A stretch of DNA of 64,000 nucleotides. Source: Streptomyces sp. MBT65. Lineage in GTDB: Bacteria; Actinomycetota; Actinomycetes; Streptomycetales; Streptomycetaceae. Position numbers and translations under genes: made by a program. This document shows positions 1 through 64,000 of this stretch, piece after piece. The notes under the pieces were generated by a model that saw only the letters and a program-made list of their open reading frames with translations, made no database searches and was not told the origin of the DNA. The DNA lies in contig NZ_JAENRY010000039.1 in assembly GCF_016612545.1 (NCBI RefSeq), forward strand, positions 1 through 64,000, written 5' to 3'. How positions within the stretch are numbered: the stretch's first letter is position 1; every line of letters starts with the position of its first letter.

Positions 1-445
1 GTGCCGGTCCGGGGGCCGGGGTGTGCGGGGTGGAGGCGCGGAGCACGGCGAGCGCGCCGGCGAGGTGGGCGAGTGCCGTGTCCGGGAGCGGGGCGGCCAG
101 CCGGGTCGCGAGTTCACGGTCGAAGACGGGACCGGCCTCGTCCACCAACTCCCGCCCGGCCGCCGTCAGTTCGACGATCGAGGAGCGGCGGTCGGCGGGA
201 TGGGGGCGCCGGGTGCAGTGGCCGAGCCGCTCCAGCCGGTCGACGGCCTGGCTGGCGCCGCCGACCGTGATCGAGAGGGCGGCGGCTATGTCGTTCACCC
301 GGCAGGAACCCGCGCGCTCGACGACGAGCATCACGTTCAGCCCGCCCAGGGTCACCTCGCACTCCTGCCGGAGCCGGGCGTCGATCCCGTTCCACAGGTC
401 GGTCTCGAAGCGCACCAGGTCGTCGAACACCTGCCGCAGGTCCAC
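1..445 (-). CDS. MarR family transcriptional regulator (3' end beyond window)
   Basis: A winged-helix repressor of the MarR family that probably controls itself and perhaps the exporter gene just upstream. The minus-strand frame from the GTG at 445 reads MDLRQVFDDLVRFE and continues through a recognition region (NDIAAALSITVGGASQAVDRLE) and a wing with the family's D-R-R-S motif (HPADRRSSIVELTAAG). The GTG is chosen because a purine-rich GGAGGGAG lies about ten bases upstream. At least 148 codons are present and the stop lies beyond base 1. It follows the MMPL gene on the same strand with 45 bases between, and two palindromes fill that gap. Family is clear; the ligand is unknown. Confidence 0.85.
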   Translation of the reverse strand, partial: MDLRQVFDDLVRFETDLWNGIDARLRQECEVTLGGLNVMLVVERAGSCRVNDIAAALSITVGGASQAVDRLERLGHCTRRPHPADRRSSIVELTAAGRELVDEAGPVFDRELATRLAAPLPDTALAHLAGALAVLRASTPHTPAPGPA

Positions 446-468
446 GGGCGGGCCCTCCCTCCAGATAC

Positions 469-495
469 ATTAGCTCTAATCATATTAGCGCTAAT
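469..495. promoter_or_regulatory. Two tandem MarR-type operator palindromes
   Basis: ATTAGCTCTAAT (469-480, one mismatch pair) and ATTAGCGCTAAT (484-495, perfect) are spaced 15 bases start to start, in front of the marR start at 445. The AT-rich palindromes stand out from the GC-rich surroundings and are the likely autoregulatory operator. The second one overlaps the stop codon of the MMPL gene (491-493). Confidence 0.7.
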
Positions 496-2710
496 GCACT
501 GTGGACGCATCCCTCTCGGCCGGCCCGGGCGCGGGCGTGGGACCGCCCTCGCTCAGACCGAACCGCGCGTGGAACCTGCGCAGGAATCCGGGCGCGTACC
601 AGGCCGAGCGGCCGAGCACGCGCATCGCGGCGGGGACGAGGATGCCGCGTACGGCGACGGCGTCGATGAGGATGGCCAGTCCGCTGCCCAGGCCGAACAG
701 CTGCATGAAGCTGAGTTCTGCCGTGCCGAAGGCGAAGAAGCTCACCGCGAGCAGACAGGCGGCCGCGGTGACGATGCGGCCCGTGTGCCCGAGGCCGTTG
801 GTCACGGCGGACTCGTTGTCCTCGCCCAGGTCGTGGAGTTCCTTGATCCGGCTGGTGACGAAGACCTCGTAGTCCATCGAGAGGCCGAAGGCGATGCAGA
901 ACATCAGCACGGTCATGGAGACGTCCATGGGCTGTGCCGTGAAGCCGAGCAGGGAGGAGAGATGGCCGTCCTGGAAGATCCAGGTCATGACGCCGAGGGT
1001 CGCGCCCAGGCTGACCATGTTGAGGAACAGCGCGCGCAACGGCTGGACGACGCTGCCGGTGAACAGGAAGAGCAGGAGGAAGGTGGTGAGGGCGACGAGG
1101 GCCACGGCGAGCGGGAGGCGGCCGCCGACGGAGTGCTTGGAGTCGACCAGTACGGCGTCGACTCCCCCTACCAGTGGGTGTGTTCCGGCGGGCGCGACGA
1201 CCGCGCGTACCTCCCGGACCAGGCTCTGGGCCGCGTCGGACTTCGGTGTCAGGGTGCTCACCACGTTGAGCTGCTGCGCGTCGGGGCGACCGAGGGCGGG
1301 GTTGCCGGGATCGGTCGCGGTCGACCGGCCGTCGGCGTAGGTTCCCGCGCTGCTCTCGACGCGGACGACGCCCTCGATCCCGGAGAGTTCGCTCGCGTAC
1401 GACTCCAGTGGGGCCTTGCTCAAGGGTGTGTCGATGACGATGTGGAGGGCGGAGTCGTCGTTGCCGTTGAACTTCTCGCGCAGTACGGAGGAGACCTGGC
1501 GGCTCGCGGCGTCCTCGGGCAGGACGCGTTCGTCCGGTGTGCCGAAGGTGATGCCGAGGAGCGGACTCGCCGCGACCAGCAGGACCGCGAGGACGGGCAG
1601 CGCGGTGAGTGCGGGGCGGCGCATGACGGTGGCGGCCAGCCGTCCCCACAGGGGTGCGCGGCCGGCGGGGCGGGGGCGGTTCGCCCAGGGCAGCCGTCCG
1701 CCGTTGACCCGGTGGCCGAGCACGACGAACAGGGCCGGCATGACGAACAGGGTGCTGACGGCGGCGATGACGACGACCCCGACACCGGCGTAGCCGAACG
1801 AGCGCAGGAAGTACTGCGGGAACACCAGGAGTGCCGCGAGCGCGGCGGCCACGGTCGCGGCGGAGAAGGCGACGGTACGGCCCGCCGTGCTCACCGTGCG
1901 CCGTACGGCGTCGTCCACGCTCGCGCCGGTGGCGAGTTGCTCCCGGAACCGGCTGACCATCAGCAGGGCGTAGTCGATGCCGAGGCCCAGGCCCAGTGCC
2001 GTGGTCAGGTTGATCGCGAAGACGGAGACATCGGTGACGCTGCCGAGGAGGTACAGCTCCGCGAAGGTGCCCGCGATGGCGATGGTGCCGATGGCCAGCG
2101 GGAGCAGGGCCGCGACCATGCTGCCGAAGACGAGCACGAGCAGGAGCAGCGTGAGCGGCACGGCGATGGACTCGGCGAGGACGAGGTCCTTGGCCGACTG
2201 GGTGCCCATGTCGCTGGTGACGGCGGCGCCGCCACCCGCCCGGACCGTGAGGGTGTTCTCGTACGGTCCGGTGTAGGCGTCGATGACGCTCTTCGCGTTC
2301 TCGTCCCGCTCGGTGTCGTTGCCCTTCACATGGGCGAGGACCATGGCGTCGCGACCGTCCTTGGAGCGGAGGTCCGAACTGCCCGTGTCCCAGTACGAGA
2401 TCACGTTCTCCAGGTGCTGGTCCTTCTTGAGGCGGCCCACCAGGTCCTGGCCGCGGTGCCGGGCGGCCGGGTCGTCGACGCGGCCTTCGGAGGCGCTGAC
2501 GAGCAGGACCAGGTTGGTCTCCCCGCCGAACTTCTTGTCGATGGCCTGCGCGGCCCGGCTGGACTGGGAGGTCGGGTCGTCGTAGCCGCCGCCCAGCAGC
2601 TTGCCGAACGCGCCGGCTCCCAGGACACCCATGAGGGCCACCGCCACGACGGCGACGACGAGGACCAGCCGGGACCGGCGGATCACCAGTTCGGCTATGC
2701 GTTCAAACAC
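491..2710 (-). CDS. MMPL/RND family transporter
   Basis: An inner-membrane exporter of the MMPL (MmpL-like RND) family, 739 residues, close to the usual size for actinobacterial members. An N-terminal membrane segment (RLVLVVAVVAVALMG) precedes a large extracytoplasmic loop. Two sets of membrane helices follow, each with the family's buried acidic motif (GLGLGIDYALLMVSRFRE in the first half, GLSMDYEVFVTSRIKE in the second). An upstream ATG at 2770 is possible, but the GTG at 2710 has a strong AAAGGAGAA Shine-Dalgarno seven bases away, so it is preferred. It is divergent from a TetR gene and directly upstream of a marR gene, the usual setting for a lipid or drug exporter. The substrate cannot be read from sequence. 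Confidence 0.9.
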   Translation of the reverse strand: MFERIAELVIRRSRLVLVVAVVAVALMGVLGAGAFGKLLGGGYDDPTSQSSRAAQAIDKKFGGETNLVLLVSASEGRVDDPAARHRGQDLVGRLKKDQHLENVISYWDTGSSDLRSKDGRDAMVLAHVKGNDTERDENAKSVIDAYTGPYENTLTVRAGGGAAVTSDMGTQSAKDLVLAESIAVPLTLLLLVLVFGSMVAALLPLAIGTIAIAGTFAELYLLGSVTDVSVFAINLTTALGLGLGIDYALLMVSRFREQLATGASVDDAVRRTVSTAGRTVAFSAATVAAALAALLVFPQYFLRSFGYAGVGVVVIAAVSTLFVMPALFVVLGHRVNGGRLPWANRPRPAGRAPLWGRLAATVMRRPALTALPVLAVLLVAASPLLGITFGTPDERVLPEDAASRQVSSVLREKFNGNDDSALHIVIDTPLSKAPLESYASELSGIEGVVRVESSAGTYADGRSTATDPGNPALGRPDAQQLNVVSTLTPKSDAAQSLVREVRAVVAPAGTHPLVGGVDAVLVDSKHSVGGRLPLAVALVALTTFLLLFLFTGSVVQPLRALFLNMVSLGATLGVMTWIFQDGHLSSLLGFTAQPMDVSMTVLMFCIAFGLSMDYEVFVTSRIKELHDLGEDNESAVTNGLGHTGRIVTAAACLLAVSFFAFGTAELSFMQLFGLGSGLAILIDAVAVRGILVPAAMRVLGRSAWYAPGFLRRFHARFGLSEGGPTPAPGPAERDASTVH

Positions 2711-2894
2711 GCCCGTTCTCCTTTGCTGTCCATACGGTGAAAGAGGCGCGAGACACCCGGAGTTGACCATCGGGGCACTCTTCGTCGCCGCGTCCGACGT
2801 TAGTGAGGAGCAAGAAGATTTGGCAGTGTTAGATTTTCCTCACACCTCGCGATGCCCGGGCGTCACGCGGGAGTTGTCGTCGTACGGTCGACGC
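2711..2894. promoter_or_regulatory. Divergent promoter region, MMPL / TetR, with inverted repeat
   Basis: This 184-base divergent spacer holds an AT-rich stretch (about 2805-2840) flanked by a perfect 7-base inverted repeat, GTGAGGA at 2803-2809 and TCCTCAC at 2837-2843. It is a candidate TetR operator covering both promoters. No exact -10/-35 assignment is made. Confidence 0.4.
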
Positions 2895-3617
2895 ATGTCC
2901 GTCGACGAAGCCACCACCGCCCCGCCCTCCCTGCGCCAGCGGCGCCGGGCCGCCGCCACGCAGGAGATAGTGGAGGCGGCCGAGCGCCATCTCACCGAAC
3001 ACGGGCCCACGGCCCTGTCGTTGCGCGCGGTCGCCCGCAGCCTCGGCATGACCGTGCAGGCGCTCTACCACTACTTCCCGAGCCGGGACGCGCTCGTCAC
3101 CGCGCTCGTCACGAAGGCGTACGACGACCTGGCCGACGCCGTGCAGGCCGCCGTCGACGCTCCTGACGACCCGGATCTGCCCCGCCTGGTGGTCGCGGCC
3201 GAGGGCTACCGGCGCTGGGGCATCGCGAACCCCGAGCGCTTCCAACTCCTCTACGGCACACCGCTGCGGGACTACGCGGCACCCACCGACGGCCCGACCA
3301 CCCAGGCGACGCGCCGGATGAGCGCGATCTTCGAGCGCGAGATGTTCGAGGGGTTCACCACGGAGCAGCTCGCGGCGACCGACACCTGCGCGCTCTCACC
3401 CGAACTCCGGTCGTACTTCGAGCAGTTGCCGCACTACGGCCAAGGTCATCTGCCCGCGCCCGCGACCGCGCTGCTGATGAGCGCGTGGGGACATCTGCAC
3501 GGTCTCGTCGCCCTGGAGGTGTTCGGACACACCGATTTCCTCGGCGGGCACCAGGCCGAGCTGTTCCGCATGGCGATGCGGAACCTGCTGGCGGACATCC
3601 ACCGCCGGATCACCTGA
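2895..3617 (+). CDS. TetR family regulator with WHG (TetR_C_33-type) domain
   Basis: A one-component repressor of 240 residues. The N-terminal helix-turn-helix is clear (ATQEIVEAAERHLTEHGP, then SLRAVARSLGMTVQALYHYF). The C-terminal ligand domain carries the W-H-G signature of the TetR_C_33 group (ALLMSAWGHLHGLVALEVFG) and the YRRWGIANPERFQLLYG segment. The ATG at 2895 fits the family N-terminus; an in-frame extension upstream reads into the promoter region and is rejected. It is divergent from the MMPL exporter and 32 bases upstream of the next gene, so it may control either. The ligand is unknown. Confidence 0.9.
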   Translation: MSVDEATTAPPSLRQRRRAAATQEIVEAAERHLTEHGPTALSLRAVARSLGMTVQALYHYFPSRDALVTALVTKAYDDLADAVQAAVDAPDDPDLPRLVVAAEGYRRWGIANPERFQLLYGTPLRDYAAPTDGPTTQATRRMSAIFEREMFEGFTTEQLAATDTCALSPELRSYFEQLPHYGQGHLPAPATALLMSAWGHLHGLVALEVFGHTDFLGGHQAELFRMAMRNLLADIHRRIT

Positions 3618-3649
3618 CACGCTCCGCCCGGACGTCGTAGCTTGCCGGG

Positions 3650-4306
3650 GTGGACCTCTTCTCAAGCTCCTGGACAGCGCTTCTCACCGCGGTCGCCGGC
3701 CTCGCGGACGAGGATTTCGAGCGGCCGTCCGGTTGCGCCGGCTGGTTGGTGCGGGACCTGGTCTGTCATCTGGTCATCGACGCCCAGGACGTCCTGATCA
3801 CCCTTGTGACGCCCGCCGACTCGGAGCCGACCCGCGACGCGGTGACCTACTGGGCCGTCACGCAGACGCGGCCCACCGGTGACGACCCGCTCGACGCGCT
3901 GATGGTCCGGCTGGCGGCCGCGTACGAGGAGCCCTGGCTGCTCAAGTTCCATCTGGACGACGTCGGTTCGGCCGCCGGCCGCGCCGCCCGACTCGCCGAT
4001 CCGGGGCTGCGGGTCAGCACCCAGGACGAGGTGCTCACCGCGGGCGACTACCTCTCCGCGTACGTCCTGGAGTGGACGCTGCACCACCTCGACCTGGTCG
4101 CCCGACTCCCGGGGGTGGCGGGGCCGCCGGCGGAAACGCTCGCCGGGGCCCGCGCGTTGCTGGAGAAGATCGCCGGGGCCGCCTTCCCCGAGTCGTTCTC
4201 CGACCGGGACGCACTGCTCGTCGGCACCGGACGGCGTGCTCCGACGGACGCGGAGAGCGCCCGACTCGGCGCGTTGAGCGCCAAGTTGCCGATGGTCCTC
4301 GGGTGA
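3650..4306 (+). CDS. Maleylpyruvate isomerase N-terminal (DinB-like) domain protein
   Basis: A 218-residue cytoplasmic protein of the mycothiol-dependent maleylpyruvate isomerase / DinB-like four-helix superfamily. Family features are the N-terminal helix with PSGCAGWLVRDLVCHL, whose histidine is one of the usual metal ligands, and a later helix with EWTLHHLDLVARL, which supplies two more histidines. Such proteins may act in mycothiol transfer or detoxification, but most have no tested function. The start is a GTG at 3650, and the gene probably shares a transcript with the TetR gene. The call is by motif only and the substrate is not inferable. Confidence 0.7.
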   Translation: MDLFSSSWTALLTAVAGLADEDFERPSGCAGWLVRDLVCHLVIDAQDVLITLVTPADSEPTRDAVTYWAVTQTRPTGDDPLDALMVRLAAAYEEPWLLKFHLDDVGSAAGRAARLADPGLRVSTQDEVLTAGDYLSAYVLEWTLHHLDLVARLPGVAGPPAETLAGARALLEKIAGAAFPESFSDRDALLVGTGRRAPTDAESARLGALSAKLPMVLG

Positions 4307-4368
4307 CCCGTCGGCAACTCGGGCCGGGTGCGCCCTGGTCGCCGACGGGTGGCGAGCTGCCGTGACAC

Positions 4369-6147
4369 TCAGAGCGCGGCGGCCGCCGCGCGGCCCGCCT
4401 GGCGGCCGGAGAACAGGCAGCCGCCGAGGAAGGTGCCCTCCATCGAGCGGTAGCCGTGGACTCCCCCGCCGCCGAACCCGGAGACCTCACCGGCCGCGTA
4501 CAGACCGGGAATCGCCGTACCCGTGGCGTCCAGGACCCGGCCCGAGAGGTCGGTCTGCAGGCCGCCCAACGTCTTGCGGGTGAGGATGTTGAGGCGGACC
4601 GCGATCAGCGGTCCGGCACTCGTGTCCAGGATCTTGTGGATCGCGGCGGTGCGGCTGAGCGAATCCCCCGGGTAGGAAAGGGCGTTGCGGATGCCCATCA
4701 CCTGGGCGTCCTTCGAGTACGGGTTGTCGATCTCCCGGTCCCGGGCCTCGATCTGCCGCTGGAGATCGGCCAGCTTGATCAGGCCGTCACCGGTCAACTT
4801 GTTCATGCCGAGGACCAGTTCGGAGAGCGTGGTGGCGGTGACGAAGTCGACGCCGTTCTTCCTGAACTTCTCGATCGGCTCCGGCGTCTGCCAGATGCGT
4901 GAGAGGAGCATCAGGATGTCCTTGTTGGTGAGGTCCGGGTTCTGCTCGGACCCCGACAGCGCGAACTCCTTCGCGATGATCTTGCTCGTGGTGACGAACC
5001 ACGAGTAGTCGTAGCCGCTGGCGGTGATCGAGCCCAGGGTGTGGAGGGTGTCGTAGCCCGGCATGTCGGGGGCGGAGAACCGCTTGCCGGTGGCGTCGAA
5101 CCACATCGAGGACGGTCCCGGGAGGATGCGGATGCCGTGGTTGGGCCAGATCGGGTCGTAGTTCCTGAGGCCCTCGGTGTAGTGCCACATCCGGTCGGGG
5201 TTGACGATCCGGCCGCCCGCCGCCGAGGTGATGCCCAGCATCCGGCCGTCGACGTACGCCGGCACACCGGTGATCATGGTCTTGGGCGCGTTGCCGAGGC
5301 GGGCCGGCCAGTTCTGCCGTACGAGATCGTGGTTGGCGCCTATGCCGCCCGACGTGACGATCACGACCGGGGCCTTGAGGTCGAAGGCGCCCACCACGGT
5401 GCGGGAGGTGGCCTTGCCGCGCTGAGCCGTGCTGGGTTCGAGGATCGAGCCGCGGACTCCGGTCACGACTCCGCCCGTGCGGACGATCTCGTTGACCTGG
5501 TGGCGGAACTTGAAGACCACCTTGCCGCTCGCGACCCCGGCCCGCACCAGCTTCTCGAAGGGCTCGACCACGGCCGGGCCGGTGCCCCAGGTGACGTGGA
5601 AGCGGGGCACCGAGTTGCCGTGTCCGTCGGCGAGGCCGCCGCCGCGCTCGGCCCAGCCGACGATCGGGAACCAGCGGATGCCGAGGCCGTAGAGCCAGGA
5701 CCGCTTCTCGTTGGCCGCGAAGTCCACATACGCCTCGGCCCACTTGCGGGCCCAGTAGTCCTGGCCGGTCGGGTCGTCGACACCGCGGTCGAAGCCGGCC
5801 GTGCCCAACCAGTCCTGCCACGCCAGCTCTTGGGAGTCCTTGATGCCCATGAGCCGCTGCTCGTCGGAGTCGACCAGGAACAGTCCGCCGAAGGACCAGA
5901 ACGCCTGGCCGCCGAGGTTGGACTCGGGCTCCTGGTCCAGGAGCAGCACTTTCTTTCCTGCGGCGACGAGTTCGGAGGTGGCGACGAGACCGGCGAGGCC
6001 GTGGCCGACGACGATGGCGTCGGCGTCCGAGGTGCCGGCCGCGAACGCCGGAACCGCGTGCGCCGCGAGGGCGGCGCCGGCGGCGACACCGCCGGCCACC
6101 GTCAGGGCTCTTCGTCTGCTGATCGCCGTGGGGGCCGAGTTCTCCAT
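4369..6147 (-). CDS. Tat-exported FAD-binding dehydrogenase (KstD/fumarate-reductase-like)
   Basis: A 592-residue flavoprotein of the FAD_binding_2 family that includes 3-ketosteroid dehydrogenases and flavocytochrome c subunits. A twin-arginine signal (SRRRALTVAGG, then an Ala-rich stretch ending AFAAG) points to export by Tat. A Rossmann dinucleotide motif (DAIVVGHGLAGLVATSEL) follows at once and the C-terminus has the family's second FAD-contacting segment (GLYAAGEVSGFGGGGVHGYRS). The ATG at 6147 with upstream GGAAGG is preferred over an in-frame ATG at 6252, because it begins directly at the Tat signal. No electron-acceptor gene lies beside it. Substrate unknown; the steroid link is by family only. 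Confidence 0.85.
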   Translation of the reverse strand: MENSAPTAISRRRALTVAGGVAAGAALAAHAVPAFAAGTSDADAIVVGHGLAGLVATSELVAAGKKVLLLDQEPESNLGGQAFWSFGGLFLVDSDEQRLMGIKDSQELAWQDWLGTAGFDRGVDDPTGQDYWARKWAEAYVDFAANEKRSWLYGLGIRWFPIVGWAERGGGLADGHGNSVPRFHVTWGTGPAVVEPFEKLVRAGVASGKVVFKFRHQVNEIVRTGGVVTGVRGSILEPSTAQRGKATSRTVVGAFDLKAPVVIVTSGGIGANHDLVRQNWPARLGNAPKTMITGVPAYVDGRMLGITSAAGGRIVNPDRMWHYTEGLRNYDPIWPNHGIRILPGPSSMWFDATGKRFSAPDMPGYDTLHTLGSITASGYDYSWFVTTSKIIAKEFALSGSEQNPDLTNKDILMLLSRIWQTPEPIEKFRKNGVDFVTATTLSELVLGMNKLTGDGLIKLADLQRQIEARDREIDNPYSKDAQVMGIRNALSYPGDSLSRTAAIHKILDTSAGPLIAVRLNILTRKTLGGLQTDLSGRVLDATGTAIPGLYAAGEVSGFGGGGVHGYRSMEGTFLGGCLFSGRQAGRAAAAAL

Positions 6148-6282
6148 GAGGTGCCTTCCGGATGAGATACGGGAGGTGCGGGAGGTGTGTTCGACACGTG
6201 GAACGTGCCGCGACACCCCAGTGTTACCGCCGGTAGCACCTAGGGAAACCAAGCTGTGTCGGGAGTGTTGCGGGAGTTGGGT

Positions 6283-6981
6283 TCAGGACAGGGCGAGCGG
6301 GCCGTCGCGGTCGATGAAACGGCCCGAGCCGGCGCCGGGTTCCTCGGTCGCGAGCCGGACGATCGCGTCGGTTCCCTCGGAGACGGTCTGGGGGCCGCTG
6401 TGGCCGTTGAGGTCGGTCGCCGTGTAGCCGGGATCGGCGGCGTTGACGCGAATGTCCTTGAGGCCCTTGGCGTATTGGGTGGTCAGCATGGTGAGGGCCG
6501 CCTTGGAGGCCGTGTAGAGCGGTGCGACGACGGAGGACTCGATCCGCGACGGATCGTGGGTGATGGCGAGCGAGCCCATGCCGCTGCTGACGTTGATGAC
6601 GACCGGGTCGGGTGAGCGGCGCAGCAGCGGGAGGAAGGCGGTGGTCGTCCGGACCACCCCGAAGACGTTGACGTCGAAGACGGCGAGCGCGTCGGCGCCG
6701 GTCAGCTCCGCGGGATCGCCGTGCGAGCCGTGTACACCGGCGTTGTTGATCAGGACGTCGAGGACACCTTCGTGGGCGGCGACGTCGGCCGCGGCGGCGG
6801 TGACGGAGGCGTCGTCGGTGACGTCGATACGGACGAACCGCGCACCGAGTGCGGCGGCCGCCTCCGCACCGCGTTCCTGGTCGCGGGCTCCGATGATCAC
6901 GGTGTGGCCGAGGGCGAGGAGGCGGCGGGCGGTCTCGTGGCCGAGGCCCTTGTTGGCTCCGGTGATGAACGTGGTGGTCAT
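6283..6981 (-). CDS. Short-chain dehydrogenase/reductase (SDR)
   Basis: A classical SDR of 232 residues that would oxidise or reduce a carbonyl/alcohol using NAD(P)(H). The cofactor motif TFITGANKGLGHETA is at the N-terminus, NNAG follows near residue 87, and the catalytic Ser and YxxxK (VSSGMGS and YTASKAAL) are present. The ATG at 6981 starts right at the beta-strand of the Rossmann fold. It is divergent from an XRE/MmyB-type regulator 89 bases away, a common pairing in Streptomyces in which the regulator controls the SDR. Substrate unknown. Confidence 0.9.
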   Translation of the reverse strand: MTTTFITGANKGLGHETARRLLALGHTVIIGARDQERGAEAAAALGARFVRIDVTDDASVTAAAADVAAHEGVLDVLINNAGVHGSHGDPAELTGADALAVFDVNVFGVVRTTTAFLPLLRRSPDPVVINVSSGMGSLAITHDPSRIESSVVAPLYTASKAALTMLTTQYAKGLKDIRVNAADPGYTATDLNGHSGPQTVSEGTDAIVRLATEEPGAGSGRFIDRDGPLALS

Positions 6982-7070
6982 GCGTCCATCGTCCGCGCGG
7001 TGCGGGTGCGCCACCAGGGACGCCTCGACCGTAGGAACGGCATTACCAGGATCGGAGTCGGGGGAGGAAG
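6982..7070. promoter_or_regulatory. Divergent promoter region, SDR / XRE regulator
   Basis: This 89-base spacer between two divergent starts must carry both promoters. GGGGGAGG just before 7071 serves as ribosome binding site for the regulator. I see no clear palindrome. Confidence 0.4.
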
Positions 7071-7955
7071 ATGGAGGACATGGCGACACACGAAGGGATC
7101 GGGCTCGGGCTGGGTGCGACGATCCGTGCCTGGCGGGAGCGGTTGTCCCCGTCGGACCTCGGGCTGCCGTCCGGTCGGTCCCGGCGTGCGGCCGGTCTGC
7201 GCCGCGAGGAACTCGCCGAGCGCGCCGGGTTGTCGGTCGACTACGTGGTGCGCCTGGAGCAGGGGCGGTCCACGGCGCCCTCGGCCCAGGTCGTCGCCTC
7301 CTTGGCCCGGGCGCTGCGACTGACCACCGTCGAGCGGGAGCACCTCTACCGCATGGCCGGGCTGGTCCCGCCGAACGACGAGCCGATCCCCGATCATCTG
7401 CCGTCAGGGGTGCATCGCGTGCTGAACCGGCTCGGGGACGTCGCCGTCGCCGTGTTCGCCGCCGACTGGCAGATGATCTGGTGGAACCCCGGGTGGGCGG
7501 CGCTGCTCGGTGACCCGTCGGCCAAGGCGCCCGAGCAACGGAACTTCGCTCGCGAGCGGTTCCCGGTCGGTTCCGGCGACGACGTACGGATCGCCTCCTG
7601 GCCGGTGCTGGTGCGCAACGGCGACGCCTCGGATCTCGCGATCGTGTCCGACCTGCGCCGGGCCACCGGCCGCTTCCCGCGCGACGTCCGCCTCGCGGAG
7701 CTGATCCGTCAACTCACCGCGGGCAACCCGACATTCGCCCGGCTGTGGTCGAGCGGCACGGTGGCCGCACATCGCGAGGACCGCAAGACGGTCCTGCATC
7801 CCGAGGTCGGGTCCGTGGAAGTGGACTGCGATGTCCTGACGGACGGTGAATCCGACCTCAAGATCGTCATCTTGACCGCGGTGCCCGGCAGTTCGGACGA
7901 GGGCAGGTTGCGGCGCACGATGACCGGTGACGGATCGCGCGCGCCCAGCTCCTGA
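7071..7955 (+). CDS. XRE family regulator with MmyB-like ligand domain
   Basis: A 294-residue regulator with an N-terminal Cro/C1 helix-turn-helix (RRAAGLRREELAERAGLSVDYVVRLEQGR) and a C-terminal MmyB-like PAS-type sensor domain (VAVFAADWQMIWWNPGWAALLGD). MmyB was first described beside methylenomycin genes; many relatives sit divergent to an SDR, as here. Two ATGs (7071 and 7080) compete: a GGAGG lies very close to the first and about ten bases from the second, so 7080 is equally plausible. Ligand unknown. Confidence 0.88.
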   Translation: MEDMATHEGIGLGLGATIRAWRERLSPSDLGLPSGRSRRAAGLRREELAERAGLSVDYVVRLEQGRSTAPSAQVVASLARALRLTTVEREHLYRMAGLVPPNDEPIPDHLPSGVHRVLNRLGDVAVAVFAADWQMIWWNPGWAALLGDPSAKAPEQRNFARERFPVGSGDDVRIASWPVLVRNGDASDLAIVSDLRRATGRFPRDVRLAELIRQLTAGNPTFARLWSSGTVAAHREDRKTVLHPEVGSVEVDCDVLTDGESDLKIVILTAVPGSSDEGRLRRTMTGDGSRAPSS

Positions 7956-7962
7956 GCGGGGG

Positions 7963-8886
7963 TCAGTGTCGGGCGAACTGGAGCCGCGTGGCCTGGGTGA
8001 CGTTCGCTCGCACCGCGAGTGCGGGGACGGTGAGTTGCTCGCCGTAGATGTCGGTGAGCCGGAGCTCGCCGCCGCAGCCGGTGCCGTCCTCGGAGAGGAA
8101 GTAGTTGTAGTCGGCGCGTGCCAACTGACGCCAGCCGCCGCCCGCGCGAACTTCCAGGCGGGCCAAGGGGTTTCGGTGTCCGATCGCCTGGATGCCGCAC
8201 CAGTAGCGGGTGGAACCGGTCTTGTAGCGGATCGAGATCGTGTCCGAGACGCTGGGGCTCGCCAGGTTCCAGGTGATCGGGATCCGGCCGGCCGAAGGGG
8301 CGGCGAGCTTGGCGAAGGCCTGTGCGCTGAGGTCGATCTGCCCGGGGGCGCAGTCCCCCGGGCATTCGTTGGTGATGCGGACCGTGACACTCGCGCCGCC
8401 TGCCGCGTGCACCACCACATACGCCCCGCACGCCTTGGACGACTCGTAGTCCGCGGTGTTCATCGCACCGGTCAGCACGTCGCCGCTCGGGTCGTACATG
8501 CAGGCTCCGCCACCGTCCGCGTCGTAGAAGGTGGCGACCCCTCGATAGGTGACACCGGGACGGATGCGGCCGGCCAACGAGGCGGTGCCCGAGGCCGGTT
8601 GAGCGGCCTTCGTGACCGCCGGCGCGGCGGAGGCGGTGGCCGCGTGGGCGGTCGGTGTCGCCGACGGCTTCTTCGACGCGGTCGCGCTCGCCCGCGCCGA
8701 GGCCGACGAAGTAACGCTCGGAGACGGCGAGTTCACCGCCGGGACGGTGGCGGACGCCGCCGAAGTGACGCCTGCCGCCACGGACTTCACGTCCTCGTCG
8801 TCCTTGTTGCCGGGCAGCAGCACCAGGGCCAGGGAGACCACGATGAGTACCGCGGCCGCCGACAGGAACAGCCACCGCTTGGACAC
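7963..8886 (-). CDS. Secreted/membrane-anchored expansin-like RlpA-domain protein
   Basis: A 307-residue protein with an N-terminal membrane segment (WLFLSAAAVLIVVSLALVLLPG), a Ser/Thr/Ala-rich linker of about 80 residues, and a double-psi beta-barrel resembling RlpA/expansin domain 1 (GVATFYDADGGGACMYDP and VRITNECPGDCAPGQIDLS). A C-terminal domain resembling the expansin carbohydrate-binding module follows. Expansin-like proteins loosen polysaccharide networks without hydrolysis. The aspartate of the usual H-x-D/D-L-S catalytic region (IDLS) is visible. The GTG at 8886 with AAGGAGG upstream is a firm start. The gene converges closely on the regulator at 7955. Function beyond cell-surface polysaccharide binding is inference. 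Confidence 0.8.
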   Translation of the reverse strand: MSKRWLFLSAAAVLIVVSLALVLLPGNKDDEDVKSVAAGVTSAASATVPAVNSPSPSVTSSASARASATASKKPSATPTAHAATASAAPAVTKAAQPASGTASLAGRIRPGVTYRGVATFYDADGGGACMYDPSGDVLTGAMNTADYESSKACGAYVVVHAAGGASVTVRITNECPGDCAPGQIDLSAQAFAKLAAPSAGRIPITWNLASPSVSDTISIRYKTGSTRYWCGIQAIGHRNPLARLEVRAGGGWRQLARADYNYFLSEDGTGCGGELRLTDIYGEQLTVPALAVRANVTQATRLQFARH

Positions 8887-9037
8887 CGGACCTCCTTGAT
8901 GGCCACCACCCGTTGTTCGGAGTGATGAAGGCAGCGATGCTGCCAGTCTCAAGGGGACCGCGGCAAGCCCTTTCTGCGGATGTGCAGTTGGGGACGGGTG
9001 TCGGATGGCGTGACTGGTGGTGGAGAAGCCGTCGGAC

Positions 9038-10003
9038 TCACCTGTCCAGGTGGGCGAGCAGCAGGTTGGGGTCCTCGGCGGTGACGTAGGCCGCGCTCAG
9101 GACGTAGGCCGTGTCGCCGCGCAGGGCGATGGACGTGGGGTTCCGCAGTCCGTCCGTCGCGGTGAGCACGACCGTGGGGCTGCGGTGCGGCTCGGCGAGG
9201 ACGACCTCGCTCGAACCGTTGACGGCGGCGAGCAGTTGGTCGCCGCGGCCGGTGAAGGCGAAGTCGTCGATCCCCGGCAGGCCGGTGACCTCGGTGCGGA
9301 CGCGGCCCGCGTGTCCGTCCCGGAGGACGGGGATGCGTACGACGGTGCCCCGGTCGAGGTTGGTCACCCAGAGGGCCCCGCCCCGGATCTTCAGGCCGTT
9401 GGCGCCGAGGAAACCGGTCGACGACAGTTCGGGGGCGGTGGACCAGGCCGTGGGGATGCCGCCCGCGACAGGTACCTTCCAGACCGTGCCGAGCACCGAG
9501 TCGGTGACGTAGAGGGTGCGTGAACTGGCGTCCAGCGCAAGGCCGTTGGCCAGCCCGTCGGCCGGCAGCGCGGCGATCCGCTCCGGTGTGCCGCCCGGCC
9601 GCAGCCGCCATACGCCAGTGAGGTCGGCGGTGCCGGTGGCGTACAGGAAGTAGAGGGTTCCGTCGTGGGCCCGGACGATGCCGGTCGTCAGCGGGAAGCC
9701 CAGTACGGGGGTGTGGACCCCGCCGTCCGCCGGTGCGGGCAGGGTGGCCAGGATCTGGGTGGTTCCCTTCGGTGAGAGCCGGGCGACCTGGCGGGCGGCG
9801 GCGAAGGTGACGTAGGCGCTGCCGTCCGGAGCCAGGGCGATGTTCTCCGGGGTCTGCCCCTTGGCCAGGTCGAAGTGGCGGGCGATCCGGGCGTCGCTCA
9901 GCGGCGCGGAGGCGGCGGACGCGGATGACGGGAAGAGCACGGCGGTGGCGGCCGCGACGACGACGGCCGTGGACAGAGCCGACTTGGTGAGCGTGGTGAA
10001 CAT
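9038..10003 (-). CDS. Secreted SMP-30/gluconolactonase-like beta-propeller protein
   Basis: A 321-residue exported protein with a signal peptide (SALSTAVVVAAATAVLFPSSASA) followed by a six-bladed beta-propeller of the SMP-30/gluconolactonase/LRE type. Repeated blade phrases are visible: PENIALAPDGSAYVT, GLANGLALDASSRTLYVTDS and GANGLKIRGGALWVTN. Such folds include lactonases and many proteins of unknown role. Metal-binding residues cannot be assigned with certainty. The ATG at 10003 is followed at once by the signal peptide. An XRE regulator lies upstream on the same strand. Confidence 0.75.
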   Translation of the reverse strand: MFTTLTKSALSTAVVVAAATAVLFPSSASAASAPLSDARIARHFDLAKGQTPENIALAPDGSAYVTFAAARQVARLSPKGTTQILATLPAPADGGVHTPVLGFPLTTGIVRAHDGTLYFLYATGTADLTGVWRLRPGGTPERIAALPADGLANGLALDASSRTLYVTDSVLGTVWKVPVAGGIPTAWSTAPELSSTGFLGANGLKIRGGALWVTNLDRGTVVRIPVLRDGHAGRVRTEVTGLPGIDDFAFTGRGDQLLAAVNGSSEVVLAEPHRSPTVVLTATDGLRNPTSIALRGDTAYVLSAAYVTAEDPNLLLAHLDR

Positions 10004-10126
10004 GGGTGGTTCCTTAGGGCAGTTGGGTTCGGGCAGGGTTTTCGGGCATGCGGCAGCGACGTGCCGATGCGGTGGTGAGCGGGAGCGGGCGGTGAGCGGG
10101 AGCGGGCGGGTGCCGCCCTGGACGGG

Positions 10127-11014
10127 TCAGTCCGTGCTGATCCGGGATCGAGCCGGCAGGGGCTCGGCCGGTACGGCGGCCTGGGCGAGCAAGGTCAGTG
10201 CCGCCCGTGAGGGTGAGCCCGCCGGGGTGGTGGCGACCACGACGCCGATGCCACGCCCCAATCCGAGGCTCTGCTGGACGACCGTCAGCGAGCCCACGAC
10301 CGGATGCCGCATGTCGTACTGGGCGAACATGTGGGACTTGACGCGGTGATCGGCCCACATCGAGGCGAACTCGGCGCTCTTGGCGCTCAGTTCACCCACC
10401 AGCGCGTGCAGCGCCGCGTCGTCGGGGAACCGGCCCGCCATCAGACGGAGGTTGCCCACCACCGCCCTGGCCTTGCTCGGCCAGTCCGCGTACAGCTCAC
10501 GGGTGTGGGGGTCCAGGAACACCAGCCGGGCCAGATTGGGGCGCCGGTCCGGACGGTCCGGGGCCTCGGGGTCGAGGTGTCCGGCGAAGAGCGCGTGCCC
10601 CAGCCGGTTCCATGCGAGCACGTCGGCGCACCGGCCCTGCACGATCGCGGGCCTGTCCCCCAGGACGTCCAGGAGTTGGGCGTTCTCCTCCGTGACCCGC
10701 TCCGGCGCGAGCCGTCGGCCCCGCGGGCGCTGTCTCCCCGCGCGGGCCAGGTCGTGCAGATAGCGTCGCTCGGGTTCGTCGAGCCGCAGGGCGCCGGCCA
10801 GCGCGTCCAGCACCTCCGGTGAGGCGCTGGGCGACTGTCCCTGTTCCAGCCGGGTGTAGTACGAGACGCTCACTCCCGCGAGCAGCGCCAGTTCCTCGCG
10901 CCGGAGACCGGGCACGCGCCGCCGTTCCCCGTACGTGCTCACCCCCACGTCCTCAGGACGGAGGTGAGAACGTCGAGCCTTCAGAAAATCCCCGAGCTGC
11001 GTTTCTCCGTTCAC
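10127..11014 (-). CDS. XRE family regulator with MmyB-like ligand domain (second copy)
   Basis: A 295-residue regulator with the same plan as the protein at 7071. It has a Cro/C1 helix-turn-helix (RRVPGLRREELALLAGVSVSYYTRLEQGQ) and an MmyB-like sensor domain (NRLGHALFAGHLD, then NLARLVFLDPHTRELY). The GTG at 11014 precedes the conserved N-terminus (NGETQLGDFLKARR); longer in-frame options read into low-complexity upstream sequence. It lies 123 bases upstream of the SMP-30-like gene on the same strand and may regulate it. No divergent SDR partner is present. Confidence 0.85.
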   Translation of the reverse strand: MNGETQLGDFLKARRSHLRPEDVGVSTYGERRRVPGLRREELALLAGVSVSYYTRLEQGQSPSASPEVLDALAGALRLDEPERRYLHDLARAGRQRPRGRRLAPERVTEENAQLLDVLGDRPAIVQGRCADVLAWNRLGHALFAGHLDPEAPDRPDRRPNLARLVFLDPHTRELYADWPSKARAVVGNLRLMAGRFPDDAALHALVGELSAKSAEFASMWADHRVKSHMFAQYDMRHPVVGSLTVVQQSLGLGRGIGVVVATTPAGSPSRAALTLLAQAAVPAEPLPARSRISTD

Positions 11015-11471
11015 GCTTCTCAGTATGGGCGGCCACCGCACACGGAGCCTGCCCCAATCATGGGTATGCAACGGCGGGTCAGGGTCAGTGGATCCGATGC
11101 GAATCGCCACGTATGGCGTTCCCCGTTCCGTCGGTGGAATCGGCGACAGGGAGCACGCTTGACACGGGCTCGTTGTCGATTCGACGGTGTCGGGCGTGAC
11201 ATTGCCCGCGGTACGACCGGACAGTGATCCGCCACGGTGGCCTACCGGCTCGGCCAGTGGCACAAGCTCACCGGAACCGACCCCCGCACCTTCACCGGAC
11301 TGCTCCGCTCGGTCGTCGGCATCACGGGGTGACCTCGGCTGTGGAATCCACAGGGATCCGCCCCCTCACTCCATGATCGCGCCGAAGACCGGCCACGGTG
11401 CGATTCCTACACTCCGTAATTGACGACGTGCCGCGCTCCGGGCACGCCTCAAGCGAGGGAATGGATCCGGA
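11015..11471. other. Gene-poor stretch with one gene scrap
   Basis: This 457-base stretch holds no intact gene. The only coding-like trace is the PucR-like remnant listed at 11228-11332. The rest has lower coding character, in keeping with decayed DNA that separates the XRE regulator from the damaged methyltransferase gene. Confidence 0.5.
11228..11332 (+). pseudogene. Remnant of a PucR-like regulator C-terminus
   Basis: A 34-codon open stretch ending in TGA reads ATVAYRLGQWHKLTGTD and then PRTFTGLLRSVVGITG. This resembles the C-terminal helix-turn-helix of PucR/CdaR-type regulators (pattern T-V-x-Y-R-L-x-x-h-x-x-L-T-G-x-D). An in-frame stop at 11225-11227 closes it upstream and there is no start or ribosome site, so it is read as the tail of a lost gene. 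The assignment rests on this short pattern. Confidence 0.4.
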
Positions 11472-11960
11472 ATGGCACAGACAGACCCTAGTTCCTATGT
11501 CATGGGAAATACCTCCGAGGAGGCGGACCAGCTCGGGATACAGGCTTCCCTGTACGACCGCCACACCCAATTTCTGTTGCGGACGGCCGGGTTGAAAGAG
11601 GGAATACACGTCCTCGATGTCGGCTGCGGTATGGGGGAAGTGTCGCTCTGCGCGGCGCTCAGGGCGGGCGGCCGTAACCCCGACATGGGTGAGCAACTCG
11701 CTCATGTGCTACGGCTTTCGGGGCTGTCCGATCCCCGTGTGGCGGTCGCCGTGCCGACCGGTGGCCCGGACTCGGCGGCGGTGACCCTGATCGCCGAGTC
11801 GGCACGCAGTCTCCTGCCGGTGATGGAACGCGCCGGCATCACCACCGCCGAGGAAGCGGACCTCGACACCTTGCGGGCCCGCATGTCGCGCGCGTGCGCG
11901 GAGGTCCACGCGACGGTCTATGTGCCGGAGCTCGTCGCCGCCTGGGCCGAGTTGCACTGA
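11472..11960 (+). pseudogene. SAM-dependent methyltransferase with large internal in-frame deletion
   Basis: The 162-residue product starts like a class I methyltransferase (SEEADQLGIQASLYDRHTQFL) and has the SAM-binding glycine loop (VLDVGCGMGEVSL, about residues 48-60). It then passes directly to what looks like the C-terminal part of the same family (MGEQLAHVLRLSGL, LIAESARSLLPVMERAGI). Full-length relatives I know are about 270 residues, so roughly 110 residues holding motifs II-IV are missing while the frame is kept. A functional enzyme is unlikely. ATG 11472 is used; ATG 11502 is an alternative. Confidence 0.7.
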
Positions 11961-11991
11961 GGGATGCCGAATTCGGTCACAGCGTCGGGGC

Positions 11992-12603
11992 TCACTGGCC
12001 CTCGAATCCCTCGGTCCGACTCCACTTGAGCGTGGTGTCCCTCCCGAAGACCACCCGCTGTCCGTCCTCGGAGACCGTGGCCCGTTCCCAACCGTCGAAG
12101 TTCTTGGTGACGTTGACACTCCAGTCGGTCAGGCCGCTGATGCCGACGGCCGCGATGGACTCGGTAGGCGGTTCACCGTCGTAGCAGTACGAGCCGAAGT
12201 CGGCGATCGCCGCCACGGTTCCTTTCTTTGTACGGAGTTGGATGCCCTGGCAGGCGTCGGTCCGGGTGCGGTAAATGACTTTCGGCGCGGTCCAGGCCTT
12301 CGCCCGGGGACTGTAGTGCTGCTCGACGAGCCCCTTGCCCCGGCGGTAGTGCAGGGCCACACGACGGCCGTCGTCGAGTGTCACCTCGGCGTTGTACGGG
12401 CTCGGACCGCCGCTCCAGGGAAGGTCGCTCTTCTCCAACTCGGCGCCGTACACGGAGGAGTCCGAGGGCTCCGAGGAATCCGGGGAGGCGCTCGCGGAGG
12501 GGGCTTTCGTCACCGAGCCCTGGTGACCGCATGCCACCGCGACGACCAGCATCGACACCACCGCCGTCACCCTGGCCAGCATCTGCATGCCGGGCTTGTG
12601 CAT
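11992..12603 (-). CDS. Putative lipoprotein of unknown function
   Basis: A 203-residue secreted lipoprotein. The N-terminus has a hydrophobic stretch (ARVTAVVSMLVVAVACGHQ) with a lipobox ending in Cys25, then a Ser/Asp/Pro-rich linker of about 25 residues. The mature domain has regularly spaced beta-strand-like segments (NAEVTLDDGRRVALHYRRG and ERATVSEDGQRVVFGRD). I do not recognise the family. ATG 12603 is used; the ATG six codons later would give an equally good signal. It stands alone between the damaged methyltransferase and the esterase. Confidence 0.65.
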   Translation of the reverse strand: MHKPGMQMLARVTAVVSMLVVAVACGHQGSVTKAPSASASPDSSEPSDSSVYGAELEKSDLPWSGGPSPYNAEVTLDDGRRVALHYRRGKGLVEQHYSPRAKAWTAPKVIYRTRTDACQGIQLRTKKGTVAAIADFGSYCYDGEPPTESIAAVGISGLTDWSVNVTKNFDGWERATVSEDGQRVVFGRDTTLKWSRTEGFEGQ

Positions 12604-12668
12604 CCACGCCTCCCGTCGCCTCGTCGCAGCTCAGCTTAGGCACGCTCCTCGGTGAGGCACCCGAGGAC

Positions 12669-14105
12669 TCATGGGGTGGTCGGGGGTGTCGTCCAGATAC
12701 GCCGTTCGGCGCTCAGCGGGTCGTCGAGTGTCTCGGGGACGGTGTCCCAAACCATCGTCGTACGGCGCTTGTCGGTGTAGCGGGGCCAGTTCGGGCCCGG
12801 GTCGAGGTCGCGGACGAAGGCGACCCAGGCTCCGTGCATCGCGTCGGCGAGGGACTGGGGTGGGTGTGGGCCCGTCGCGGCGGTGACGCGTTCGGCGTCC
12901 AGGAGGTCGAAGGCGAAGGGGATCTCGACGCAGTGGGCGGCGCTGCCCCAGGTGAAGTGGTAGAGCCAGGTGGGCAGTTCGTGGTGGGCGCGGGACTCGG
13001 CGAGGGCGAGGGACGGGCCGCGGAAGATGGCGTCGGTGAGGGCCTGGCCGATGCGGTGCGTCGGGTCCGTCCCCTCCCTCAGCGCGGCGTACGCGGTCAC
13101 GGCCTCGGGGCCCAGGCCGTGACCGGTCAGCACAGCGTCGACTACCCCAGTCGGTACGGGAGTTGGAGTGCTCCCGGGCGGGGGGTAGAACTCGCGCTCG
13201 GTGAAGCCGAGCAGGAGCGGTACGGAGGCTGCGCTGCCGTCCGCGAAGGCATCCGGGACGGGGACCGGGATCAACTCCCCGTCGGCGAAAGGCGCCAGCG
13301 TCAGACCCGCCTCGGGTGTGGCGAGGGCGTCCTGGAGGGCGAGCAGTTCGTCGTCGGTGAGGTCGCGGAGCGCGGCGGCGCGGGCGGGGACGCCGGTGAT
13401 TTCGGTCAGGCGGGCCGAGTCGGCGAGGGCGTCGCGGCGGTGCTGGGGGGACCTGACGGCACCGGACTCGGAGATCGCGGCGCGGAACAGCCCGTGCGCG
13501 GAGGGGGTCGCCATCAGGGTCTGCACGGCGCCGCCGCCCGCCGACTGCCCGGCGACGGTGACCTTCCCGGGGTCGCCGCCGAACGCCTCGATGTTGTCCC
13601 GTACCCAGGTCAGCGCGGCGATCCAGTCGAGCACACCGCGGTTGTCGGGGGCGTCCTCGAGAGGGAGGAAGCCCTCGATGCCGAGCCGGTAGCCGAGGGA
13701 CACGAGGACGATTGCGTCGCGGGCGAAGGTGGACCCGTCGTACCAGGGGCTGGCGGCCGATCCGGCGACGTAGCCGCCGCCGTGGATCCAGACGAGGACC
13801 GGCAGGTCGGCGCCCGGGTGCGGGTCCGGGGTGAAGACGTTGAGGTTCAGTGTCCCGTCGCCCGGTATCGACGGCTCGGGGATGGTGGTGGGGCCGTCGA
13901 GGATGAAGGGGCGGCGTTGCGCGGTGGGTCCGTACCGGGTGGCGTCGAGGGGTTCGGTCCACGGCTCGGGCGGGACGGGGGCGGCGAAGCGGAGTTCGCC
14001 GACGGGGGCCTGGGCGTAGGGGATGCCGAGGAAGCGGGCGGTGGTGTGCTGCCACGTCCCGAGGACGGGGCCCTGGGACGTGACAGCGAGTACGGAATGG
14101 GGCAC
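12669..14105 (-). CDS. Type B carboxylesterase/lipase
   Basis: A 478-residue alpha/beta-hydrolase of the carboxylesterase type B family, close to the usual length. Diagnostic motifs are FLGIPYAQAP near the N-terminus, the oxyanion-hole segment WIHGGGYVAGS, and the nucleophile elbow VAGQSAGGGAV. No signal peptide is seen, so it should be cytoplasmic. The GTG at 14105 has AAGGAAG seven bases upstream. It lies 83 bases downstream of the truncated MFS gene on the same strand, so the original operon was probably transporter plus esterase. Substrate unknown. Confidence 0.9.
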   Translation of the reverse strand: MPHSVLAVTSQGPVLGTWQHTTARFLGIPYAQAPVGELRFAAPVPPEPWTEPLDATRYGPTAQRRPFILDGPTTIPEPSIPGDGTLNLNVFTPDPHPGADLPVLVWIHGGGYVAGSAASPWYDGSTFARDAIVLVSLGYRLGIEGFLPLEDAPDNRGVLDWIAALTWVRDNIEAFGGDPGKVTVAGQSAGGGAVQTLMATPSAHGLFRAAISESGAVRSPQHRRDALADSARLTEITGVPARAAALRDLTDDELLALQDALATPEAGLTLAPFADGELIPVPVPDAFADGSAASVPLLLGFTEREFYPPPGSTPTPVPTGVVDAVLTGHGLGPEAVTAYAALREGTDPTHRIGQALTDAIFRGPSLALAESRAHHELPTWLYHFTWGSAAHCVEIPFAFDLLDAERVTAATGPHPPQSLADAMHGAWVAFVRDLDPGPNWPRYTDKRRTTMVWDTVPETLDDPLSAERRIWTTPPTTP

Positions 14106-14188
14106 GGAACAACTTCCTTGTGGAGATGGGAGGTAATGGGCGCAGGTGAGAGGTTACGGATGATGGTCGAAGTCTCGCGCCCCACCCG

Positions 14189-14589
14189 CTATTTGACGCC
14201 CTTGATCGGCCTGATCGCGAGCGCGCTGATCAGTACGACGGCCATGGCGAAGGCGAACAGGACGCGGTAGCCAGGGAGTTTGTCGGAGCCCGCGGCGAAC
14301 GAGGTGATGAGCACGGAGGCGATGATCGGTCCGAGGGCCTGCGGGACGTTGGTGGCGATGTTGAGGATGCCCAGGTCCTTGCCGGCCGCCGCGCCCTTGG
14401 GCAGCACCTCCGTCATCAGGGCCATGTCCAGCGACATGTACGTACCGAAGCCCATGCCGCTGACCAGCGCGTACGCGTACATCGCGGGCAGGGTGGGGCT
14501 GACCAGCGGGATGGCCATGGACAGGGCGAGCAGGACCGACGCGCCGATCACGAAGATCTTGCGGCGGCCGGTGCGGTCGGAGATCCTCG
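14189..14589 (-). pseudogene. MFS transporter, C-terminal part only
   Basis: The minus strand encodes a typical second half of a major facilitator: the loop motif RISDRTGRRKIFVIG, then about five membrane segments (ASVLLALSMAIPLVS, YAYALVSGMGFGTYM, LFAFAMAVVLISALAI) and a stop at 14189. Reading upstream, the frame leaves MFS sequence at about 14585-14590 and continues as the antisense of a ROK gene. The N-terminal half, start and promoter are therefore gone, removed by the same event that cut the ROK gene. It would not make a working transporter. Confidence 0.8.
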
Positions 14590-14590
14590 C

Positions 14591-15719
14591 CACCGTCACC
14601 ACGCTGGTGACGGAGCTGATCGACCGCGGTCTGGTCCGCGAGGCGGGTTCCGTGCCGACCGGTGGCCGGGGCCGCCCCCGGCGCCTGTTGGGGCTCGTCC
14701 CCGAACGCGTGGTCGTCCTCGCCGCGCAGGTGAGCCTGGAGTCCGTGCACGTCATGGCGGCGGACTTCCGGGGCCGTGTCCTGCACCGAGAGTCGGCGCC
14801 CCATCGCGCGCCGTACGGCGATCCGCGCGCGCTGGCCGCGGTGATCGGCTGCGTGGTGCGCTCGGCCGAGGCGGCGGTACGGGACGCGGCACCGGACGCC
14901 CATCTCGCCCAACTCGCCGTGGCCATGGCCGGACCGGTCGTCGGGACCTCCCAACTGGTCGCCGCCGCGATCGACTTCGGCTGGCGCAGCACCGATCTGC
15001 GTGCTCTGGTGACCGCCGAACTCCCCTTGCTCGAATGCCCTGTCGACGTGGTGAACGACGCCAACATGGCGGCCCTGGCCGAGTACCACGCCCTGGAGGC
15101 CGCGGGCGTGGAGCACCCCGACACCGTCGCCTACATCAAGGCCGACACCGGTGTGGGCGGCGGGCTCCTCGTCAACGGCCGTGTGCACAGCGGGAGTCAC
15201 GGCATGGCGGGCGAGATCGGGCACCTGCCGATCGCCCTCGACGGGCCCCACTGCCGTTGTGGCACGCGGGGTTGTCTGGCGACCTACATCGGTCCCGAAC
15301 CCCTCATCCACGCGGCCGGGTTGGACCATGTCGCCGCGACCGAGGGCGGCGAGGCGGCACTGGCCGAGCTGGACCGCCGACTGCGCGCGGCCGATCCGGC
15401 CGCGATCGCCGCCCTCGGCGCGGCCGGGCACGCCCTGGGCGCCGCCGTCCTCGGCGTGTCCGGGGTCACCGACGCGGGCGAGATCATCCTCGGCGGATAC
15501 CTCGCCACCTGGGCCTCCTGGCTCCGCCCCGGCCTGGACGCCCGCCTGGCCGGACGCCGCGCCCTGGCACCCGACATGCAACCGGCCATCACCTTCGGCG
15601 TCCTCGGCGCCGAGGCCACACTGCGCGGCGCGTTCCAGACCTGCCGCGACGCCCTGCTCGACGACCCCACCGGCGTTCCGGCACTCCCGCAGGCACCGGT
15701 CACCGTGCCGTCGCCGTAG
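14591..15719 (+). pseudogene. ROK family regulator lacking its N-terminus
   Basis: From about 14591 the plus strand reads as a ROK repressor that enters in the recognition helix (ATVTTLVTELIDRGLVREAG). It runs through the ROK sugar-kinase-like domain, with the conserved DTGVGGGLLVNG, the glycine-rich GMAGEIGHLPI and the zinc cluster CRCGTRGCLATY, to a stop at 15719. The first helices of the winged helix, about 40-50 residues, and the start codon are missing; the frame upstream is the antisense of the MFS remnant. An internal GTG at 14607 has no ribosome site. DNA binding should be lost. Confidence 0.8.
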
Positions 15720-16051
15720 AACCTGCGCGGCGGATCATTCCGCAAACGCGAGTTCCGAAACGCACGTCGGGCGCCGCTGCTCTCCCCGCCCCCGCCGACT
15801 GTGCCCTCTGGAGGCCGGGGTCTGCGCTAACCAGTCAAAGCCCACGACGGTGGTTAGTGAAGACCCCAGCCTCCAGCACCCACCCACCGCCCAGGCACGC
15901 CTCCGAAGCGCGAAACCCACATCCACAACAGCCCGCCCAGCGCCCCACGACGCCCCGATCTCGTGGTCCGCGGCTTCGTGACCCCGCCCCCGTACATGCA
16001 TACTCGGGCTCTGCGCGCGCACCTGCGTTCGCGAGAAGCGGGAGGTGGGCG
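15720..16051. other. Gene-free stretch with a large hairpin
   Basis: This 332-base interval has no gene that I can support. It holds the 65-base inverted repeat listed separately and, at its right end, the promoter and GGGAGGTGGG ribosome site of the LacI gene. Confidence 0.5.
15810..15874. repeat. Large imperfect inverted repeat (24-base arms)
   Basis: Arms at 15810-15833 and 15851-15874 pair over 24 bases with three mismatches, around a 17-base loop. The outer part pairs GGAGGC with GCCTCC and GGGGTCT with AGACCCC; the inner part pairs CTAACCA with TGGTTAG. It lies 90 bases after the ROK remnant stop. It may be a transcription terminator for that gene or a small mobile/palindromic element. 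No T-run follows. Confidence 0.65.
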
Positions 16052-17059
16052 ATGGTGGTGCCCTCGGCAGCGGGGACCGAGCCCCGGAAAATCACGATCA
16101 ATGATGTCGCCGCGTCCGCGGGGGTGTCCCGGCAGACCGTGTCGCGGGCGCTCAACGACAAGGGCGAGATCGACAGCGAGACGAAGCAGCGGGTGCTCGA
16201 CGCGGCCCGTGCGCTCGGATACCGGCCGAGCCGGTTCGCGCGGGGGCTGGTGCGGCAGGACACGATGACGATCGGGCTGGTGATCCCCGATCTGCTCAAC
16301 CCGTTCTTCACGGAGGTCGCCGCCGCCGCGCTGGAGGCTGCCAGGACCCGTGGCTGGCAGGTCGTCGTGTACGACACCGGGGACCGGGCCGAGGAAGAAC
16401 GCGGCACGCTCCAGGTGATCAGTTCGCAGGTGGACGCGGTCATCGGCTACTTCAGCTGCCCCGAGAGCGAGTTGGAGAAGTTCACGCGCGGCATGCCGGT
16501 GGTGCTCATCGGCAGGGAGGAGCGCACGCGGTTCAGCGCGATCGAGATCGACGGCACGGCGGGGGTGCACGCCGCGGTCGCCCACCTGGTCGCGCGGGGG
16601 CACACCCGGATCGGCATGCTCGACCACCACACCCGCGCCGAACCGAGCGTCCGCCACGAGTGGTTCACGACGGCCGCGGCGGCCCACGGCATCGAGGCCG
16701 GCATGGTGGTCGGCGCGGACCAGACGGCCGACGGAGGTGGCGAGGCGCTGAGGACCCTGCTCGCCGACCATCCCGACATCACCGCCGTCTTCACGTTCAA
16801 CGACATCATCGCCATCGGCGCCCTGCGCGAGGCACGTCGGCTGGGCCGGAGAATCCCGCAGGAACTGGCGGTCATCGGCTTCGACGGACTCCAGCTGGGC
16901 GCGCTGGTCGAGCCCCCGCTCAGCAGCGTCGCCCTGGACACCCGCAGGCTCGGTGCCCTCGCCATCGAACAGGTCGCGCGCCTGCTGTCGGGAGGGGAAG
17001 CGCTTGTCGCCGACGACCTGGTCGTGCGGGGCGAACTGCGGCTGAGCGGCTCCGCCTGA
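16052..17059 (+). CDS. LacI family regulator of the sugar/glycosidase operon
   Basis: A 335-residue LacI/GalR repressor. The N-terminal HTH and hinge are clear (ITINDVAASAGVSRQTVSRALND, then ARALGYRPSRFARGL), followed by a periplasmic-binding-like effector domain that ends RGELRLSGSA. The ATG at 16052 has GGGAGGTGGGCG upstream. It precedes a binding-protein-dependent sugar transporter operon in the same orientation, and the 258-base gap contains a double palindrome of LacI type. It therefore most likely represses 17317-26297 until an oligosaccharide is imported. The effector is not predictable. Confidence 0.92.
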   Translation: MVVPSAAGTEPRKITINDVAASAGVSRQTVSRALNDKGEIDSETKQRVLDAARALGYRPSRFARGLVRQDTMTIGLVIPDLLNPFFTEVAAAALEAARTRGWQVVVYDTGDRAEEERGTLQVISSQVDAVIGYFSCPESELEKFTRGMPVVLIGREERTRFSAIEIDGTAGVHAAVAHLVARGHTRIGMLDHHTRAEPSVRHEWFTTAAAAHGIEAGMVVGADQTADGGGEALRTLLADHPDITAVFTFNDIIAIGALREARRLGRRIPQELAVIGFDGLQLGALVEPPLSSVALDTRRLGALAIEQVARLLSGGEALVADDLVVRGELRLSGSA

Positions 17060-17161
17060 CGGCCGCCCGCGCGTCCGGTCCGAATGTCTTGACACCCGCC
17101 CGCACCGGAGCGCAAACTTCCGAACATTCGCAACACACTCCAAGGGGTCTATCTGCAAGCA

Positions 17162-17195
17162 GTCCCGTGAGCGCTCACGGGAGCGCTCACGGGAC
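17162..17195. promoter_or_regulatory. Double LacI-type operator
   Basis: A 34-base near-perfect palindrome contains two AGCGCT-centred operator copies, GTGAGCGCTCAC at 17167-17178 and GGGAGCGCTCAC at 17179-17190. It lies about 120 bases before the binding-protein gene. The CG-centred palindrome is typical of LacI-family sites, and the gene just upstream is a LacI regulator. Confidence 0.8.
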
Positions 17196-17316
17196 GCTCT
17201 TAGACCCCGCAACAAATGGTGTGCCCACGTCCCTTCCACCCAGAAGGCATCCCGCCCGAGGGATCAGCATCGAAGCCGCCTAGCACCGCCGCTAGTCGTT
17301 GTCTGGAACGGAAACC

Positions 17317-18651
17317 ATGAGCAGCACAGTCACGCGCATCCGCCTCGGCGCCGTCGCCGTGGCCGCCAGTGTCGCCGTACTCGCCGGATGCTCGTCATCC
17401 GAGCCGTCGGCCAAGACATCCGCGGCCTCCTGCGCGCCCGCGAAGGGCAAGGTCACCCTCCAGTACTGGAACACGGTTCCGGGCATGGACAAGGTTGTCG
17501 CCCTGTGGAACAAGAAGAACCCGAACATCCAGGTCGAGACGAAGAACATCTCCAACGACCAGTACGGCACCCTCGGCAACGCCCTCAAGGCGGGCAAAGC
17601 GCCGGACCTGGCCCAGGTCGGCTACGACGAGTTGCCCAACCTGCGCACCCAGAGCGCGTTCGTGGACGCCTCGTCCTGCTCCGCGGCGACCGCCGCCAAG
17701 TCGAAGTTCGTGCCGTGGACCTGGTCGCAGACCAGCTTCGGCAACACCGGCGTGTTCGCCCTGCCGCAGGACACCGGGCCGATGGCCCTCTACGTACGCA
17801 GTGACATCTTCAAGAAGTACGACGTCGCGATCCCGACGACCTGGGACGAGTACGCGGCCGCCGCGCAGAAGCTGCACAAGGCGGACTCGAAGCTCGACAT
17901 CACCTTCTTCGACCCGAACAACGCCGAGTGGTTCAACGGGCTGCTCTGGCAGAACGACTCCCAGATGTACAGCTACTCCGGCGACAAGTGGCAGGTCACC
18001 GTCGCGTCGGACAAGAGCAAGCAGGTCGCCGACTACTGGCAGAAGCTGATCTCCGGCAAGCTCGTGCGCACCGATCTCGCCCACGGTTCGACGCAGATGT
18101 ACGCCGCCTACCAGCAGAACCAGATCGCCAGCTACATCGGTGCCGCCTGGGGCTACAGCATGTTCCGCGACAACCTGCCCAAGCAGGCCGGGAAGTGGAC
18201 CATCGTCCCGATGCCGACGTGGGGTTCGGACGGCGCCTCCGGTGACTGGGGCGGCTCGACCGTCGGGTTCATGAAGGGCAGCAAGCACCTCTACGAGTCG
18301 GTCAAGTTCAACACCTGGCTCAACACCGACCCGGAGGCCCTCGCGCTGGAGAACCAACTGGGCGGCCTCTACCCGGCGGCGACCGCGGGGCTCCAACTGC
18401 CCGCGCTGTCCAAGGGAGTTCCGTACTACAACAACGAGAAGATCTTCGACGTCTTCGCCGACTCGTCCAAGAAGATCAACACCAGCTTCGCCTGGGGACC
18501 CACGCAGAAGACGGTGAACCTCGCGCTGCAGGACGCGATGGCCAAGGCGGCGGCCGGCAGCGGCACGCTCGGCGACGCGCTGTCGGCGGCGCAGGCGGCC
18601 GCGTTGAAGTCGATGAAGGATCAGGCGATCCCGGCAGCGGCGGGCAAGTGA
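17317..18651 (+). CDS. ABC transporter sugar-binding lipoprotein
   Basis: A 444-residue extracellular solute-binding protein (family 1). The signal peptide ends in a lipobox, VAVLAGCSSSE, so the protein should be tethered to the outer face of the membrane. The body has the family's early strand (VTLQYWNTVPGMDKVVALWNK) and a glycan-contacting aromatic region (GLLWQNDSQMYSYSGDKW). The ATG at 17317 is preferred over an in-frame ATG at 17299 because it begins at the signal peptide. It is the first gene of an operon with two permeases, GH38 and GH2, below the double operator. Ligand is probably an oligosaccharide. Confidence 0.92.
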   Translation: MSSTVTRIRLGAVAVAASVAVLAGCSSSEPSAKTSAASCAPAKGKVTLQYWNTVPGMDKVVALWNKKNPNIQVETKNISNDQYGTLGNALKAGKAPDLAQVGYDELPNLRTQSAFVDASSCSAATAAKSKFVPWTWSQTSFGNTGVFALPQDTGPMALYVRSDIFKKYDVAIPTTWDEYAAAAQKLHKADSKLDITFFDPNNAEWFNGLLWQNDSQMYSYSGDKWQVTVASDKSKQVADYWQKLISGKLVRTDLAHGSTQMYAAYQQNQIASYIGAAWGYSMFRDNLPKQAGKWTIVPMPTWGSDGASGDWGGSTVGFMKGSKHLYESVKFNTWLNTDPEALALENQLGGLYPAATAGLQLPALSKGVPYYNNEKIFDVFADSSKKINTSFAWGPTQKTVNLALQDAMAKAAAGSGTLGDALSAAQAAALKSMKDQAIPAAAGK

Positions 18652-18658
18652 CCGCACG

Positions 18659-19606
18659 ATGACCGACATCGCACCCCGCGCGACGCGCGTGGTGGCCAAG
18701 CCCGGGGGCCGTCGCCGTCTCAACGGCGGCGGCCCCCGGGCGGGCACCATCTTCGCGTTCGTGATCCCCTTCTTCCTTCCGTTCGTGCTGTTCTACCTGG
18801 TGCCGGTGGGCTACGCGCTGTGGCAGAGCGTCCGCGTCGTGCGCCGCACCGGCGGTCAGTACGGCACCTCGTACACGACCTTCGGCGGCTTCGAGCAGTA
18901 CGGGAAGGTCTTCCAGAACGACGAGTTCTGGTCCAGCATCGGGCGCATCGGCCTGTTCGGCATCGTGCAGGTGCCGGTGATGCTCTTCGTGGCGCTGGTC
19001 ATCGCGCTGCTCCTCGACACTCCCCTGCTGCGGCTCAAGTCCGTGTTCCGCATCGCCGCGTTCATGCCGTACGCGGTGCCCGGTGTCATCGCCGCGATCA
19101 TGTGGTCGTACCTCTACTCGCCCCAACTCAGCCCCGTCGTCGACCTGTTGAACGACATCGGGCTCAAGCCCGACTTCCTCGGGCCGGGCGCGGTGCTGTG
19201 GTCGGCGGCGAACATCTCCACGTGGCTGTGGACCGGCTACAACATGCTGATCATGTTCTCGGCGCTCCAGTCGATCCCGCAGGAGCTGTACGAGGCCGCC
19301 AAGCTCGACGGCGCGAGCAACTGGGCCATCGCCTGGCGGATCAAGGTCCCGATCATCGCCCCGTCGATCGTCCTCACCACGGTGTTCTCGATCATCGGCA
19401 CGCTCCAGCTCTACGCCGAGCCGGCCGTGCTGCGGCAGATCTCCTCGAACATCTCCAGCACGTTCACGCCGAACATGCTCGCCTACGCGGTGGCCTCCGG
19501 GAACAACTACCAGCAGGCCGCGGCGATCTCCGTGGTCATCGCCGTCATCACCTTCGTCCTGAGCTTCGGGTTCATGCGACTGACGTCGAAGAGGGCCGGC
19601 CTGTGA
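18659..19606 (+). CDS. ABC sugar transporter permease (MalF-like)
   Basis: A 315-residue membrane permease of the binding-protein-dependent sugar ABC class, with about six membrane segments (FAFVIPFFLPFVLFYLVPV first). The EAA loop that docks the ATPase is near the C-terminus (ELYEAAKLDGASNWAIAWRI). It starts seven bases after the binding-protein stop and overlaps the next permease by four bases, so translation is coupled. No ATPase gene occurs in the operon; in Streptomyces a shared ATPase (MsiK) commonly serves such transporters. Confidence 0.93.
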   Translation: MTDIAPRATRVVAKPGGRRRLNGGGPRAGTIFAFVIPFFLPFVLFYLVPVGYALWQSVRVVRRTGGQYGTSYTTFGGFEQYGKVFQNDEFWSSIGRIGLFGIVQVPVMLFVALVIALLLDTPLLRLKSVFRIAAFMPYAVPGVIAAIMWSYLYSPQLSPVVDLLNDIGLKPDFLGPGAVLWSAANISTWLWTGYNMLIMFSALQSIPQELYEAAKLDGASNWAIAWRIKVPIIAPSIVLTTVFSIIGTLQLYAEPAVLRQISSNISSTFTPNMLAYAVASGNNYQQAAAISVVIAVITFVLSFGFMRLTSKRAGL

Positions 19607-20490
19607 ACAAGCGATCCGTGAGCGACCGAGCCATGAACAACCGTTCCGTGAACCGTGAGAGCCAGGTCAGCCGCACCGCCGCCATGGCCCTGATGCTGCT
19701 CCTGGCGATCTACTTCCTGCTGCCGATCTACTTCCTGATCGTCGCCTCCACCAAGCCGCAGGGCGACCTCGCCGCCACCAACGGCCTGGCGTTCTCGCAC
19801 TTCAACCTGTTCGAGAACCTGCGGGTCCTGTTCACCCGCAGCGACGGCATCTTCGGCCGCTGGGCCCTCAACACCGTGATCTACGCGGTACTCGGTGCGG
19901 CGGTCGGAACACTGATCTCCGCGCTGTGCGGCTACGCGCTCGCCAAGTTCCGGTTCCGTGGGCGGGAGTTCCTGTTCTCCGTCATCCTCGGCGGTGTCCT
20001 GGTCCCCACCACCGCTCTGGCGCTCCCGCTGTTCCTGCTGTTCTCGGCGACGGGCATCGTCAACACGTACTTCGCGGTGTTCCTGCCCAGCATCGTCAGC
20101 CCCTTCGGTGTCTATCTCGCGCGCATCTTCGCCAACGCGGCTGTTCCGCAGGAGCTGTTGGAGTCGGCGCGGCTGGACGGCGCCGGTGAGTTCCGCACGT
20201 TCTTCTCGGTGGCGTTCAAGCTGATGACGCCGTCGCTGGTGACGATCTTCCTGTTCCAGTTCGTGGCCATCTGGAACAACTTCTTCCTGCCGATGGTGAT
20301 GCTGCAGAAGGAGTCCCTCTTCCCGATCACGCTCGGCCTCTACGAGTGGAACGGCCAGACCGCCCGCGCCCCGCTCCTTCAAGAGTCCGTCATCACCGGC
20401 TCATTGGTGTCGATCGTGCCCGTGATCATCCTGTTCATCCTGCTCCAGCGGTTCTGGCGCACCGGACTCGCCGCCGGTTCCCTCAAGTGA
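19603..20490 (+). CDS. ABC sugar transporter permease (MalG-like)
   Basis: A 295-residue partner permease with about six membrane segments and a clear EAA loop (ELLESARLDGAGEFRTFFSV). The GTG at 19603 overlaps the stop of the first permease in a GTGA. The N-terminal leader is odd: NKRSVSDRAMNNRSVNRES is a near-repeat with several further start codons (GTG 19618, ATG 19633, GTG 19648) before the first membrane helix (AAMALMLLLAIYFLLPIYFL), so the true start within this leader is uncertain. It pairs with the MalF-like permease to form the translocation pore. Confidence 0.92.
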   Translation: MNKRSVSDRAMNNRSVNRESQVSRTAAMALMLLLAIYFLLPIYFLIVASTKPQGDLAATNGLAFSHFNLFENLRVLFTRSDGIFGRWALNTVIYAVLGAAVGTLISALCGYALAKFRFRGREFLFSVILGGVLVPTTALALPLFLLFSATGIVNTYFAVFLPSIVSPFGVYLARIFANAAVPQELLESARLDGAGEFRTFFSVAFKLMTPSLVTIFLFQFVAIWNNFFLPMVMLQKESLFPITLGLYEWNGQTARAPLLQESVITGSLVSIVPVIILFILLQRFWRTGLAAGSLK

Positions 20491-20519
20491 CCGTCCCCGC
20501 ACAGAAGGTGTCTCCCGCC

Positions 20520-23258
20520 ATGACCGACTCCGCTGTCTTCGTGCCCCATTTCCACTGGGACCGGGAGTGGTACGAGCCTTTCCAGGTGTTCCGGCACCGG
20601 CTCGTCGCCGCCCTCGACACCGTGCTGGAGACGGCGGAGACGGACCCGGACTTCCGGTTCACCGTCGACGGCCAAATGGCCGCGATCGAGGACTACTTGG
20701 AGATGCGGCCGGAGAACCGCGACCGGGTCGCGGCCCTGGTCGCCGAGGGCCGGCTCGCGGTCGGGCCCTGGCTGATCCTGCTCGACGAGTTCCTCTGCTC
20801 CGGCGAGACCATCGTCCGTAATCTGCGCATGGGTTGGGCGGCCGCGGCCGAGCTGGGCGGCGCGATGCCGATCGGCTATCTGCCCGACATGTTCGGCCAC
20901 ATCGCGCAGATGCCGCAGATCCTGGCCCGCGCCGGCATCGAGCACGCGGCGCTGTGGCGCGGGGTGCCCGGCTCCGTCGCGGGCCACGCCTTCGACTGGC
21001 GGGCGCCGGACGGCTCCCAGGTGCGCACCGAGTTCCTCTTCGACGGCTACGACAACGGCCTCGACGTCCTCCTGATCCCCGAGCAGATCGGCCGCGCTCT
21101 GGGCGACTACGCGGAGATGACGGCCGAACGGTGGGGCGGCGACCCGGTGTTGGCGATGGCCGGCACCGACCACAACGCGCCCGATCCCCACCTCGCCTCC
21201 TGGCTGCGGCGGGCCTCCGGTGAGGGCCAGGCGATCACCGTCGCCACCCTCGACGAGTACCTCCGCAAGCACGTCCGTGACGAGGTGTCCGCCGTCGTCA
21301 CCGGTGAGCTGCGCAGTCATGTGCGCGGCAACATCCTCCCGGGCGTGCTCTCGGTTCGGCTCGGACTCAAGCAGCGGATGGCGCTCGCGGAGCGCACCAT
21401 CGACCACGCCGAGCGCATGAACGCACTGTGGTCCTGGCGCGACGACTCGCCGTTCCTGGACCTCGCCTGGCACAAGATCATCGAGTCGACGGCGCACGAC
21501 TCGGTGGTCGGCTCCGGCACCGACGAGACCTGCGACCAGGTCGCCGCACGGCTCGCCGAAGCCGCGCAGACGGCGCGTGCCGTACGGGACGCGGCGCTCA
21601 CCGGACCCGCCGCCCGGGTGCCGAGCGACGGCCATCTGGTCGCCAACCCGCTGCCGTTCGACCGCTCGGCGCTGGTCGAGGTGGACGTCGTGGCCCCGCC
21701 CGAGGGCAGCACGCTCGTCGCGACCGCCCCCGACGGGTCCACGGCCCCCGTGCAGTTGGTCTCCCAGGCGCCGACCGTCCTCAGCGACGAGCGCATGGAC
21801 GCCTCGCGGCTCGAACGCGTCCTGCGCCGCATCCACCGCCGCGAACTCTTCGGCCGCCAGATCGACCACTACGAACTCACCCCCGGAGCCCTCGTCTTCC
21901 ACCTCGCCGAGGTGCCGACCAGCGGCCCCTTCGACCTGCTGATCCTGCGCCGCGAGGTCGCCGCGGCGGCGGCCGATCACCCGGGTGAGTGGCGGGTGTC
22001 GACGCTGGAGGAGGCCCGGGCCACCGCACTCGTGCCCGTGCGCGTCCCCGCCTCCGGGCTGGCGTCCTTCCGGGTCGGGCCGAGCGACCGCGCCGACGGC
22101 GCCGTACCGTCGCACGCTCCGGCTACGGCGACGGACCGCACCCTCTCCAACGGGCTGGTCGAGGTCACGGTCGCCGCCGACGGCACCCTGGACGTCACCG
22201 GCTCCGACGGCACCGTGCTGTACGGAGTCGGGCGGCTCGTCGACGGCGGGGACCGGGGCGACAGCTACAACTACGCTCCTCCGGCTCACGACCTCCTCGT
22301 GTCGGAGCCGACGGAGGTCACCGTCGAGCCGGTCGAGAACGGTCCGTTGCGGGCGCGGCTGCGGGTCACCCGGGTCTACGCGTGGCCGGCCGCGCTCTCC
22401 GCCGACCGGGATGTGCGCGGCGAGCGGACCGTGCCGACGCTGGTGGAGACGCTCGTGGAGGTGCGCGCGGGCGAGCCGTTCGTGCGGGTGTCCACGTCCT
22501 TCCTCAACCAGTCCGCCGACCACCGGCTGCGCTTCCACGTACCGCTGCCCGAGCCGGTCACGAGCTCCGCGTCCGCCGGTCAATTCGCGGTCACCGAGCG
22601 CGGGTTGACCGCCGAGGGCGGCTGGGGCGAGTTTCCGCTGCCGACCTTCCCGGCCGACGCGTTCGTGTCGGCCGGTGCCGCCACCGTCCTGCTCGACCAC
22701 TCAAGCGAGTACGAACTGGTCGGCGACGGCTCCGAACTCGCGATCACGCTGCTGCGCGCGATCGGCTCGATCAGTGTCAACATCCACCCCCTGCGCGACG
22801 AACCGGCGGCGAGCGAGATCCCCGTGCCCGGTGCGCAGGACCTCGGGATGCGGATCGAGAACCGGTTCGCCGTCGTCCCCTCGGCGAGCGCGACCGGCTG
22901 GCGCGGCGCGCACGCGGTCGCGCTCGCGGAGGAGTTCCGCGGCGACGTCCTGGTCGCCCGGGGAACCGCGCCCGCCGGGGCTCAACTGCCGCCCGACACG
23001 GCCGGGTTGCGGGTCGACGGGAAGGACGTCCTCGTCTCGGCCGTCCGCCGTGTCACCGACGACGAGCACGGATCCGGCACCGAGGTGCGGCTGACCGCGA
23101 TGAGCGACGACGCGTCGACGACGGTCCGGGTGACGGGGCCGTTCACCGAGGCCGCCACCGTCGATCTGCTGGGCCGGACGATCTCCAGCTCCCGGGCCGA
23201 GGGCCAGCTCGAACTCGCCCTCGGTCCATGGGAGATCCACAGCCTCGTGCTCCGGTAG
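20520..23258 (+). CDS. GH38 alpha-mannosidase
   Basis: A 912-residue intracellular glycoside hydrolase of family 38, about the size of bacterial MngB-like enzymes. The zinc-binding motif opens the protein (FVPHFHWDREWYEPF, His10/Asp14 region) and the nucleophile aspartate lies near residue 123 in GYLPDMFGHIAQMP. A further family segment is HKIIESTAHDSVVGSGTDE. The rest is the beta-sandwich domains of the family. There is no signal peptide, so it would act on glycans brought in by the preceding transporter. It follows the permease by 29 bases and precedes a GH2 beta-galactosidase by six. It should remove alpha-linked mannose; linkage specificity is not readable. Confidence 0.92.
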   Translation: MTDSAVFVPHFHWDREWYEPFQVFRHRLVAALDTVLETAETDPDFRFTVDGQMAAIEDYLEMRPENRDRVAALVAEGRLAVGPWLILLDEFLCSGETIVRNLRMGWAAAAELGGAMPIGYLPDMFGHIAQMPQILARAGIEHAALWRGVPGSVAGHAFDWRAPDGSQVRTEFLFDGYDNGLDVLLIPEQIGRALGDYAEMTAERWGGDPVLAMAGTDHNAPDPHLASWLRRASGEGQAITVATLDEYLRKHVRDEVSAVVTGELRSHVRGNILPGVLSVRLGLKQRMALAERTIDHAERMNALWSWRDDSPFLDLAWHKIIESTAHDSVVGSGTDETCDQVAARLAEAAQTARAVRDAALTGPAARVPSDGHLVANPLPFDRSALVEVDVVAPPEGSTLVATAPDGSTAPVQLVSQAPTVLSDERMDASRLERVLRRIHRRELFGRQIDHYELTPGALVFHLAEVPTSGPFDLLILRREVAAAAADHPGEWRVSTLEEARATALVPVRVPASGLASFRVGPSDRADGAVPSHAPATATDRTLSNGLVEVTVAADGTLDVTGSDGTVLYGVGRLVDGGDRGDSYNYAPPAHDLLVSEPTEVTVEPVENGPLRARLRVTRVYAWPAALSADRDVRGERTVPTLVETLVEVRAGEPFVRVSTSFLNQSADHRLRFHVPLPEPVTSSASAGQFAVTERGLTAEGGWGEFPLPTFPADAFVSAGAATVLLDHSSEYELVGDGSELAITLLRAIGSISVNIHPLRDEPAASEIPVPGAQDLGMRIENRFAVVPSASATGWRGAHAVALAEEFRGDVLVARGTAPAGAQLPPDTAGLRVDGKDVLVSAVRRVTDDEHGSGTEVRLTAMSDDASTTVRVTGPFTEAATVDLLGRTISSSRAEGQLELALGPWEIHSLVLR

Positions 23259-26297
<3,039 letters not shown>

Positions 26298-26307
26298 GTC
26301 GGCACCT

Positions 26308-26347
26308 CTGAGGGTGCGGTCTCGCACGGCGGGGACCGCACCCTCAG
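26308..26347 (+). terminator. Strong hairpin terminator of the sugar operon
   Basis: A perfect 14-base stem (26308-26321 with 26334-26347, CTGAGGGTGCGGTC paired with its complement) around a 12-base loop begins ten bases after the GH2 stop. It has no U-tract, which is common in Streptomyces. Confidence 0.85.
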
Positions 26348-26418
26348 TATGGGAGGGGACGACTGCCGTCCCGGGGCGCCGCCCCTTACCGGGCGCCCCC
26401 TAGGGGAAGGAGCTCCCG

Positions 26419-28143
26419 ATGCCCACCCTGCTCTCGGTGAATGTCGGCATGCCGAAGGACGTCCCCTGGCAGGGCAAGACCGTCTACACAGGTGTATGGA
26501 AATACCCGGTGATCGGCCCGGCCATGGTCCGGCGGCTCAACATCGACGGCGACGGCCAGGGTGACACCGCGGGCCACGGCGGCGAGCAGCGGGCCGTGCT
26601 CGTCTACCAGATCCAGTCGTACCGGCACTGGCAGCGGCACTTCGGCCGGGACGACCTCGGCTACGGCCAGTTCGGCGAGAACCTCACCGTGGACGGCCTG
26701 CTCGACGACGAGGTGTGCATCGGCGACCGGTACCGCATCGGGGAGGCCGAGTTCGAGGTCACCCAGCCGCGTGTCACCTGCTATCGCGTCGGCATGCGCT
26801 TCGGCGCCCCCGAGCTGGCCGCGCTGCTGGTGAGCCATCACCGTCCCGGGTTCTACATGCGGGTCGTACGGGAGGGCCGGGTGCAGGCCGGCGACCGGAT
26901 CGTACGGACCAGGACCGGTCCGGGCGAACTGAGCGTGGCCGCCACCGACGCGCTGCTCTACCTCCCTGGTCGCGAACCCGCCCAGCTGCGCCTCGCCCTG
27001 GACATCCCCGCGCTGAGCCCCGGCTGGCAGGGCTCGTTCCGTGAGCTGCTCGCCGCGGCCGACGGTCCGCAGCCCGCGGCCCGCCCGGCCTGGGCCGGTT
27101 TCCGCACTCTGCGGGTGACGGACGTGATCCCCGAGACCACGACGGTCACCTCCATCCGGCTGACCGCCCCGGACGACTCCCCGCTCCCGGCCGCCCGCGC
27201 GGGCCAGTACCTGACCCTGCGCGTTCCCACGGCGACCGGACCCGCCCCCGTGCGCAGCTACTCGCTGTCCGCCGCACCCGACGCCGGCAGCTACCGGATC
27301 AGCGTCAAACACGAGCCCCACGGCACCGCGAGCGGCTATCTGACCACGCGGCTACGGCCCGGCGCCGTTCTCGAAGTCGCCGCGCCCCGTGGGGAGTTCG
27401 TGTACGCCGAGGGCAGCGGACCGGTGCTCCTCATCTCCGCCGGCATCGGTCTCACGCCGGTGCTGTCCATGTTGCACGCGCTCGCGGCGCAGGGCAGCAA
27501 GCGTGCGGTCTGGTGGATCCACGGCGCGCGCGGTCCCCGGGAACACCCCCTCGCGGCCGAGGCACACGAGCTGCTCGCCGCGCTGCCGGACGCGCAGGAA
27601 CACGTGTTCTATAGCGCGGCCACGCCCGAGGAACGGCAGCGCGCCCACGCCGCCCCGGGCCGCCTCACGAGGGAGCGCCTGCTCGCGCTGTCGGTCCCGG
27701 CCGACGCGACCGCGTACATCTGCGGCCCGGCCCCCTTCATGGCCGACATGCGGCAGGCCCTCACCGAGGCCGGCCTCGACCCGGCGCACATCCACACCGA
27801 GCTGTTCGGAACCCTGGACGCCATCAACCCCGGCCTCACCGACCGTCCCGCCCGGGCGCCTCACCGGCCACCGGGCCCGCCTGGAACGGGCCCGCTGGTG
27901 ACCTTCGCGCGCAGCGGTATCGCCGTACCGTTCGACGACGGCGACCGCAGTGTGCTCGAACTCGCCGACGCCTGCGACGTACCCACCCGCTGGAGCTGCC
28001 GCACGGGCGTCTGCCACACGTGCGTCACGCCCCTGTTGTCGGGCACGATCGCCTACTCCCCCGATCCGCTGGAGCCACCGGCCGAGGGCGAGATCCTGAT
28101 CTGCTGCGCCCGCCCGGACACGGACATCGTCCTGGACATGTGA
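26419..28143 (+). CDS. MOSC - ferredoxin reductase - 2Fe-2S ferredoxin fusion protein
   Basis: A 574-residue three-part protein. Residues 1-165 form a MOSC domain like YiiM (GDTAGHGGEQRAVLVY, FGENLTVDG, VTQPRVTCYRVG). Residues 230-460 form an FNR-type reductase with the flavin motif VRSYSLSAA, the nucleotide motif ISAGIGLTPVLSML and YICGPAPFM. Residues 490-574 form a plant-type 2Fe-2S ferredoxin with the cysteine pattern WSCRTGVCHTC and a distal ILICC. Such an enzyme could pass electrons from NAD(P)H through flavin and iron-sulfur centre to a molybdenum cofactor-linked or N-hydroxylated substrate reaction; that step is inference. The start has AAGGAGCT upstream. It lies after a terminator and so is a separate unit. 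Confidence 0.9.
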   Translation: MPTLLSVNVGMPKDVPWQGKTVYTGVWKYPVIGPAMVRRLNIDGDGQGDTAGHGGEQRAVLVYQIQSYRHWQRHFGRDDLGYGQFGENLTVDGLLDDEVCIGDRYRIGEAEFEVTQPRVTCYRVGMRFGAPELAALLVSHHRPGFYMRVVREGRVQAGDRIVRTRTGPGELSVAATDALLYLPGREPAQLRLALDIPALSPGWQGSFRELLAAADGPQPAARPAWAGFRTLRVTDVIPETTTVTSIRLTAPDDSPLPAARAGQYLTLRVPTATGPAPVRSYSLSAAPDAGSYRISVKHEPHGTASGYLTTRLRPGAVLEVAAPRGEFVYAEGSGPVLLISAGIGLTPVLSMLHALAAQGSKRAVWWIHGARGPREHPLAAEAHELLAALPDAQEHVFYSAATPEERQRAHAAPGRLTRERLLALSVPADATAYICGPAPFMADMRQALTEAGLDPAHIHTELFGTLDAINPGLTDRPARAPHRPPGPPGTGPLVTFARSGIAVPFDDGDRSVLELADACDVPTRWSCRTGVCHTCVTPLLSGTIAYSPDPLEPPAEGEILICCARPDTDIVLDM

Positions 28144-28172
28144 GTCCGACGCGTCGCCCGCGCCTCGCCCGA

Positions 28173-29162
28173 CTAGGTCAACTGCCCTGCCCCCGCCGCC
28201 CATTCGTGCGTCGGCAGCTCAAGGAGCCGCTCGATCCGGGCGCTGTCCGGCAGCGGGCCGTGATCGGCGGTCACCTTGAGTGCCGAAGTCGCCGTGATGT
28301 GCCCCAGCCGCAGCGCCCGCTCCATGCCCTCGCCCCGCAGCAGCCCGGCCAGGACTCCGGCGGCGAACGCGTCGCCCGCGCCCACGGGTTCCACCACGTC
28401 CGTGTCCAGCGCGGGCACGATCCGAATGCCCTCGTCGCCGAAGGCGATGGCCGAACGGCCGCCGTCCTTGACGACGAGGAGCCGCGGACGTGGCAACAGC
28501 CCCCGTACGTCCGCCGGCTCGAGGTCAGCGCCCCAGAGATCCCGCGCCTCGTCGAGGCCCACGAAGGTGATGTCGGCCCGGTCGGCGAGATCGCGCAGCA
28601 CGGTGGCGGCCCTGCCGGGCGGCCACAGCGCGGGGCGGTGGTTGACGTCGAAGCTGATGGCGTACGGCCGTTCACCGGCCGGCACGGCGAGTGCCTCGGC
28701 GACCAGGCTCAGGCAGGACGGGGACAACGCCGGTGTCACACCGGTGAGATGGAGGACGGAGGCCGATCCCAGCCTGTCGTCGTCGAGTACGTCGGGGCCC
28801 ATCGCGGAAGCCGCCGAGTTGCCGCGGTAGTAGTGGACGCGGGTCCGCGAACCGTCCGGCTCCTTCACCAGCAGACCCGTCGGCCGCTCCGGATCGCGGC
28901 GCACCCCGCTGACATCGACACCGGCCGCGCCCACCTCCGCGAGCACACGCCGCCCGAGCGGGTCGTCGCCCACGGCCGAGAGCCAGGAGACGGGGACCCC
29001 CAGATCCGCCAGATACATGGCCACGTTCGACTCGGCCCCGGCCACCGACACCCGCAGATCGTCGGCGCTCTCCAGCGACGAGGACGGAGCGGGCGCCAGC
29101 GCCGCCATGGTCTCCCCGATGCACACGACCGGGCCTTCGGGCGGCTGCCAGCCGTTGCTCAT
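28173..29162 (-). CDS. PfkB family sugar kinase (2-keto-3-deoxy-gluconate/galactonate kinase)
   Basis: A 329-residue ribokinase-fold kinase. The N-terminal PfkB signature (VSVAGAESNVAMYLADLG) and the C-terminal ATP/catalytic signature (EPVGAGDAFAAGVLAGLL, catalytic Asp in GAGD) are both present. It is the last gene of a minus-strand operon with dgoD, a KDPG-type aldolase and a mutarotase-like gene, and overlaps the aldolase by four bases. That context points to phosphorylation of 2-keto-3-deoxy-galactonate or -gluconate. The E. coli DgoK belongs to another kinase fold, so this is a functional analogue rather than an orthologue. Confidence 0.88.
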   Translation of the reverse strand: MSNGWQPPEGPVVCIGETMAALAPAPSSSLESADDLRVSVAGAESNVAMYLADLGVPVSWLSAVGDDPLGRRVLAEVGAAGVDVSGVRRDPERPTGLLVKEPDGSRTRVHYYRGNSAASAMGPDVLDDDRLGSASVLHLTGVTPALSPSCLSLVAEALAVPAGERPYAISFDVNHRPALWPPGRAATVLRDLADRADITFVGLDEARDLWGADLEPADVRGLLPRPRLLVVKDGGRSAIAFGDEGIRIVPALDTDVVEPVGAGDAFAAGVLAGLLRGEGMERALRLGHITATSALKVTADHGPLPDSARIERLLELPTHEWAAGAGQLT

Positions 29163-29818
29163 GACGCCTCCCCGTCGGACGCCGTGTTCCGTACGCCGGT
29201 TCGTACGACGGCGAGGAAGGCGCGGGCCCGGTCGCGCAGCGCGGTCAGGTCGCCGCCGTCGGCCGCGTCGCCGACCAGCGGTGAGCCGACGCCGACGGCG
29301 GTCGCTCCGGCGTCCAGGTACGCCCGGGCGGCCACCGCGTCGACACCGCCCACCGGCACGAACACCTCGTGCGGGAACGGGCCGCGCAGCGCCTTCAGAT
29401 ACGCGGGTCCGCCCGCTTCGGCGGCCGGGAAGATCTTCAGCGCGGCGGCACCGAAGGAGCGTGCGGCGAGGATCTCGGTCGGGGTCAACACCCCGGCCAG
29501 CACCGGCAGTTCGAGCCGGTTGGCCTCACGGATGCCGTCGCCCAGTGCGGGGGTGACGGCGAAGTCGGCACCGGCCCGCCGGGCGGCGCGGGCGTCCTCG
29601 ACGGTGAGGACGGTACCGGCGCCGAGCGGCCGGTCGGGGCCGAGTTCCTTGCGGGCGCGCTCGATGACGGAGAGGGCGTCAGCGCCGGTCAGGGACACCT
29701 CGATGAGTTCGACGCCCTCTTCGGCGAGGGTGAGGACGGTGCGCACGGAGGCTTCGGGATCGGTGCCGCGGACGACGGCGACAAGGCGGTGGGCGGCCAG
29801 GGCCGCTCGGAGATCCAT
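29159..29818 (-). CDS. KDPG/KDPGal aldolase (Eda/DgoA family)
   Basis: A 219-residue class I aldolase that would split 2-keto-3-deoxy-6-phospho-gluconate or -galactonate into pyruvate and glyceraldehyde-3-phosphate. Family landmarks are the general-base region IEVSLTG, the GAGTVLT strand, the Schiff-base lysine segment AALKIFPAAEAGG and the phosphate-binding PVGGVD. Length is normal. It follows the mutarotase-like gene by 30 bases and is overlapped by the kinase gene, which should supply its phosphorylated substrate. Sequence alone does not separate the two epimeric substrates; the dgoD neighbour favours the galactonate one. Confidence 0.9.
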   Translation of the reverse strand: MDLRAALAAHRLVAVVRGTDPEASVRTVLTLAEEGVELIEVSLTGADALSVIERARKELGPDRPLGAGTVLTVEDARAARRAGADFAVTPALGDGIREANRLELPVLAGVLTPTEILAARSFGAAALKIFPAAEAGGPAYLKALRGPFPHEVFVPVGGVDAVAARAYLDAGATAVGVGSPLVGDAADGGDLTALRDRARAFLAVVRTGVRNTASDGEAS

Positions 29819-29848
29819 GTGACGAATTCCCTTCCTGTACAGGTCGGT

Positions 29849-30667
29849 TCAGGCACAGCGGCAGTGCGTGGTCAGCGTCAGCCGCCACCGTGTCTCGCCC
29901 GACGCGGGTACCCGGGCGGCATCACCGGGGCCCGCTTCGGCGAGGTCGAAGACGCGGCCGAGCATCGGTTCGACGCCCGTGCTGCGGTAGGGGTGCGGGG
30001 CGGGATAGCCGCCCAGGTTGCGCCAGAGCGCGATGGACAGGGGCTGCCCGTCGGCCTCGAGGGCGAACGAGAGCCGGTCGGCCCGGTCGTGGACGCAGCA
30101 CTGGGCAGCGTCCACGACGGCTCCTACGGCGGTGCCGTCGTCGGGCCCGAAGCGGTCCAGGCGCAGCCCGCACGGCGCGGGCCAGTCGCCTTCCACCCAA
30201 GGGGCATCTGTCGGCCACTCCCTGTCCAGCAGCGGCGTCGCCTCGGGAAAGAGCCGGGTGCGGGCTCCGCCGTCGATGTGCACGAGCGCACGGTCGGAGA
30301 GGTCGAGCAGGGCGTGCGCGGCCCAGACGAAGCGGAAGCCCGGGTCGGCCGTCAGGACGTAGTCGGCCACGGCTCCGTCGGTGATGGCACGCACCGTGCG
30401 CGTCAGGCCGAAGCGGTCGCAGCGAAGGACATCCGCGCCCGCCTCCCTCGCCCAGAGCCGCGACCAGGCGTCACCGTGATCCGGGATGCCCCGGACCGTG
30501 GGGACGCACTCCTCCAGTCCGCCCGCGTCCGCGAAGGCGTCCCCCGGTACGGCCTTCTCCCGCTCCGGTGCCTCACGTCTCCACAGCCATTCGCGCCCCG
30601 CCGCCCGCATGGAGGTCCAACGCCCGCCGTGCGCACGGTCGATAACGATGTCCAACGGCACGGTCAC
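29849..30667 (-). CDS. Galactose mutarotase-like (aldose 1-epimerase superfamily) protein
   Basis: A 272-residue protein with features of the aldose-1-epimerase fold: an N-terminal HGGRWTSMRAAGREWLW, a DAGGLEECVPT segment and a C-terminal VEPMLG. The classical catalytic His/Glu pair cannot be placed with confidence. The GTG at 30667 is chosen because it overlaps the dgoD stop in a GTGA; a further in-frame start at 30700 would run into dgoD. It lies within the galactose operon, between dgoD and the aldolase. It could convert galactose anomers for the dehydrogenase or handle the lactone; the second option is speculation. Confidence 0.65.
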   Translation of the reverse strand: MTVPLDIVIDRAHGGRWTSMRAAGREWLWRREAPEREKAVPGDAFADAGGLEECVPTVRGIPDHGDAWSRLWAREAGADVLRCDRFGLTRTVRAITDGAVADYVLTADPGFRFVWAAHALLDLSDRALVHIDGGARTRLFPEATPLLDREWPTDAPWVEGDWPAPCGLRLDRFGPDDGTAVGAVVDAAQCCVHDRADRLSFALEADGQPLSIALWRNLGGYPAPHPYRSTGVEPMLGRVFDLAEAGPGDAARVPASGETRWRLTLTTHCRCA

Positions 30668-31810
30668 CACTCCGCGAAGGAGCCGTCGGGGTGCCGCCAC
30701 ACGGGGTTGCGCCAGGCGTGACCGGTGCGGTCGGCGGCGCGTACGGCGGTTTCGTCGATCGTGATGCCGAGGCCGGGGGCGTCACCGCGCACGGCATGCC
30801 CGTCGACGAACCGGAACGGCGCCGGGTCGACGAGGTAGGACAGCAGATCGGCGTCCTTGTTGTAGTGGATGCCCCGACTCTGCTCCTGGATGAGGAAGTT
30901 GGGGGTGGCGAAGGCGACCTGGAGGCTGGCCGCGAGCGCGATCGGGCCGAGCGGGCAGTGCGGGGCGAGCTGGGCGCCGTAGGCCTCCGCGAGGGAGGCG
31001 ATGCGGCGTACCTCCGAGATGCCTCCGGCGTGGGACAGGTCGGGCTGGACGACGGCGATGCCCGCGGTGAGCGGGGGGAGGAACTCGGCGCGTCCGTAAA
31101 GGCGTTCACCGGTGGCGAGGGGGATCGGGCTCGACTCGACCAGGCTCGCCAGCAGATGGCCGTGCTCGGGCAGGACGGGTTCCTCGACGAACAGCGGGTG
31201 CAGCGGGGCGAGTTCGGCCAGGACGCGGCGGGCGGCGGGGGCGGTGAAGCGGCCGTGGCAGTCGACGGCGACATCGCGGTCCGGGCCGAGTGCCTCGCGG
31301 GCGGCGGCCACGCGGGCGACGATCGCGGCGGTCCCGGCGGGGGTGGGGATCGGTGAGGTCGCTCCGGCGGCGTTCATCTTCACCGCGCTGAAACCCGCCT
31401 CGACCTGGGCGGCTATCTGTTCGCGGAGCTGGGCGGGTTCGTCGCCGCCGACCCAGGCGTAGACCCGGACGCGGTCGCGCACGGGACCGCCGAGCAGGGC
31501 GTGCACGGGGGGCGCCGTACGTCTTCCCGGCGATGTCCCACAAGGCCTGGTCGAGGCCGGCGACGGCGCTGGAGAGGATCGGGCCGCCCCGGTAGAAGCC
31601 GCCCTTGGACATGACCTGCCAGTGGTCCTCGATCCGCAACGGGTCCTGGCCCACGAGGTGTTCGGCCAGGACGTCGACGGCGGCGCGGACGACCTCGGCG
31701 CGTCCTTCGACGACCGGTTCGCCCCAGCCGATCACCCCGTCGTCGGTCTCGACACGGCAGAACAGCCAGCGGGGCGGGACGAGGAAGGTCTCGACACGGG
31801 TGATCTTCAC
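30664..31810 (-). pseudogene. dgoD: D-galactonate dehydratase, broken by a frameshift in a G6 run
   Basis: Translated across one frameshift, this is a full-length enolase-superfamily dehydratase of about 381 residues that matches E. coli DgoD along its length. Matching segments include [37 protein letters not shown], then [35 protein letters not shown] and the C-terminal FAEW. The N-terminal part is in one frame from GTG 31810 and the C-terminal 280 codons are in another. The frames meet at six Gs, 31507-31512, where five would restore the frame. All acid residues for metal binding appear intact. It overlaps the GntR stop and the next start by GTGA junctions. A sequencing error, a real mutation or slippage are all possible. 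Confidence 0.85.
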
Positions 31811-32577
31811 TGAGACCGGGAGCCTTCCGTTTCTTCGGAGTCCGCCGTGGAGTCCGTTGCGGAGTCCTCGGCGTCGTCGAGGCGGTCCAGGTCGCGGCCG
31901 GCCTGGTCGAGCAGGGCGCGCATCGCGGCCTCGGCGGCCTGCGGGTCCCGCTCGCGTACGGCGTCCAGTACGGCGCGGTGGGCCGGGACGGGGTCCTCGC
32001 TGTGCGGGGCGCTGTGCACGATGCGGTCGCGGTGGGCGAGGCCGGACTCGATCACCATCTCCATGCGTTCGAGGAGTTCGTTGTGGGTGGCGGCGAGCAG
32101 GGCGCGGTGGAAGGCGAGGTCGGCCTCGACGGCGTGGGCGGCGTCGCCGCCCTCCTCCCCCATCGCGTCGAGGGCGCCGTCCAGGGCGACCAGGTCCGCG
32201 TCGGTGCGGCGCTGCGCGGCCAGCCGTACGGCGGCGGGTTCGATGATGGCGCGGACCTCGGCGAGGTTGTGCAGCAGCGCCCGGTCGGACTCGGAGGTGG
32301 ACGCGCCCTCGAACTGCCAGCGCAGCACGTCGGCGTCGAGCAGGTTCCACTCGGCGCGGGGGCGCACGAAGGTGCCGCGGCGCTGCCGGGCGTCGACCAT
32401 CCCCTTGGCCGCGAGCACCTTCAGCGACTCGCGCAGCGCGGTCAGGCTCACGTCCAACTCGCTCTGCAGCGCCACGAGATCGAGCGTGGCCCCTTCGGCG
32501 ATCTCGCCGCCCAGGATGCGGCGGGCGAGGACTTCCACGGTCTGGCCGTGGACGCCGCGTCGGGCATAGGGCGTCAT
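31807..32577 (-). CDS. GntR/FadR-type regulator (DgoR-like)
   Basis: A 256-residue repressor with an N-terminal winged helix of the GntR type ([41 protein letters not shown]) and an all-helical FCD domain ([36 protein letters not shown]). The FCD metal-binding Asp and His residues are visible. It lies inside the galactonate operon, 34 bases after the SDR stop and overlapping the dgoD start by four bases. By position it resembles DgoR, which responds to galactonate. The C-terminus carries an acidic Ser/Thr/Glu tail of about 25 residues with no clear role. Confidence 0.88.
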
Positions 32578-32611
32578 GTCGTACAGCCTTTCTGCTGGTT
32601 GGGGAGCGTGG

Positions 32612-33385
32612 TCATGCGGAGGCCTTGACGACGCTCCAGCCGCCGTCCACCACGAGACTCGTCCCGGTGATGAAGGCGGCTTCGTCGGCGCTGAGGAACG
32701 CGATGGCCGCGGCCACTTCCTCGGGTGAGCCGAAGCGACGCAGGGCCGTCTCGGCGATGCTGCGTTCCCTCTCCTCGGGCGGTACCCGGTCCCAGGCCGC
32801 GGTCAGTATCGGTCCCGGTACGACGGCGTTGACCCGCACAACAGGCCCGTATTCGACGGCGAGTTGGCCGCACAGGGAGAGCAGCGCGCCCTTGGCGGCG
32901 GCATAGGCGGGATGCCCGGGAATGCCCTTGTGCGCGTGCACGGACGAGGTCAGCACCACGGCGCCCCGGCGCTCCTCCAGATCGGGCAGGACCGCCCGGA
33001 AGCCGAGGAAGCTGCCGGTCAGATTGACGTCGAGCTGCCGCTGCCAGGACGGCAGGGTCATCGCGTGCGCGGGCGTGACGTCGACGGTGAACGCGTTGCT
33101 GACGAGGACGTCGACGGGCCCGAAGGCGTGCGCGGCGCCGACGATGCGCGCCCAGTCGTCCTCGGTCGCGACATCGGCGGCCACGAACCGGGCCCGCCCG
33201 CCAACCTTCCCGATCCGCTCCGCCACCGCCTCGCCCCGCTCCTCGGCGATGTCGGCGAGCACGACGGCGGCACCCTCCTCGGCGAGGCGTACGGCCGTGG
33301 CGGCGCCGATTCCCGAAGCCGCTCCGGTGATCACGGCCGTGCGCCCGGTGAAGCGGGTGCCGTGCCGTCGTACGGGCTGGTCCAT
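32612..33385 (-). CDS. SDR oxidoreductase, probable sugar (galactose) 1-dehydrogenase
   Basis: A 257-residue classical SDR. It shows TAVITGAASGIGAATA at the N-terminus, the cofactor-specificity Asp in VVLADIAEE (suggesting NAD), SNAF in place of NNAG, the catalytic Ser (LTSSVHAH) and YAAAK, and a C-terminal ITGTSLVVDGGW. As the first intact gene of the galactonate operon it is the best candidate for oxidising D-galactose to the lactone. That is inference from position; many SDRs have unrelated substrates. SNAF for NNAG is a mild departure from the consensus. Confidence 0.82.
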   Translation of the reverse strand: MDQPVRRHGTRFTGRTAVITGAASGIGAATAVRLAEEGAAVVLADIAEERGEAVAERIGKVGGRARFVAADVATEDDWARIVGAAHAFGPVDVLVSNAFTVDVTPAHAMTLPSWQRQLDVNLTGSFLGFRAVLPDLEERRGAVVLTSSVHAHKGIPGHPAYAAAKGALLSLCGQLAVEYGPVVRVNAVVPGPILTAAWDRVPPEERERSIAETALRRFGSPEEVAAAIAFLSADEAAFITGTSLVVDGGWSVVKASA

Positions 33386-33436
33386 CGTGGGGTTCGACTC
33401 CTTCGCGCGTCAGGGCTTGCTGGAAACATAAGGGGC

Positions 33437-33967
33437 TCACTCGCGCACGAGCACGACCAGGTCCGCGTCATGATCGGCACTCCAGGCGAACGGCAGACCG
33501 TAGTGCAGCAGATGCGCTCCGCCGTACGACGTCCCGCTCGCCGTGTCCCGGTAGCGGGCCGCCGGTTCGAGGCCCCGCAACCGCAGCCGGGCCGGACGCC
33601 CCGGCACGAGCGGCGCGCCGTCGAGCCGCCCGGTGCTCAGCGCGGCCACGACGGTACGGTCCCCGGCGTCGTACTGCACCCCACAGCTCGGCTCCTCCGG
33701 TGTGCCGAGGAGCCGCGCCTCACCATGGTGGATCACATCCCGCACCTCCTTGTACCGGGCGATCCACTCGGCGGCCTCGGCCCGCCGCTCCGGCGTCCAG
33801 GTACGCAGGTCGGCGCCGATGCCCAGCACTCCGCACAGGGCGTTGACGAAGCGGAAGGCGAGACTGCGCGGACGCGGATCGAAGACTCCGGGCGCGTCGG
33901 TGACCCAGGAAGAGGGGGCTACCGGCGTCACGGCGACGACTGTGGCGCGGGACCGAAACCCTGTCAA
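33437..33967 (-). pseudogene. C-terminal remnant of a GH36 alpha-galactosidase
   Basis: About 170 codons encode the end of a melibiase-type alpha-galactosidase. They include the helix after the catalytic barrel (LAFRFVNALCGVLGIGADL, WTPERRAEAAEWIARYKEVRDVI) and the C-terminal beta-sandwich (CGVQYDAGDRTVVAALSTG, LRLRGLEPAARYRD), ending at the stop at 33437. The catalytic barrel and its two aspartates, several hundred residues, are absent. The frame begins directly at an AT-rich promoter-like zone. It lies 51 bases upstream of the SDR in the same orientation, so the intact gene was once the head of the galactose operon. Confidence 0.75.
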
Positions 33968-34080
33968 TATTAATTCCTAATTTATTAGAACGCCGCATCA
34001 GGGGTTGACACAGCTTCCCTCGCGTCCCAGCCTTTGGCAACGTTGTCAGTGCCGCCGGTTTTTGATGGGACTTCACGCTC
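33968..34080. promoter_or_regulatory. Divergent control region with AT-rich island and LacI-type operator
   Basis: This 113-base spacer separates the galactose operon (minus) from the big GH2 gene (plus). An AT-rich island at about 33966-33991 contains CTAATTTATTAG, a 5-base inverted repeat that suits a promoter or a GntR site. A 14-base palindrome with one mismatched pair, TGGCAACGTTGTCA, lies at 34035-34048; its CAACGTTG core is typical of LacI-family operators and it lies 33 bases from the GH2 start. Confidence 0.6.
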
Positions 34081-37000
34081 ATGACAGATCAGTCGAGTTC
34101 ACCGCACCTGTCACGCCGCTCCTTCGTCAGCACGGGTTCCGGCCTGCTGGCAGGCTTCGGACTCGGATTCCCGCAGCCCGCGTCGGCTGCCCCCACCACT
34201 CCTGGTGAACTCGCCCTCCACCGCCCCGTGTCGGTCTCCTCGACGGCCTACGCGCCCACCCCGGGTTCGTTCGTGGTGGACCGGCTCGCCGCCCCCGGGG
34301 TGCGCGGCAGTGGCTGGCGGGCGGCGGCGGGCGACCCGCAGTGGATCTCGATCGACCTCCAGGCCGCGTGCGAGGTCACGTCGATCCGCCTCACCTTCGA
34401 AGGCGACGCGAACGACCCGGTGTTCACCCCGCCCACCTCCGGCAACCCGGCCGACGGCACAACAGGGCAGGAGATCCAGTCCAGTTACTCGGTCGAGTAC
34501 GTCGTCGAGACATCGACCGACCACACCTCCTGGACCGCCGTGCACCGCACCACGGCGGGCACCGGCGGAGTGGTGACCATTCAGCCCGCGCGCCCGGTCA
34601 CCGCACGCTGGATACGACTGACCTCGACGCGGCGCTCCAGCCCCAACCCCCTCGGCCTGAACGGCTTCGAGGTCTACGGCACCGTCAAGGGCCACCGGCC
34701 GGCGGCCACCGGCTGGACGGACTGGGGCACCCACTCCGGGCCCGCGCCCAAGCTGGCGGTGGCCAACGACGGCACGGTCCCGGTGGAGTCCGGCTGGCGG
34801 CTGACGCTCGACGACTGGGCAGGCGCCGACGGCACCGGCCTGTCCAAGACGTCCGTCGACACCAGCAGTTGGCTGCCGGCCACCGTTCCGGGCACGGTGC
34901 TCGGCTCGCTCGTGGACCGGGGCAAGCTCCCCGACCCCGTCGCCGGGCTCAACAACCTCCACATCCCCGAGGCCCTGTCCCGTCATTCCTGGTGGTACAA
35001 GCGGGACTTCGAGCTGCCGCGCGGTCTGCGCACCGGGCCCGGACGCCGGACCTGGCTGGAGTTCGACGGCATCAACCACACGGCCGACATCTGGCTCAAC
35101 GGCCACCACGTGGGCGGTCTGACGTACGCCTTCGCGCGCTCGGCCCACGACGTGACCGAGCTGCTCGCGAGGGACACCGCGAACGCGCTCGCGGTGAGGA
35201 TCACACCCATGCCCGTACCCGGCAGCCCCGGCGACAAGGGTCCGGCCGGCGAGTCCTGGGTGGACGCGGGCGCCAACCAGATGAACCTCAACTCCCCCAC
35301 CTACCTGGCCTCTTCGGGCTGGGACTGGATGCCGGCGGTACGCGACCGGGCCGCCGGCATCTGGAACCACGTCCGGCTGAGGTCGACCGGCCAGGTCGTG
35401 ATCGGCGATCCGCGGGTCGACACCGTGCTGCCGGACCTGCCCCAGGTGTCGGTCGCCGAAGTGACGATCGTCGTCCCGGTCCGCAACGCCGACACCACCG
35501 ACCACCGCACGACGGTCTCCGCCGCCTTCGACGACGTGCGGGTCAGCAGGGCCGTCACCGTGCCGGCGGGCAGGAGCGTCGACGTCACCTTCGCGCCCGC
35601 CGACTTCGCTCAACTGCGGCTGCGCAACCCGACGTTGTGGTGGCCCAACGGGCTGGGCGACCCGGCCCTCCACCGGCTCACCCTGGTCGCGACGCTCGAC
35701 GGCGCCGAGAGCGACCGCCGCACGACCCGCTTCGGCATCCGTCAGTTCGGCTACGAGTACGAGGTACCGCTGCCGTTCGCCAACTCCGGCGACGCATATA
35801 CCCAGTCGGTGACCTTCGACCGGCAACAGGCCCGATACGTGCGCGTCAAGTGCCTGACCAGAGCGTCCGGTTGGGGCTATTCCCTGTGGACCCTGGCCGT
35901 ACGCGACAGTGCTCGTGCCTCTGTCGACCTCGCCCTGCACGCGCAGGCCGACGCGTCGAGCACGGACGGGGACGATCACGGCGCGGGCAACGTGACCGAC
36001 GGCGATCCCGGGACCCGCTGGTCCTCGGCCTACGAGGACGACCAGTGGATCCGGATCGACCTGGGGTCGACGCAGTCATTCGACGGGGTCGACCTGGTGT
36101 GGGAACAGGCGTACGCGAAGAGCTACTTGGTGCAGGTCTCCGCCGACAACGCCACCTGGACCGATGCCGCGGCGGTGGACAACGGCGCGTTGCCGCTGCC
36201 CTTCGGCAACGGCAACGCCAGCCTCCAGAGGGAGGACTTCGCTCCCCGGACGGCGCGTTATGTCCGTATCAACTGCGGTCTGCGCAACACCAGTTGGGGC
36301 AACTCCCTGTGGTCCCTGGGCATCATCGACAGCACCGCGCCCGGCACCGACCTCGCTCTGCGTCGTACGACGACCGCCTCCACCGAGGATCCCGACCACC
36401 CGGCGGCGCACGCCACGGACGGTGATCCGGGCACCCGTTGGTCGTCCGCCTACGAGGACCACCAGTGGATCCAGGTCGACCTCGGGGCCCCGAAGAGCTT
36501 CGACCGGGTCGTCGTCCTGTGGGAGTCGGCCTATCCGAAGACCTATGTGATCCAGGTGTCGGACGACGCGGACACCTGGACGGACGTGAAGTCGGTGTCC
36601 AACACGCCCGATCCGTTGAAGATCAGCGTGAACGGGGTGCGCGTCTTCGCCCGGGGCGGCAACTGGGGCTGGGACGAACTGCTGCGCCGGATGCCGCCGG
36701 AGCGGATGGACGCGGCCGTACGGATGCACCGCGACATGAACTTCACCATGATCCGCAACTGGGTGGGCACGTCCGACCGGGAGGAGTTCTTCGCCGCCTG
36801 CGACGAGCACGGAATCCTGGTGTGGAACGATTTTCCCAACGCGTGGGGCATGGACCCGCCGGACCACGAGGCCTTCAACTCGATCGCGCGGGACACCGTC
36901 CTGCGCTACCGCATCCACCCCAGCGTGGTCATCTGGTGCGGAGCCAACGAGGGCAATCCACCGGCCGCCATCGACCAGGGCATGCGCGAGGCGGTGGAGG

Positions 37001-38130
37001 GACAGGCGCCCGGCATCCTCTACCAGAACAACTCGGCCGGCGGCATCATCACCGGCGGCGGACCGTACGGCTGGGTGGAGCCGGAGAAGTACTTCGACCC
37101 GTCCACGTACGGCAGCAAGGACTTCGGCTTCCACACCGAGATCGGGATGCCCGTCGTCTCCACGGCCGCCAGCACGCGCAACATGACGGGCGACGAGCCC
37201 GAGTGGCCGATCCGGGGCGCCTGGTACTACCACGACTGGAGCGAGCGCGGGAACCAGGCACCGCAGAACTACAAGGCGGCCGTAGAAGCGCGCCTCGGAG
37301 CGGTCACCGGACTGGACGACTTCGCCCGCAAGGCCCAGTTCGTCAACTACGAGAACACGCGCGCCATGTTCGAGGCCTGGAACGCGAACCTGTGGGACAA
37401 CGCCAGCGGTCTGATGCTGTGGATGTCCCACCCCGCGTGGCACAGCACGGTCTGGCAGACCTACGACTACGACTTCGACGTCAACGGCACGTACTACGGC
37501 GCCCGTTCGGCCTGCGAGCCGCTGCATGTGCAGGCCGATCCGGCGGGGCGGGTGCTCGCCGTGAACCACACCCGGGAGGGTCTGAGGAACGCTGTCGTGT
37601 CGGCCCAGTTGCTCGACCTGTCCGGTCGTCGGCTCGGCGCGAGCAGGAGTGCCCGGGTGGATGTGGCACCGGCCGCGACCGCGGAGGCGTTCACGGCGGC
37701 CTGGACAGACGGCCTGCCGGATCTGCATCTGCTGCGTCTGACATTGGAGGGCGGTGACGGCCGGGTCCTGTCGCGCAACACCTACTGGCGTTATCGCACG
37801 CCGGACGCCATGCGCGCGTTGAGCGGCGCGCCGCGGACCAAGGTGTCCGCGACGGTCGGACGCCTGTCCCGCTCCGGAGACCGGACCCGACTCAGCGCCA
37901 CCGTGCGCAATCAGGGTCCGGCCGTCGCCGCCATGGTCCGGCTCTCCCTGAAGGACGGCTCGACCGGCGACCGGGTGCTGCCGACGCTGTACAGCCACAA
38001 CTACCTGTGGCTGCTGCCCGGCGAGGCCCAGGCCGTCACCCTGTCCTGGCCGAGCCGGGCCCTGTCCTCAGGCCGTGCGGTCCTGGAGGTGGAGGCGTAC
38101 AACAGCCGCCCCTCCAAGGCGAGTTCCTAG
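34081..38130 (+). CDS. Secreted GH2 glycosidase (exo-glucosaminidase/beta-mannosidase-like) with three discoidin domains
   Basis: A 1349-residue exported enzyme. A Tat signal (LSRRSFVSTGSGLLAGFG, cleavage near PASAAP) is followed by an F5/8-type discoidin domain (about 42-200) and a GH2 sugar-binding domain (about 235-410, FDGINHTADIWLNGHHVGG). An Ig-like domain (about 440-565) comes next, then two further discoidin repeats (about 575-840) and the TIM barrel. Catalytic Glu957 (WCGANEGNP) and Glu1020 (FHTEIGMP) are in place, and a C-terminal beta domain follows. The two inner discoidin repeats split the GH2 core between the Ig-like domain and the barrel. The architecture resembles exo-beta-D-glucosaminidases and mannosylglycoprotein endo-beta-mannosidases. 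A LacI-type operator lies just upstream. Confidence 0.88.
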   Translation: MTDQSSSPHLSRRSFVSTGSGLLAGFGLGFPQPASAAPTTPGELALHRPVSVSSTAYAPTPGSFVVDRLAAPGVRGSGWRAAAGDPQWISIDLQAACEVTSIRLTFEGDANDPVFTPPTSGNPADGTTGQEIQSSYSVEYVVETSTDHTSWTAVHRTTAGTGGVVTIQPARPVTARWIRLTSTRRSSPNPLGLNGFEVYGTVKGHRPAATGWTDWGTHSGPAPKLAVANDGTVPVESGWRLTLDDWAGADGTGLSKTSVDTSSWLPATVPGTVLGSLVDRGKLPDPVAGLNNLHIPEALSRHSWWYKRDFELPRGLRTGPGRRTWLEFDGINHTADIWLNGHHVGGLTYAFARSAHDVTELLARDTANALAVRITPMPVPGSPGDKGPAGESWVDAGANQMNLNSPTYLASSGWDWMPAVRDRAAGIWNHVRLRSTGQVVIGDPRVDTVLPDLPQVSVAEVTIVVPVRNADTTDHRTTVSAAFDDVRVSRAVTVPAGRSVDVTFAPADFAQLRLRNPTLWWPNGLGDPALHRLTLVATLDGAESDRRTTRFGIRQFGYEYEVPLPFANSGDAYTQSVTFDRQQARYVRVKCLTRASGWGYSLWTLAVRDSARASVDLALHAQADASSTDGDDHGAGNVTDGDPGTRWSSAYEDDQWIRIDLGSTQSFDGVDLVWEQAYAKSYLVQVSADNATWTDAAAVDNGALPLPFGNGNASLQREDFAPRTARYVRINCGLRNTSWGNSLWSLGIIDSTAPGTDLALRRTTTASTEDPDHPAAHATDGDPGTRWSSAYEDHQWIQVDLGAPKSFDRVVVLWESAYPKTYVIQVSDDADTWTDVKSVSNTPDPLKISVNGVRVFARGGNWGWDELLRRMPPERMDAAVRMHRDMNFTMIRNWVGTSDREEFFAACDEHGILVWNDFPNAWGMDPPDHEAFNSIARDTVLRYRIHPSVVIWCGANEGNPPAAIDQGMREAVEGQAPGILYQNNSAGGIITGGGPYGWVEPEKYFDPSTYGSKDFGFHTEIGMPVVSTAASTRNMTGDEPEWPIRGAWYYHDWSERGNQAPQNYKAAVEARLGAVTGLDDFARKAQFVNYENTRAMFEAWNANLWDNASGLMLWMSHPAWHSTVWQTYDYDFDVNGTYYGARSACEPLHVQADPAGRVLAVNHTREGLRNAVVSAQLLDLSGRRLGASRSARVDVAPAATAEAFTAAWTDGLPDLHLLRLTLEGGDGRVLSRNTYWRYRTPDAMRALSGAPRTKVSATVGRLSRSGDRTRLSATVRNQGPAVAAMVRLSLKDGSTGDRVLPTLYSHNYLWLLPGEAQAVTLSWPSRALSSGRAVLEVEAYNSRPSKASS

Positions 38131-38139
38131 GAACCGGTA

Positions 38140-38182
38140 GTTCCCCGACGACCAGTGGTCTGGGAACCGGTCGTCGGGGAAC
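38140..38182. terminator. Bidirectional hairpin terminator
   Basis: A 14-base perfect stem (38140-38153 with 38169-38182, GTTCCCCGACGACC and its complement) around a 15-base loop lies between two converging stops at 38130 and 38190. It probably serves both genes. Confidence 0.8.
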
Positions 38183-38189
38183 CGGTGGT

Positions 38190-38636
38190 TCAGGAGGCCT
38201 CCACCGCCGTCTTGATGCGCTGCCCGAACGCGGGCGCGTCCTTGCGTGCCGCACCCAGCGCGAAGCCCACGAGCAGTTTTCCGATGCCGTGGCCTTCGAG
38301 GACGTTGAAGATCCTCACCTTGGTCGTGCCCGGACCGGTGGCTTCGAGGTCGTAGCCGCCTTGGTCCGCCGTCACGATGTTCTTGGAGGTCTCCGTCCAG
38401 CGGATGCGGTGGGGTGCCTCGTACTCGGTGATCCGGAAGGTCCGGCCCGTCTTCATGCCGGCGTCCTTGACCGTGCTCGTGAAGACGGTGCCCACGGCCG
38501 TCGGGCCCTGCGGGGTCTTGGTGATCTCCTGGACCCGGGGGCTGAACTTCGGGTCGTTCGTGCCCTCGGCGAGGAAGGCGAAGACCTCCTCGACGGGGCG
38601 GTCGATCTCGGCTGTCGCCTCGAACTGTCCGGCCAC
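38190..38636 (-). CDS. SRPBCC (START/polyketide-cyclase-like) family protein
   Basis: A 148-residue small helix-grip protein. The family opening AGQFEATAEIDRPVEEVFAFLAEG is followed by strands of the lipid-binding cavity and a closing amphipathic helix (FGQRIKTAVEAS). Members bind hydrophobic ligands or act as cyclases, but most of this type are uncharacterised. The GTG at 38636 with AGGAGGAAT upstream is a firm start and removes a long unsupported extension. It is divergent from the ABC exporter gene at 38810 by 173 bases. Confidence 0.82.
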   Translation of the reverse strand: MAGQFEATAEIDRPVEEVFAFLAEGTNDPKFSPRVQEITKTPQGPTAVGTVFTSTVKDAGMKTGRTFRITEYEAPHRIRWTETSKNIVTADQGGYDLEATGPGTTKVRIFNVLEGHGIGKLLVGFALGAARKDAPAFGQRIKTAVEAS

Positions 38637-38809
38637 GATTCCTCCTGTGCCACGGTGGGAGTACTGGCTGGGTGCGCGCTGATGGGCCGAGCGTCCCCAG
38701 TTTATCGGCGCGGCCGCGCCCGTGCTCCCTGTCGGCGGCGGCGCCGGTTCCAGGGCACTGAAACCACGGTGAAACCGAGCTGAAGGCCCCTTGCCGCACG
38801 CTCTGCTGC

Positions 38810-39796
38810 ATGACGACAACGACCCATGAACTCGCGATCTCGGCCACCGGGCTGCGCAAGGCCTACGGGGACAAGGCGGTGCTCGACGGCATCGACCTGG
38901 CCGTGCCGGCCGGCACCGTCTTCTCCCTGCTCGGTCCGAACGGCGCCGGCAAGACCACCGCTGTCAAGATCCTCTCCACGCTGATCACCGCCGACGCCGG
39001 CGAGCTGCGGGTCGGCGGTCACGACCTGGCCACCGACGGACAGGCCGTAAGGGCCTCGATCGGTGTCACCGGACAGTTCTCCGCCGTCGACGGGCTGATC
39101 ACCGGCGAGGAGAACATGCTTCTGCTGGCGGACCTGCACCACCTGCCCAAGCGGGAGGGACGGCGGGTCGCCGCCGAACTGCTGGAGCGCTTCGACCTCA
39201 CCGAGGCCGCGAAGAAGCCCGCGTCCACCTACTCCGGCGGGATGAAGCGCCGCCTCGACCTCGCCATGACCCTGGTCGGCGACCCGCGGATCATCTTCCT
39301 CGACGAACCGACCACCGGTCTCGACCCGCGCAGCCGGCACACCATGTGGGGCATCATCCGGGAGCTGGTCTCCGGCGGTACGACCGTCTTCCTCACCACC
39401 CAGTACCTGGACGAGGCCGATGAACTCGCCGACCGCATCGCGGTGTTGAGCGACGGCAAGCTCGTCGCCGAGGGCAGCGCCGAGGAGCTGAAGCGGCTCG
39501 TACCCGGCGGGCACGTACGGCTGCGGTTCACCGACCCGGACGCCTACCAGTCGGCGGCGGTGGCCCTGCGCGAGGTCACCCGGTTCGACGAGACGCTCTC
39601 GCTGCAGATCCCCAGCGGCGGCAGCCAGCGCGAGCTGCGCTCCATCCTCGACTGGCTCGACGCCGCCGACATCGAGGCGGACGAGCTGACCGTGCACACC
39701 CCCGACCTCGACGACGTGTTCTTCGCCCTGACCGGCGGCAGCAAGGTCCCCGGCCAGTCCACCAAGCCCAGCCAGCCCAAGGAGAACGTCCGATGA
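38810..39796 (+). CDS. ABC exporter ATPase (DrrA-type)
   Basis: A 328-residue nucleotide-binding subunit of the daunorubicin-resistance (DrrA) class. The Walker A motif (LLGPNGAGKTT) is at residues 41-50, the signature YSGGMKRRLDLAM follows near residue 145, and Walker B is IIFLDEPTTGLD. The C-terminal extension typical of DrrA proteins is present, ending with LDDVFFALTGG. It overlaps the permease gene by four bases (ATGA) and should couple to it to export a hydrophobic compound. The drug itself cannot be named. Confidence 0.94.
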   Translation: MTTTTHELAISATGLRKAYGDKAVLDGIDLAVPAGTVFSLLGPNGAGKTTAVKILSTLITADAGELRVGGHDLATDGQAVRASIGVTGQFSAVDGLITGEENMLLLADLHHLPKREGRRVAAELLERFDLTEAAKKPASTYSGGMKRRLDLAMTLVGDPRIIFLDEPTTGLDPRSRHTMWGIIRELVSGGTTVFLTTQYLDEADELADRIAVLSDGKLVAEGSAEELKRLVPGGHVRLRFTDPDAYQSAAVALREVTRFDETLSLQIPSGGSQRELRSILDWLDAADIEADELTVHTPDLDDVFFALTGGSKVPGQSTKPSQPKENVR

Positions 39797-40578
39797 GCAG
39801 CCTCTCCCTCGCCGTCCGCGACTCGTCCACGATGCTGCGCCGCAACCTGCTGCACGCGCGCCGCTACCCGTCCCTCACCCTGAACCTGCTGCTCACGCCG
39901 ATCATGCTGTTGCTGCTCTTCGTCTACATCTTCGGCGATGTGCTGAGCACGGGCATCGGCGGCGCCGACCGCTCCGACTACGTCGCGTACCTCGTCCCGG
40001 GCATCCTGATGATGACCATCGGCGGCACCGTGATCGGGACCGCGGTGTCGGTCGCCACCGACATGAACGAGGGCATCATCGCCCGCTTCCGGACACTGGC
40101 GATCCACCGCGGTTCCGTGCTCGTCGGGCATGTCGTCGCCAGTGTGATCCAGTGCGTCGCCAGCGTGGTCCTGGTCGGCGCCGTCGCCGTGGCCATCGGT
40201 TTCCGGTCCACGGACGCCACGGCGCTGGAGTGGCTGGCGGCGTTCGGGCTGCTCGCGCTGTTCTCCCTGGCGCTCACCTGGATCGCGGTCGGGATGGGCA
40301 TGGTCAGCCCGAGCGCCGAGGCGGCCGCCAACAGCGCCCAGCCGCTGATCCTCCTCCCCCTCATCTCCAGCGCCTTCATCCCGGCCGACACCATGCCGGG
40401 CTGGTTCCAGCCGATCGCCGAGTACCAGCCCTTCACCCCGGCCATCGAGACCCTGCGCGGCCTGCTGCTCGGCACCGAGATCGGCAACAACTGGTGGATC
40501 GCGCTGGCCTGGTGCGTCGGACTGACCGTGCTCGGCTACTTCTGGTCCACGGCCTCCTTCAACCGCGACCCGAAGTAG
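39793..40578 (+). CDS. ABC-2 type exporter permease (DrrB-type)
   Basis: A 261-residue membrane subunit with about six segments (LTLNLLLTPIMLLLLFVYIFG first) and the ABC-2 signature region (SAFIPADTMPGWFQPIAEYQPFTPAIETLRGLL). It is translationally coupled to the ATPase gene. Its 3' end overlaps the convergent regulator gene by 20 bases (40559-40578), so there is no room for a terminator between them. Confidence 0.93.
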   Translation: MSSLSLAVRDSSTMLRRNLLHARRYPSLTLNLLLTPIMLLLLFVYIFGDVLSTGIGGADRSDYVAYLVPGILMMTIGGTVIGTAVSVATDMNEGIIARFRTLAIHRGSVLVGHVVASVIQCVASVVLVGAVAVAIGFRSTDATALEWLAAFGLLALFSLALTWIAVGMGMVSPSAEAAANSAQPLILLPLISSAFIPADTMPGWFQPIAEYQPFTPAIETLRGLLLGTEIGNNWWIALAWCVGLTVLGYFWSTASFNRDPK

Positions 40579-43500
40579 CCGCCATGACAGCGCGGGCCGC
40601 CTCCCGCAACTCGTCCCGCCCCAGGGCGGCGTACTCCGACACAGCGTCGGCGTACGCCGCCCTGTCGGCGTCCTCGGCCGCCCGCCGGGCTAGGTCCGCC
40701 GACATCGTCGGCTGGAACTCCCGCAGCACGCCCAGCCGTTCGGCCAGCGCGATCATCCGTACGGCGGAACTGTCGCCGTCGGCGAGCCCCACCGTGCCCA
40801 GGGCGTGCAACATCGTTCCGTACAAGGGGAGTTCGGAGGGCGGGCCGTACGGCTGCGCCAGCAGGCCGCGCAGGTGCCGGCGCAGCCGGTCGATCACCTC
40901 CGCCACCAGCGCGTGCCGGCCGGCCCGCGCGTGGGCGGTCACCGCCACCGACTGCACCATGAACGCCCAGGCGTCCAGCGGGAGTTCGTCGCCGTGCGGC
41001 GAGGGCGCCGCGAGCATGCGCTCCACCGCGCCGCGCCACAGGCCGAGTCCGACCTCCGTCAGTCCGCGGGCGAGCGCGATCTCGGCGCGCCCGCCGAGAT
41101 CGGGCCGGTAGAAGTCGTCCTCCGACGGGGTGTTGTCGCTCTCCGCCTGCCGCAGCCAGTACTCCGCCTCGTCGGCGTCGCCGCGCTGCAGACAGGCGAG
41201 GACGAGGAGCGAGCGGACGCCGATGTGGTCGTGCCCGTCACCGAGCCGCGGCAGGACGGCGAGCGAGGCCTTGAGATGGACGTACGCCTCCTCGCCCCGC
41301 CCGGTCCGCAGGCACAACTCGCTCAGCCGGGAGTGCACCATGAGCTGCACCGACGGATTGTCGACCCGCGCCAGCCCGACGACCGTCCGCCGGGCGGAGA
41401 CCAGCGCGCGCTCGATGTCGTGCTCGAACTCCCAGACGTAGCAGGCGACGCACTCGGCGATGCCGGAGAGCAGCGCGTCCTCGCCGCCCGCGCCCTCGCT
41501 GAGTCCGCGCAGCACGTCGTAGTCGGGCGGTCTGATCTCGGGGATCGCGCTCAGCACGATCGCGGCGGCACGCATCAGCGTGTCCGGCGGGGCCGCCGGC
41601 AGCCGCCGGAGCGTGACGAGTTGGCGCACGGCACGCGGGCCCGGGCCCATGAAGACGGTCGCCGTCCCCAACACCGCGGCGGTGCGGGCGACTTCGACGT
41701 AGTCGGGCGACGGGTGGTAGTGCGAGAGCGTCGGGCCGGTGTCCGCGGTGAGGGCCATGAGGCGGGAGTAGTCGGTGCCGGTGGACCACAGGCTGCCCAG
41801 GGCGGCGGTGAGGGCGGCGGTCGCGGGCTGGTCCGTACGGGCCAGGGCATGCCGCAGGGCCGTCACGAGGTTGTCCTGCTCGGCCTTGATCCGCTCCCAG
41901 GCGGCCTGCGAGTCCGAACCGAACAGCACGTCGTGATGCGCGACCCCGAAGTCCCGCGCCCAGAACAGGAATTGGTCTACGGCCGTCTCGTCCTCGCCCG
42001 CCTCGGTGCGCCGGGCCGCGCTGAACTCCCGTACGGTCTCCAGCATCCGGAACCGCACACCGGCCGGGGTGTCGGCGACGGTGAGCAGGGACTGGTCGGC
42101 CAACTGCTCCAGCAGGAGCAGCGCGTCCTCGCCGAGGACCTGCTCGGCGGCCTCGCCGGAGAAGCCGCCAGGGAAGACCGACAGCGTGCGCAGTGCCGCC
42201 CTGGCGTCCTCGGCGAGCAGGTTCCAGCTCCACTCGACGACCGCGTGCAGGGTGCGGTGGCGCTCGGGCACGTCCCGGGCCCCGCCGCGCAGCAGCGCGA
42301 AGCGGTCGCCGAGGCGGCGGGCGATGTCGGGAACCGACAGGACGCGTACCCGTGCGGCCGCCAGCTCCACGGCGAGCGGCAGCCCGTCGAGGTGGCGGCA
42401 CAGCTCGGCCACCGCGTCCGGCGGCAGCTCCACACCGCTTCTGGCGGCCCGGGCCCGCTGGGTGAACAGCTCGACGGAGACGGCGAGTCCGAGTTCCGGG
42501 AGCGCGTACACGGCCTCCGAGGTGAGGCCCAGCGGGGACCGGCTGGTGGTGAGCACCCTGAGATCCTTGGAGGAGGAGACCAGTGCCTGGACGAGGTCGG
42601 CGGCGCCCCGGATCACCTGCTCGCAGTTGTCGAGAACCAACAGCGCGGGCCCGGAGCCGAGCACGCCGAGGATGCCGGACACCGGGTCCCCGGAGGCAGG
42701 TCCGCCGAGGGCTCCGGCACCGAGCGCGGAGGCGACCTCGGCGGCCACGTCCGCGTCCTCGGTGACGCCGGCGAGGGGCACGAAGTACACCACGCGCTGT
42801 GCGGCCCGGCGGCTGACGGCGTGCGCGAGCCGGGTCTTGCCGAGGCCGCCGGGGCCGACGACGGTGACGGCGCGGGAGCCGCGCAACAGCCGTTCCACCG
42901 CCGCGATGTCCTCGTCGCGGCCGAGCAAGGGGTTCGGCTCGTGCGGCACCCCGTGCCGGGCCACCGGCGCCTCGCCGCGCAGCAACTCCTGTTGTACGGC
43001 CTTGAGTCCGGCGCCCGGGTCGGTGCCGAGTTCGTCGCGCAGCTCGCGGCGGTACGCCTCGTACCGGGTCAGCGCGGCGGACGGGCCCGCCGTGGCCGCC
43101 TCGCCGCGCAACAGCTCGCCCAGCACCTCCTCGTCGCGCGGATGCGCGGCGGCGGCCACGGCCAGTGGACCGGCGGCCTCCGCGTGCCGTCCGAGACGGG
43201 CGAAGGCGAGCGCCTGCGCGCGGACGAGCGCCTCACGGACGGGGGCGCGCTCGGCGCGCAGCGCGGCCACGGGGTCGTCGGAGTCGCCGCCCTGGTCGGG
43301 GGTGCCTTCCCACAGCGCGAGTCCGGCCTGGGCGGCGGCCAGCGATCCCGCGTGGTCCCCGGCCCTGGCCCGGTCCGCGCTCGCGGCGGCGTGCAGCAGC
43401 AGGGCGGAGCTGTCGACCTGGTCCTCGGCGAGGGCGAGCCGGTATCCGGTCGGTGTGCTGGCGATGAGGTCCGCGCCCAGTTGTGACCGAGCCCGGGACA

Positions 43501-43690
43501 CGAGGACCTGGAGCGCCTTCCCGGGCCGCTCCGGCAGTTCGTCCGGCCACAGCCCCTCCACCAGCCGCTCGACACTGCACCCGGTGCGCAGGTCGCCCGC
43601 GAGCAACGCGAGGAGGCCGCGCAGCCGGGGTGCGGTGACCTCCTGTCTTCGGCAGACGACACGCGGCAGCAGGGTCAGGTCAATGGTCAC
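40559..43690 (-). CDS. AfsR-like regulator (BTAD + NB-ARC + helical repeats)
   Basis: A 1043-residue regulator of the SARP/AfsR class. Residues 1-75 form a short winged-helix DNA-binding part (LRGLLALLAGDLRTGCSVERLVEGLWPDE). A BTAD helical domain follows to about 245, then an NB-ARC ATPase with Walker A VVGPGGLGKTRLAHA and LLVLDNCEQV. A long helical C-terminal half of TPR type completes it. Such proteins switch antibiotic or export genes. The start is GTG 43690. It follows the MFS gene by nine bases on the same strand and converges on the DrrAB exporter, so either exporter may be its target. Confidence 0.9.
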   Translation of the reverse strand: MTIDLTLLPRVVCRRQEVTAPRLRGLLALLAGDLRTGCSVERLVEGLWPDELPERPGKALQVLVSRARSQLGADLIASTPTGYRLALAEDQVDSSALLLHAAASADRARAGDHAGSLAAAQAGLALWEGTPDQGGDSDDPVAALRAERAPVREALVRAQALAFARLGRHAEAAGPLAVAAAAHPRDEEVLGELLRGEAATAGPSAALTRYEAYRRELRDELGTDPGAGLKAVQQELLRGEAPVARHGVPHEPNPLLGRDEDIAAVERLLRGSRAVTVVGPGGLGKTRLAHAVSRRAAQRVVYFVPLAGVTEDADVAAEVASALGAGALGGPASGDPVSGILGVLGSGPALLVLDNCEQVIRGAADLVQALVSSSKDLRVLTTSRSPLGLTSEAVYALPELGLAVSVELFTQRARAARSGVELPPDAVAELCRHLDGLPLAVELAAARVRVLSVPDIARRLGDRFALLRGGARDVPERHRTLHAVVEWSWNLLAEDARAALRTLSVFPGGFSGEAAEQVLGEDALLLLEQLADQSLLTVADTPAGVRFRMLETVREFSAARRTEAGEDETAVDQFLFWARDFGVAHHDVLFGSDSQAAWERIKAEQDNLVTALRHALARTDQPATAALTAALGSLWSTGTDYSRLMALTADTGPTLSHYHPSPDYVEVARTAAVLGTATVFMGPGPRAVRQLVTLRRLPAAPPDTLMRAAAIVLSAIPEIRPPDYDVLRGLSEGAGGEDALLSGIAECVACYVWEFEHDIERALVSARRTVVGLARVDNPSVQLMVHSRLSELCLRTGRGEEAYVHLKASLAVLPRLGDGHDHIGVRSLLVLACLQRGDADEAEYWLRQAESDNTPSEDDFYRPDLGGRAEIALARGLTEVGLGLWRGAVERMLAAPSPHGDELPLDAWAFMVQSVAVTAHARAGRHALVAEVIDRLRRHLRGLLAQPYGPPSELPLYGTMLHALGTVGLADGDSSAVRMIALAERLGVLREFQPTMSADLARRAAEDADRAAYADAVSEYAALGRDELREAARAVMAATSGRG

Positions 43691-43699
43691 CGGTGCAGA

Positions 43700-44926
43700 T
43701 TAACCAAGGTCGCGCCCCAGCCGTGCAAGGGGAGACAGTGCCATCACCGCCGGGGACAGCATCATGCCCGCCGCGGTCACCAGAAGGCCGGTGCGCAACC
43801 CCAACTCCTGGGCGAGGAAGCCGCCGAGCAGGGATCCCAGCGGGGACAGCCCCATCCCGACGAACGTGATCGTCGCGGCCGCGCGTCCCTGCAACCCGTG
43901 CGGGGTCACGGCCTGCCTGACGGCCATGACCGTGACGTTCACCAACTGTCCGCCGATCCCGAAGACGAAGTTGACCACGAGGAGTACGGCCATCGTCGTC
44001 GCGGACGATCCGTGCAGCGCCGGCACCCACAGGAAGACGCCGTCGCCGAGTGCCGCCGCGACGACGAGCACCCTGCCGTAGCCGAAGCGGCCCGGCAGCC
44101 GGGCGGCCAGCATCGCGCCGACGAGCGCGCCCGGACCGGTCGCCGCGAGCGCCAGGCCCACGGCGGTGCCCGACAGGTGCAGTGCGCGCGGGAGGAAGAG
44201 CAGATAGACGGTCGTCGTGGCCGCGAAGAAGAACTGGAAAGGGGCGGCGGCGAGGCACACGGTACGCAGTGAGGAGTCGCCGACGACGAACCGTAGCCCC
44301 TCATGAATCTGCCGCCACACCCGAGGGGGACGCTCCGTGCGCACCGGGACGGATTCGCTACGCCGGATCCGGCGGACGGACAGGAACGACAGCGCGAAGA
44401 ACACCGCACCGGAGGCGACGGCGATCGGCGCCGACAACAGGGTCACCAACGCACCACCGAGCGCGGGCCCGCCGATCTGGGCCGCCGACCTACTACCTTC
44501 CAACACGCTGTTGGCACGCACGAGTTGATTGTGCGTCACCAGCCGAACGGCACAGACCTGGTAGGCCATGTCGAAGTACACGGACAGTGCTCCGGAGACG
44601 GCGACCACCACGAACAGCGCGGGCAGGCCGAGCCAGTTGAGCAGGGCGGCCGCCGCGGCGCCGCCCAGGACCAGCGTCCGGCCGAGGTCCGCCAGCACCA
44701 TCACCGTGCGCGTCCGCCATCTGTCCACCCAGGCACCGACGAAGAGCGAGAGCAGCAGCACCGGTGCCTGTCCCGTCGCGCGCAGCGCGCCCAACTCACC
44801 GGAACCGATGTCGAGCGTCAGGACGGCGAGGAGCGGAAGCACCACCAGGCTTGTCTGCTCGCCGAGTTGGGAGACCGTCTGCCCCAGCCAGAGCCGACGG
44901 AAGTCGTTGTTCGAAGTGGACGGCAC
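43700..44926 (-). CDS. MFS transporter (EntS/MdfA-like exporter)
   Basis: A 408-residue major facilitator with about twelve membrane segments, opening FRRLWLGQTVSQLGEQTSLVVLPL. The motif-A loop is GAWVDRWRTR, and a central loop (RRIRRSESVPVRTERPPRVWRQIHEGL) joins the two halves. The GTG at 44926 has GAGGGG upstream and begins at the family N-terminus; the longer frame to 45145 reads through non-coding sequence. It is probably co-transcribed with the AfsR-like gene nine bases downstream. Substrate unknown; siderophore or drug export is the family norm. Confidence 0.88.
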   Translation of the reverse strand: MPSTSNNDFRRLWLGQTVSQLGEQTSLVVLPLLAVLTLDIGSGELGALRATGQAPVLLLSLFVGAWVDRWRTRTVMVLADLGRTLVLGGAAAAALLNWLGLPALFVVVAVSGALSVYFDMAYQVCAVRLVTHNQLVRANSVLEGSRSAAQIGGPALGGALVTLLSAPIAVASGAVFFALSFLSVRRIRRSESVPVRTERPPRVWRQIHEGLRFVVGDSSLRTVCLAAAPFQFFFAATTTVYLLFLPRALHLSGTAVGLALAATGPGALVGAMLAARLPGRFGYGRVLVVAAALGDGVFLWVPALHGSSATTMAVLLVVNFVFGIGGQLVNVTVMAVRQAVTPHGLQGRAAATITFVGMGLSPLGSLLGGFLAQELGLRTGLLVTAAGMMLSPAVMALSPLARLGRDLG

Positions 44927-45172
44927 AGGGACCCCTCGAGTCGCCGACAACGAGACCCGCGCCCAGGGTTCGGGCGGGGAAAGGCTCGCTGTGCCGCAGC
45001 ATCGAGGGCGGCACGCGATGACGGGCCGAACTCGGCCTACGACGTCAACGCGCGCCCGGACGACCGGGCATCTCTGGGCTCCGACTTCTCGGTGGTGACT
45101 GGCGGTTGGGACAGTAGTTCCTGGGTGGCCCGGCGCGAAAGGCAATTACCGCCCGCCCCCGGAGCGTCTCGC
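44927..45172. other. Non-coding spacer
   Basis: This 246-base stretch lies between the MFS start and the response-regulator stop. It must contain the MFS promoter and the 3' end of the two-component operon. I see no gene and no strong hairpin. Confidence 0.4.
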
Positions 45173-45823
45173 TCACCCGGCGCTGAGGAACCGCAGGACA
45201 GCCAGCACCCGGCGATGGTCGCTGTCCACCGACGGCAGGTCGAGTTTCGTGAAGATGCTGTTGATGTGCTTGGCCACGGCGCTGTCGCTGACGACCAGTT
45301 GTCGGGCGATGCCGGAGTTCGAGCGGCCCTCGGCCATCAGGGTCAGTACCTCGCGTTCGCGGGGAGTCAATCGGTCCAGTGGGTCGCTGGCGCGGCGCAG
45401 CAGGAGTTGGGCCACGACCTCGGGGTCCAGGACGGTGCCGCCGGCGGCGACCCGGCCAAGGGCGTCGACGAAATCCTCGACGTCGGCGACGCGTTGCTTC
45501 AGCAGATAGCCGACGCCGCCGGTGTTCGTCGTCAACAGGTCGGCTGCGTACCGCTCTTCGACATATTGGGAGAGCAGCAGTACCGCGGTCGCCGGCCACT
45601 CGCGGCGGATCACCAGCGCCGCCCGCACCCCCTCGTCGGACTGGGCGGGCGGCATGCGGACGTCCACGACGGCGACGGCGGGGCGGTGTTCGGCGACGGC
45701 GGCGAGCAGGGCGTCGGCGTCACCGACTTCGGCGGCGACCTCGTAGCCCGCCATCTCCACCACTTTGACGAGGCCGATCCTGAGCAGGACCGAGTCCTCG
45801 GCGATCACGGCGAGACGGCGCAC
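45173..45823 (-). CDS. NarL/LuxR-type response regulator
   Basis: A 216-residue two-component response regulator. The receiver domain has the acidic pair in VIAEDSVLL, the phospho-accepting Asp in VAVVDVRMPP and the conserved Lys in GYLLKQRV. The C-terminal LuxR helix-turn-helix reads LTPREREVLTLMAEGRSNSGIARQLVVSDSAVAKHINSIF. It overlaps the end of the kinase gene. GTG 45823 gives the normal five-residue lead (VRRLA) before the acidic pair; GTG 45808, a GTGA overlap, would remove the first strand and is less likely. Confidence 0.92.
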   Translation of the reverse strand: MRRLAVIAEDSVLLRIGLVKVVEMAGYEVAAEVGDADALLAAVAEHRPAVAVVDVRMPPAQSDEGVRAALVIRREWPATAVLLLSQYVEERYAADLLTTNTGGVGYLLKQRVADVEDFVDALGRVAAGGTVLDPEVVAQLLLRRASDPLDRLTPREREVLTLMAEGRSNSGIARQLVVSDSAVAKHINSIFTKLDLPSVDSDHRRVLAVLRFLSAG

Positions 45824-47067
45824 GGCAACTCCACGCTGATGACGGTCGGGCCTCCGGCGGGGCTGCTGATCGTGAGCGCGCCGTCGACGGAGGCTGCCCG
45901 GCGGGCGAGTCCGGCCAGGCCGGAGCCGTGCGCGGGGTCGGCGCCGCCGGGGCCGTCGTCCGCGACGGCGACCCGCAGCGTACCGTCGTGGATCTCGACG
46001 GTGACGTCCGCCCGGGAGGCCCCGGGGGCGTGCTTGGTGATGTTGGCCAGCGCCTCGGAGACGGTGAAGTAGGCGACCGCCTCGACGGTCGGGGCGAGCC
46101 GCCGGGGTACGTCGACGCGCAACCGCACGGGCAGCGGGCCGCGCGCGGCGATGCCGGACAGGGCCGCGTCCAGTCCCCGGTCGTCCAGGACGGCCGGGTG
46201 CAGGCCTCGTACCAGGTTGTTGAGTTCGTCGATCGCCTCCTTCGCCTCCCGGTGGGCCTGGTCGATGACCTGTCTGGCCTCGTCGGGCAGGTCGGTGAGT
46301 GTGGCCCTGGCGATGCCGAGGTTCACGGCGAGGGAGACCAGGCGTTGTTGTGCCCCGTCGTGCAAGTCCCTTTCTATGCGCCTGCGTTCGGCGTCGGCGG
46401 CGTCCACCGCTGCGGCGCGGCTCTCGGTGAGGTCCTCGACCCTGCGCGTCAACTGTTCGGCGCGGCTCGGGCCGAGCAGGGCCAGGGCGGCCCGGGTGTC
46501 GAGGCGGACCACGACGAAGGTGAGCCACACGGCGAGCAGCAGCGCGGCGAGGCCGGACGCGTCGATGTACACGGCCTCCGTGGAGGTCCGCAGGAACTTC
46601 GGCCACTGCTCCGGGGGGACACCCCACATCCACACCAGGGCGGTCCCGGCGAACGCGCCCCAGGCCCACAGCACGACGGTGACGACCGTCCCGCACGACA
46701 CCAACGGTCCCAGCAGCAGGTGGTAGGAGACCTGCCGCCAAGTCCCGCCGGACCGGAGCCAGTTCATGGCGCCCCGGAGCGTGGGCCTGCGCCGCTCGGC
46801 GGGGAGCAGCGGTATGTCGACGCCGGCGAGTGCCGCGAACCTGCGGCGTTGGACGGCGGTCAGTGCTCCGGTGACGTAGATGACCAGCAACAGCGGTCCA
46901 CAGACGGTCAGTTGGACCTCCGGCACAGCGCGCGGGTCAGGGAAGAACAACCACGGTTCCACGAGCAGCAGCAGGGGAAGCAACTGCAGCAGTACGCCGG
47001 CGAGGTTGAAGACCGTCGCACGTCCCAGGCGTGCGAACGGGCCGCGCAGCGCGGCGAGAAGGGCCAT
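45805..47067 (-). CDS. Sensor histidine kinase (HisKA_3/NarX type)
   Basis: A 420-residue membrane kinase with about four to five membrane segments in the first 200 residues (VFNLAGVLLQLLPLLLLV, LTVCGPLLLVIYVTGAL). The HisKA_3 dimerisation box follows with the phosphorylated His (ERRRIERDLHDGAQQRLVSLAVNLG). The HATPase domain has its N box in SEALANITKHA and G box in VADDGPGGADPAHGSGL. The ATG at 47067 begins at the first membrane region. It is the first gene of a kinase-regulator pair. The signal is unknown; such pairs often answer cell-envelope stress. Confidence 0.9.
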   Translation of the reverse strand: MALLAALRGPFARLGRATVFNLAGVLLQLLPLLLLVEPWLFFPDPRAVPEVQLTVCGPLLLVIYVTGALTAVQRRRFAALAGVDIPLLPAERRRPTLRGAMNWLRSGGTWRQVSYHLLLGPLVSCGTVVTVVLWAWGAFAGTALVWMWGVPPEQWPKFLRTSTEAVYIDASGLAALLLAVWLTFVVVRLDTRAALALLGPSRAEQLTRRVEDLTESRAAAVDAADAERRRIERDLHDGAQQRLVSLAVNLGIARATLTDLPDEARQVIDQAHREAKEAIDELNNLVRGLHPAVLDDRGLDAALSGIAARGPLPVRLRVDVPRRLAPTVEAVAYFTVSEALANITKHAPGASRADVTVEIHDGTLRVAVADDGPGGADPAHGSGLAGLARRAASVDGALTISSPAGGPTVISVELPCAVSP

Positions 47068-47200
47068 GCGCCCACCGTAGAACCCGGGTGGACCGGCGGA
47101 CCATGCGGCTGGCTCCAGGTTCGGGCTGTACCCAGCACCACCCCCAAGTCGGAAATCCGCGTTACTGACCCCAACACCCGTCCTGACCAGGCTTGTTCGC

Positions 47201-47581
47201 GTGGAGACGACAACGTGTTGGAAGTGGTCCGCCCGTGTGCTCACCGCCTCGGGACTGGCCCTGATCCCCTGGATCTTCGTGTTGGCGTGGGCGGCGGGCG
47301 CCTGTCCCGTGGCGTGGATCGGCCTGGACACGATGGAGGCGATGGGCCTGGTCGGTACGGGCCTCTTACTGGCCCGCTGCGACCCGCGGCGGGTCGCGGT
47401 GGCCCCGGCCACGGCTGTCCTGCTGACGGTCGACGCCTGGTTCGACGTACTGACCGCCGGTCCCGGAGTGCTGGTGGCGCTGCTGATGGCCGCCTGTCTC
47501 GAACTGCCGCTGGCCGCGCTGTGCACGGCGGTGGCTTGGAAGGCCCTGCGGGCGCTGCCAGTGGCGCCCGGCAGCCACTGA
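47201..47581 (+). CDS. Small membrane protein of unknown function with a TTA codon
   Basis: A 126-residue protein with about three to four membrane helices (VLTASGLALIPWIFVLAWAAG, MGLVGTGLLLARC, VLVALLMAACLELPLAALCTAVAW). I do not recognise the family. It is divergent from the sensor kinase by 133 bases and just upstream of the marR gene. A TTA leucine codon lies at 47366-47368 (residue 56), so its translation should need the bldA tRNA if this is a Streptomyces. The GTG start has only a weak ribosome site. Confidence 0.6.
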   Translation: METTTCWKWSARVLTASGLALIPWIFVLAWAAGACPVAWIGLDTMEAMGLVGTGLLLARCDPRRVAVAPATAVLLTVDAWFDVLTAGPGVLVALLMAACLELPLAALCTAVAWKALRALPVAPGSH

Positions 47582-47604
47582 CGGAACCAGCCAGCCAGGC
47601 AATG

Positions 47605-47636
47605 TACTAAGGCAGATTTATAAAGTAGCCTTAGTA
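47605..47636. promoter_or_regulatory. MarR-type operator overlapping the marR start region
   Basis: A perfect 9-base inverted repeat, TACTAAGGC at 47605-47613 and GCCTTAGTA at 47628-47636, encloses an AT-rich 14-base centre (AGATTTATAAAGTA) that could hold the -10 element. It ends one base before the ATG at 47638. It is the likely autoregulatory site for the MarR protein and its exporter operon. Confidence 0.78.
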
Positions 47637-47637
47637 T

Positions 47638-48078
47638 ATGAACGACGACCTGGATCCGAACGCGGTCGCCTCCGCCCTGCTGGCGAGCATCGGCGTACTC
47701 GTGCGACGCGCCCGCCAAGTGCCGGTCGAGGGCGGGCTCACGATGCCCGAGCGGGCCGCCCTGGCGCAGTTGGACCGCGCGGGCCCCACGACCTCCTCGG
47801 CGCTGGCCCGCGAGGCGCAGATCACCGCGCAGGCCATGGGCGCGACGCTCGGGTCACTGCGGACCCGTGGCCTGATCGAGAGTCGCCCGGACCCGGACGA
47901 CGGCCGCCGCGTGGTGCTGACCGTGACCGACGCGGGCCGCCAGGCGCTGCGGAACAAGCGCAACGCGCGGGCCGAACTCCTCGGCCGCGCCATGACCAGC
48001 GGGGCGTTCACCCAGGCGGAGCTGGAGCAACTCGCCGCGACCGCCCCCCTGTTGGAGCGGCTGGCTCAGCACATCTGA
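47638..48078 (+). CDS. MarR family regulator of the adjacent exporter operon
   Basis: A 146-residue MarR repressor with the winged helix LDRAGPTTSSALAREAQITAQAMGATLGSLRTRGLI and the wing RPDPDDGRRVVLTVTDAG. No Shine-Dalgarno is visible before the ATG at 47638; the operator palindrome occupies that space, so the mRNA may be leaderless. It is 29 bases upstream of an MFS exporter, then an isochorismatase-like and a PEBP gene, all on the same strand. It most likely represses the whole set and releases it on binding a phenolic ligand. The ligand class is a family-level guess. Confidence 0.9.
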   Translation: MNDDLDPNAVASALLASIGVLVRRARQVPVEGGLTMPERAALAQLDRAGPTTSSALAREAQITAQAMGATLGSLRTRGLIESRPDPDDGRRVVLTVTDAGRQALRNKRNARAELLGRAMTSGAFTQAELEQLAATAPLLERLAQHI

Positions 48079-48107
48079 CGGCGACGGAGCCACAAGGAAG
48101 CAGACCG

Positions 48108-49856
48108 ATGAAAGACACCGCCAAGCCGCGCCGCCCGGTCTCCGACGACCGCTACAAGTGGACCGCGCTGACGAACACGACCGCCGCCGTCTTCATGTCC
48201 GCACTGGACGGCTCCATCGTGCTGATCGCCCTCCCGGCCATCTTCCGGGGCGTCCACCTGGACCCGCTCTCCCCGGGCAACATCGCCTATCTGCTCTGGA
48301 TGATCATGGGATACCGGCTGATCCAGGCCGTCCTCGTGGTCACGGTGGGCCGCCTGGGCGACATGTACGGCCGGGTCCGGATCTACAACTCCGGGTTCGC
48401 GGTCTTCACCTTCGCCTCGATCCTGCTGTCCTTCGATCCCTTCGACGGCGGCCACGGCGCGATGTGGCTGATCGGCTGGCGGGTGCTGCAGGCCGTCGGC
48501 GGCTCGATGCTGACCGCGAACTCCGCCGCGATCCTGACCGACGCCTTCCCCGAGGAACAACGCGGCTTCGCCCTCGGCATCAACCAAGTCGCCGCCCTGG
48601 CCGGGATGTTCATCGGCCTGGTCGCCGGCGGCCTGCTCTCGGCCTGGGACTGGCGCGCGGTGTTCTGGGTGAACGTGCCCATCGGCGTGTTCTTCACCGT
48701 GTGGGCCTACCGCACCCTGCGCGAGACCACCAGGCACGACGGCGGCCGCGTCGACTGGTGGGGCAACATCACCTTCGCGGTCGGCCTCAGCGCCACCCTG
48801 ATCGCCATCACCTTCGGCCTCCAGCCCTACGGCGGCCACACCATGGGCTGGACCAACCCGCTGGTCGACGTGCTGATCGCCGGCGGACTGCTCCTCCTGG
48901 CGGCGTTCGTCGTCATCGAGAACCGGGTCTCCGCGCCGATGATCCAGCTGAGCCTCTTCCGCCAACGGGCCTTCACCTTCGGCAACTTGGCGAGCCTGGC
49001 CATCTCGGTCGGCCGGGGCGGGATGCAGTTCGTGCTGATCATCTGGCTGCAGGGCATCTGGCTCCCGCTGCACGGCTACGACTACAGCGACACTCCCCTG
49101 TGGGCTGGCATCTTCATGCTGCCGCTGACCGCGGGCTTCCTCGCCGCGGGCCCGGTGTCGGGCTATCTGTCCGACCGGCTCGGTTCCCGGGGGCTGGCCA
49201 CCGGCGGCGCGCTGCTGTTCGGCTCCACCTTCCTGGGGCTCATGTGCCTGCCGATCGACTTCAGTTACTGGATCTTCGCGGTGCTGATCGCGCTCAACGG
49301 CATCGCCAGCGGGATGTTCGGCGCCCCCAACTCCTCCTCGATCATGGGCAGTGTGCCCGCCCGGCTGCGCGGGGTCGCCTCCGGCATGCGCGCCACCTTC
49401 CAGAACTCCGGGACCGCCGTCTCCATCGGTGTGTTCTTCTCCCTCATGATCGCCGGGCTGGCCAAGAGCCTCCCGCACACGCTCACCACCGGACTGCAAC
49501 AGCAGGGCGTACCGGCCCACTTGGCCGCTCAGGTCGGCGGGCTGCCCCCGGTCTCGTCCCTGTTCGCAGCGCAGTTGGGCGTCAACCCGATCCAGCATCT
49601 GCTCCAGCCCAGCGGCGTCCTGAACCATCTGACGGCGACGCAGCAACACACCCTGACCGGCAGCGAGTTCTTCCCGACCCTGATATCCGGGCCGTTCCAC
49701 TCCGGCCTGGTCATCGTGTTCGCCTTCGGCGCCACCCTCGCCTTCCTCGCCGCGCTCGCCTCCCTGCTGCGCGGCACCGGCACCGGCCCCACGGCCAGGA
49801 CTCCGGGACCGCGCAGGACCGCCACCGGCGACGCCCTGGCACGACCGGACAGATAA
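48108..49856 (+). CDS. MFS drug transporter (DHA2/EmrB-QacA type, 14 segments)
   Basis: A 582-residue major facilitator. It opens with the DHA2 signature (FMSALDGSIVLIALPAIFRG, which carries the D of motif D1) and has the motif-A loop GRLGDMYGRVR. Length and segment count suit a 14-helix proton antiporter. Ribosome site AAGGAAG precedes the ATG. The extra loop of about 70 residues near the C-terminus (LTTGLQQQGVPAHLAAQV onward) is usual for Streptomyces members. It is the exporter of the MarR-controlled operon. Substrate not predictable. Confidence 0.93.
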   Translation: MKDTAKPRRPVSDDRYKWTALTNTTAAVFMSALDGSIVLIALPAIFRGVHLDPLSPGNIAYLLWMIMGYRLIQAVLVVTVGRLGDMYGRVRIYNSGFAVFTFASILLSFDPFDGGHGAMWLIGWRVLQAVGGSMLTANSAAILTDAFPEEQRGFALGINQVAALAGMFIGLVAGGLLSAWDWRAVFWVNVPIGVFFTVWAYRTLRETTRHDGGRVDWWGNITFAVGLSATLIAITFGLQPYGGHTMGWTNPLVDVLIAGGLLLLAAFVVIENRVSAPMIQLSLFRQRAFTFGNLASLAISVGRGGMQFVLIIWLQGIWLPLHGYDYSDTPLWAGIFMLPLTAGFLAAGPVSGYLSDRLGSRGLATGGALLFGSTFLGLMCLPIDFSYWIFAVLIALNGIASGMFGAPNSSSIMGSVPARLRGVASGMRATFQNSGTAVSIGVFFSLMIAGLAKSLPHTLTTGLQQQGVPAHLAAQVGGLPPVSSLFAAQLGVNPIQHLLQPSGVLNHLTATQQHTLTGSEFFPTLISGPFHSGLVIVFAFGATLAFLAALASLLRGTGTGPTARTPGPRRTATGDALARPDR

Positions 49857-49896
49857 CCCCCTCCACCCACGGACACCGAAGAAGCGAGCAACCCCC

Positions 49897-50466
49897 ATGC
49901 CACTCACAACGATCGACCCCGCGTCCGCGCTCGTCGTGGTCGACCTGCAGAAGGGCATCGTCTCGGCCCTCGCCGACGATCCCGCCATCACCACCGCCGT
50001 CAAGCAAGCGACCCACCTGGCCGCCGAGTTCCGGCGGCACGGCCTTCCCGTGGTCCTGGTCAATGTCACCGGACGCGCGTCGGGACGTACCGACATCGGA
50101 CGGGCCGTCAACACCACTGCCCCGCCCAGCGGTTGGGCCGACCTCGTCGACGAACTCGACGTACGGCCGACCGACCATCTGATCACCAAGCGGCGGCGCA
50201 GCGCGTTCCACGACACCGGACTCGACACGCTCCTGCGGGACTTGGGCGTCGCGCAGGTCGTGCTCTGCGGTGTCGCGACCGGTTCGGGTGTCGAGTCGAC
50301 GGCGCGCTCCGCGTCGGACCACGGCTATCACGTCGTCCTGGTGACCGATGCCATGGGCGATCCCGATCCCGAGATCCATCGGCACAGTGTCGAGCGCGTC
50401 TTCCCCAAGCTCGGCGAGACCGCGACCACCGCCGAGGTCGTCGACATGGTGGAGGCGACGCGATGA
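49897..50466 (+). CDS. Isochorismatase-like hydrolase without the catalytic cysteine
   Basis: A 189-residue isochorismatase-fold protein. The catalytic Asp is in LVVVDLQKGIV and the Lys in LITKRRRSAFHDTG. The third position, Cys in nicotinamidases, lies in VLCGVATGSGVESTA, where a Gly stands at the expected place as in true isochorismatases. It probably belongs to the MarR-MFS operon (40-base gap) and overlaps the next gene by four bases (ATGA). Reaction unknown; it may modify the exported or sensed compound. Confidence 0.88.
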   Translation: MPLTTIDPASALVVVDLQKGIVSALADDPAITTAVKQATHLAAEFRRHGLPVVLVNVTGRASGRTDIGRAVNTTAPPSGWADLVDELDVRPTDHLITKRRRSAFHDTGLDTLLRDLGVAQVVLCGVATGSGVESTARSASDHGYHVVLVTDAMGDPDPEIHRHSVERVFPKLGETATTAEVVDMVEATR

Positions 50467-51035
50467 CCCTGCTCGGCCGACTCCTGAAGAACCGTCGAGC
50501 GGGCGAGACCCACGCGGCGTGGAACCTGCCCGACTTGCTGGGACCCGAACAACTGACCCTCACCAGCCGGGACTTCGGCGACGGCGAGGCCATGTCGCTG
50601 AAGCACTGCGCGAAGACGATCGGCGGCACGGACGTGTCGCCGCACCTGGCCTGGACAGCGCTCCCGCCCGGCACCGCCCAACTCCTCCTGGTCGTGGAGG
50701 ACATGGATGTGCCGATGGCCAAGCCCGCCGTGCACTGCCTCGCCCTGATCGACCCGACGACCGACCACCTGGAGCCCGGCGCACTGGCCGCACGGAACTC
50801 CGGCCCCGGGGTGCGGATCCTCCGCTCCACCATCGGACGGGGCTATCACGGTCCCGCACCCGTCAAAGGCCACGGGCCGCACCGCTACGTGTTCCAACTC
50901 TTCGCCCTCGCGGCCGCCGTGGACAGCGCTCCCGGCACGGCGCAGGTGGAGCGGGCCCGCCCTCGCGCCCTCCTGGCCACCGTCACCGGACCCGTCCTCG
51001 GTCGCGGCCGGCTGACCGGCATCTACGAACGCTGA
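50463..51035 (+). CDS. PEBP-like (YbhB/YbcL, Raf-kinase-inhibitor) family protein
   Basis: A 190-residue phosphatidylethanolamine-binding-like protein. It has the conserved DVSPHLAWTALPPGTAQLLLVVEDMDVP region and the GYHGPAPVKGHGPHRYVFQLFAL core. The N-terminal 35 residues (LLKNRRAGETHAAWNLPD) are an extension also seen in some actinobacterial members. There is no signal peptide. It is translationally coupled to the isochorismatase-like gene. Bacterial members have no agreed function; ligand binding is assumed from the fold. Confidence 0.88.
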   Translation: MTLLGRLLKNRRAGETHAAWNLPDLLGPEQLTLTSRDFGDGEAMSLKHCAKTIGGTDVSPHLAWTALPPGTAQLLLVVEDMDVPMAKPAVHCLALIDPTTDHLEPGALAARNSGPGVRILRSTIGRGYHGPAPVKGHGPHRYVFQLFALAAAVDSAPGTAQVERARPRALLATVTGPVLGRGRLTGIYER

Positions 51036-51063
51036 CCCCAACGCCCTTTGACCTGCGCCCAGT

Positions 51064-52110
51064 TCAGTCGACCACCGGTACGGACGGCGCCCCCGGCGGC
51101 AGGTTGAACGGTGTGACCACCTGGATCGCCGAGGGCAGCGACGGGCCGTCGTCGGGCAGTGCCTTGTGGGCGCGCATGACGATCTGGCAGGCGCGGCGCA
51201 TGTCCTGGCGCAGGTCGTGGTGGAGGACCGCGGACAGCCGGCGCTCGCGCAGCAGCCGGGTGTTGTCGTGGTCCAGGTCATGGGCGATGAACACCGCGCA
51301 CTCGCGGCCCAGCGCGTCGAAGGCGTCGAGGGTGGCGACGTTGCCGCCGCCCGCCGAGTACACGGCGACGATGTCCTCGTCCCGTTTCACTGCCTCCAGG
51401 ACGAGTTCGTGCTGGGTGGCGTCCAGGCCGTCGCTGTCGGTGACCTCGACCAGGGACCGCCGGGGGTCGGCGAGGCGCATCGCGCTGCGGAAGCCCATCT
51501 CGCGCTCCTCCTCGCCCCGGAACGAGCCCCGGCTGATGGTGGTGAGCACATTGCCGGGCCGCTTGCCCAGCCACTGTCCGAGGAGGTAGGCGGCGGTGGC
51601 GCCGGCCGCGCGGTTGTCGATGCCGACATAGGCCAGCCGTGCGCTGTGCGGCAGGTCGGTCACCAGGGTGACGACGGGGATGCCGGCCGCGACCAGCCGC
51701 CCGACGGCGGCGGCGATCTCCGGCTCGTCGGGGGCCTTGAGGATCACGCCCTGTGTGCCGCGCTTCGCGATCCCGTCCAGCGTCGCGGTCAGTTCGGCGG
51801 GCGGGCAGGTCTCCCGGAAGTGGAAGCGCGAACGCACCAACGCGGGGTGCAGGGAGGGCAGTTCGGCTTCGAGTGCGTCCCGTACGGCGGTGGAGAACCG
51901 CTCCGGGGTCTGCATCACGATGTCGATCATGAAGGTACGGCCGCCGAGCCGCACCTGGCTCTGCTGGCGGTCCAGGTCCTTGATGGCTTCCTGGACCTCT
52001 CTGATGGTGCTCTGCGTGACGTTGCCCCGCTGATTGAGGACACGGTCGACGGTGGCCGTGCTCAGCCCGGCCTGGCGGGCAATCTCCCGGATCGGGTACG
52101 GGTGTCGCAT
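51064..52110 (-). CDS. LacI family regulator (second)
   Basis: A 348-residue LacI-type repressor. The HTH is IREIARQAGLSTATVDRVLNQRGNVTQSTIREV, and the effector domain resembles type-4 periplasmic binding proteins (FMIDIVMQTPERFSTAVRDAL, AVYSAGGGNVATLDAFDALG, FIAHDLDHDNTRLL). The HTH has D-R-V-L where most have S-R-A-L. The ATG at 52110 is used. It is divergent from a phytanoyl-CoA dioxygenase-like gene by 108 bases; two sugar isomerase genes farther right share a possible operator with that gene, so all may form its regulon. Confidence 0.9.
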   Translation of the reverse strand: MRHPYPIREIARQAGLSTATVDRVLNQRGNVTQSTIREVQEAIKDLDRQQSQVRLGGRTFMIDIVMQTPERFSTAVRDALEAELPSLHPALVRSRFHFRETCPPAELTATLDGIAKRGTQGVILKAPDEPEIAAAVGRLVAAGIPVVTLVTDLPHSARLAYVGIDNRAAGATAAYLLGQWLGKRPGNVLTTISRGSFRGEEEREMGFRSAMRLADPRRSLVEVTDSDGLDATQHELVLEAVKRDEDIVAVYSAGGGNVATLDAFDALGRECAVFIAHDLDHDNTRLLRERRLSAVLHHDLRQDMRRACQIVMRAHKALPDDGPSLPSAIQVVTPFNLPPGAPSVPVVD

Positions 52111-52218
52111 GTCTGATCCCCCAGACCGATGATGCGGTTTTGATGTAGTGAGGGGCATTGAATGATGGGTTTGAGTTATCAAGACTGTCAGAAACGCACG
52201 GACAGTGAAAGGACCCGG
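52111..52218. promoter_or_regulatory. Divergent control region, LacI / PhyH, with shared motif
   Basis: GGGGCATT (52152-52159) and AATGATGGGTT (52161-52171) lie side by side here. Both elements recur before the isomerase operon (55960-55967, and 55981-55991 in reverse orientation). A looser copy with one extra base (GATGATGCGGTTTT) is at about 52127-52140. These are candidate sites for the divergent LacI protein. Confidence 0.5.
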
Positions 52219-53397
52219 ATGTCTCCCATCACCGCAAGGACGCGGACTTGGTTGACCGAGGCGGACTGCGACCTCGACGTGTTCCGCTCCCTCGTGGAGC
52301 AGCGCACCGACCTCGCCGACCACCCCTCGGCCGAGCGCATCGAACAGAACGTCCCGCTCTACGACAGCGCGCGGCTCCGCGCTCTCGCGGCCACCGCCGA
52401 GGGCCGCCGCGACATACAGAGCGAACTCGTGGAGGCGCTGATCGACGGCCCCGGCATCGTCGTCCTCAAGGGCGCCTTCCCGGACGCGGCCGTCGTGGAC
52501 CGGGCGTCCGAGGCCTTCCGGGCGCTGATCGAGGAGGAGCGCGCGAGCGGTGCGGGGCGCGGCGACCACTTCGCCGAGCCCGGCGCGAACGACCGCGTGT
52601 GGAACGCCCTGGACAAGGTGGCCGTAAGGACCCCCGAGGCGTTCGCCGACTACTACGCCAACGACATCCTGGAGCTGGTCTCCGAGGCCTGGCTCGGCCC
52701 CGCCTATCAGGTCACCTCGCAGGTCAACGTCGTCAACCCGGGCGGCGCGGCGCAGAACGTGCACCGCGACTACCACCTCGGTTTCCTCTCCCAGGAGCAG
52801 GCGGCGGCCTATCCCGCGCACGTCCACCGGCTGTCCCCGGTGCTGACCCTCCAGGGCGCCGTGGCCCACTGCGACATGCCCGTCGAGTCCGGCCCCACGC
52901 TCTACCTCCCGCACTCGCAGAAGTTCGAGCCCGGCTATCTCGCCTGGCGGCTCCCGCAGTTCGTGGAGTACTTCGACGCGAACCGCGTCCAACTCCCCCT
53001 GGAGAAGGGCGACGCGGTCTTCTTCAACCCGGCGCTCTTCCACGCCGCCGGGCACAACCGCTCGACCGACATCAAGCGCATGGCCAATCTGCTCCAGGTC
53101 TCCTCCGCGTTCGGGCGTGCCATGGAGACGGTGGACCGTGAGGCGATGGCGAACGCCCTGTTCCCGGTGCTGCTGAGCCGCAAGGCCGAGGGCGTCTCCG
53201 AGGACTGGCTGCGCCGCGTGATCGCCGCCACCGCCGAGGGCTACCCCTTCCCCACCAACCTCGATCTCGACCCGCCGGTCGAGGGTCTCGCCCCGCCCTC
53301 GCAGGCGGACACCCTCCGGCAGGCCGTCGCGGAGGAGTGGAACCCGGAGCGGCTGCGCCACGAACTCCAGGCCGGCGCCAAGCGCCGCCAGAGCTGA
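52219..53397 (+). CDS. Phytanoyl-CoA dioxygenase (PhyH) family protein
   Basis: A 392-residue Fe(II)/2-oxoglutarate-type oxygenase. The proximal metal ligands are H182 and D184 in NVHRDYHLG, and the distal His with the oxoglutarate-binding Arg lies in FFNPALFHAAGHNRS. ATG 52219 with AAAGGA upstream is preferred over ATG 52162, which would extend into the operator region. It is divergent from the LacI regulator and upstream of a decayed Gfo/Idh gene, so it was probably first in a small sugar or polyol catabolic operon. The substrate is unknown; these enzymes hydroxylate many small molecules. Confidence 0.85.
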   Translation: MSPITARTRTWLTEADCDLDVFRSLVEQRTDLADHPSAERIEQNVPLYDSARLRALAATAEGRRDIQSELVEALIDGPGIVVLKGAFPDAAVVDRASEAFRALIEEERASGAGRGDHFAEPGANDRVWNALDKVAVRTPEAFADYYANDILELVSEAWLGPAYQVTSQVNVVNPGGAAQNVHRDYHLGFLSQEQAAAYPAHVHRLSPVLTLQGAVAHCDMPVESGPTLYLPHSQKFEPGYLAWRLPQFVEYFDANRVQLPLEKGDAVFFNPALFHAAGHNRSTDIKRMANLLQVSSAFGRAMETVDREAMANALFPVLLSRKAEGVSEDWLRRVIAATAEGYPFPTNLDLDPPVEGLAPPSQADTLRQAVAEEWNPERLRHELQAGAKRRQS

Positions 53398-53415
53398 AGC
53401 GAACACACCACTCTC

Positions 53416-53840
53416 GTGGGACTGCTGGAGGACAGAGTCGGCCTCGTCAACGGCGGCGGCCAGGGCGGCCCGGCCCAGCCCGGTGGCCACTGGCTGGTCG
53501 CGGTGGCCACCCGCGATCTCGACCGCGCCGAGATATTCGCCGCCGAGCACGGCGTGGAGCGGGTGGAGCGGGTGGAGCGGGTGGTCGACTCCTACACCGT
53601 CCTCGCCTCCAACCGGAGACAGAGGTCGCGACCGCCGGCGGACGGCGCGCTGATGGACCTCGGGTGCTACGGCCCGCACGCCCGGCGCATGCTCGCCCCC
53701 AGGGCGACCGGGGCACCGGGATCGACGAATGGCCGGGCGCGGAGCTGGAGTTCCCCGGCGGCGCCACCGACAGCGCCCGCTGCCACATGGCCCACGACAC
53801 CTGGCAGAACCGTCACGCCCTCGAGGCCACCGCTTGTGAA
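53416..53840 (+). pseudogene. Decayed Gfo/Idh/MocA oxidoreductase
   Basis: Fragments of a sugar dehydrogenase are readable in order. LVAVATRDLDRAEIFAAEHG is the cofactor-domain helix. After a deletion, ADGALMDLGCYGPHARRML is the strand entering the C-terminal domain. After a frame change, IDEWPGAELEFPGGATDSAR comes from the C-terminal sheet. More than half of a normal gene of about 330 codons is missing. A nine-base unit (GTGGAGCGG) is repeated three times near 53560-53585, which may mark replication slippage. It follows the PhyH gene closely and was probably its operon partner. Confidence 0.75.
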
Positions 53841-53844
53841 CAGA

Positions 53845-53880
53845 GATGGCGGGGACGACCGTGGTCTCGTCCCCGCCATC
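53845..53880. terminator. Perfect hairpin terminator between converging units
   Basis: A 14-base perfect stem (53845-53858 with 53867-53880, GATGGCGGGGACGA and its complement) with an 8-base loop lies just beyond the isomerase stop at 53891 and the Gfo/Idh remnant. It probably works in both directions. Confidence 0.85.
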
Positions 53881-53890
53881 ACTGTGGCTT

Positions 53891-54739
53891 CTACTTCACG
53901 AGCGCGGCGGCACTCCGGTACGCCGCGGCGGCGGCCTCCCGCACCGGCAGCGCACGGTGTGCGTCGGAGAGGATCTCCACGCCCCAGGGGCCGCGGAAGC
54001 CGGCCGTCCGGAGCGCGGCGATGATCCCCGGCAGGTCGAACGAGCCCTCTCCGCACAGGCGTCGGCGGTGGACGGTGTCCTCGAAGAGCGTGCCGACGAC
54101 CTCGCTGTCCGCGTCGTTGAGTTCCACGCCGACGATCCGCGACCCGGGTACGTCCGCCAGCTCGGCGGGCGGCGTATGGGCGCGCTCGACGTGCCAGACG
54201 TCGATGACGAGACCGCCCGCCGGGTGGCCGTCGGCCTCGACGAGCCGTAGCCCGTCGTGCACGGTCCTGAGGTTGGACCAGGGCAGCGGTTCGATACCGA
54301 GCCGGGCGCCCACCCCGTCGGCCTGCGCGGCCAGCACGGCGAACTCCTCGGCCCAGACGTCGAGTTCCCAGGGTTCGTCCGCGACGTCGGGGCCGATCTT
54401 GAAGGTGCGCGCGCCGAGCGCCTCGATGGCTCTCAGCATGCCGACCCGGACGGTGTCCGACGCGGCCCGCCGGGCTCCGTCGGCCCACCAGTCGGTCAGC
54501 AGCTCCAACTCGACATGGCTGATCCCGTTGTCCTCGAACAGGGACCGGATCCCGGCGATCCCGTACTCGCGCTCGGCCCCCACCAGGTCCGCGTACAACA
54601 GCCCGAAGGCGGTGAATCCGGCGTCGCGCGCCGCTTCCACGCGTTCCCGCAGATTCAGCGGACTGCGCTGGTCCGCCTCGTCGGGAGCGGCGTCGCCCGC
54701 CGTGGTCCAGCACGTGGCCAGAAATTCGTCAGCGGTCAT
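53891..54739 (-). CDS. Sugar phosphate isomerase/epimerase (AP_endonuc_2 TIM barrel)
   Basis: A 282-residue xylose-isomerase-like TIM barrel protein. Metal-binding acids of the family appear in FKIGPDVA, LGIEPLPWSN (Glu), LVIDVWHVERA (Asp/His), GVELNDAD and GPWGVEILSD. These enzymes isomerise or dehydrate sugars, inososes or related polyols. It is the second gene after an IolE-like paralogue on the same strand, 79 bases apart, with tandem repeats in the gap. The start region is duplicated: a second ATGACCGCTGA lies 11 bases upstream and opens a four-codon reading frame that overlaps the true start. Confidence 0.85.
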   Translation of the reverse strand: MTADEFLATCWTTAGDAAPDEADQRSPLNLRERVEAARDAGFTAFGLLYADLVGAEREYGIAGIRSLFEDNGISHVELELLTDWWADGARRAASDTVRVGMLRAIEALGARTFKIGPDVADEPWELDVWAEEFAVLAAQADGVGARLGIEPLPWSNLRTVHDGLRLVEADGHPAGGLVIDVWHVERAHTPPAELADVPGSRIVGVELNDADSEVVGTLFEDTVHRRRLCGEGSFDLPGIIAALRTAGFRGPWGVEILSDAHRALPVREAAAAAYRSAAALVK

Positions 54740-54761
54740 TCAGCGGTCATCCCTGTTTCCT

Positions 54762-54806
54762 GGATTCCTCGAGTTCGGATCCCTCAAGTTCGGATTCCTC
54801 GAGTTC
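54762..54806. repeat. Three tandem 15-base repeats between two isomerase genes
   Basis: GGATTCCTCGAGTTC (54762-54776), GGATCCCTCAAGTTC (54777-54791) and GGATTCCTCGAGTTC (54792-54806) follow one another without a gap, immediately upstream of the 53891-54739 gene on the minus strand. They could be a slippage product or a repeated protein/RNA-binding site. Confidence 0.8.
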
Positions 54807-54818
54807 ACGAAGACACGC

Positions 54819-55706
54819 CTACGCGACACCGCGCAGCACCGAGCGCAGGTGCTCGGCGCTGGCCCACACGTCCTCGACGGGGCCCTTCGCCTTGGGCTCC
54901 TCGGTGAGGATGGTGTCCTGTTCGAGGACGTACCAGCCGTCGTAGCCGCGTGCGCTGAGGTGGGTGACGATGGCCTCCACGTCCACGTCTCCGGCGCCCA
55001 GCGGGCGGTACATGCCCTTGCGCACGGCGTCGGTGTAACTGAGCTGTCCGTCCTGGACCTTGGCGGCGAGGGAGGCGTCCACGTCCTTCATGTGGGTGTG
55101 GGCGATGCGCTCGGGCGCCTGGCGGGTGAGTTCGGCCGGGTCGGTGCCGCCGATGAGGAGGTGGCCGGTATCGAGACAGAGCGAGATCGCCGAGTGCTCC
55201 AGGACGCGCCGGACCTCGTCGCCGTTCTCGATCATCGTGCCGACGTGCGGGTGCAGGACGGCGCGGACGCCGCGTTCGGCGGCCAGGGAGGCGAGCCGGT
55301 CGAGGTTGGACAGCAGCAACTTCCAGCCGTCGGCGTCGAGTTCGGGGCGCGAGTCGTAGCCGTCCTGGCCGGTGACGGCCGACAGGACCAGCACCTCGGC
55401 CTTCGAGGCGTCGTAGCCCGCCAGGAGCTGTTCGGCCTCGGGCAGCGGGTCGTGGCCGGGCACGTGCAGCAGCAGCGGGGTGAAGCCGCCGACGGCGTGC
55501 AGGTCGTGGTCGGCGAGGGTGCGGGCCATGGCGGCCGGCTCGCCGGGCAGGAAGCCCTCGGGGCCGAACTCGGTGGCGGCCAGGCCGACCTCGCGCATCT
55601 CGTTCAGCACCCGCTCGGGCGTCAACTGGTAGCCCCAGCCGGGCACTTCGCACACACCCCACGAGATGGGAGCGCCGGCGATCCTGTTCAGGGGGGAGGT
55701 GGTCAT
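54819..55706 (-). CDS. Sugar phosphate isomerase/epimerase, IolE-like
   Basis: A 295-residue TIM barrel protein of the family that includes myo-inosose-2 dehydratase. It has the opening APISWGVCEVPGWGYQL, AATEFGPEGFLP, AVLHPHVGTMIE (metal His), ISLCLDTGHLLIGG, IAHTHMKDVD and WYVLEQDTIL (metal Glu). Length matches IolE (about 297). The ATG at 55706 overlaps the stop of a 54-codon upstream ORF, and AAAGG lies before it. It probably works with the paralogue downstream on inositol-like or keto-sugar substrates. No iolG or iolD is present in the window, so a full inositol pathway is not implied. Confidence 0.85.
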   Translation of the reverse strand: MTTSPLNRIAGAPISWGVCEVPGWGYQLTPERVLNEMREVGLAATEFGPEGFLPGEPAAMARTLADHDLHAVGGFTPLLLHVPGHDPLPEAEQLLAGYDASKAEVLVLSAVTGQDGYDSRPELDADGWKLLLSNLDRLASLAAERGVRAVLHPHVGTMIENGDEVRRVLEHSAISLCLDTGHLLIGGTDPAELTRQAPERIAHTHMKDVDASLAAKVQDGQLSYTDAVRKGMYRPLGAGDVDVEAIVTHLSARGYDGWYVLEQDTILTEEPKAKGPVEDVWASAEHLRSVLRGVA

Positions 55707-55867
55707 GCTGTGGCCTTTCTGAGGTTCCGGTCGGGACGTGCGGACATGGGGTGCTGGACGGCTGGTTCGGGATCGAGGACATCCGGGCCCGCGTCGCCGC
55801 ACGGGGCGCCCCGCTCGGGCGCGGCGAAAGCCCGCTCGGCATTCACGAGCAGTTGCGCAGGCGTCAT
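55703..55867 (-). CDS. Short ORF (54 residues) coupled to the IolE-like gene
   Basis: A small frame opening MTPAQLLVNAERAFAAPERG and ending RNLRKATA runs from the ATG at 55867 to a TGA that overlaps the IolE-like start by four bases. The ribosome site is one of the strongest in the window (GGAGGGAGAAGG). I do not recognise the protein, and it has no membrane segment or signal. It may be a small accessory protein, a leader peptide for coupled translation, or the stub of a longer gene. Real translation is likely from the signals; function is unknown. Confidence 0.5.
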   Translation of the reverse strand: MTPAQLLVNAERAFAAPERGAPCGDAGPDVLDPEPAVQHPMSARPDRNLRKATA

Positions 55868-55959
55868 CGCCTTCTCCCTCCAGGCGCCGTCCCGACCGAT
55901 GAGGTGCTGATCAGCCGACGGCCGGGCCGTTTACCTGCGCGCAACGGTAGGTGCGGTAC

Positions 55960-56013
55960 GGGGCATTACTGAAGAGGGGGAACCCATCATTATCCCGTCA
56001 TTGGACCCATCTT
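55960..56013. promoter_or_regulatory. Candidate operator of the isomerase operon
   Basis: AACCCATCATT (55981-55991), the reverse complement of the motif at 52161-52171, and a looser GACCCATCTT (56004-56013) are spaced 23 bases apart, about two helical turns. GGGGCATT is at 55960-55967. They lie 93-146 bases upstream of the short ORF start on the minus strand. Confidence 0.5.
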
Positions 56014-56052
56014 TTCTCCCTCATCGGATACAACCGGAGCCGGCCCCGGCCG

Positions 56053-57279
56053 TCAGCGGGGTCCCTGCTTCAGGAACAGCGCCAGCCCGGTCAGGAGCCG
56101 GTCGACGTCGTCCGTGCCGGTGTAGGGCGCGAGGCCGATGCGCAGGCCGCCCGAGTCGCCCAGGCCGAGGTGCCGGGAGGCCTCGATGGCGTAGAAGGAG
56201 CCGGAGGGCGCGTACACGTCGCGTTCCGCCAGGAAGCGGGAGGCGTCCTGGGTGCCCTGCGCGCCGAAGGTCTCGTCGAGGGTCAGGAGCACGGTCGGTG
56301 TCCGTTCGGCCGCCCTCGAGTGGACGGTGATCCCGTCCAGCGCGGCGAGCCCTTGGTCGATGCGCGTCCGCAGGGTCTCCTCGTGCCGGTGGAGTGCGGC
56401 CAGGCTCGTGGTCAGACGCTCACGGCGGCTGCCGACGGCATCCGTGTCGAGGCCCGCGAGGACGTCGACCGCGGTGGCCGTACCGGCGAGCAACTCGTAG
56501 GGCAGCGTGCCGAGTTCGAAGCGTTCGGGTACCTCGTCGGAGGACGGCAGGAGCTTGTCCGGCCGCAGGGTGGCGAGGAGTTCGGGCCGGGCGGCGAGGA
56601 CGCCGTGGTGCGGGCCGAGGAACTTGTACGGGGAGCACACGAAGAAGTCCGCGCCGAGCGCGCCGAGGTCGACCAGGGCGTGCGCGGTGTAGTGGACGCC
56701 GTCGACGTGGACCAGGGCACCCGCCTCATGAGCCAGGCGGGCCAGCTCGGCGATCGCGGGCCGGGTGCCGATCAGGTTGGAGGCGGCGGTCACGGCGACC
56801 AGCCGGGTGCGGTCGGACAGGACGGCGCGGAGGTGCTCCGGGGTCAGTTCGCCGGTCGCGGGGTCGAAGTCCGCCCAGCGGACGGTGGCGCCGACCCGCG
56901 CGGCCGCCTGGACCCAGGGGCGGATGTTGGCGTCGTGGTCGAGGCGCGTGACGACGACCTCGTCGCCGGGCGACCAGGTCGCGGCGAGGGTGCGGGAGAA
57001 GTCGTAGGTGAGCTGGGTGGCGCTGCGGCCGAAGACGATGCCCGAGGGGTCCGCCCCCAGGAGGTCGGCCATGGCCGCACGGGACCGGGTCACGATGGCG
57101 TCGGCGTTGCGCTCCCCCGCGGTGATCCGGCCGCGGTTGGAGAGGGGGTTCGCGAGCGCCTGGGTGATGGCCTCGATGACCGGCCGGGGCGTCTGGGTGC
57201 CGCCGGGGCCGTCGAAGTGGGCGGCGCCGCCGCTCAGGGCGGGAAACAGGGCGCGCAGGGCGGTGAGGTCGTAGGCCAC
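56053..57279 (-). CDS. Cysteine desulfurase-like class V aminotransferase
   Basis: A 408-residue PLP enzyme of the class V group, close to the 'cysteine desulfurase-like' (TIGR01976) set. Landmarks are the N-terminal FDGPGGTQTPRPVIEAI, the PLP-contacting LVHVDGVHYTAH (Asp) and the lysine segment FFVCSPYKFLGPHHG. I do not see the usual catalytic Cys loop of IscS/SufS, so sulfur transfer is doubtful and a lyase or transaminase role is equally possible. GTG 57279 with AGGAGCT upstream is a firm start. It lies 186 bases downstream in position from the isomerase operon start and reads the same way. Confidence 0.85.
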   Translation of the reverse strand: MAYDLTALRALFPALSGGAAHFDGPGGTQTPRPVIEAITQALANPLSNRGRITAGERNADAIVTRSRAAMADLLGADPSGIVFGRSATQLTYDFSRTLAATWSPGDEVVVTRLDHDANIRPWVQAAARVGATVRWADFDPATGELTPEHLRAVLSDRTRLVAVTAASNLIGTRPAIAELARLAHEAGALVHVDGVHYTAHALVDLGALGADFFVCSPYKFLGPHHGVLAARPELLATLRPDKLLPSSDEVPERFELGTLPYELLAGTATAVDVLAGLDTDAVGSRRERLTTSLAALHRHEETLRTRIDQGLAALDGITVHSRAAERTPTVLLTLDETFGAQGTQDASRFLAERDVYAPSGSFYAIEASRHLGLGDSGGLRIGLAPYTGTDDVDRLLTGLALFLKQGPR

Positions 57280-57412
57280 GGAAGTGAGCTCCTGTCGGTG
57301 CCGTGTGCGGGCTCTGGGGCCCCGGGTGTCCAGGACGATCATCGGACATCGACACGCGGACGGACAGGGACCCCGGGTGGTCGGAGGCAACCTGGAGTGC
57401 TCCGCGGGTGGC

Positions 57413-58210
57413 TCAGCGTCCCGTTCGGCGCGGGAGCAGTCCGATCTCCTGCGCCCGCAGCACCGTGCTCACCCGATCGCGCGTGCCCAGCTTCCGGTAC
57501 AGGCTCTCCACGTGCTTGTGGACCGTGCGGACGGAGATGCCCAGGCGGTGGGCGATGGCCGCGGCCGTGAGGGCGTCGGCGAGCAGGAGGAGGACGGTGG
57601 TCTGGCGCGGAGTGAGCCGCGAGTCGGCCGGCGGCTCCGGTGCCTCGGGCGTGGCCGCGCGCCAGCGTTCGAGGAGTTGGCGCTGCTGTTCCACACCGGC
57701 CAGCAGGGGTTGCAGTTGCTCGGCGGCCCGGACGTGGTCCTCGGTGAAGTCGGCACCGGCGCGGTAGACGAGGCAGCCGGTGACCGGGGTGCTCGTGCCC
57801 GGCAGGGGGATCGCCAGGACGTGGTCGGCGTCCATCAAGCGGCTGATCGTGCCCGCGGTCCGGCTGTGCGTCCAGCCCCGGCCGGCCATCCGGTGGGCGG
57901 TCCCGGGTCGGCGGACGGCACCGGCCCTGGCGTAGTGGTCCGCGAAGGGGTAGCCCCGGCGCAGCACCGCCATCCCCTCGTCCCCGATGTCGTCGATCCG
58001 CCCGAAGTGCGCCTCGGCGGCGGGCGAGAGCCCCATCGACCCGGTCCGGTCCGTCCACTCGCCGAGTTTGTAGATCAGCGCCTCGCCGCCGCACAGGCCG
58101 GGGAGGGCCGCGGCGACCATCGGCCACAGCCGCTCGGGTTCCCGTTCGTGCAGAGCCGCCACCGCCACGGCCAGCATGCGTTCGTACGCCCCGGCCGACC
58201 CGCCCGCCAT
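57413..58210 (-). CDS. LuxR family transcriptional regulator
   Basis: A 265-residue regulator. The first 170 residues form a sensor-like domain, possibly GAF-type (VLAIPLPGTSTPVTGCLVYRAGADFTEDHVRAAEQLQPLLAG). The C-terminus is a clear LuxR helix-turn-helix (LTPRQTTVLLLLADALTAAAIAHRLGISVRTVHKHVESLYRKLG). There is no receiver domain. It may regulate the PLP enzyme downstream on the same strand, 133 bases away. A small palindrome ACGTAC-CCAT-GTACGT at 58242-58257 lies in front of it. Confidence 0.88.
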   Translation of the reverse strand: MAGGSAGAYERMLAVAVAALHEREPERLWPMVAAALPGLCGGEALIYKLGEWTDRTGSMGLSPAAEAHFGRIDDIGDEGMAVLRRGYPFADHYARAGAVRRPGTAHRMAGRGWTHSRTAGTISRLMDADHVLAIPLPGTSTPVTGCLVYRAGADFTEDHVRAAEQLQPLLAGVEQQRQLLERWRAATPEAPEPPADSRLTPRQTTVLLLLADALTAAAIAHRLGISVRTVHKHVESLYRKLGTRDRVSTVLRAQEIGLLPRRTGR

Positions 58211-58395
58211 ACGCCCTCACGATCCCGCGTGTGTCACGTCCACGTACCCATGTACGTACTTCTCCCCATAGCACCACGGACGCCGCGCCGGGCAAACTGC
58301 ACAGCGTTCCGGCACTGCCTCGACCGTAGGGATCAAGGGAGTTGACGGTACGGATCCGCCTGCGCGGGGGACAGGCGGATTTCGGTCGTCCCGGG

Positions 58396-58890
58396 TCAGG
58401 GACCCGTGACGGGAAACAGCAGGCAGCTGCTCGTGGCGTGCGCGAGCAGCCGGTCCTTCTCGTCGAGCAGCTCGGCCTGCGCGAGGGCGGTGCGCCGTCC
58501 GCCGTTCAGGACGGTGCCGACGGCGCGGATCCGGCCGGTGTCGGCCGTGACCGGCCGCAGGAACTTCACGCTCAGATCGAGCGACGTGTATCCCATGCCC
58601 TGCGGAAGCGTGGACTGCACCGCGCACCCGGCCGCGGAGTCGAGCAGGGTGGCGTAGACCCCGCCGTGCACGCTGCCGATGGGGTTGTAGTGCTCCTCCC
58701 CCGGTATCAGGGAGAACACCGCGCGCCCGTGTTCCACCTCGTCGAGGGTGAAGTTCACGGTGGCCCCGATGGGCGGCGCGGGCAGGCGTCCGGCCATCAG
58801 TTCCCGCAGGAATTCAAGACCTGTGGACCGTCCTACGGCGGCCGCCGAGACCTCCGGGTCCTCCCACTCGTACGTACGTGACCGTCCCAT
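58396..58890 (-). CDS. PaaI-type hotdog-fold thioesterase
   Basis: A 164-residue hotdog-fold protein. The N-terminal extension is followed by the PaaI signature (YNPIGSVHGGVYATLLDSAAGCAV), with the catalytic acid at the end of the HGG helix, and YTSLDLSVKFLRPV. Such enzymes hydrolyse acyl- or aryl-CoA thioesters. It is divergent from an HxlR regulator by 93 bases with two palindromes in between, so it is probably under its control. Substrate not inferable. Confidence 0.88.
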   Translation of the reverse strand: MGRSRTYEWEDPEVSAAAVGRSTGLEFLRELMAGRLPAPPIGATVNFTLDEVEHGRAVFSLIPGEEHYNPIGSVHGGVYATLLDSAAGCAVQSTLPQGMGYTSLDLSVKFLRPVTADTGRIRAVGTVLNGGRRTALAQAELLDEKDRLLAHATSSCLLFPVTGP

Positions 58891-58911
58891 GCGGCGCTAC
58901 CTCCCAGGCTG

Positions 58912-58960
58912 GCTTCTTGAAAAGAAGCTAGATGGACTCGCAGCTGACTGTCAATGACAG
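58912..58960. promoter_or_regulatory. Two palindromes between thioesterase and HxlR genes
   Basis: GCTTCTT-GAA-AAGAAGC (58912-58928) and CTGTCA-A-TGACAG (58948-58960) are perfect inverted repeats in the 93-base divergent gap, 36 bases apart start to start. They are candidate HxlR operators and bracket the likely promoters. Confidence 0.65.
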
Positions 58961-58983
58961 AGCCAGGTGGTTAGGGTGGCGGC

Positions 58984-59466
58984 ATGGAATGGCTCGACGT
59001 GAGCACGGAGAACTGTCCGGTCCAGAGCACGCTCGATCTCGTCGGCGAGAAGTGGACCCTGCTGATCCTTCGGGACGCGTTCATCAGGGTCCGTCGCTTC
59101 GACGACTTCCGGCGCCATATCGGGCTCTCGGACGCGGTGCTGTCCGACCGGCTGCGCAAGCTGGTCGCGGCGGGCATCCTGACGACCGTGCCCTACCAGC
59201 AGGCGGGGAGCCGCACGCGCCACGAGTACCGGCTGACGGGCAAGGGCCGCGATCTGTGGCCGATCCTCATGGCCCTGCGGCAGTGGGGCGAGACGCACGC
59301 GGCCGACCCCGAGGGCCAGGTCCTGGACGTCCGGCACACCGAGTGCGGCGCGCCGGTGCGGGTGGTGGTGGAGTGCGACGGACCGCACGGCGCACTCGCA
59401 CCGACCGAGGTGACAGCCGTTCCCGGACCGGCGGCCCGTCCCGTACGAAGTCCGCTACCGCAGTGA
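58984..59466 (+). CDS. HxlR family regulator
   Basis: A 160-residue winged-helix regulator with the HxlR hallmarks: a conserved Cys near the start (TENCPVQSTLDLVGEKWTLLILRDAF), the recognition region GLSDAVLSDRLRKLVAAGIL and the wing YRLTGKGRDLWPILMALRQWG. It has a C-terminal tail of about 40 residues beyond the core domain. Some HxlR proteins sense quinones or aldehydes through the Cys. It is divergent from the thioesterase gene. Its last 12 bases overlap the end of the convergent GH92 gene. Confidence 0.92.
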   Translation: MEWLDVSTENCPVQSTLDLVGEKWTLLILRDAFIRVRRFDDFRRHIGLSDAVLSDRLRKLVAAGILTTVPYQQAGSRTRHEYRLTGKGRDLWPILMALRQWGETHAADPEGQVLDVRHTECGAPVRVVVECDGPHGALAPTEVTAVPGPAARPVRSPLPQ

Positions 59467-61515
59467 GTGCCTGGGCGACGCGGCACCGACAGTGAGCGAG
59501 GTGCCGTCGCCCCGGTGGACGGTGGCGGTGGTGAACAGGGGTGCGGTGCGGGTGAGTTGGGCGCTGCCGGGCACCTCGGGGTACAGGCCCAGGCTCGCCC
59601 ACACCGCCCAGGACGACATGGCACCGAGATCGTCGTTGCCGACGAGTCCGCCGGGCGCGTCGGTGAACAGCTTGGCCAGCGCGCGGTGGACGACGGCCTC
59701 GGCGCGTTCGGTGTGGCCGACGTGGGTGTACGCCCAAGGGGTCCCGAACGAGGGCTCGTTGCCGAGGTAGGCATAGGGCTCCGAGGCGCCCGCGTTGAGG
59801 CTGCTGAAGAAGGTGTCGAGGCGGGCGGTGACAGCGGCGTCGCCGCCCATGGCCGCGAACAGCCCCGGCAGGTCCTGCGGAACCATCCAGGTGTACTGGG
59901 CGGCGTTGCCCTCCACGTACTCCGTCTTCTGCGCCGGGGTGAAGGCCGGCCAGGTGCCGTCGGCGGCACGGGGCTGGATGTATCCGGTGGCGGGGTTGAA
60001 GAGGTTGCGCCAGTTCCCGGAGGACCGCAGCAGGGTGTCGTACGTGGTCAAGTCGCCGAGCCGGTGGGCGAGTTGGGCGAGCGCGTAGTCGGCGACGGCG
60101 TACTCGAGGGTGGTGGAGACCGAACCCCACACCCCCTTGGTGCCGGCGGGGACGTAGCCGAGGGTGTCGTACTGCTGGTGTCCCGGGCGCTGGCGGTTGT
60201 CCTGGCGGTCCGCGAGGGCCGTGCGCAGCAGGGTGGTGGCATCGAAGTCGGTGCCGCCGAAGGCGTGGATCGCGGACGCGATGGCGGGCAGCGGGTCGCC
60301 GACCATGACGCCGCTGCCGCCGTTCGCGAGGGTCCAGCGGTCGAAGTACCCTGCCTGGAGGCCCTGGTTGAGGACGGACTGCGCGATGTCGGAGGCCTCG
60401 CGCGGGGCGAGCAGCGCCAGCAGTTGGACCTGGCAGCGGTAGACGTCCCAGCCGGAGAAGTCGGCGTACTGGACGTGCCCGGCGCGGGTGCGGTGGACCA
60501 GCCCGTCCATGCCGGTGTAGCGGCCGTCGGTGTCGCTGAACACGCTGGGGTGCAGGAGGGCGTGGTAGAGGGCGGTGTAGAAGACCCGGCGCTGGGTGTC
60601 CGTGCCGCCGCCGACGGTGACGCGGTTCAGCCACTGGTTCCAGTCGGCGCGCACGGCCTGCCGGAGGGTGTCGTACGACCGCGCCTTCTGCTCGGTGAGC
60701 GCGTTGCGGCGGGCGCCGTCGACATCGACGAAGGAGATGCCGACCCGTGCGGTCACCGTACGGACCCCGGGGGCGAAGGTGACCATGGCCGCGCCGGCTT
60801 TCCCGTCCGGGTGGGCGGACTTGGCGAAGGGCTGGTCGAAGGTGGCGTGGAAGTAGAGCCGGTAGCGGTTCTTGGACTTGCAGAAGGCGCCGCTGTCGCT
60901 GTACCCGGACAGGGTGTCGGTCCCGATGTCGACCGATCCGGTCGCCGCGGTGAACGCCTTGGCCGCGTCGATGCTCACCGCGGCGGGGCGGGTGTCGCTC
61001 GCCGGGTAGGTGAAGCGGGCGATGCCCGAGCGCTGGGTGGTGGTGAGGTCGGTACCGATGCCGTTGTCGAAGGTGACGTGGTAACTGCCGGGCGCAGCCT
61101 GTTCGTTGGCGTGCGAGAACGTGGCGTACGCTGGCGGTGCGGTCTCCTGCGTGGGCATGAAGGGGACGTTGCCGTAGGCGGCGCAGCCTGCTCCGGAGAT
61201 GTGCGCGAGGCCGAAGCCGCGGATGCGGTTGTCGCCGTAGGAGTAGCCGCCGTGCTGGTAGGTCACCGTGTCGGGGCTCCACTGCATCCCGCCGAGCGGT
61301 GCCGAGGCCCCCGGGAAGGTGTTGCCCGCGCCGCCGCCGTGGCCGAAGTCGGGGCCGCCTGGGGCGGTGCCGACGAACGGGTTGACGTACCGCGCGAGAT
61401 CGTCGACGGCCCGGGGGCGGGGCGTGCCGTCGGCCCGGACCGGGGCGGCGGCGGCCGTTCCGGACGCCACGAGCACCGAGGCCGCCAGTACGGCCCGAAG
61501 CAGGGGAAGTCGCAC
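59455..61515 (-). CDS. Secreted GH92 alpha-mannosidase
   Basis: A 686-residue exported glycosidase. The signal peptide (LPLLRAVLAASVLVASGTAAAA) is followed by a family opening (YVNPFVGTAPGGPDFGHGGGAGNTFPGA). An (alpha/alpha)6 barrel carries YADFSGWDVYRCQ, GNEPSFGTPWAYTHVG and the calcium/catalytic acid segment LVGNDDLGAMSSWAVWASLGLYP. GH92 enzymes are calcium-dependent exo-alpha-mannosidases, often acting on N-glycans. The two adjacent GTGs at 61518 and 61515 follow GGAG; 61515 has the better spacing. It complements the intracellular GH38 and the big GH2, pointing to a mannose-containing glycan. Confidence 0.92.
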   Translation of the reverse strand: MRLPLLRAVLAASVLVASGTAAAAPVRADGTPRPRAVDDLARYVNPFVGTAPGGPDFGHGGGAGNTFPGASAPLGGMQWSPDTVTYQHGGYSYGDNRIRGFGLAHISGAGCAAYGNVPFMPTQETAPPAYATFSHANEQAAPGSYHVTFDNGIGTDLTTTQRSGIARFTYPASDTRPAAVSIDAAKAFTAATGSVDIGTDTLSGYSDSGAFCKSKNRYRLYFHATFDQPFAKSAHPDGKAGAAMVTFAPGVRTVTARVGISFVDVDGARRNALTEQKARSYDTLRQAVRADWNQWLNRVTVGGGTDTQRRVFYTALYHALLHPSVFSDTDGRYTGMDGLVHRTRAGHVQYADFSGWDVYRCQVQLLALLAPREASDIAQSVLNQGLQAGYFDRWTLANGGSGVMVGDPLPAIASAIHAFGGTDFDATTLLRTALADRQDNRQRPGHQQYDTLGYVPAGTKGVWGSVSTTLEYAVADYALAQLAHRLGDLTTYDTLLRSSGNWRNLFNPATGYIQPRAADGTWPAFTPAQKTEYVEGNAAQYTWMVPQDLPGLFAAMGGDAAVTARLDTFFSSLNAGASEPYAYLGNEPSFGTPWAYTHVGHTERAEAVVHRALAKLFTDAPGGLVGNDDLGAMSSWAVWASLGLYPEVPGSAQLTRTAPLFTTATVHRGDGTSLTVGAASPRHSLR

Positions 61516-61721
61516 CACGTTTCTCCAGCCAGTCAGGGGACCCGCCGCCGCGCGGCGCCGGACCGCGAGTGTCCCCAACGCGGCTCCGGCTCCCCGGCCG
61601 CCACACCCGGCCGGCCGCGAGGACCAGCCGGTCGGGTCAGCACTCCCCCGCCTGTCGCAAAGGCGGGGACCGGGAGAGAAAGCAGGTGCGGACCGTGGGC
61701 GAATGATGATGGGGTGACCCG
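61516..61721. other. Divergent spacer with small hairpin
   Basis: This 206-base gap lies between the GH92 and APH-like starts. An 8-base inverted repeat (CCCCGCCT 61646-61653, AGGCGGGG 61661-61668) is the only structure seen. It may be a regulatory site for either gene. Confidence 0.35.
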
Positions 61722-62684
61722 GTGACAGCTCACGACGAGACGCGGGCCCTACGACCGCTGACCCTGGCCTGGGTGAATCGGCAGCTCGGCCCGGGCGAAC
61801 GGATCGTCGGCACCGAGGCGCTGCACGGCGGTATCACCGCCGAGATGCGGCGGCTGACCGTCGCCGCACCGGACGGGGGCACCCGTGCCCTGGTCCTGCG
61901 CAGCTTCGTCGACCCGTACTTCGTGGAGCACGCCGGGGATCTGCTGAACCGCGAGGCCGATGCCCTCGCCCAGCTCGCGGAGACCGACGTACCGGCTCCA
62001 GGACCGGTCGCGATGGATCCGTCCGGCGCGCACTGCGAGTACCCCTCACTCCTCATGACCCATCTGCCGGGCCGGACGGTCTTCACCGACGAGGGTCTTC
62101 AGGCGCGTGTCCCGCTCCTCGCCCGGCAACTCGTGGCGATCCACGCGCTCGACCCCGTCGACCGGCCCGAGCACTACCAGGCGTGGACGACCGCCGACGC
62201 CGTCGTCCCGGCGCAGGGGGCCGACAAGGCGGCGTGGGCCGCGGCCATCGACGTGATCCGCAAACCCGCGCCGCCCTTCGAAGGCCGGTTCATGCACCGG
62301 GACTTCCACCCCGGCAACGTGCTGTTCGACGTGCCGTCCGACGGCTCGGCGGGGCTCCGTATCACCGGGGTCGTCGACTGGGTGCAGAACTCATGGGGGC
62401 CGGCGGACCTCGACGTGGCGCACTGCTCCACCAACCTCGCGCTGCTGCACGGTCCGGCCTGGGGTCTGCGGTTCGCCGAGGCGTACGAGGAGGCCGGCGG
62501 GGTTCTGGCGTCGGCGTCGGGCGAGCGGCTGTACTGGCTGCTGTTGGACGCGCTGGCATTCGCCGGGGAGGTGGGACCCGTGGTGCGGCCATGGCAGGAG
62601 GCGGGGAGGGTGGAGCTGACGACGCGGGCCGTGGAGGAGCGGCTGGACGCCTATGTCATCTCCCTTGTGGACGCGTTGAGTTGA
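61722..62684 (+). CDS. Aminoglycoside phosphotransferase (APH) family protein
   Basis: A 320-residue small-molecule kinase-like protein. The nucleotide-positioning strand (LVLRSFVDPYF) and the catalytic loop with Brenner's motif (FMHRDFHPGNVLF, catalytic Asp) are present, and the metal-binding Asp is in ITGVVDWVQNSWGPADLDVAH. This fold phosphorylates aminoglycosides, choline, homoserine and others, and most genomic copies are not resistance genes. The start is the GTG at 61722. No partner gene indicates its substrate. Confidence 0.88.
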   Translation: MTAHDETRALRPLTLAWVNRQLGPGERIVGTEALHGGITAEMRRLTVAAPDGGTRALVLRSFVDPYFVEHAGDLLNREADALAQLAETDVPAPGPVAMDPSGAHCEYPSLLMTHLPGRTVFTDEGLQARVPLLARQLVAIHALDPVDRPEHYQAWTTADAVVPAQGADKAAWAAAIDVIRKPAPPFEGRFMHRDFHPGNVLFDVPSDGSAGLRITGVVDWVQNSWGPADLDVAHCSTNLALLHGPAWGLRFAEAYEEAGGVLASASGERLYWLLLDALAFAGEVGPVVRPWQEAGRVELTTRAVEERLDAYVISLVDALS

Positions 62685-62820
62685 GCCCGCCCGATGCCGG
62701 GCTTGACCGCACCGGGTACGAGGGGCGCGGCGGGGACGCTGACTGCCTTCTCCCGCAGCCGAGCGCCTTCCGCCGGTTCGCCCGTCGGCGTTCAATCGCT
62801 GCTCAGTACTCCTCCGCTGC

Positions 62821-63978
62821 TCAACGCTCCTCGACACCCCGGACGATTCGGCTGATGCGGTCGACCAACTCCGGTGCCCGCTCGGACTGTTCGTCGAGCC
62901 ACTCGCCGAGGCGCTCCTCGACGGCCTCGGCGACACAGATCCGCACCTCGGCGTTGCCCAGCAACTCGCGTGTGGCGCCGAGGAATTCAGGGTGGTCGAG
63001 CTTCACCGACACGACCGCCGTGAGCCCCTCGACGAACCGGTCGGCGCGGGCACCGAGGTCGGACCCGGCCCGCAGTCGTTCCCGCGCGAACGCGGTGACC
63101 GCGGCCACCACTCCGTCGCGCAGGCCGTCCACGTGCGAGCCTCCCTCGCGCGTGGCCCGGCTGTTGGCGAAGCCGCGTATCCGCGTCTCGTCGAAGCCTC
63201 GCCACAGCAGGGCCACCTCCATGGTCCCGGCCATTCTCGCGTCCTCCCACTCGAAGCCGAAGACGTCCGGCTCCAGCGCCGTGCCCGTCTCCGCGTAGAG
63301 GGCGGCCACGAAGTCCCGTACTCCGTCCGGGAATTGGAACAGCACCCGCCGGTGTCCGTACGCCGGGCGTTCGTCGGTCAGCGAGATCGCCAGACCCCGG
63401 TTGAGGAAGGCCAGTTGCCGGAAGCGCTCCGCCAGCACGGAGAACGAGCACCGGGTCGTCTCGAAGATCTCGGTGTCGGGCCAGAAAGAGACGGTCGTCC
63501 CGCTTCCGGTCGCCGAGCCCACAGTGACGGACGGGTCGACCTCGACACCACGCGCGTACTCCTTGACCCAGCGGGTTCCCGCGCCCCGCACTTCGGCCGT
63601 CAGCCGACTCGACAGGGCGTTGGCGACGAAGAGCCCCATGCCGAAGTCGGAGACGACCTCGGTGCGCCGGCCACCGGGCCTGGGACCGGCGTAGAAGCTG
63701 GTCAACTCCCTTTCGAGAGCCGGGGCGTCGGCCTCCACGTCCCCCGCCCCGTCGTCGGCGACCCGTACTCCGCCGTCGGACGTGAGCGTGACGTCGACGG
63801 AGTGTGCGCGGCCGTCCAGGACCTCGGTCACGGCCCGGTCGACGACATCCAACACGAGGTAGTGCAGGCCGCGTTGACCGGTCGATCCGACATACATGCC
63901 GGGCCGCTTCCGTATGGCTTCCCCGCCCTCCAGCACCTTGATGTGCGTGGCGTCGTACTCCATGCCCTCGGCACTCAC
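62821..63978 (-). CDS. GyrB-like protein without TOPRIM domain, ATPase site degenerate
   Basis: A 385-residue protein that aligns with the first half of DNA gyrase B: the ATP-binding GHKL domain (THIKVLEGGEAIRKRPGMYVGST) and the transducer domain (ARMAGTMEVALLWRGFDE, EGLTAVVSVKLDHPEFLG). The TOPRIM and tail domains are absent. Several key residues differ from gyrase. The catalytic Glu is Asp44 and the Mg-binding Asn is Arg48 (LDVVDRAVTEV), the lid is DFGMGLFVANALS instead of GLHGVG, and the transducer Q-T-K is A-T-R. ATP hydrolysis is therefore doubtful. It is unlikely to be a gyrase subunit; role unknown. Confidence 0.82.
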   Translation of the reverse strand: MSAEGMEYDATHIKVLEGGEAIRKRPGMYVGSTGQRGLHYLVLDVVDRAVTEVLDGRAHSVDVTLTSDGGVRVADDGAGDVEADAPALERELTSFYAGPRPGGRRTEVVSDFGMGLFVANALSSRLTAEVRGAGTRWVKEYARGVEVDPSVTVGSATGSGTTVSFWPDTEIFETTRCSFSVLAERFRQLAFLNRGLAISLTDERPAYGHRRVLFQFPDGVRDFVAALYAETGTALEPDVFGFEWEDARMAGTMEVALLWRGFDETRIRGFANSRATREGGSHVDGLRDGVVAAVTAFARERLRAGSDLGARADRFVEGLTAVVSVKLDHPEFLGATRELLGNAEVRICVAEAVEERLGEWLDEQSERAPELVDRISRIVRGVEER

Positions 63979-64000
63979 GAAGACCCCTCCCCTGGTGTTC

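Follow-up and report, generated by a model that had tools for sequence, protein, structure and literature searches.

What is a stand-alone gene for the front half of GyrB doing in a genome that also encodes complete GyrB and ParE, and what could its product do once the residues that serve gyrase are replaced? The question is raised by a gene near the end of the window, the stretch of 64,000 nucleotides of Streptomyces sp. MBT65 that we analysed. The window lies on contig C332 of an 11.25 Mb assembly (833 contigs, GC content about 0.71). A preliminary description made from the letters had presented the product as an ATPase–transducer protein with altered catalytic positions, and had argued that it is not a gyrase subunit.

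Architecture and residues of the short GyrB-like protein

The features of the locus are as follows.

62821..63978, minus strand: short GyrB-like gene of clade A, 385 residues (open reading frame, Pfam, profile search)
63984..63992, minus strand: ribosome-binding-site-like sequence GGGGAGGGG, 5 nt before the GTG, conserved in clade A relatives
63925..63957, minus strand: N-terminal arm, residues 8-18, with the equivalents of Tyr5 and Ile10 (alignment, conservation, omega)
63472..63876, minus strand: HATPase_c domain, residues 35-169, with D44 at Glu42 and R48 at Asn46 (Pfam, alignment)
63634..63753, minus strand: nucleotide loop and ATP lid, residues 76-115, the part least like GyrB (alignment, omega)
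62854..63324, minus strand: transducer domain PF00204, residues 219-375 (Pfam)
62968..62976, minus strand: A335-T336-R337, replacing the QTK loop (alignment)
61722..62684, plus strand: APH-type phosphotransferase, convergent downstream neighbour, outside the system (open reading frame, Pfam)
Contig C332:64012-64046, just outside the window: promoter-like element of 35 bp, TGACCTGGTGTTTT-N12-CTANNNTGG, upstream of the gene

The reading frame is open throughout from a GTG codon and extends upstream of it, to 516 codons from stop to stop; the GTG is supported as the start because the conserved GGGGAGGGG sits 5 nt on its 5′ side. Pfam recognizes HATPase_c (PF02518; 28.0 bits, cut-off 26.4) and the DNA_gyraseB transducer (PF00204; 101.1 bits, cut-off 27) and nothing else, whereas the GyrB and ParE of the same genome add Toprim and DNA_gyraseB_C. 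Thus, as had been described, only the N-terminal half of GyrB is present. With both cut-offs passed and a predicted GyrB-like fold, the protein has the GHKL-plus-GyrB-transducer architecture. PF00204 matches three proteins of the genome, namely full-length GyrB, full-length ParE and this one. The frame is more than a chance one, since its product is 45% identical to the strain's own GyrB over residues 7-373 and has intact relatives elsewhere. The divergent upstream neighbour (L082:9352-9900, equal to C332:64351-64899 of the genome G000, plus strand, beyond the window) has no Pfam match.

The Glu, Asn, lid and QTK residues are needed for ATP turnover in gyrase. Glu42, Asn46 and the other reference positions follow E. 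coli numbering. In the window protein D44 aligns with the general-base Glu42, R48 with the Mg-binding Asn46 and A335-T336-R337 with QTK, while the lid motif GGLHGVG reads VSDFGMG. All four replacements had been noted in the preliminary description and are borne out by the alignment, with the difference that two are general to the family and one is local. As counted in 58 sequences of clade A, 8 of its sister clade B (L145 included) and 17 Streptomyces GyrB, Asn46 is absent from every clade A protein (Arg in 41, Trp in 7, Gln in 5) and from all of clade B (Tyr in each), and Gln335 from both clades altogether. Glu42, however, remains in 40 of the 58 clade A sequences, and Asp replaces it in 6. 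Lys103 and Lys337 are likewise found in none of the 58 (Arg stands at the latter position in 42), Arg76 is lost in all 58 and His116 is kept in one. The Glu, Asn, His and Gln at four checked positions are present in 17 of 17 sampled Streptomyces GyrB.

Other positions persist. Clade A keeps Asp73 (53/58) and Thr165 (54/58) on the adenine side, Gly77 (51/58), and Tyr5 (54/58) and Ile10 (51/58) in the arm. Over the 157 columns with at least 95% conservation among 23 GyrB-type sequences, clade A retains a mean share of 0.61, which rises to 0.87 in the arm, 0.84 in the GTT..DER segment and 0.79 in the RKRPGMY segment, and falls to 0.32 in the lid. As read from these residues, the family has lost Mg and phosphate handling and retains the adenine side and the arm. 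The window protein is degraded beyond most of clade A, lacking the nucleotide-loop Ile-Pro and having Gly at position 136. The Arg136 column itself (T163 of L001), a coumarin-contact position, holds Arg in 40 of the 58 clade A sequences and in all 8 of clade B; the 17 sampled GyrB have Thr in 11 and Arg in 6.

As had been proposed, the protein is not a gyrase subunit: with the gyrB equivalog TIGR01059 it scores 272.8 bits against a cut-off of 882.4. TOPRIM and the C-terminal domain are found neither in the protein nor in the next gene, and the positions of the catalytic Glu, the Mg-binding Asn, lid GLHGVG and QTK read D, R, DFGMG-like and ATR. A downstream TOPRIM gene that would complete the subunit, the finding that would have spoken against the earlier account, was sought; no such gene completes the protein, because the next one is the convergent APH-type phosphotransferase. 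From these replacements we strongly infer that the window protein does not hydrolyse ATP. Since Asp73 and Thr165 are kept in the family, ligand binding may remain.

We modelled the protein with AlphaFold2 (20 sequences). The best model had a mean pLDDT of 75.7 and a pTM of 0.76, three of the five models scored 57-59, and pLDDT was below 50 in residues 1-31, which include the arm, and in part of the lid of this monomer. The best Foldseek matches were mycobacterial GyrB ATPase–transducer structures (TM about 0.65, rmsd about 6); in the models the single domains match GyrB structures and their mutual angle is not fixed. The 43-kDa fragments of GyrB (6zt3 of M. smegmatis, 3zkb of M. tuberculosis, 4prv of E. 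coli) share the same two domains over nearly the whole length, but they are engineered pieces of an active subunit, whereas the family has its own gene and has lost the Mg and phosphate residues. A GyrB-like protein of 369 residues with a solved structure, 3cwv ('DNA gyrase, B subunit, truncated'), gave a weaker match than true GyrB (93.5 versus 239.7 bits). Among the entries listed by searches of an open-access collection, which covers subscription journals little, none named short Streptomyces paralogues of GyrB.

Distribution, descent and selection

We searched 392 genomes of the genus with profile A2, which was built from 20 members with the window protein among its rows. Clade A comprised 47 loci in 45 genomes (478.5-710.1 bits) and was absent from the other 347; below it came clade B (at most 448.6 bits) and full-length GyrB (at most 441.2 bits). 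The 644.5 bits of the window protein follow by construction from its being a row of the profile; its placement in the tree is independent of this. It scores with clade A rather than GyrB, has lost Asn46 and Gln335, and carries the upstream element. Clade A proteins mostly have 377-418 residues, and 46 of the 47 genome loci have no stop inside the match, the exception being L137 with an in-frame TGA. Before counting we removed L119 (the same gene as that of the window) and, as duplicates of L008 and L010, L102 and L114. Residue counts used a trimmed L113, which the promoter counts omit; neither L113 nor L137 enters the omega pairs. The clade A counts include L131 (504 residues) and L143 (start uncertain).

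Other collections gave a similar picture. One scan of genome contigs returned 45 loci, of which 8 were short relatives (56-74% identity, all named Streptomyces) and the rest GyrB- or ParE-like, full length except for two cut by the end of the contig or locus. Among 394 genomes of the class, 5, our own included, had a match at 1e-140, all in one of 137 genera. The best nine of 126 matching PLSDB records were 8 Streptomyces plasmids and one from Kitasatospora (52-64% identity), so that the family spans more than one genus; all seven of these nine whose topology was inspected are linear. The plasmid and genome sets may overlap, as record H9 matches G019:C3 in length and position. On the ten chromosomes for which both positions were available, the 11 copies are distant from gyrB, by 0.80-0.96 of half the circumference. 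When distance is taken to the record end instead, 8 of the 10 reach at least 0.80, and two with an off-centre gyrB give 0.46 and 0.51. In G031 a second GyrB-like match (C1:7344692-7345870) lies inside an unusually long open frame of 1410 codons.

No recurrent neighbour of clade A stood out among the clustered predicted genes listed for 26 loci. Gene order is shared by close relatives (L082, L083, L005, L012), and these four account for all but one of the five loci in which a generic oxidoreductase family recurs. The plasmid pairs H1/H2 and H4/H5 have one common downstream neighbour each, and each pair is closely related. An operon partner for clade A was rejected, as none of the listed neighbours stood out beyond close relatives. 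A phage or defence gene was rejected as well: PADLOC gave no match and PHROGs matched topoisomerase families only. Identity to phage records was at most 36.9% among the 20 listed of 86 matches, and 18 of these 20 were unannotated.

Clade B occurs in 4 of the 392 genomes and is represented in alignment A3 by eight sequences, 68-82% identical to the first and 44-47% identical to the window protein. It resembles the window protein in length and truncation, in the loss of Asn46 and Gln335 (8/8) and in a similar upstream layout; it differs in keeping DNGRGL and, in 6 of 8 sequences, Lys103. The two also differ in setting. At four of nine clade B loci inspected, the gene lies 0.3-0.9 kb downstream of a helicase gene, in the same direction and within about 5 kb of the record end:

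L150:1280-5427, co-directional: helicase and clade B gene, end of linear replicon record
L151:543-4473, co-directional: the same arrangement
L197:544-4490, co-directional: the same arrangement
L095:6113-10787, co-directional: the same arrangement

As L151 and L197 belong to different strains of S. zaomyceticus, these amount to about three independent cases. HA and ResIII domains are present in each of the three helicases scanned, out of four; they may resemble the telomere helicase TtrA. The arrangement is missing from the other five loci (L094, L144, L145, L152, L154), and L094 has a piece of a related helicase about 5 kb from its clade B gene.

The preliminary description had called for a phylogeny of short GyrB-like proteins. 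In a FastTree phylogeny, clade A (58 sequences, support 0.898) and clade B (8 sequences, 1.0) are sisters (A+B, 1.0), and the 17 Streptomyces GyrB (0.999) are their sister; a second tree without support values grouped them identically. The two clades are also truncated at about the same position. Given that they group together next to Streptomyces GyrB, one ancestral truncation of streptomycete GyrB is the simplest reading and is probably the origin of both. The Streptomyces GyrB differ from the family in being full length. The last letters of the leader, CTTC-GTG, are common to the window gene and the strain's own gyrB, which fits descent from gyrB along with its start region.

We then compared upstream regions. 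Of 57 clade A genes, 55 are preceded by the family form of the promoter-like element, TGACCTGGTGTTTT-N12-CTA-N3-TGG, which has 0-5 mismatches in its 20 positions and begins 66-70 nt 5′ of the start codon; it is missing in L139 and L143. In controls, which comprised 57 shuffled upstream regions and 180 unrelated tiles of 300 nt, no match had fewer than 7 mismatches. Four clade B leaders have a similar layout. Within its own genome the element occurs once at up to 3 mismatches, before the window gene, and a looser form at up to 2 mismatches also finds that gene only. Across the 392 genomes the looser form matches in 74 with at most one mismatch, and each of the 23 exact matches is on the 5′ side of a family gene (22 in clade A, 1 in clade B, compared by eye). 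Ten one-mismatch sites away from family genes resemble one another, and the seven inspected (L167, L171, L184, L185, L186, L191, L194) all precede one conserved gene, whose product begins MGEK.(I/V)AGEFDPSGR.RQR. A regulon was not supported; we take the outside sites as one orthologous coincidence.

The gene evolves fast. Against G068, the closest genome with the same gene order, the window protein is 79.8% identical with an omega of 0.67 (NG86) or 0.37 (YN00), whereas the ATPase–transducer part of GyrB is 98.5% identical between the same genomes. Omega is 0.11-0.40 in 12 of the other 13 shared genes; the divergent upstream neighbour has, like the short GyrB gene, a raised value (0.68). Family identity tracks GyrB identity weakly (Spearman 0.29, 153 pairs of 18 genomes), and discordant pairs such as G019–G207 (GyrB 85.8%, family 76.2%) and G065–G019 (GyrB 98.7%, family 53.9%) suggest transfer or unrecognized paralogy. 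For 17 independent close pairs taken together, omega was 0.26 for residues 8-33, 0.43 for 34-75, 0.56 for 76-115, 0.40 for 116-215, 0.58 for 216-316, 0.30 for 317-342 and 0.55 for 343-377. The most constrained segment is thus the arm (residues 8-18) with residues 19-33, although the closest pair of the window gene shows no special constraint there (omega 0.60, 8 changes). For the lid the same pair gave 1.44 on 24 changes, but positive selection in that segment was rejected in view of the pooled 0.56. By these estimates the family gene is under purifying selection overall.

Possible roles

Taken together, the family is one of conserved, dispersed, truncated GyrB paralogues which, by alignment, keep the GHKL–transducer unit and the arm and have lost the TOPRIM half and the Mg and phosphate residues; it appears to be a pseudo-enzyme derived from a topoisomerase B subunit. 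To judge from its sequence and that of its relatives, the window protein is probably a working partner or regulator, rather than gyrase or a dead gene.

In gyrase, the N-terminal arm reaches the nucleotide site of the other protomer. Because the arm, which completes the partner's site, is kept, a partner role is favoured among those proposed earlier; with its own phosphate handling lost, the protein looks like a donor without the acceptor half. As no conserved neighbour was found, the partner would be encoded elsewhere, and GyrB and ParE are the obvious acceptors. The reading that we prefer, possible though short of probable, is that the window protein tunes gyrase or topo IV as an ATP-dead partner at the N-gate. 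The short protein would act in trans, its arm docking on the ATPase domain of GyrB or ParE; the resulting one-sided N-gate would slow or hold ATP-driven closure, and gyrase or topo IV would thereby be tuned in carrier strains. The contrast between the arm (Tyr 54/58, Ile 51/58; share kept 0.87; lowest omega) and the catalytic positions (Asn46, Lys103, Gln335 and Lys337 0/58, His116 1/58; lid 0.32) argues for it, as does the lack of a recurrent neighbour beyond close relatives among those listed for 26 loci. Against it, the arm has a pLDDT below 50 in the monomer model, is not specially constrained in the window's own lineage (0.60 on 8 changes), and its conservation would equally fit a homodimer or residual nucleotide binding; other parts are also well kept (GTT..DER, 0.84; residues 317-342, omega 0.30), and 347 of 392 genomes of the genus do without clade A. 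Mixed gyrase with one ATP-dead protomer is reported to supercoil still, about tenfold more slowly (PMC5983639); free GyrB, which promotes interface swapping and is able to multimerise (PMC11164529), speaks for the reading as well.

Rather unlikely, in our view, is an ATP-independent scaffold, a homodimer that would bind DNA or some partner as Arabidopsis MTOPVIB does with SPO11. According to PMC11077084, MTOPVIB is a degenerate GHKL fold that binds no ATP, dimerises without it and binds DNA; it and TOPOVIBL, both of meiosis, are like the family in being topoisomerase B-type GHKL proteins that lost ATP binding and kept a role, but they are type IIB, eukaryotic and partnered by SPO11, so that the comparison is one of working only. 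The constrained transducer strand (317-342) and the helicase beside clade B in 4 of 9 loci would suit a scaffold; the transducer core (216-316, omega 0.58), however, is among the looser parts, and clade A has no conserved neighbour among those listed. It is improbable that the protein is a sponge for ATP-site gyrase inhibitors such as aminocoumarins, binding the drug and sparing gyrase: the kept Asp73 and Thr165 and the frequent Arg at the coumarin contact Arg136 (Thr in 11 of 17 GyrB) are consistent with one, but Asn46 and Arg76 are lost in all 58 clade A sequences and the window protein itself has Gly at 136 and no nucleotide-loop Ile-Pro.

Still less probable is that the protein acts as a decoy, drawing toxins or phage proteins away from the GyrB ATPase domain, for all that linear plasmids and chromosome arms, fast evolution and patchy presence would suit one. 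The column of the Tyr modified by Fic toxins (Y136 of L001) keeps Tyr in about 3% of clade A, though in 7 of 8 clade B sequences by eye, and PADLOC found no match. According to PMC12136450, the target of the Cpe1 toxin in GyrB is LHAGGKF; this loop is lost in nearly all members (second Gly kept in 1/58 of clade A and 1/8 of clade B), which counts against a decoy for Cpe1. We give an equally low probability to a decaying or neutral duplicate without function. Decay would fit the truncation, the lack of the gene in 347 of 392 genomes, the in-frame stop at a single locus and the raised omega against the closest syntenic copy (0.67 NG86, 0.37 YN00), but 46 of 47 genome loci lack a stop inside the match, pooled segment omega is 0.26-0.58, 55 of 57 clade A genes have the promoter-like element upstream, and the two clades are cut at about the same point.

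Annotation of the plasmid relatives reads 'DNA gyrase subunit B' or 'ATP-binding protein', the latter being also the label of clade B proteins; the relatives that carry the former label are not gyrase. A wider version of the N-gate reading is that linear plasmids and chromosome arms of Streptomyces carry gyrase-derived, ATP-dead N-gate antagonists, one branch with a helicase at replicon ends. These antagonists would dock on the gyrase or topo IV of the host and set how far replicons with ends tethered to each other are supercoiled; we regard this as doubtful. If gyrase is bound, the family would represent a regulator that arose when the enzyme's own subunit was truncated and disarmed. It would then be the counterpart, among bacterial type IIA enzymes, of the ATP-dead topo VI B-like meiosis proteins, and would offer a natural lead against the N-gate.
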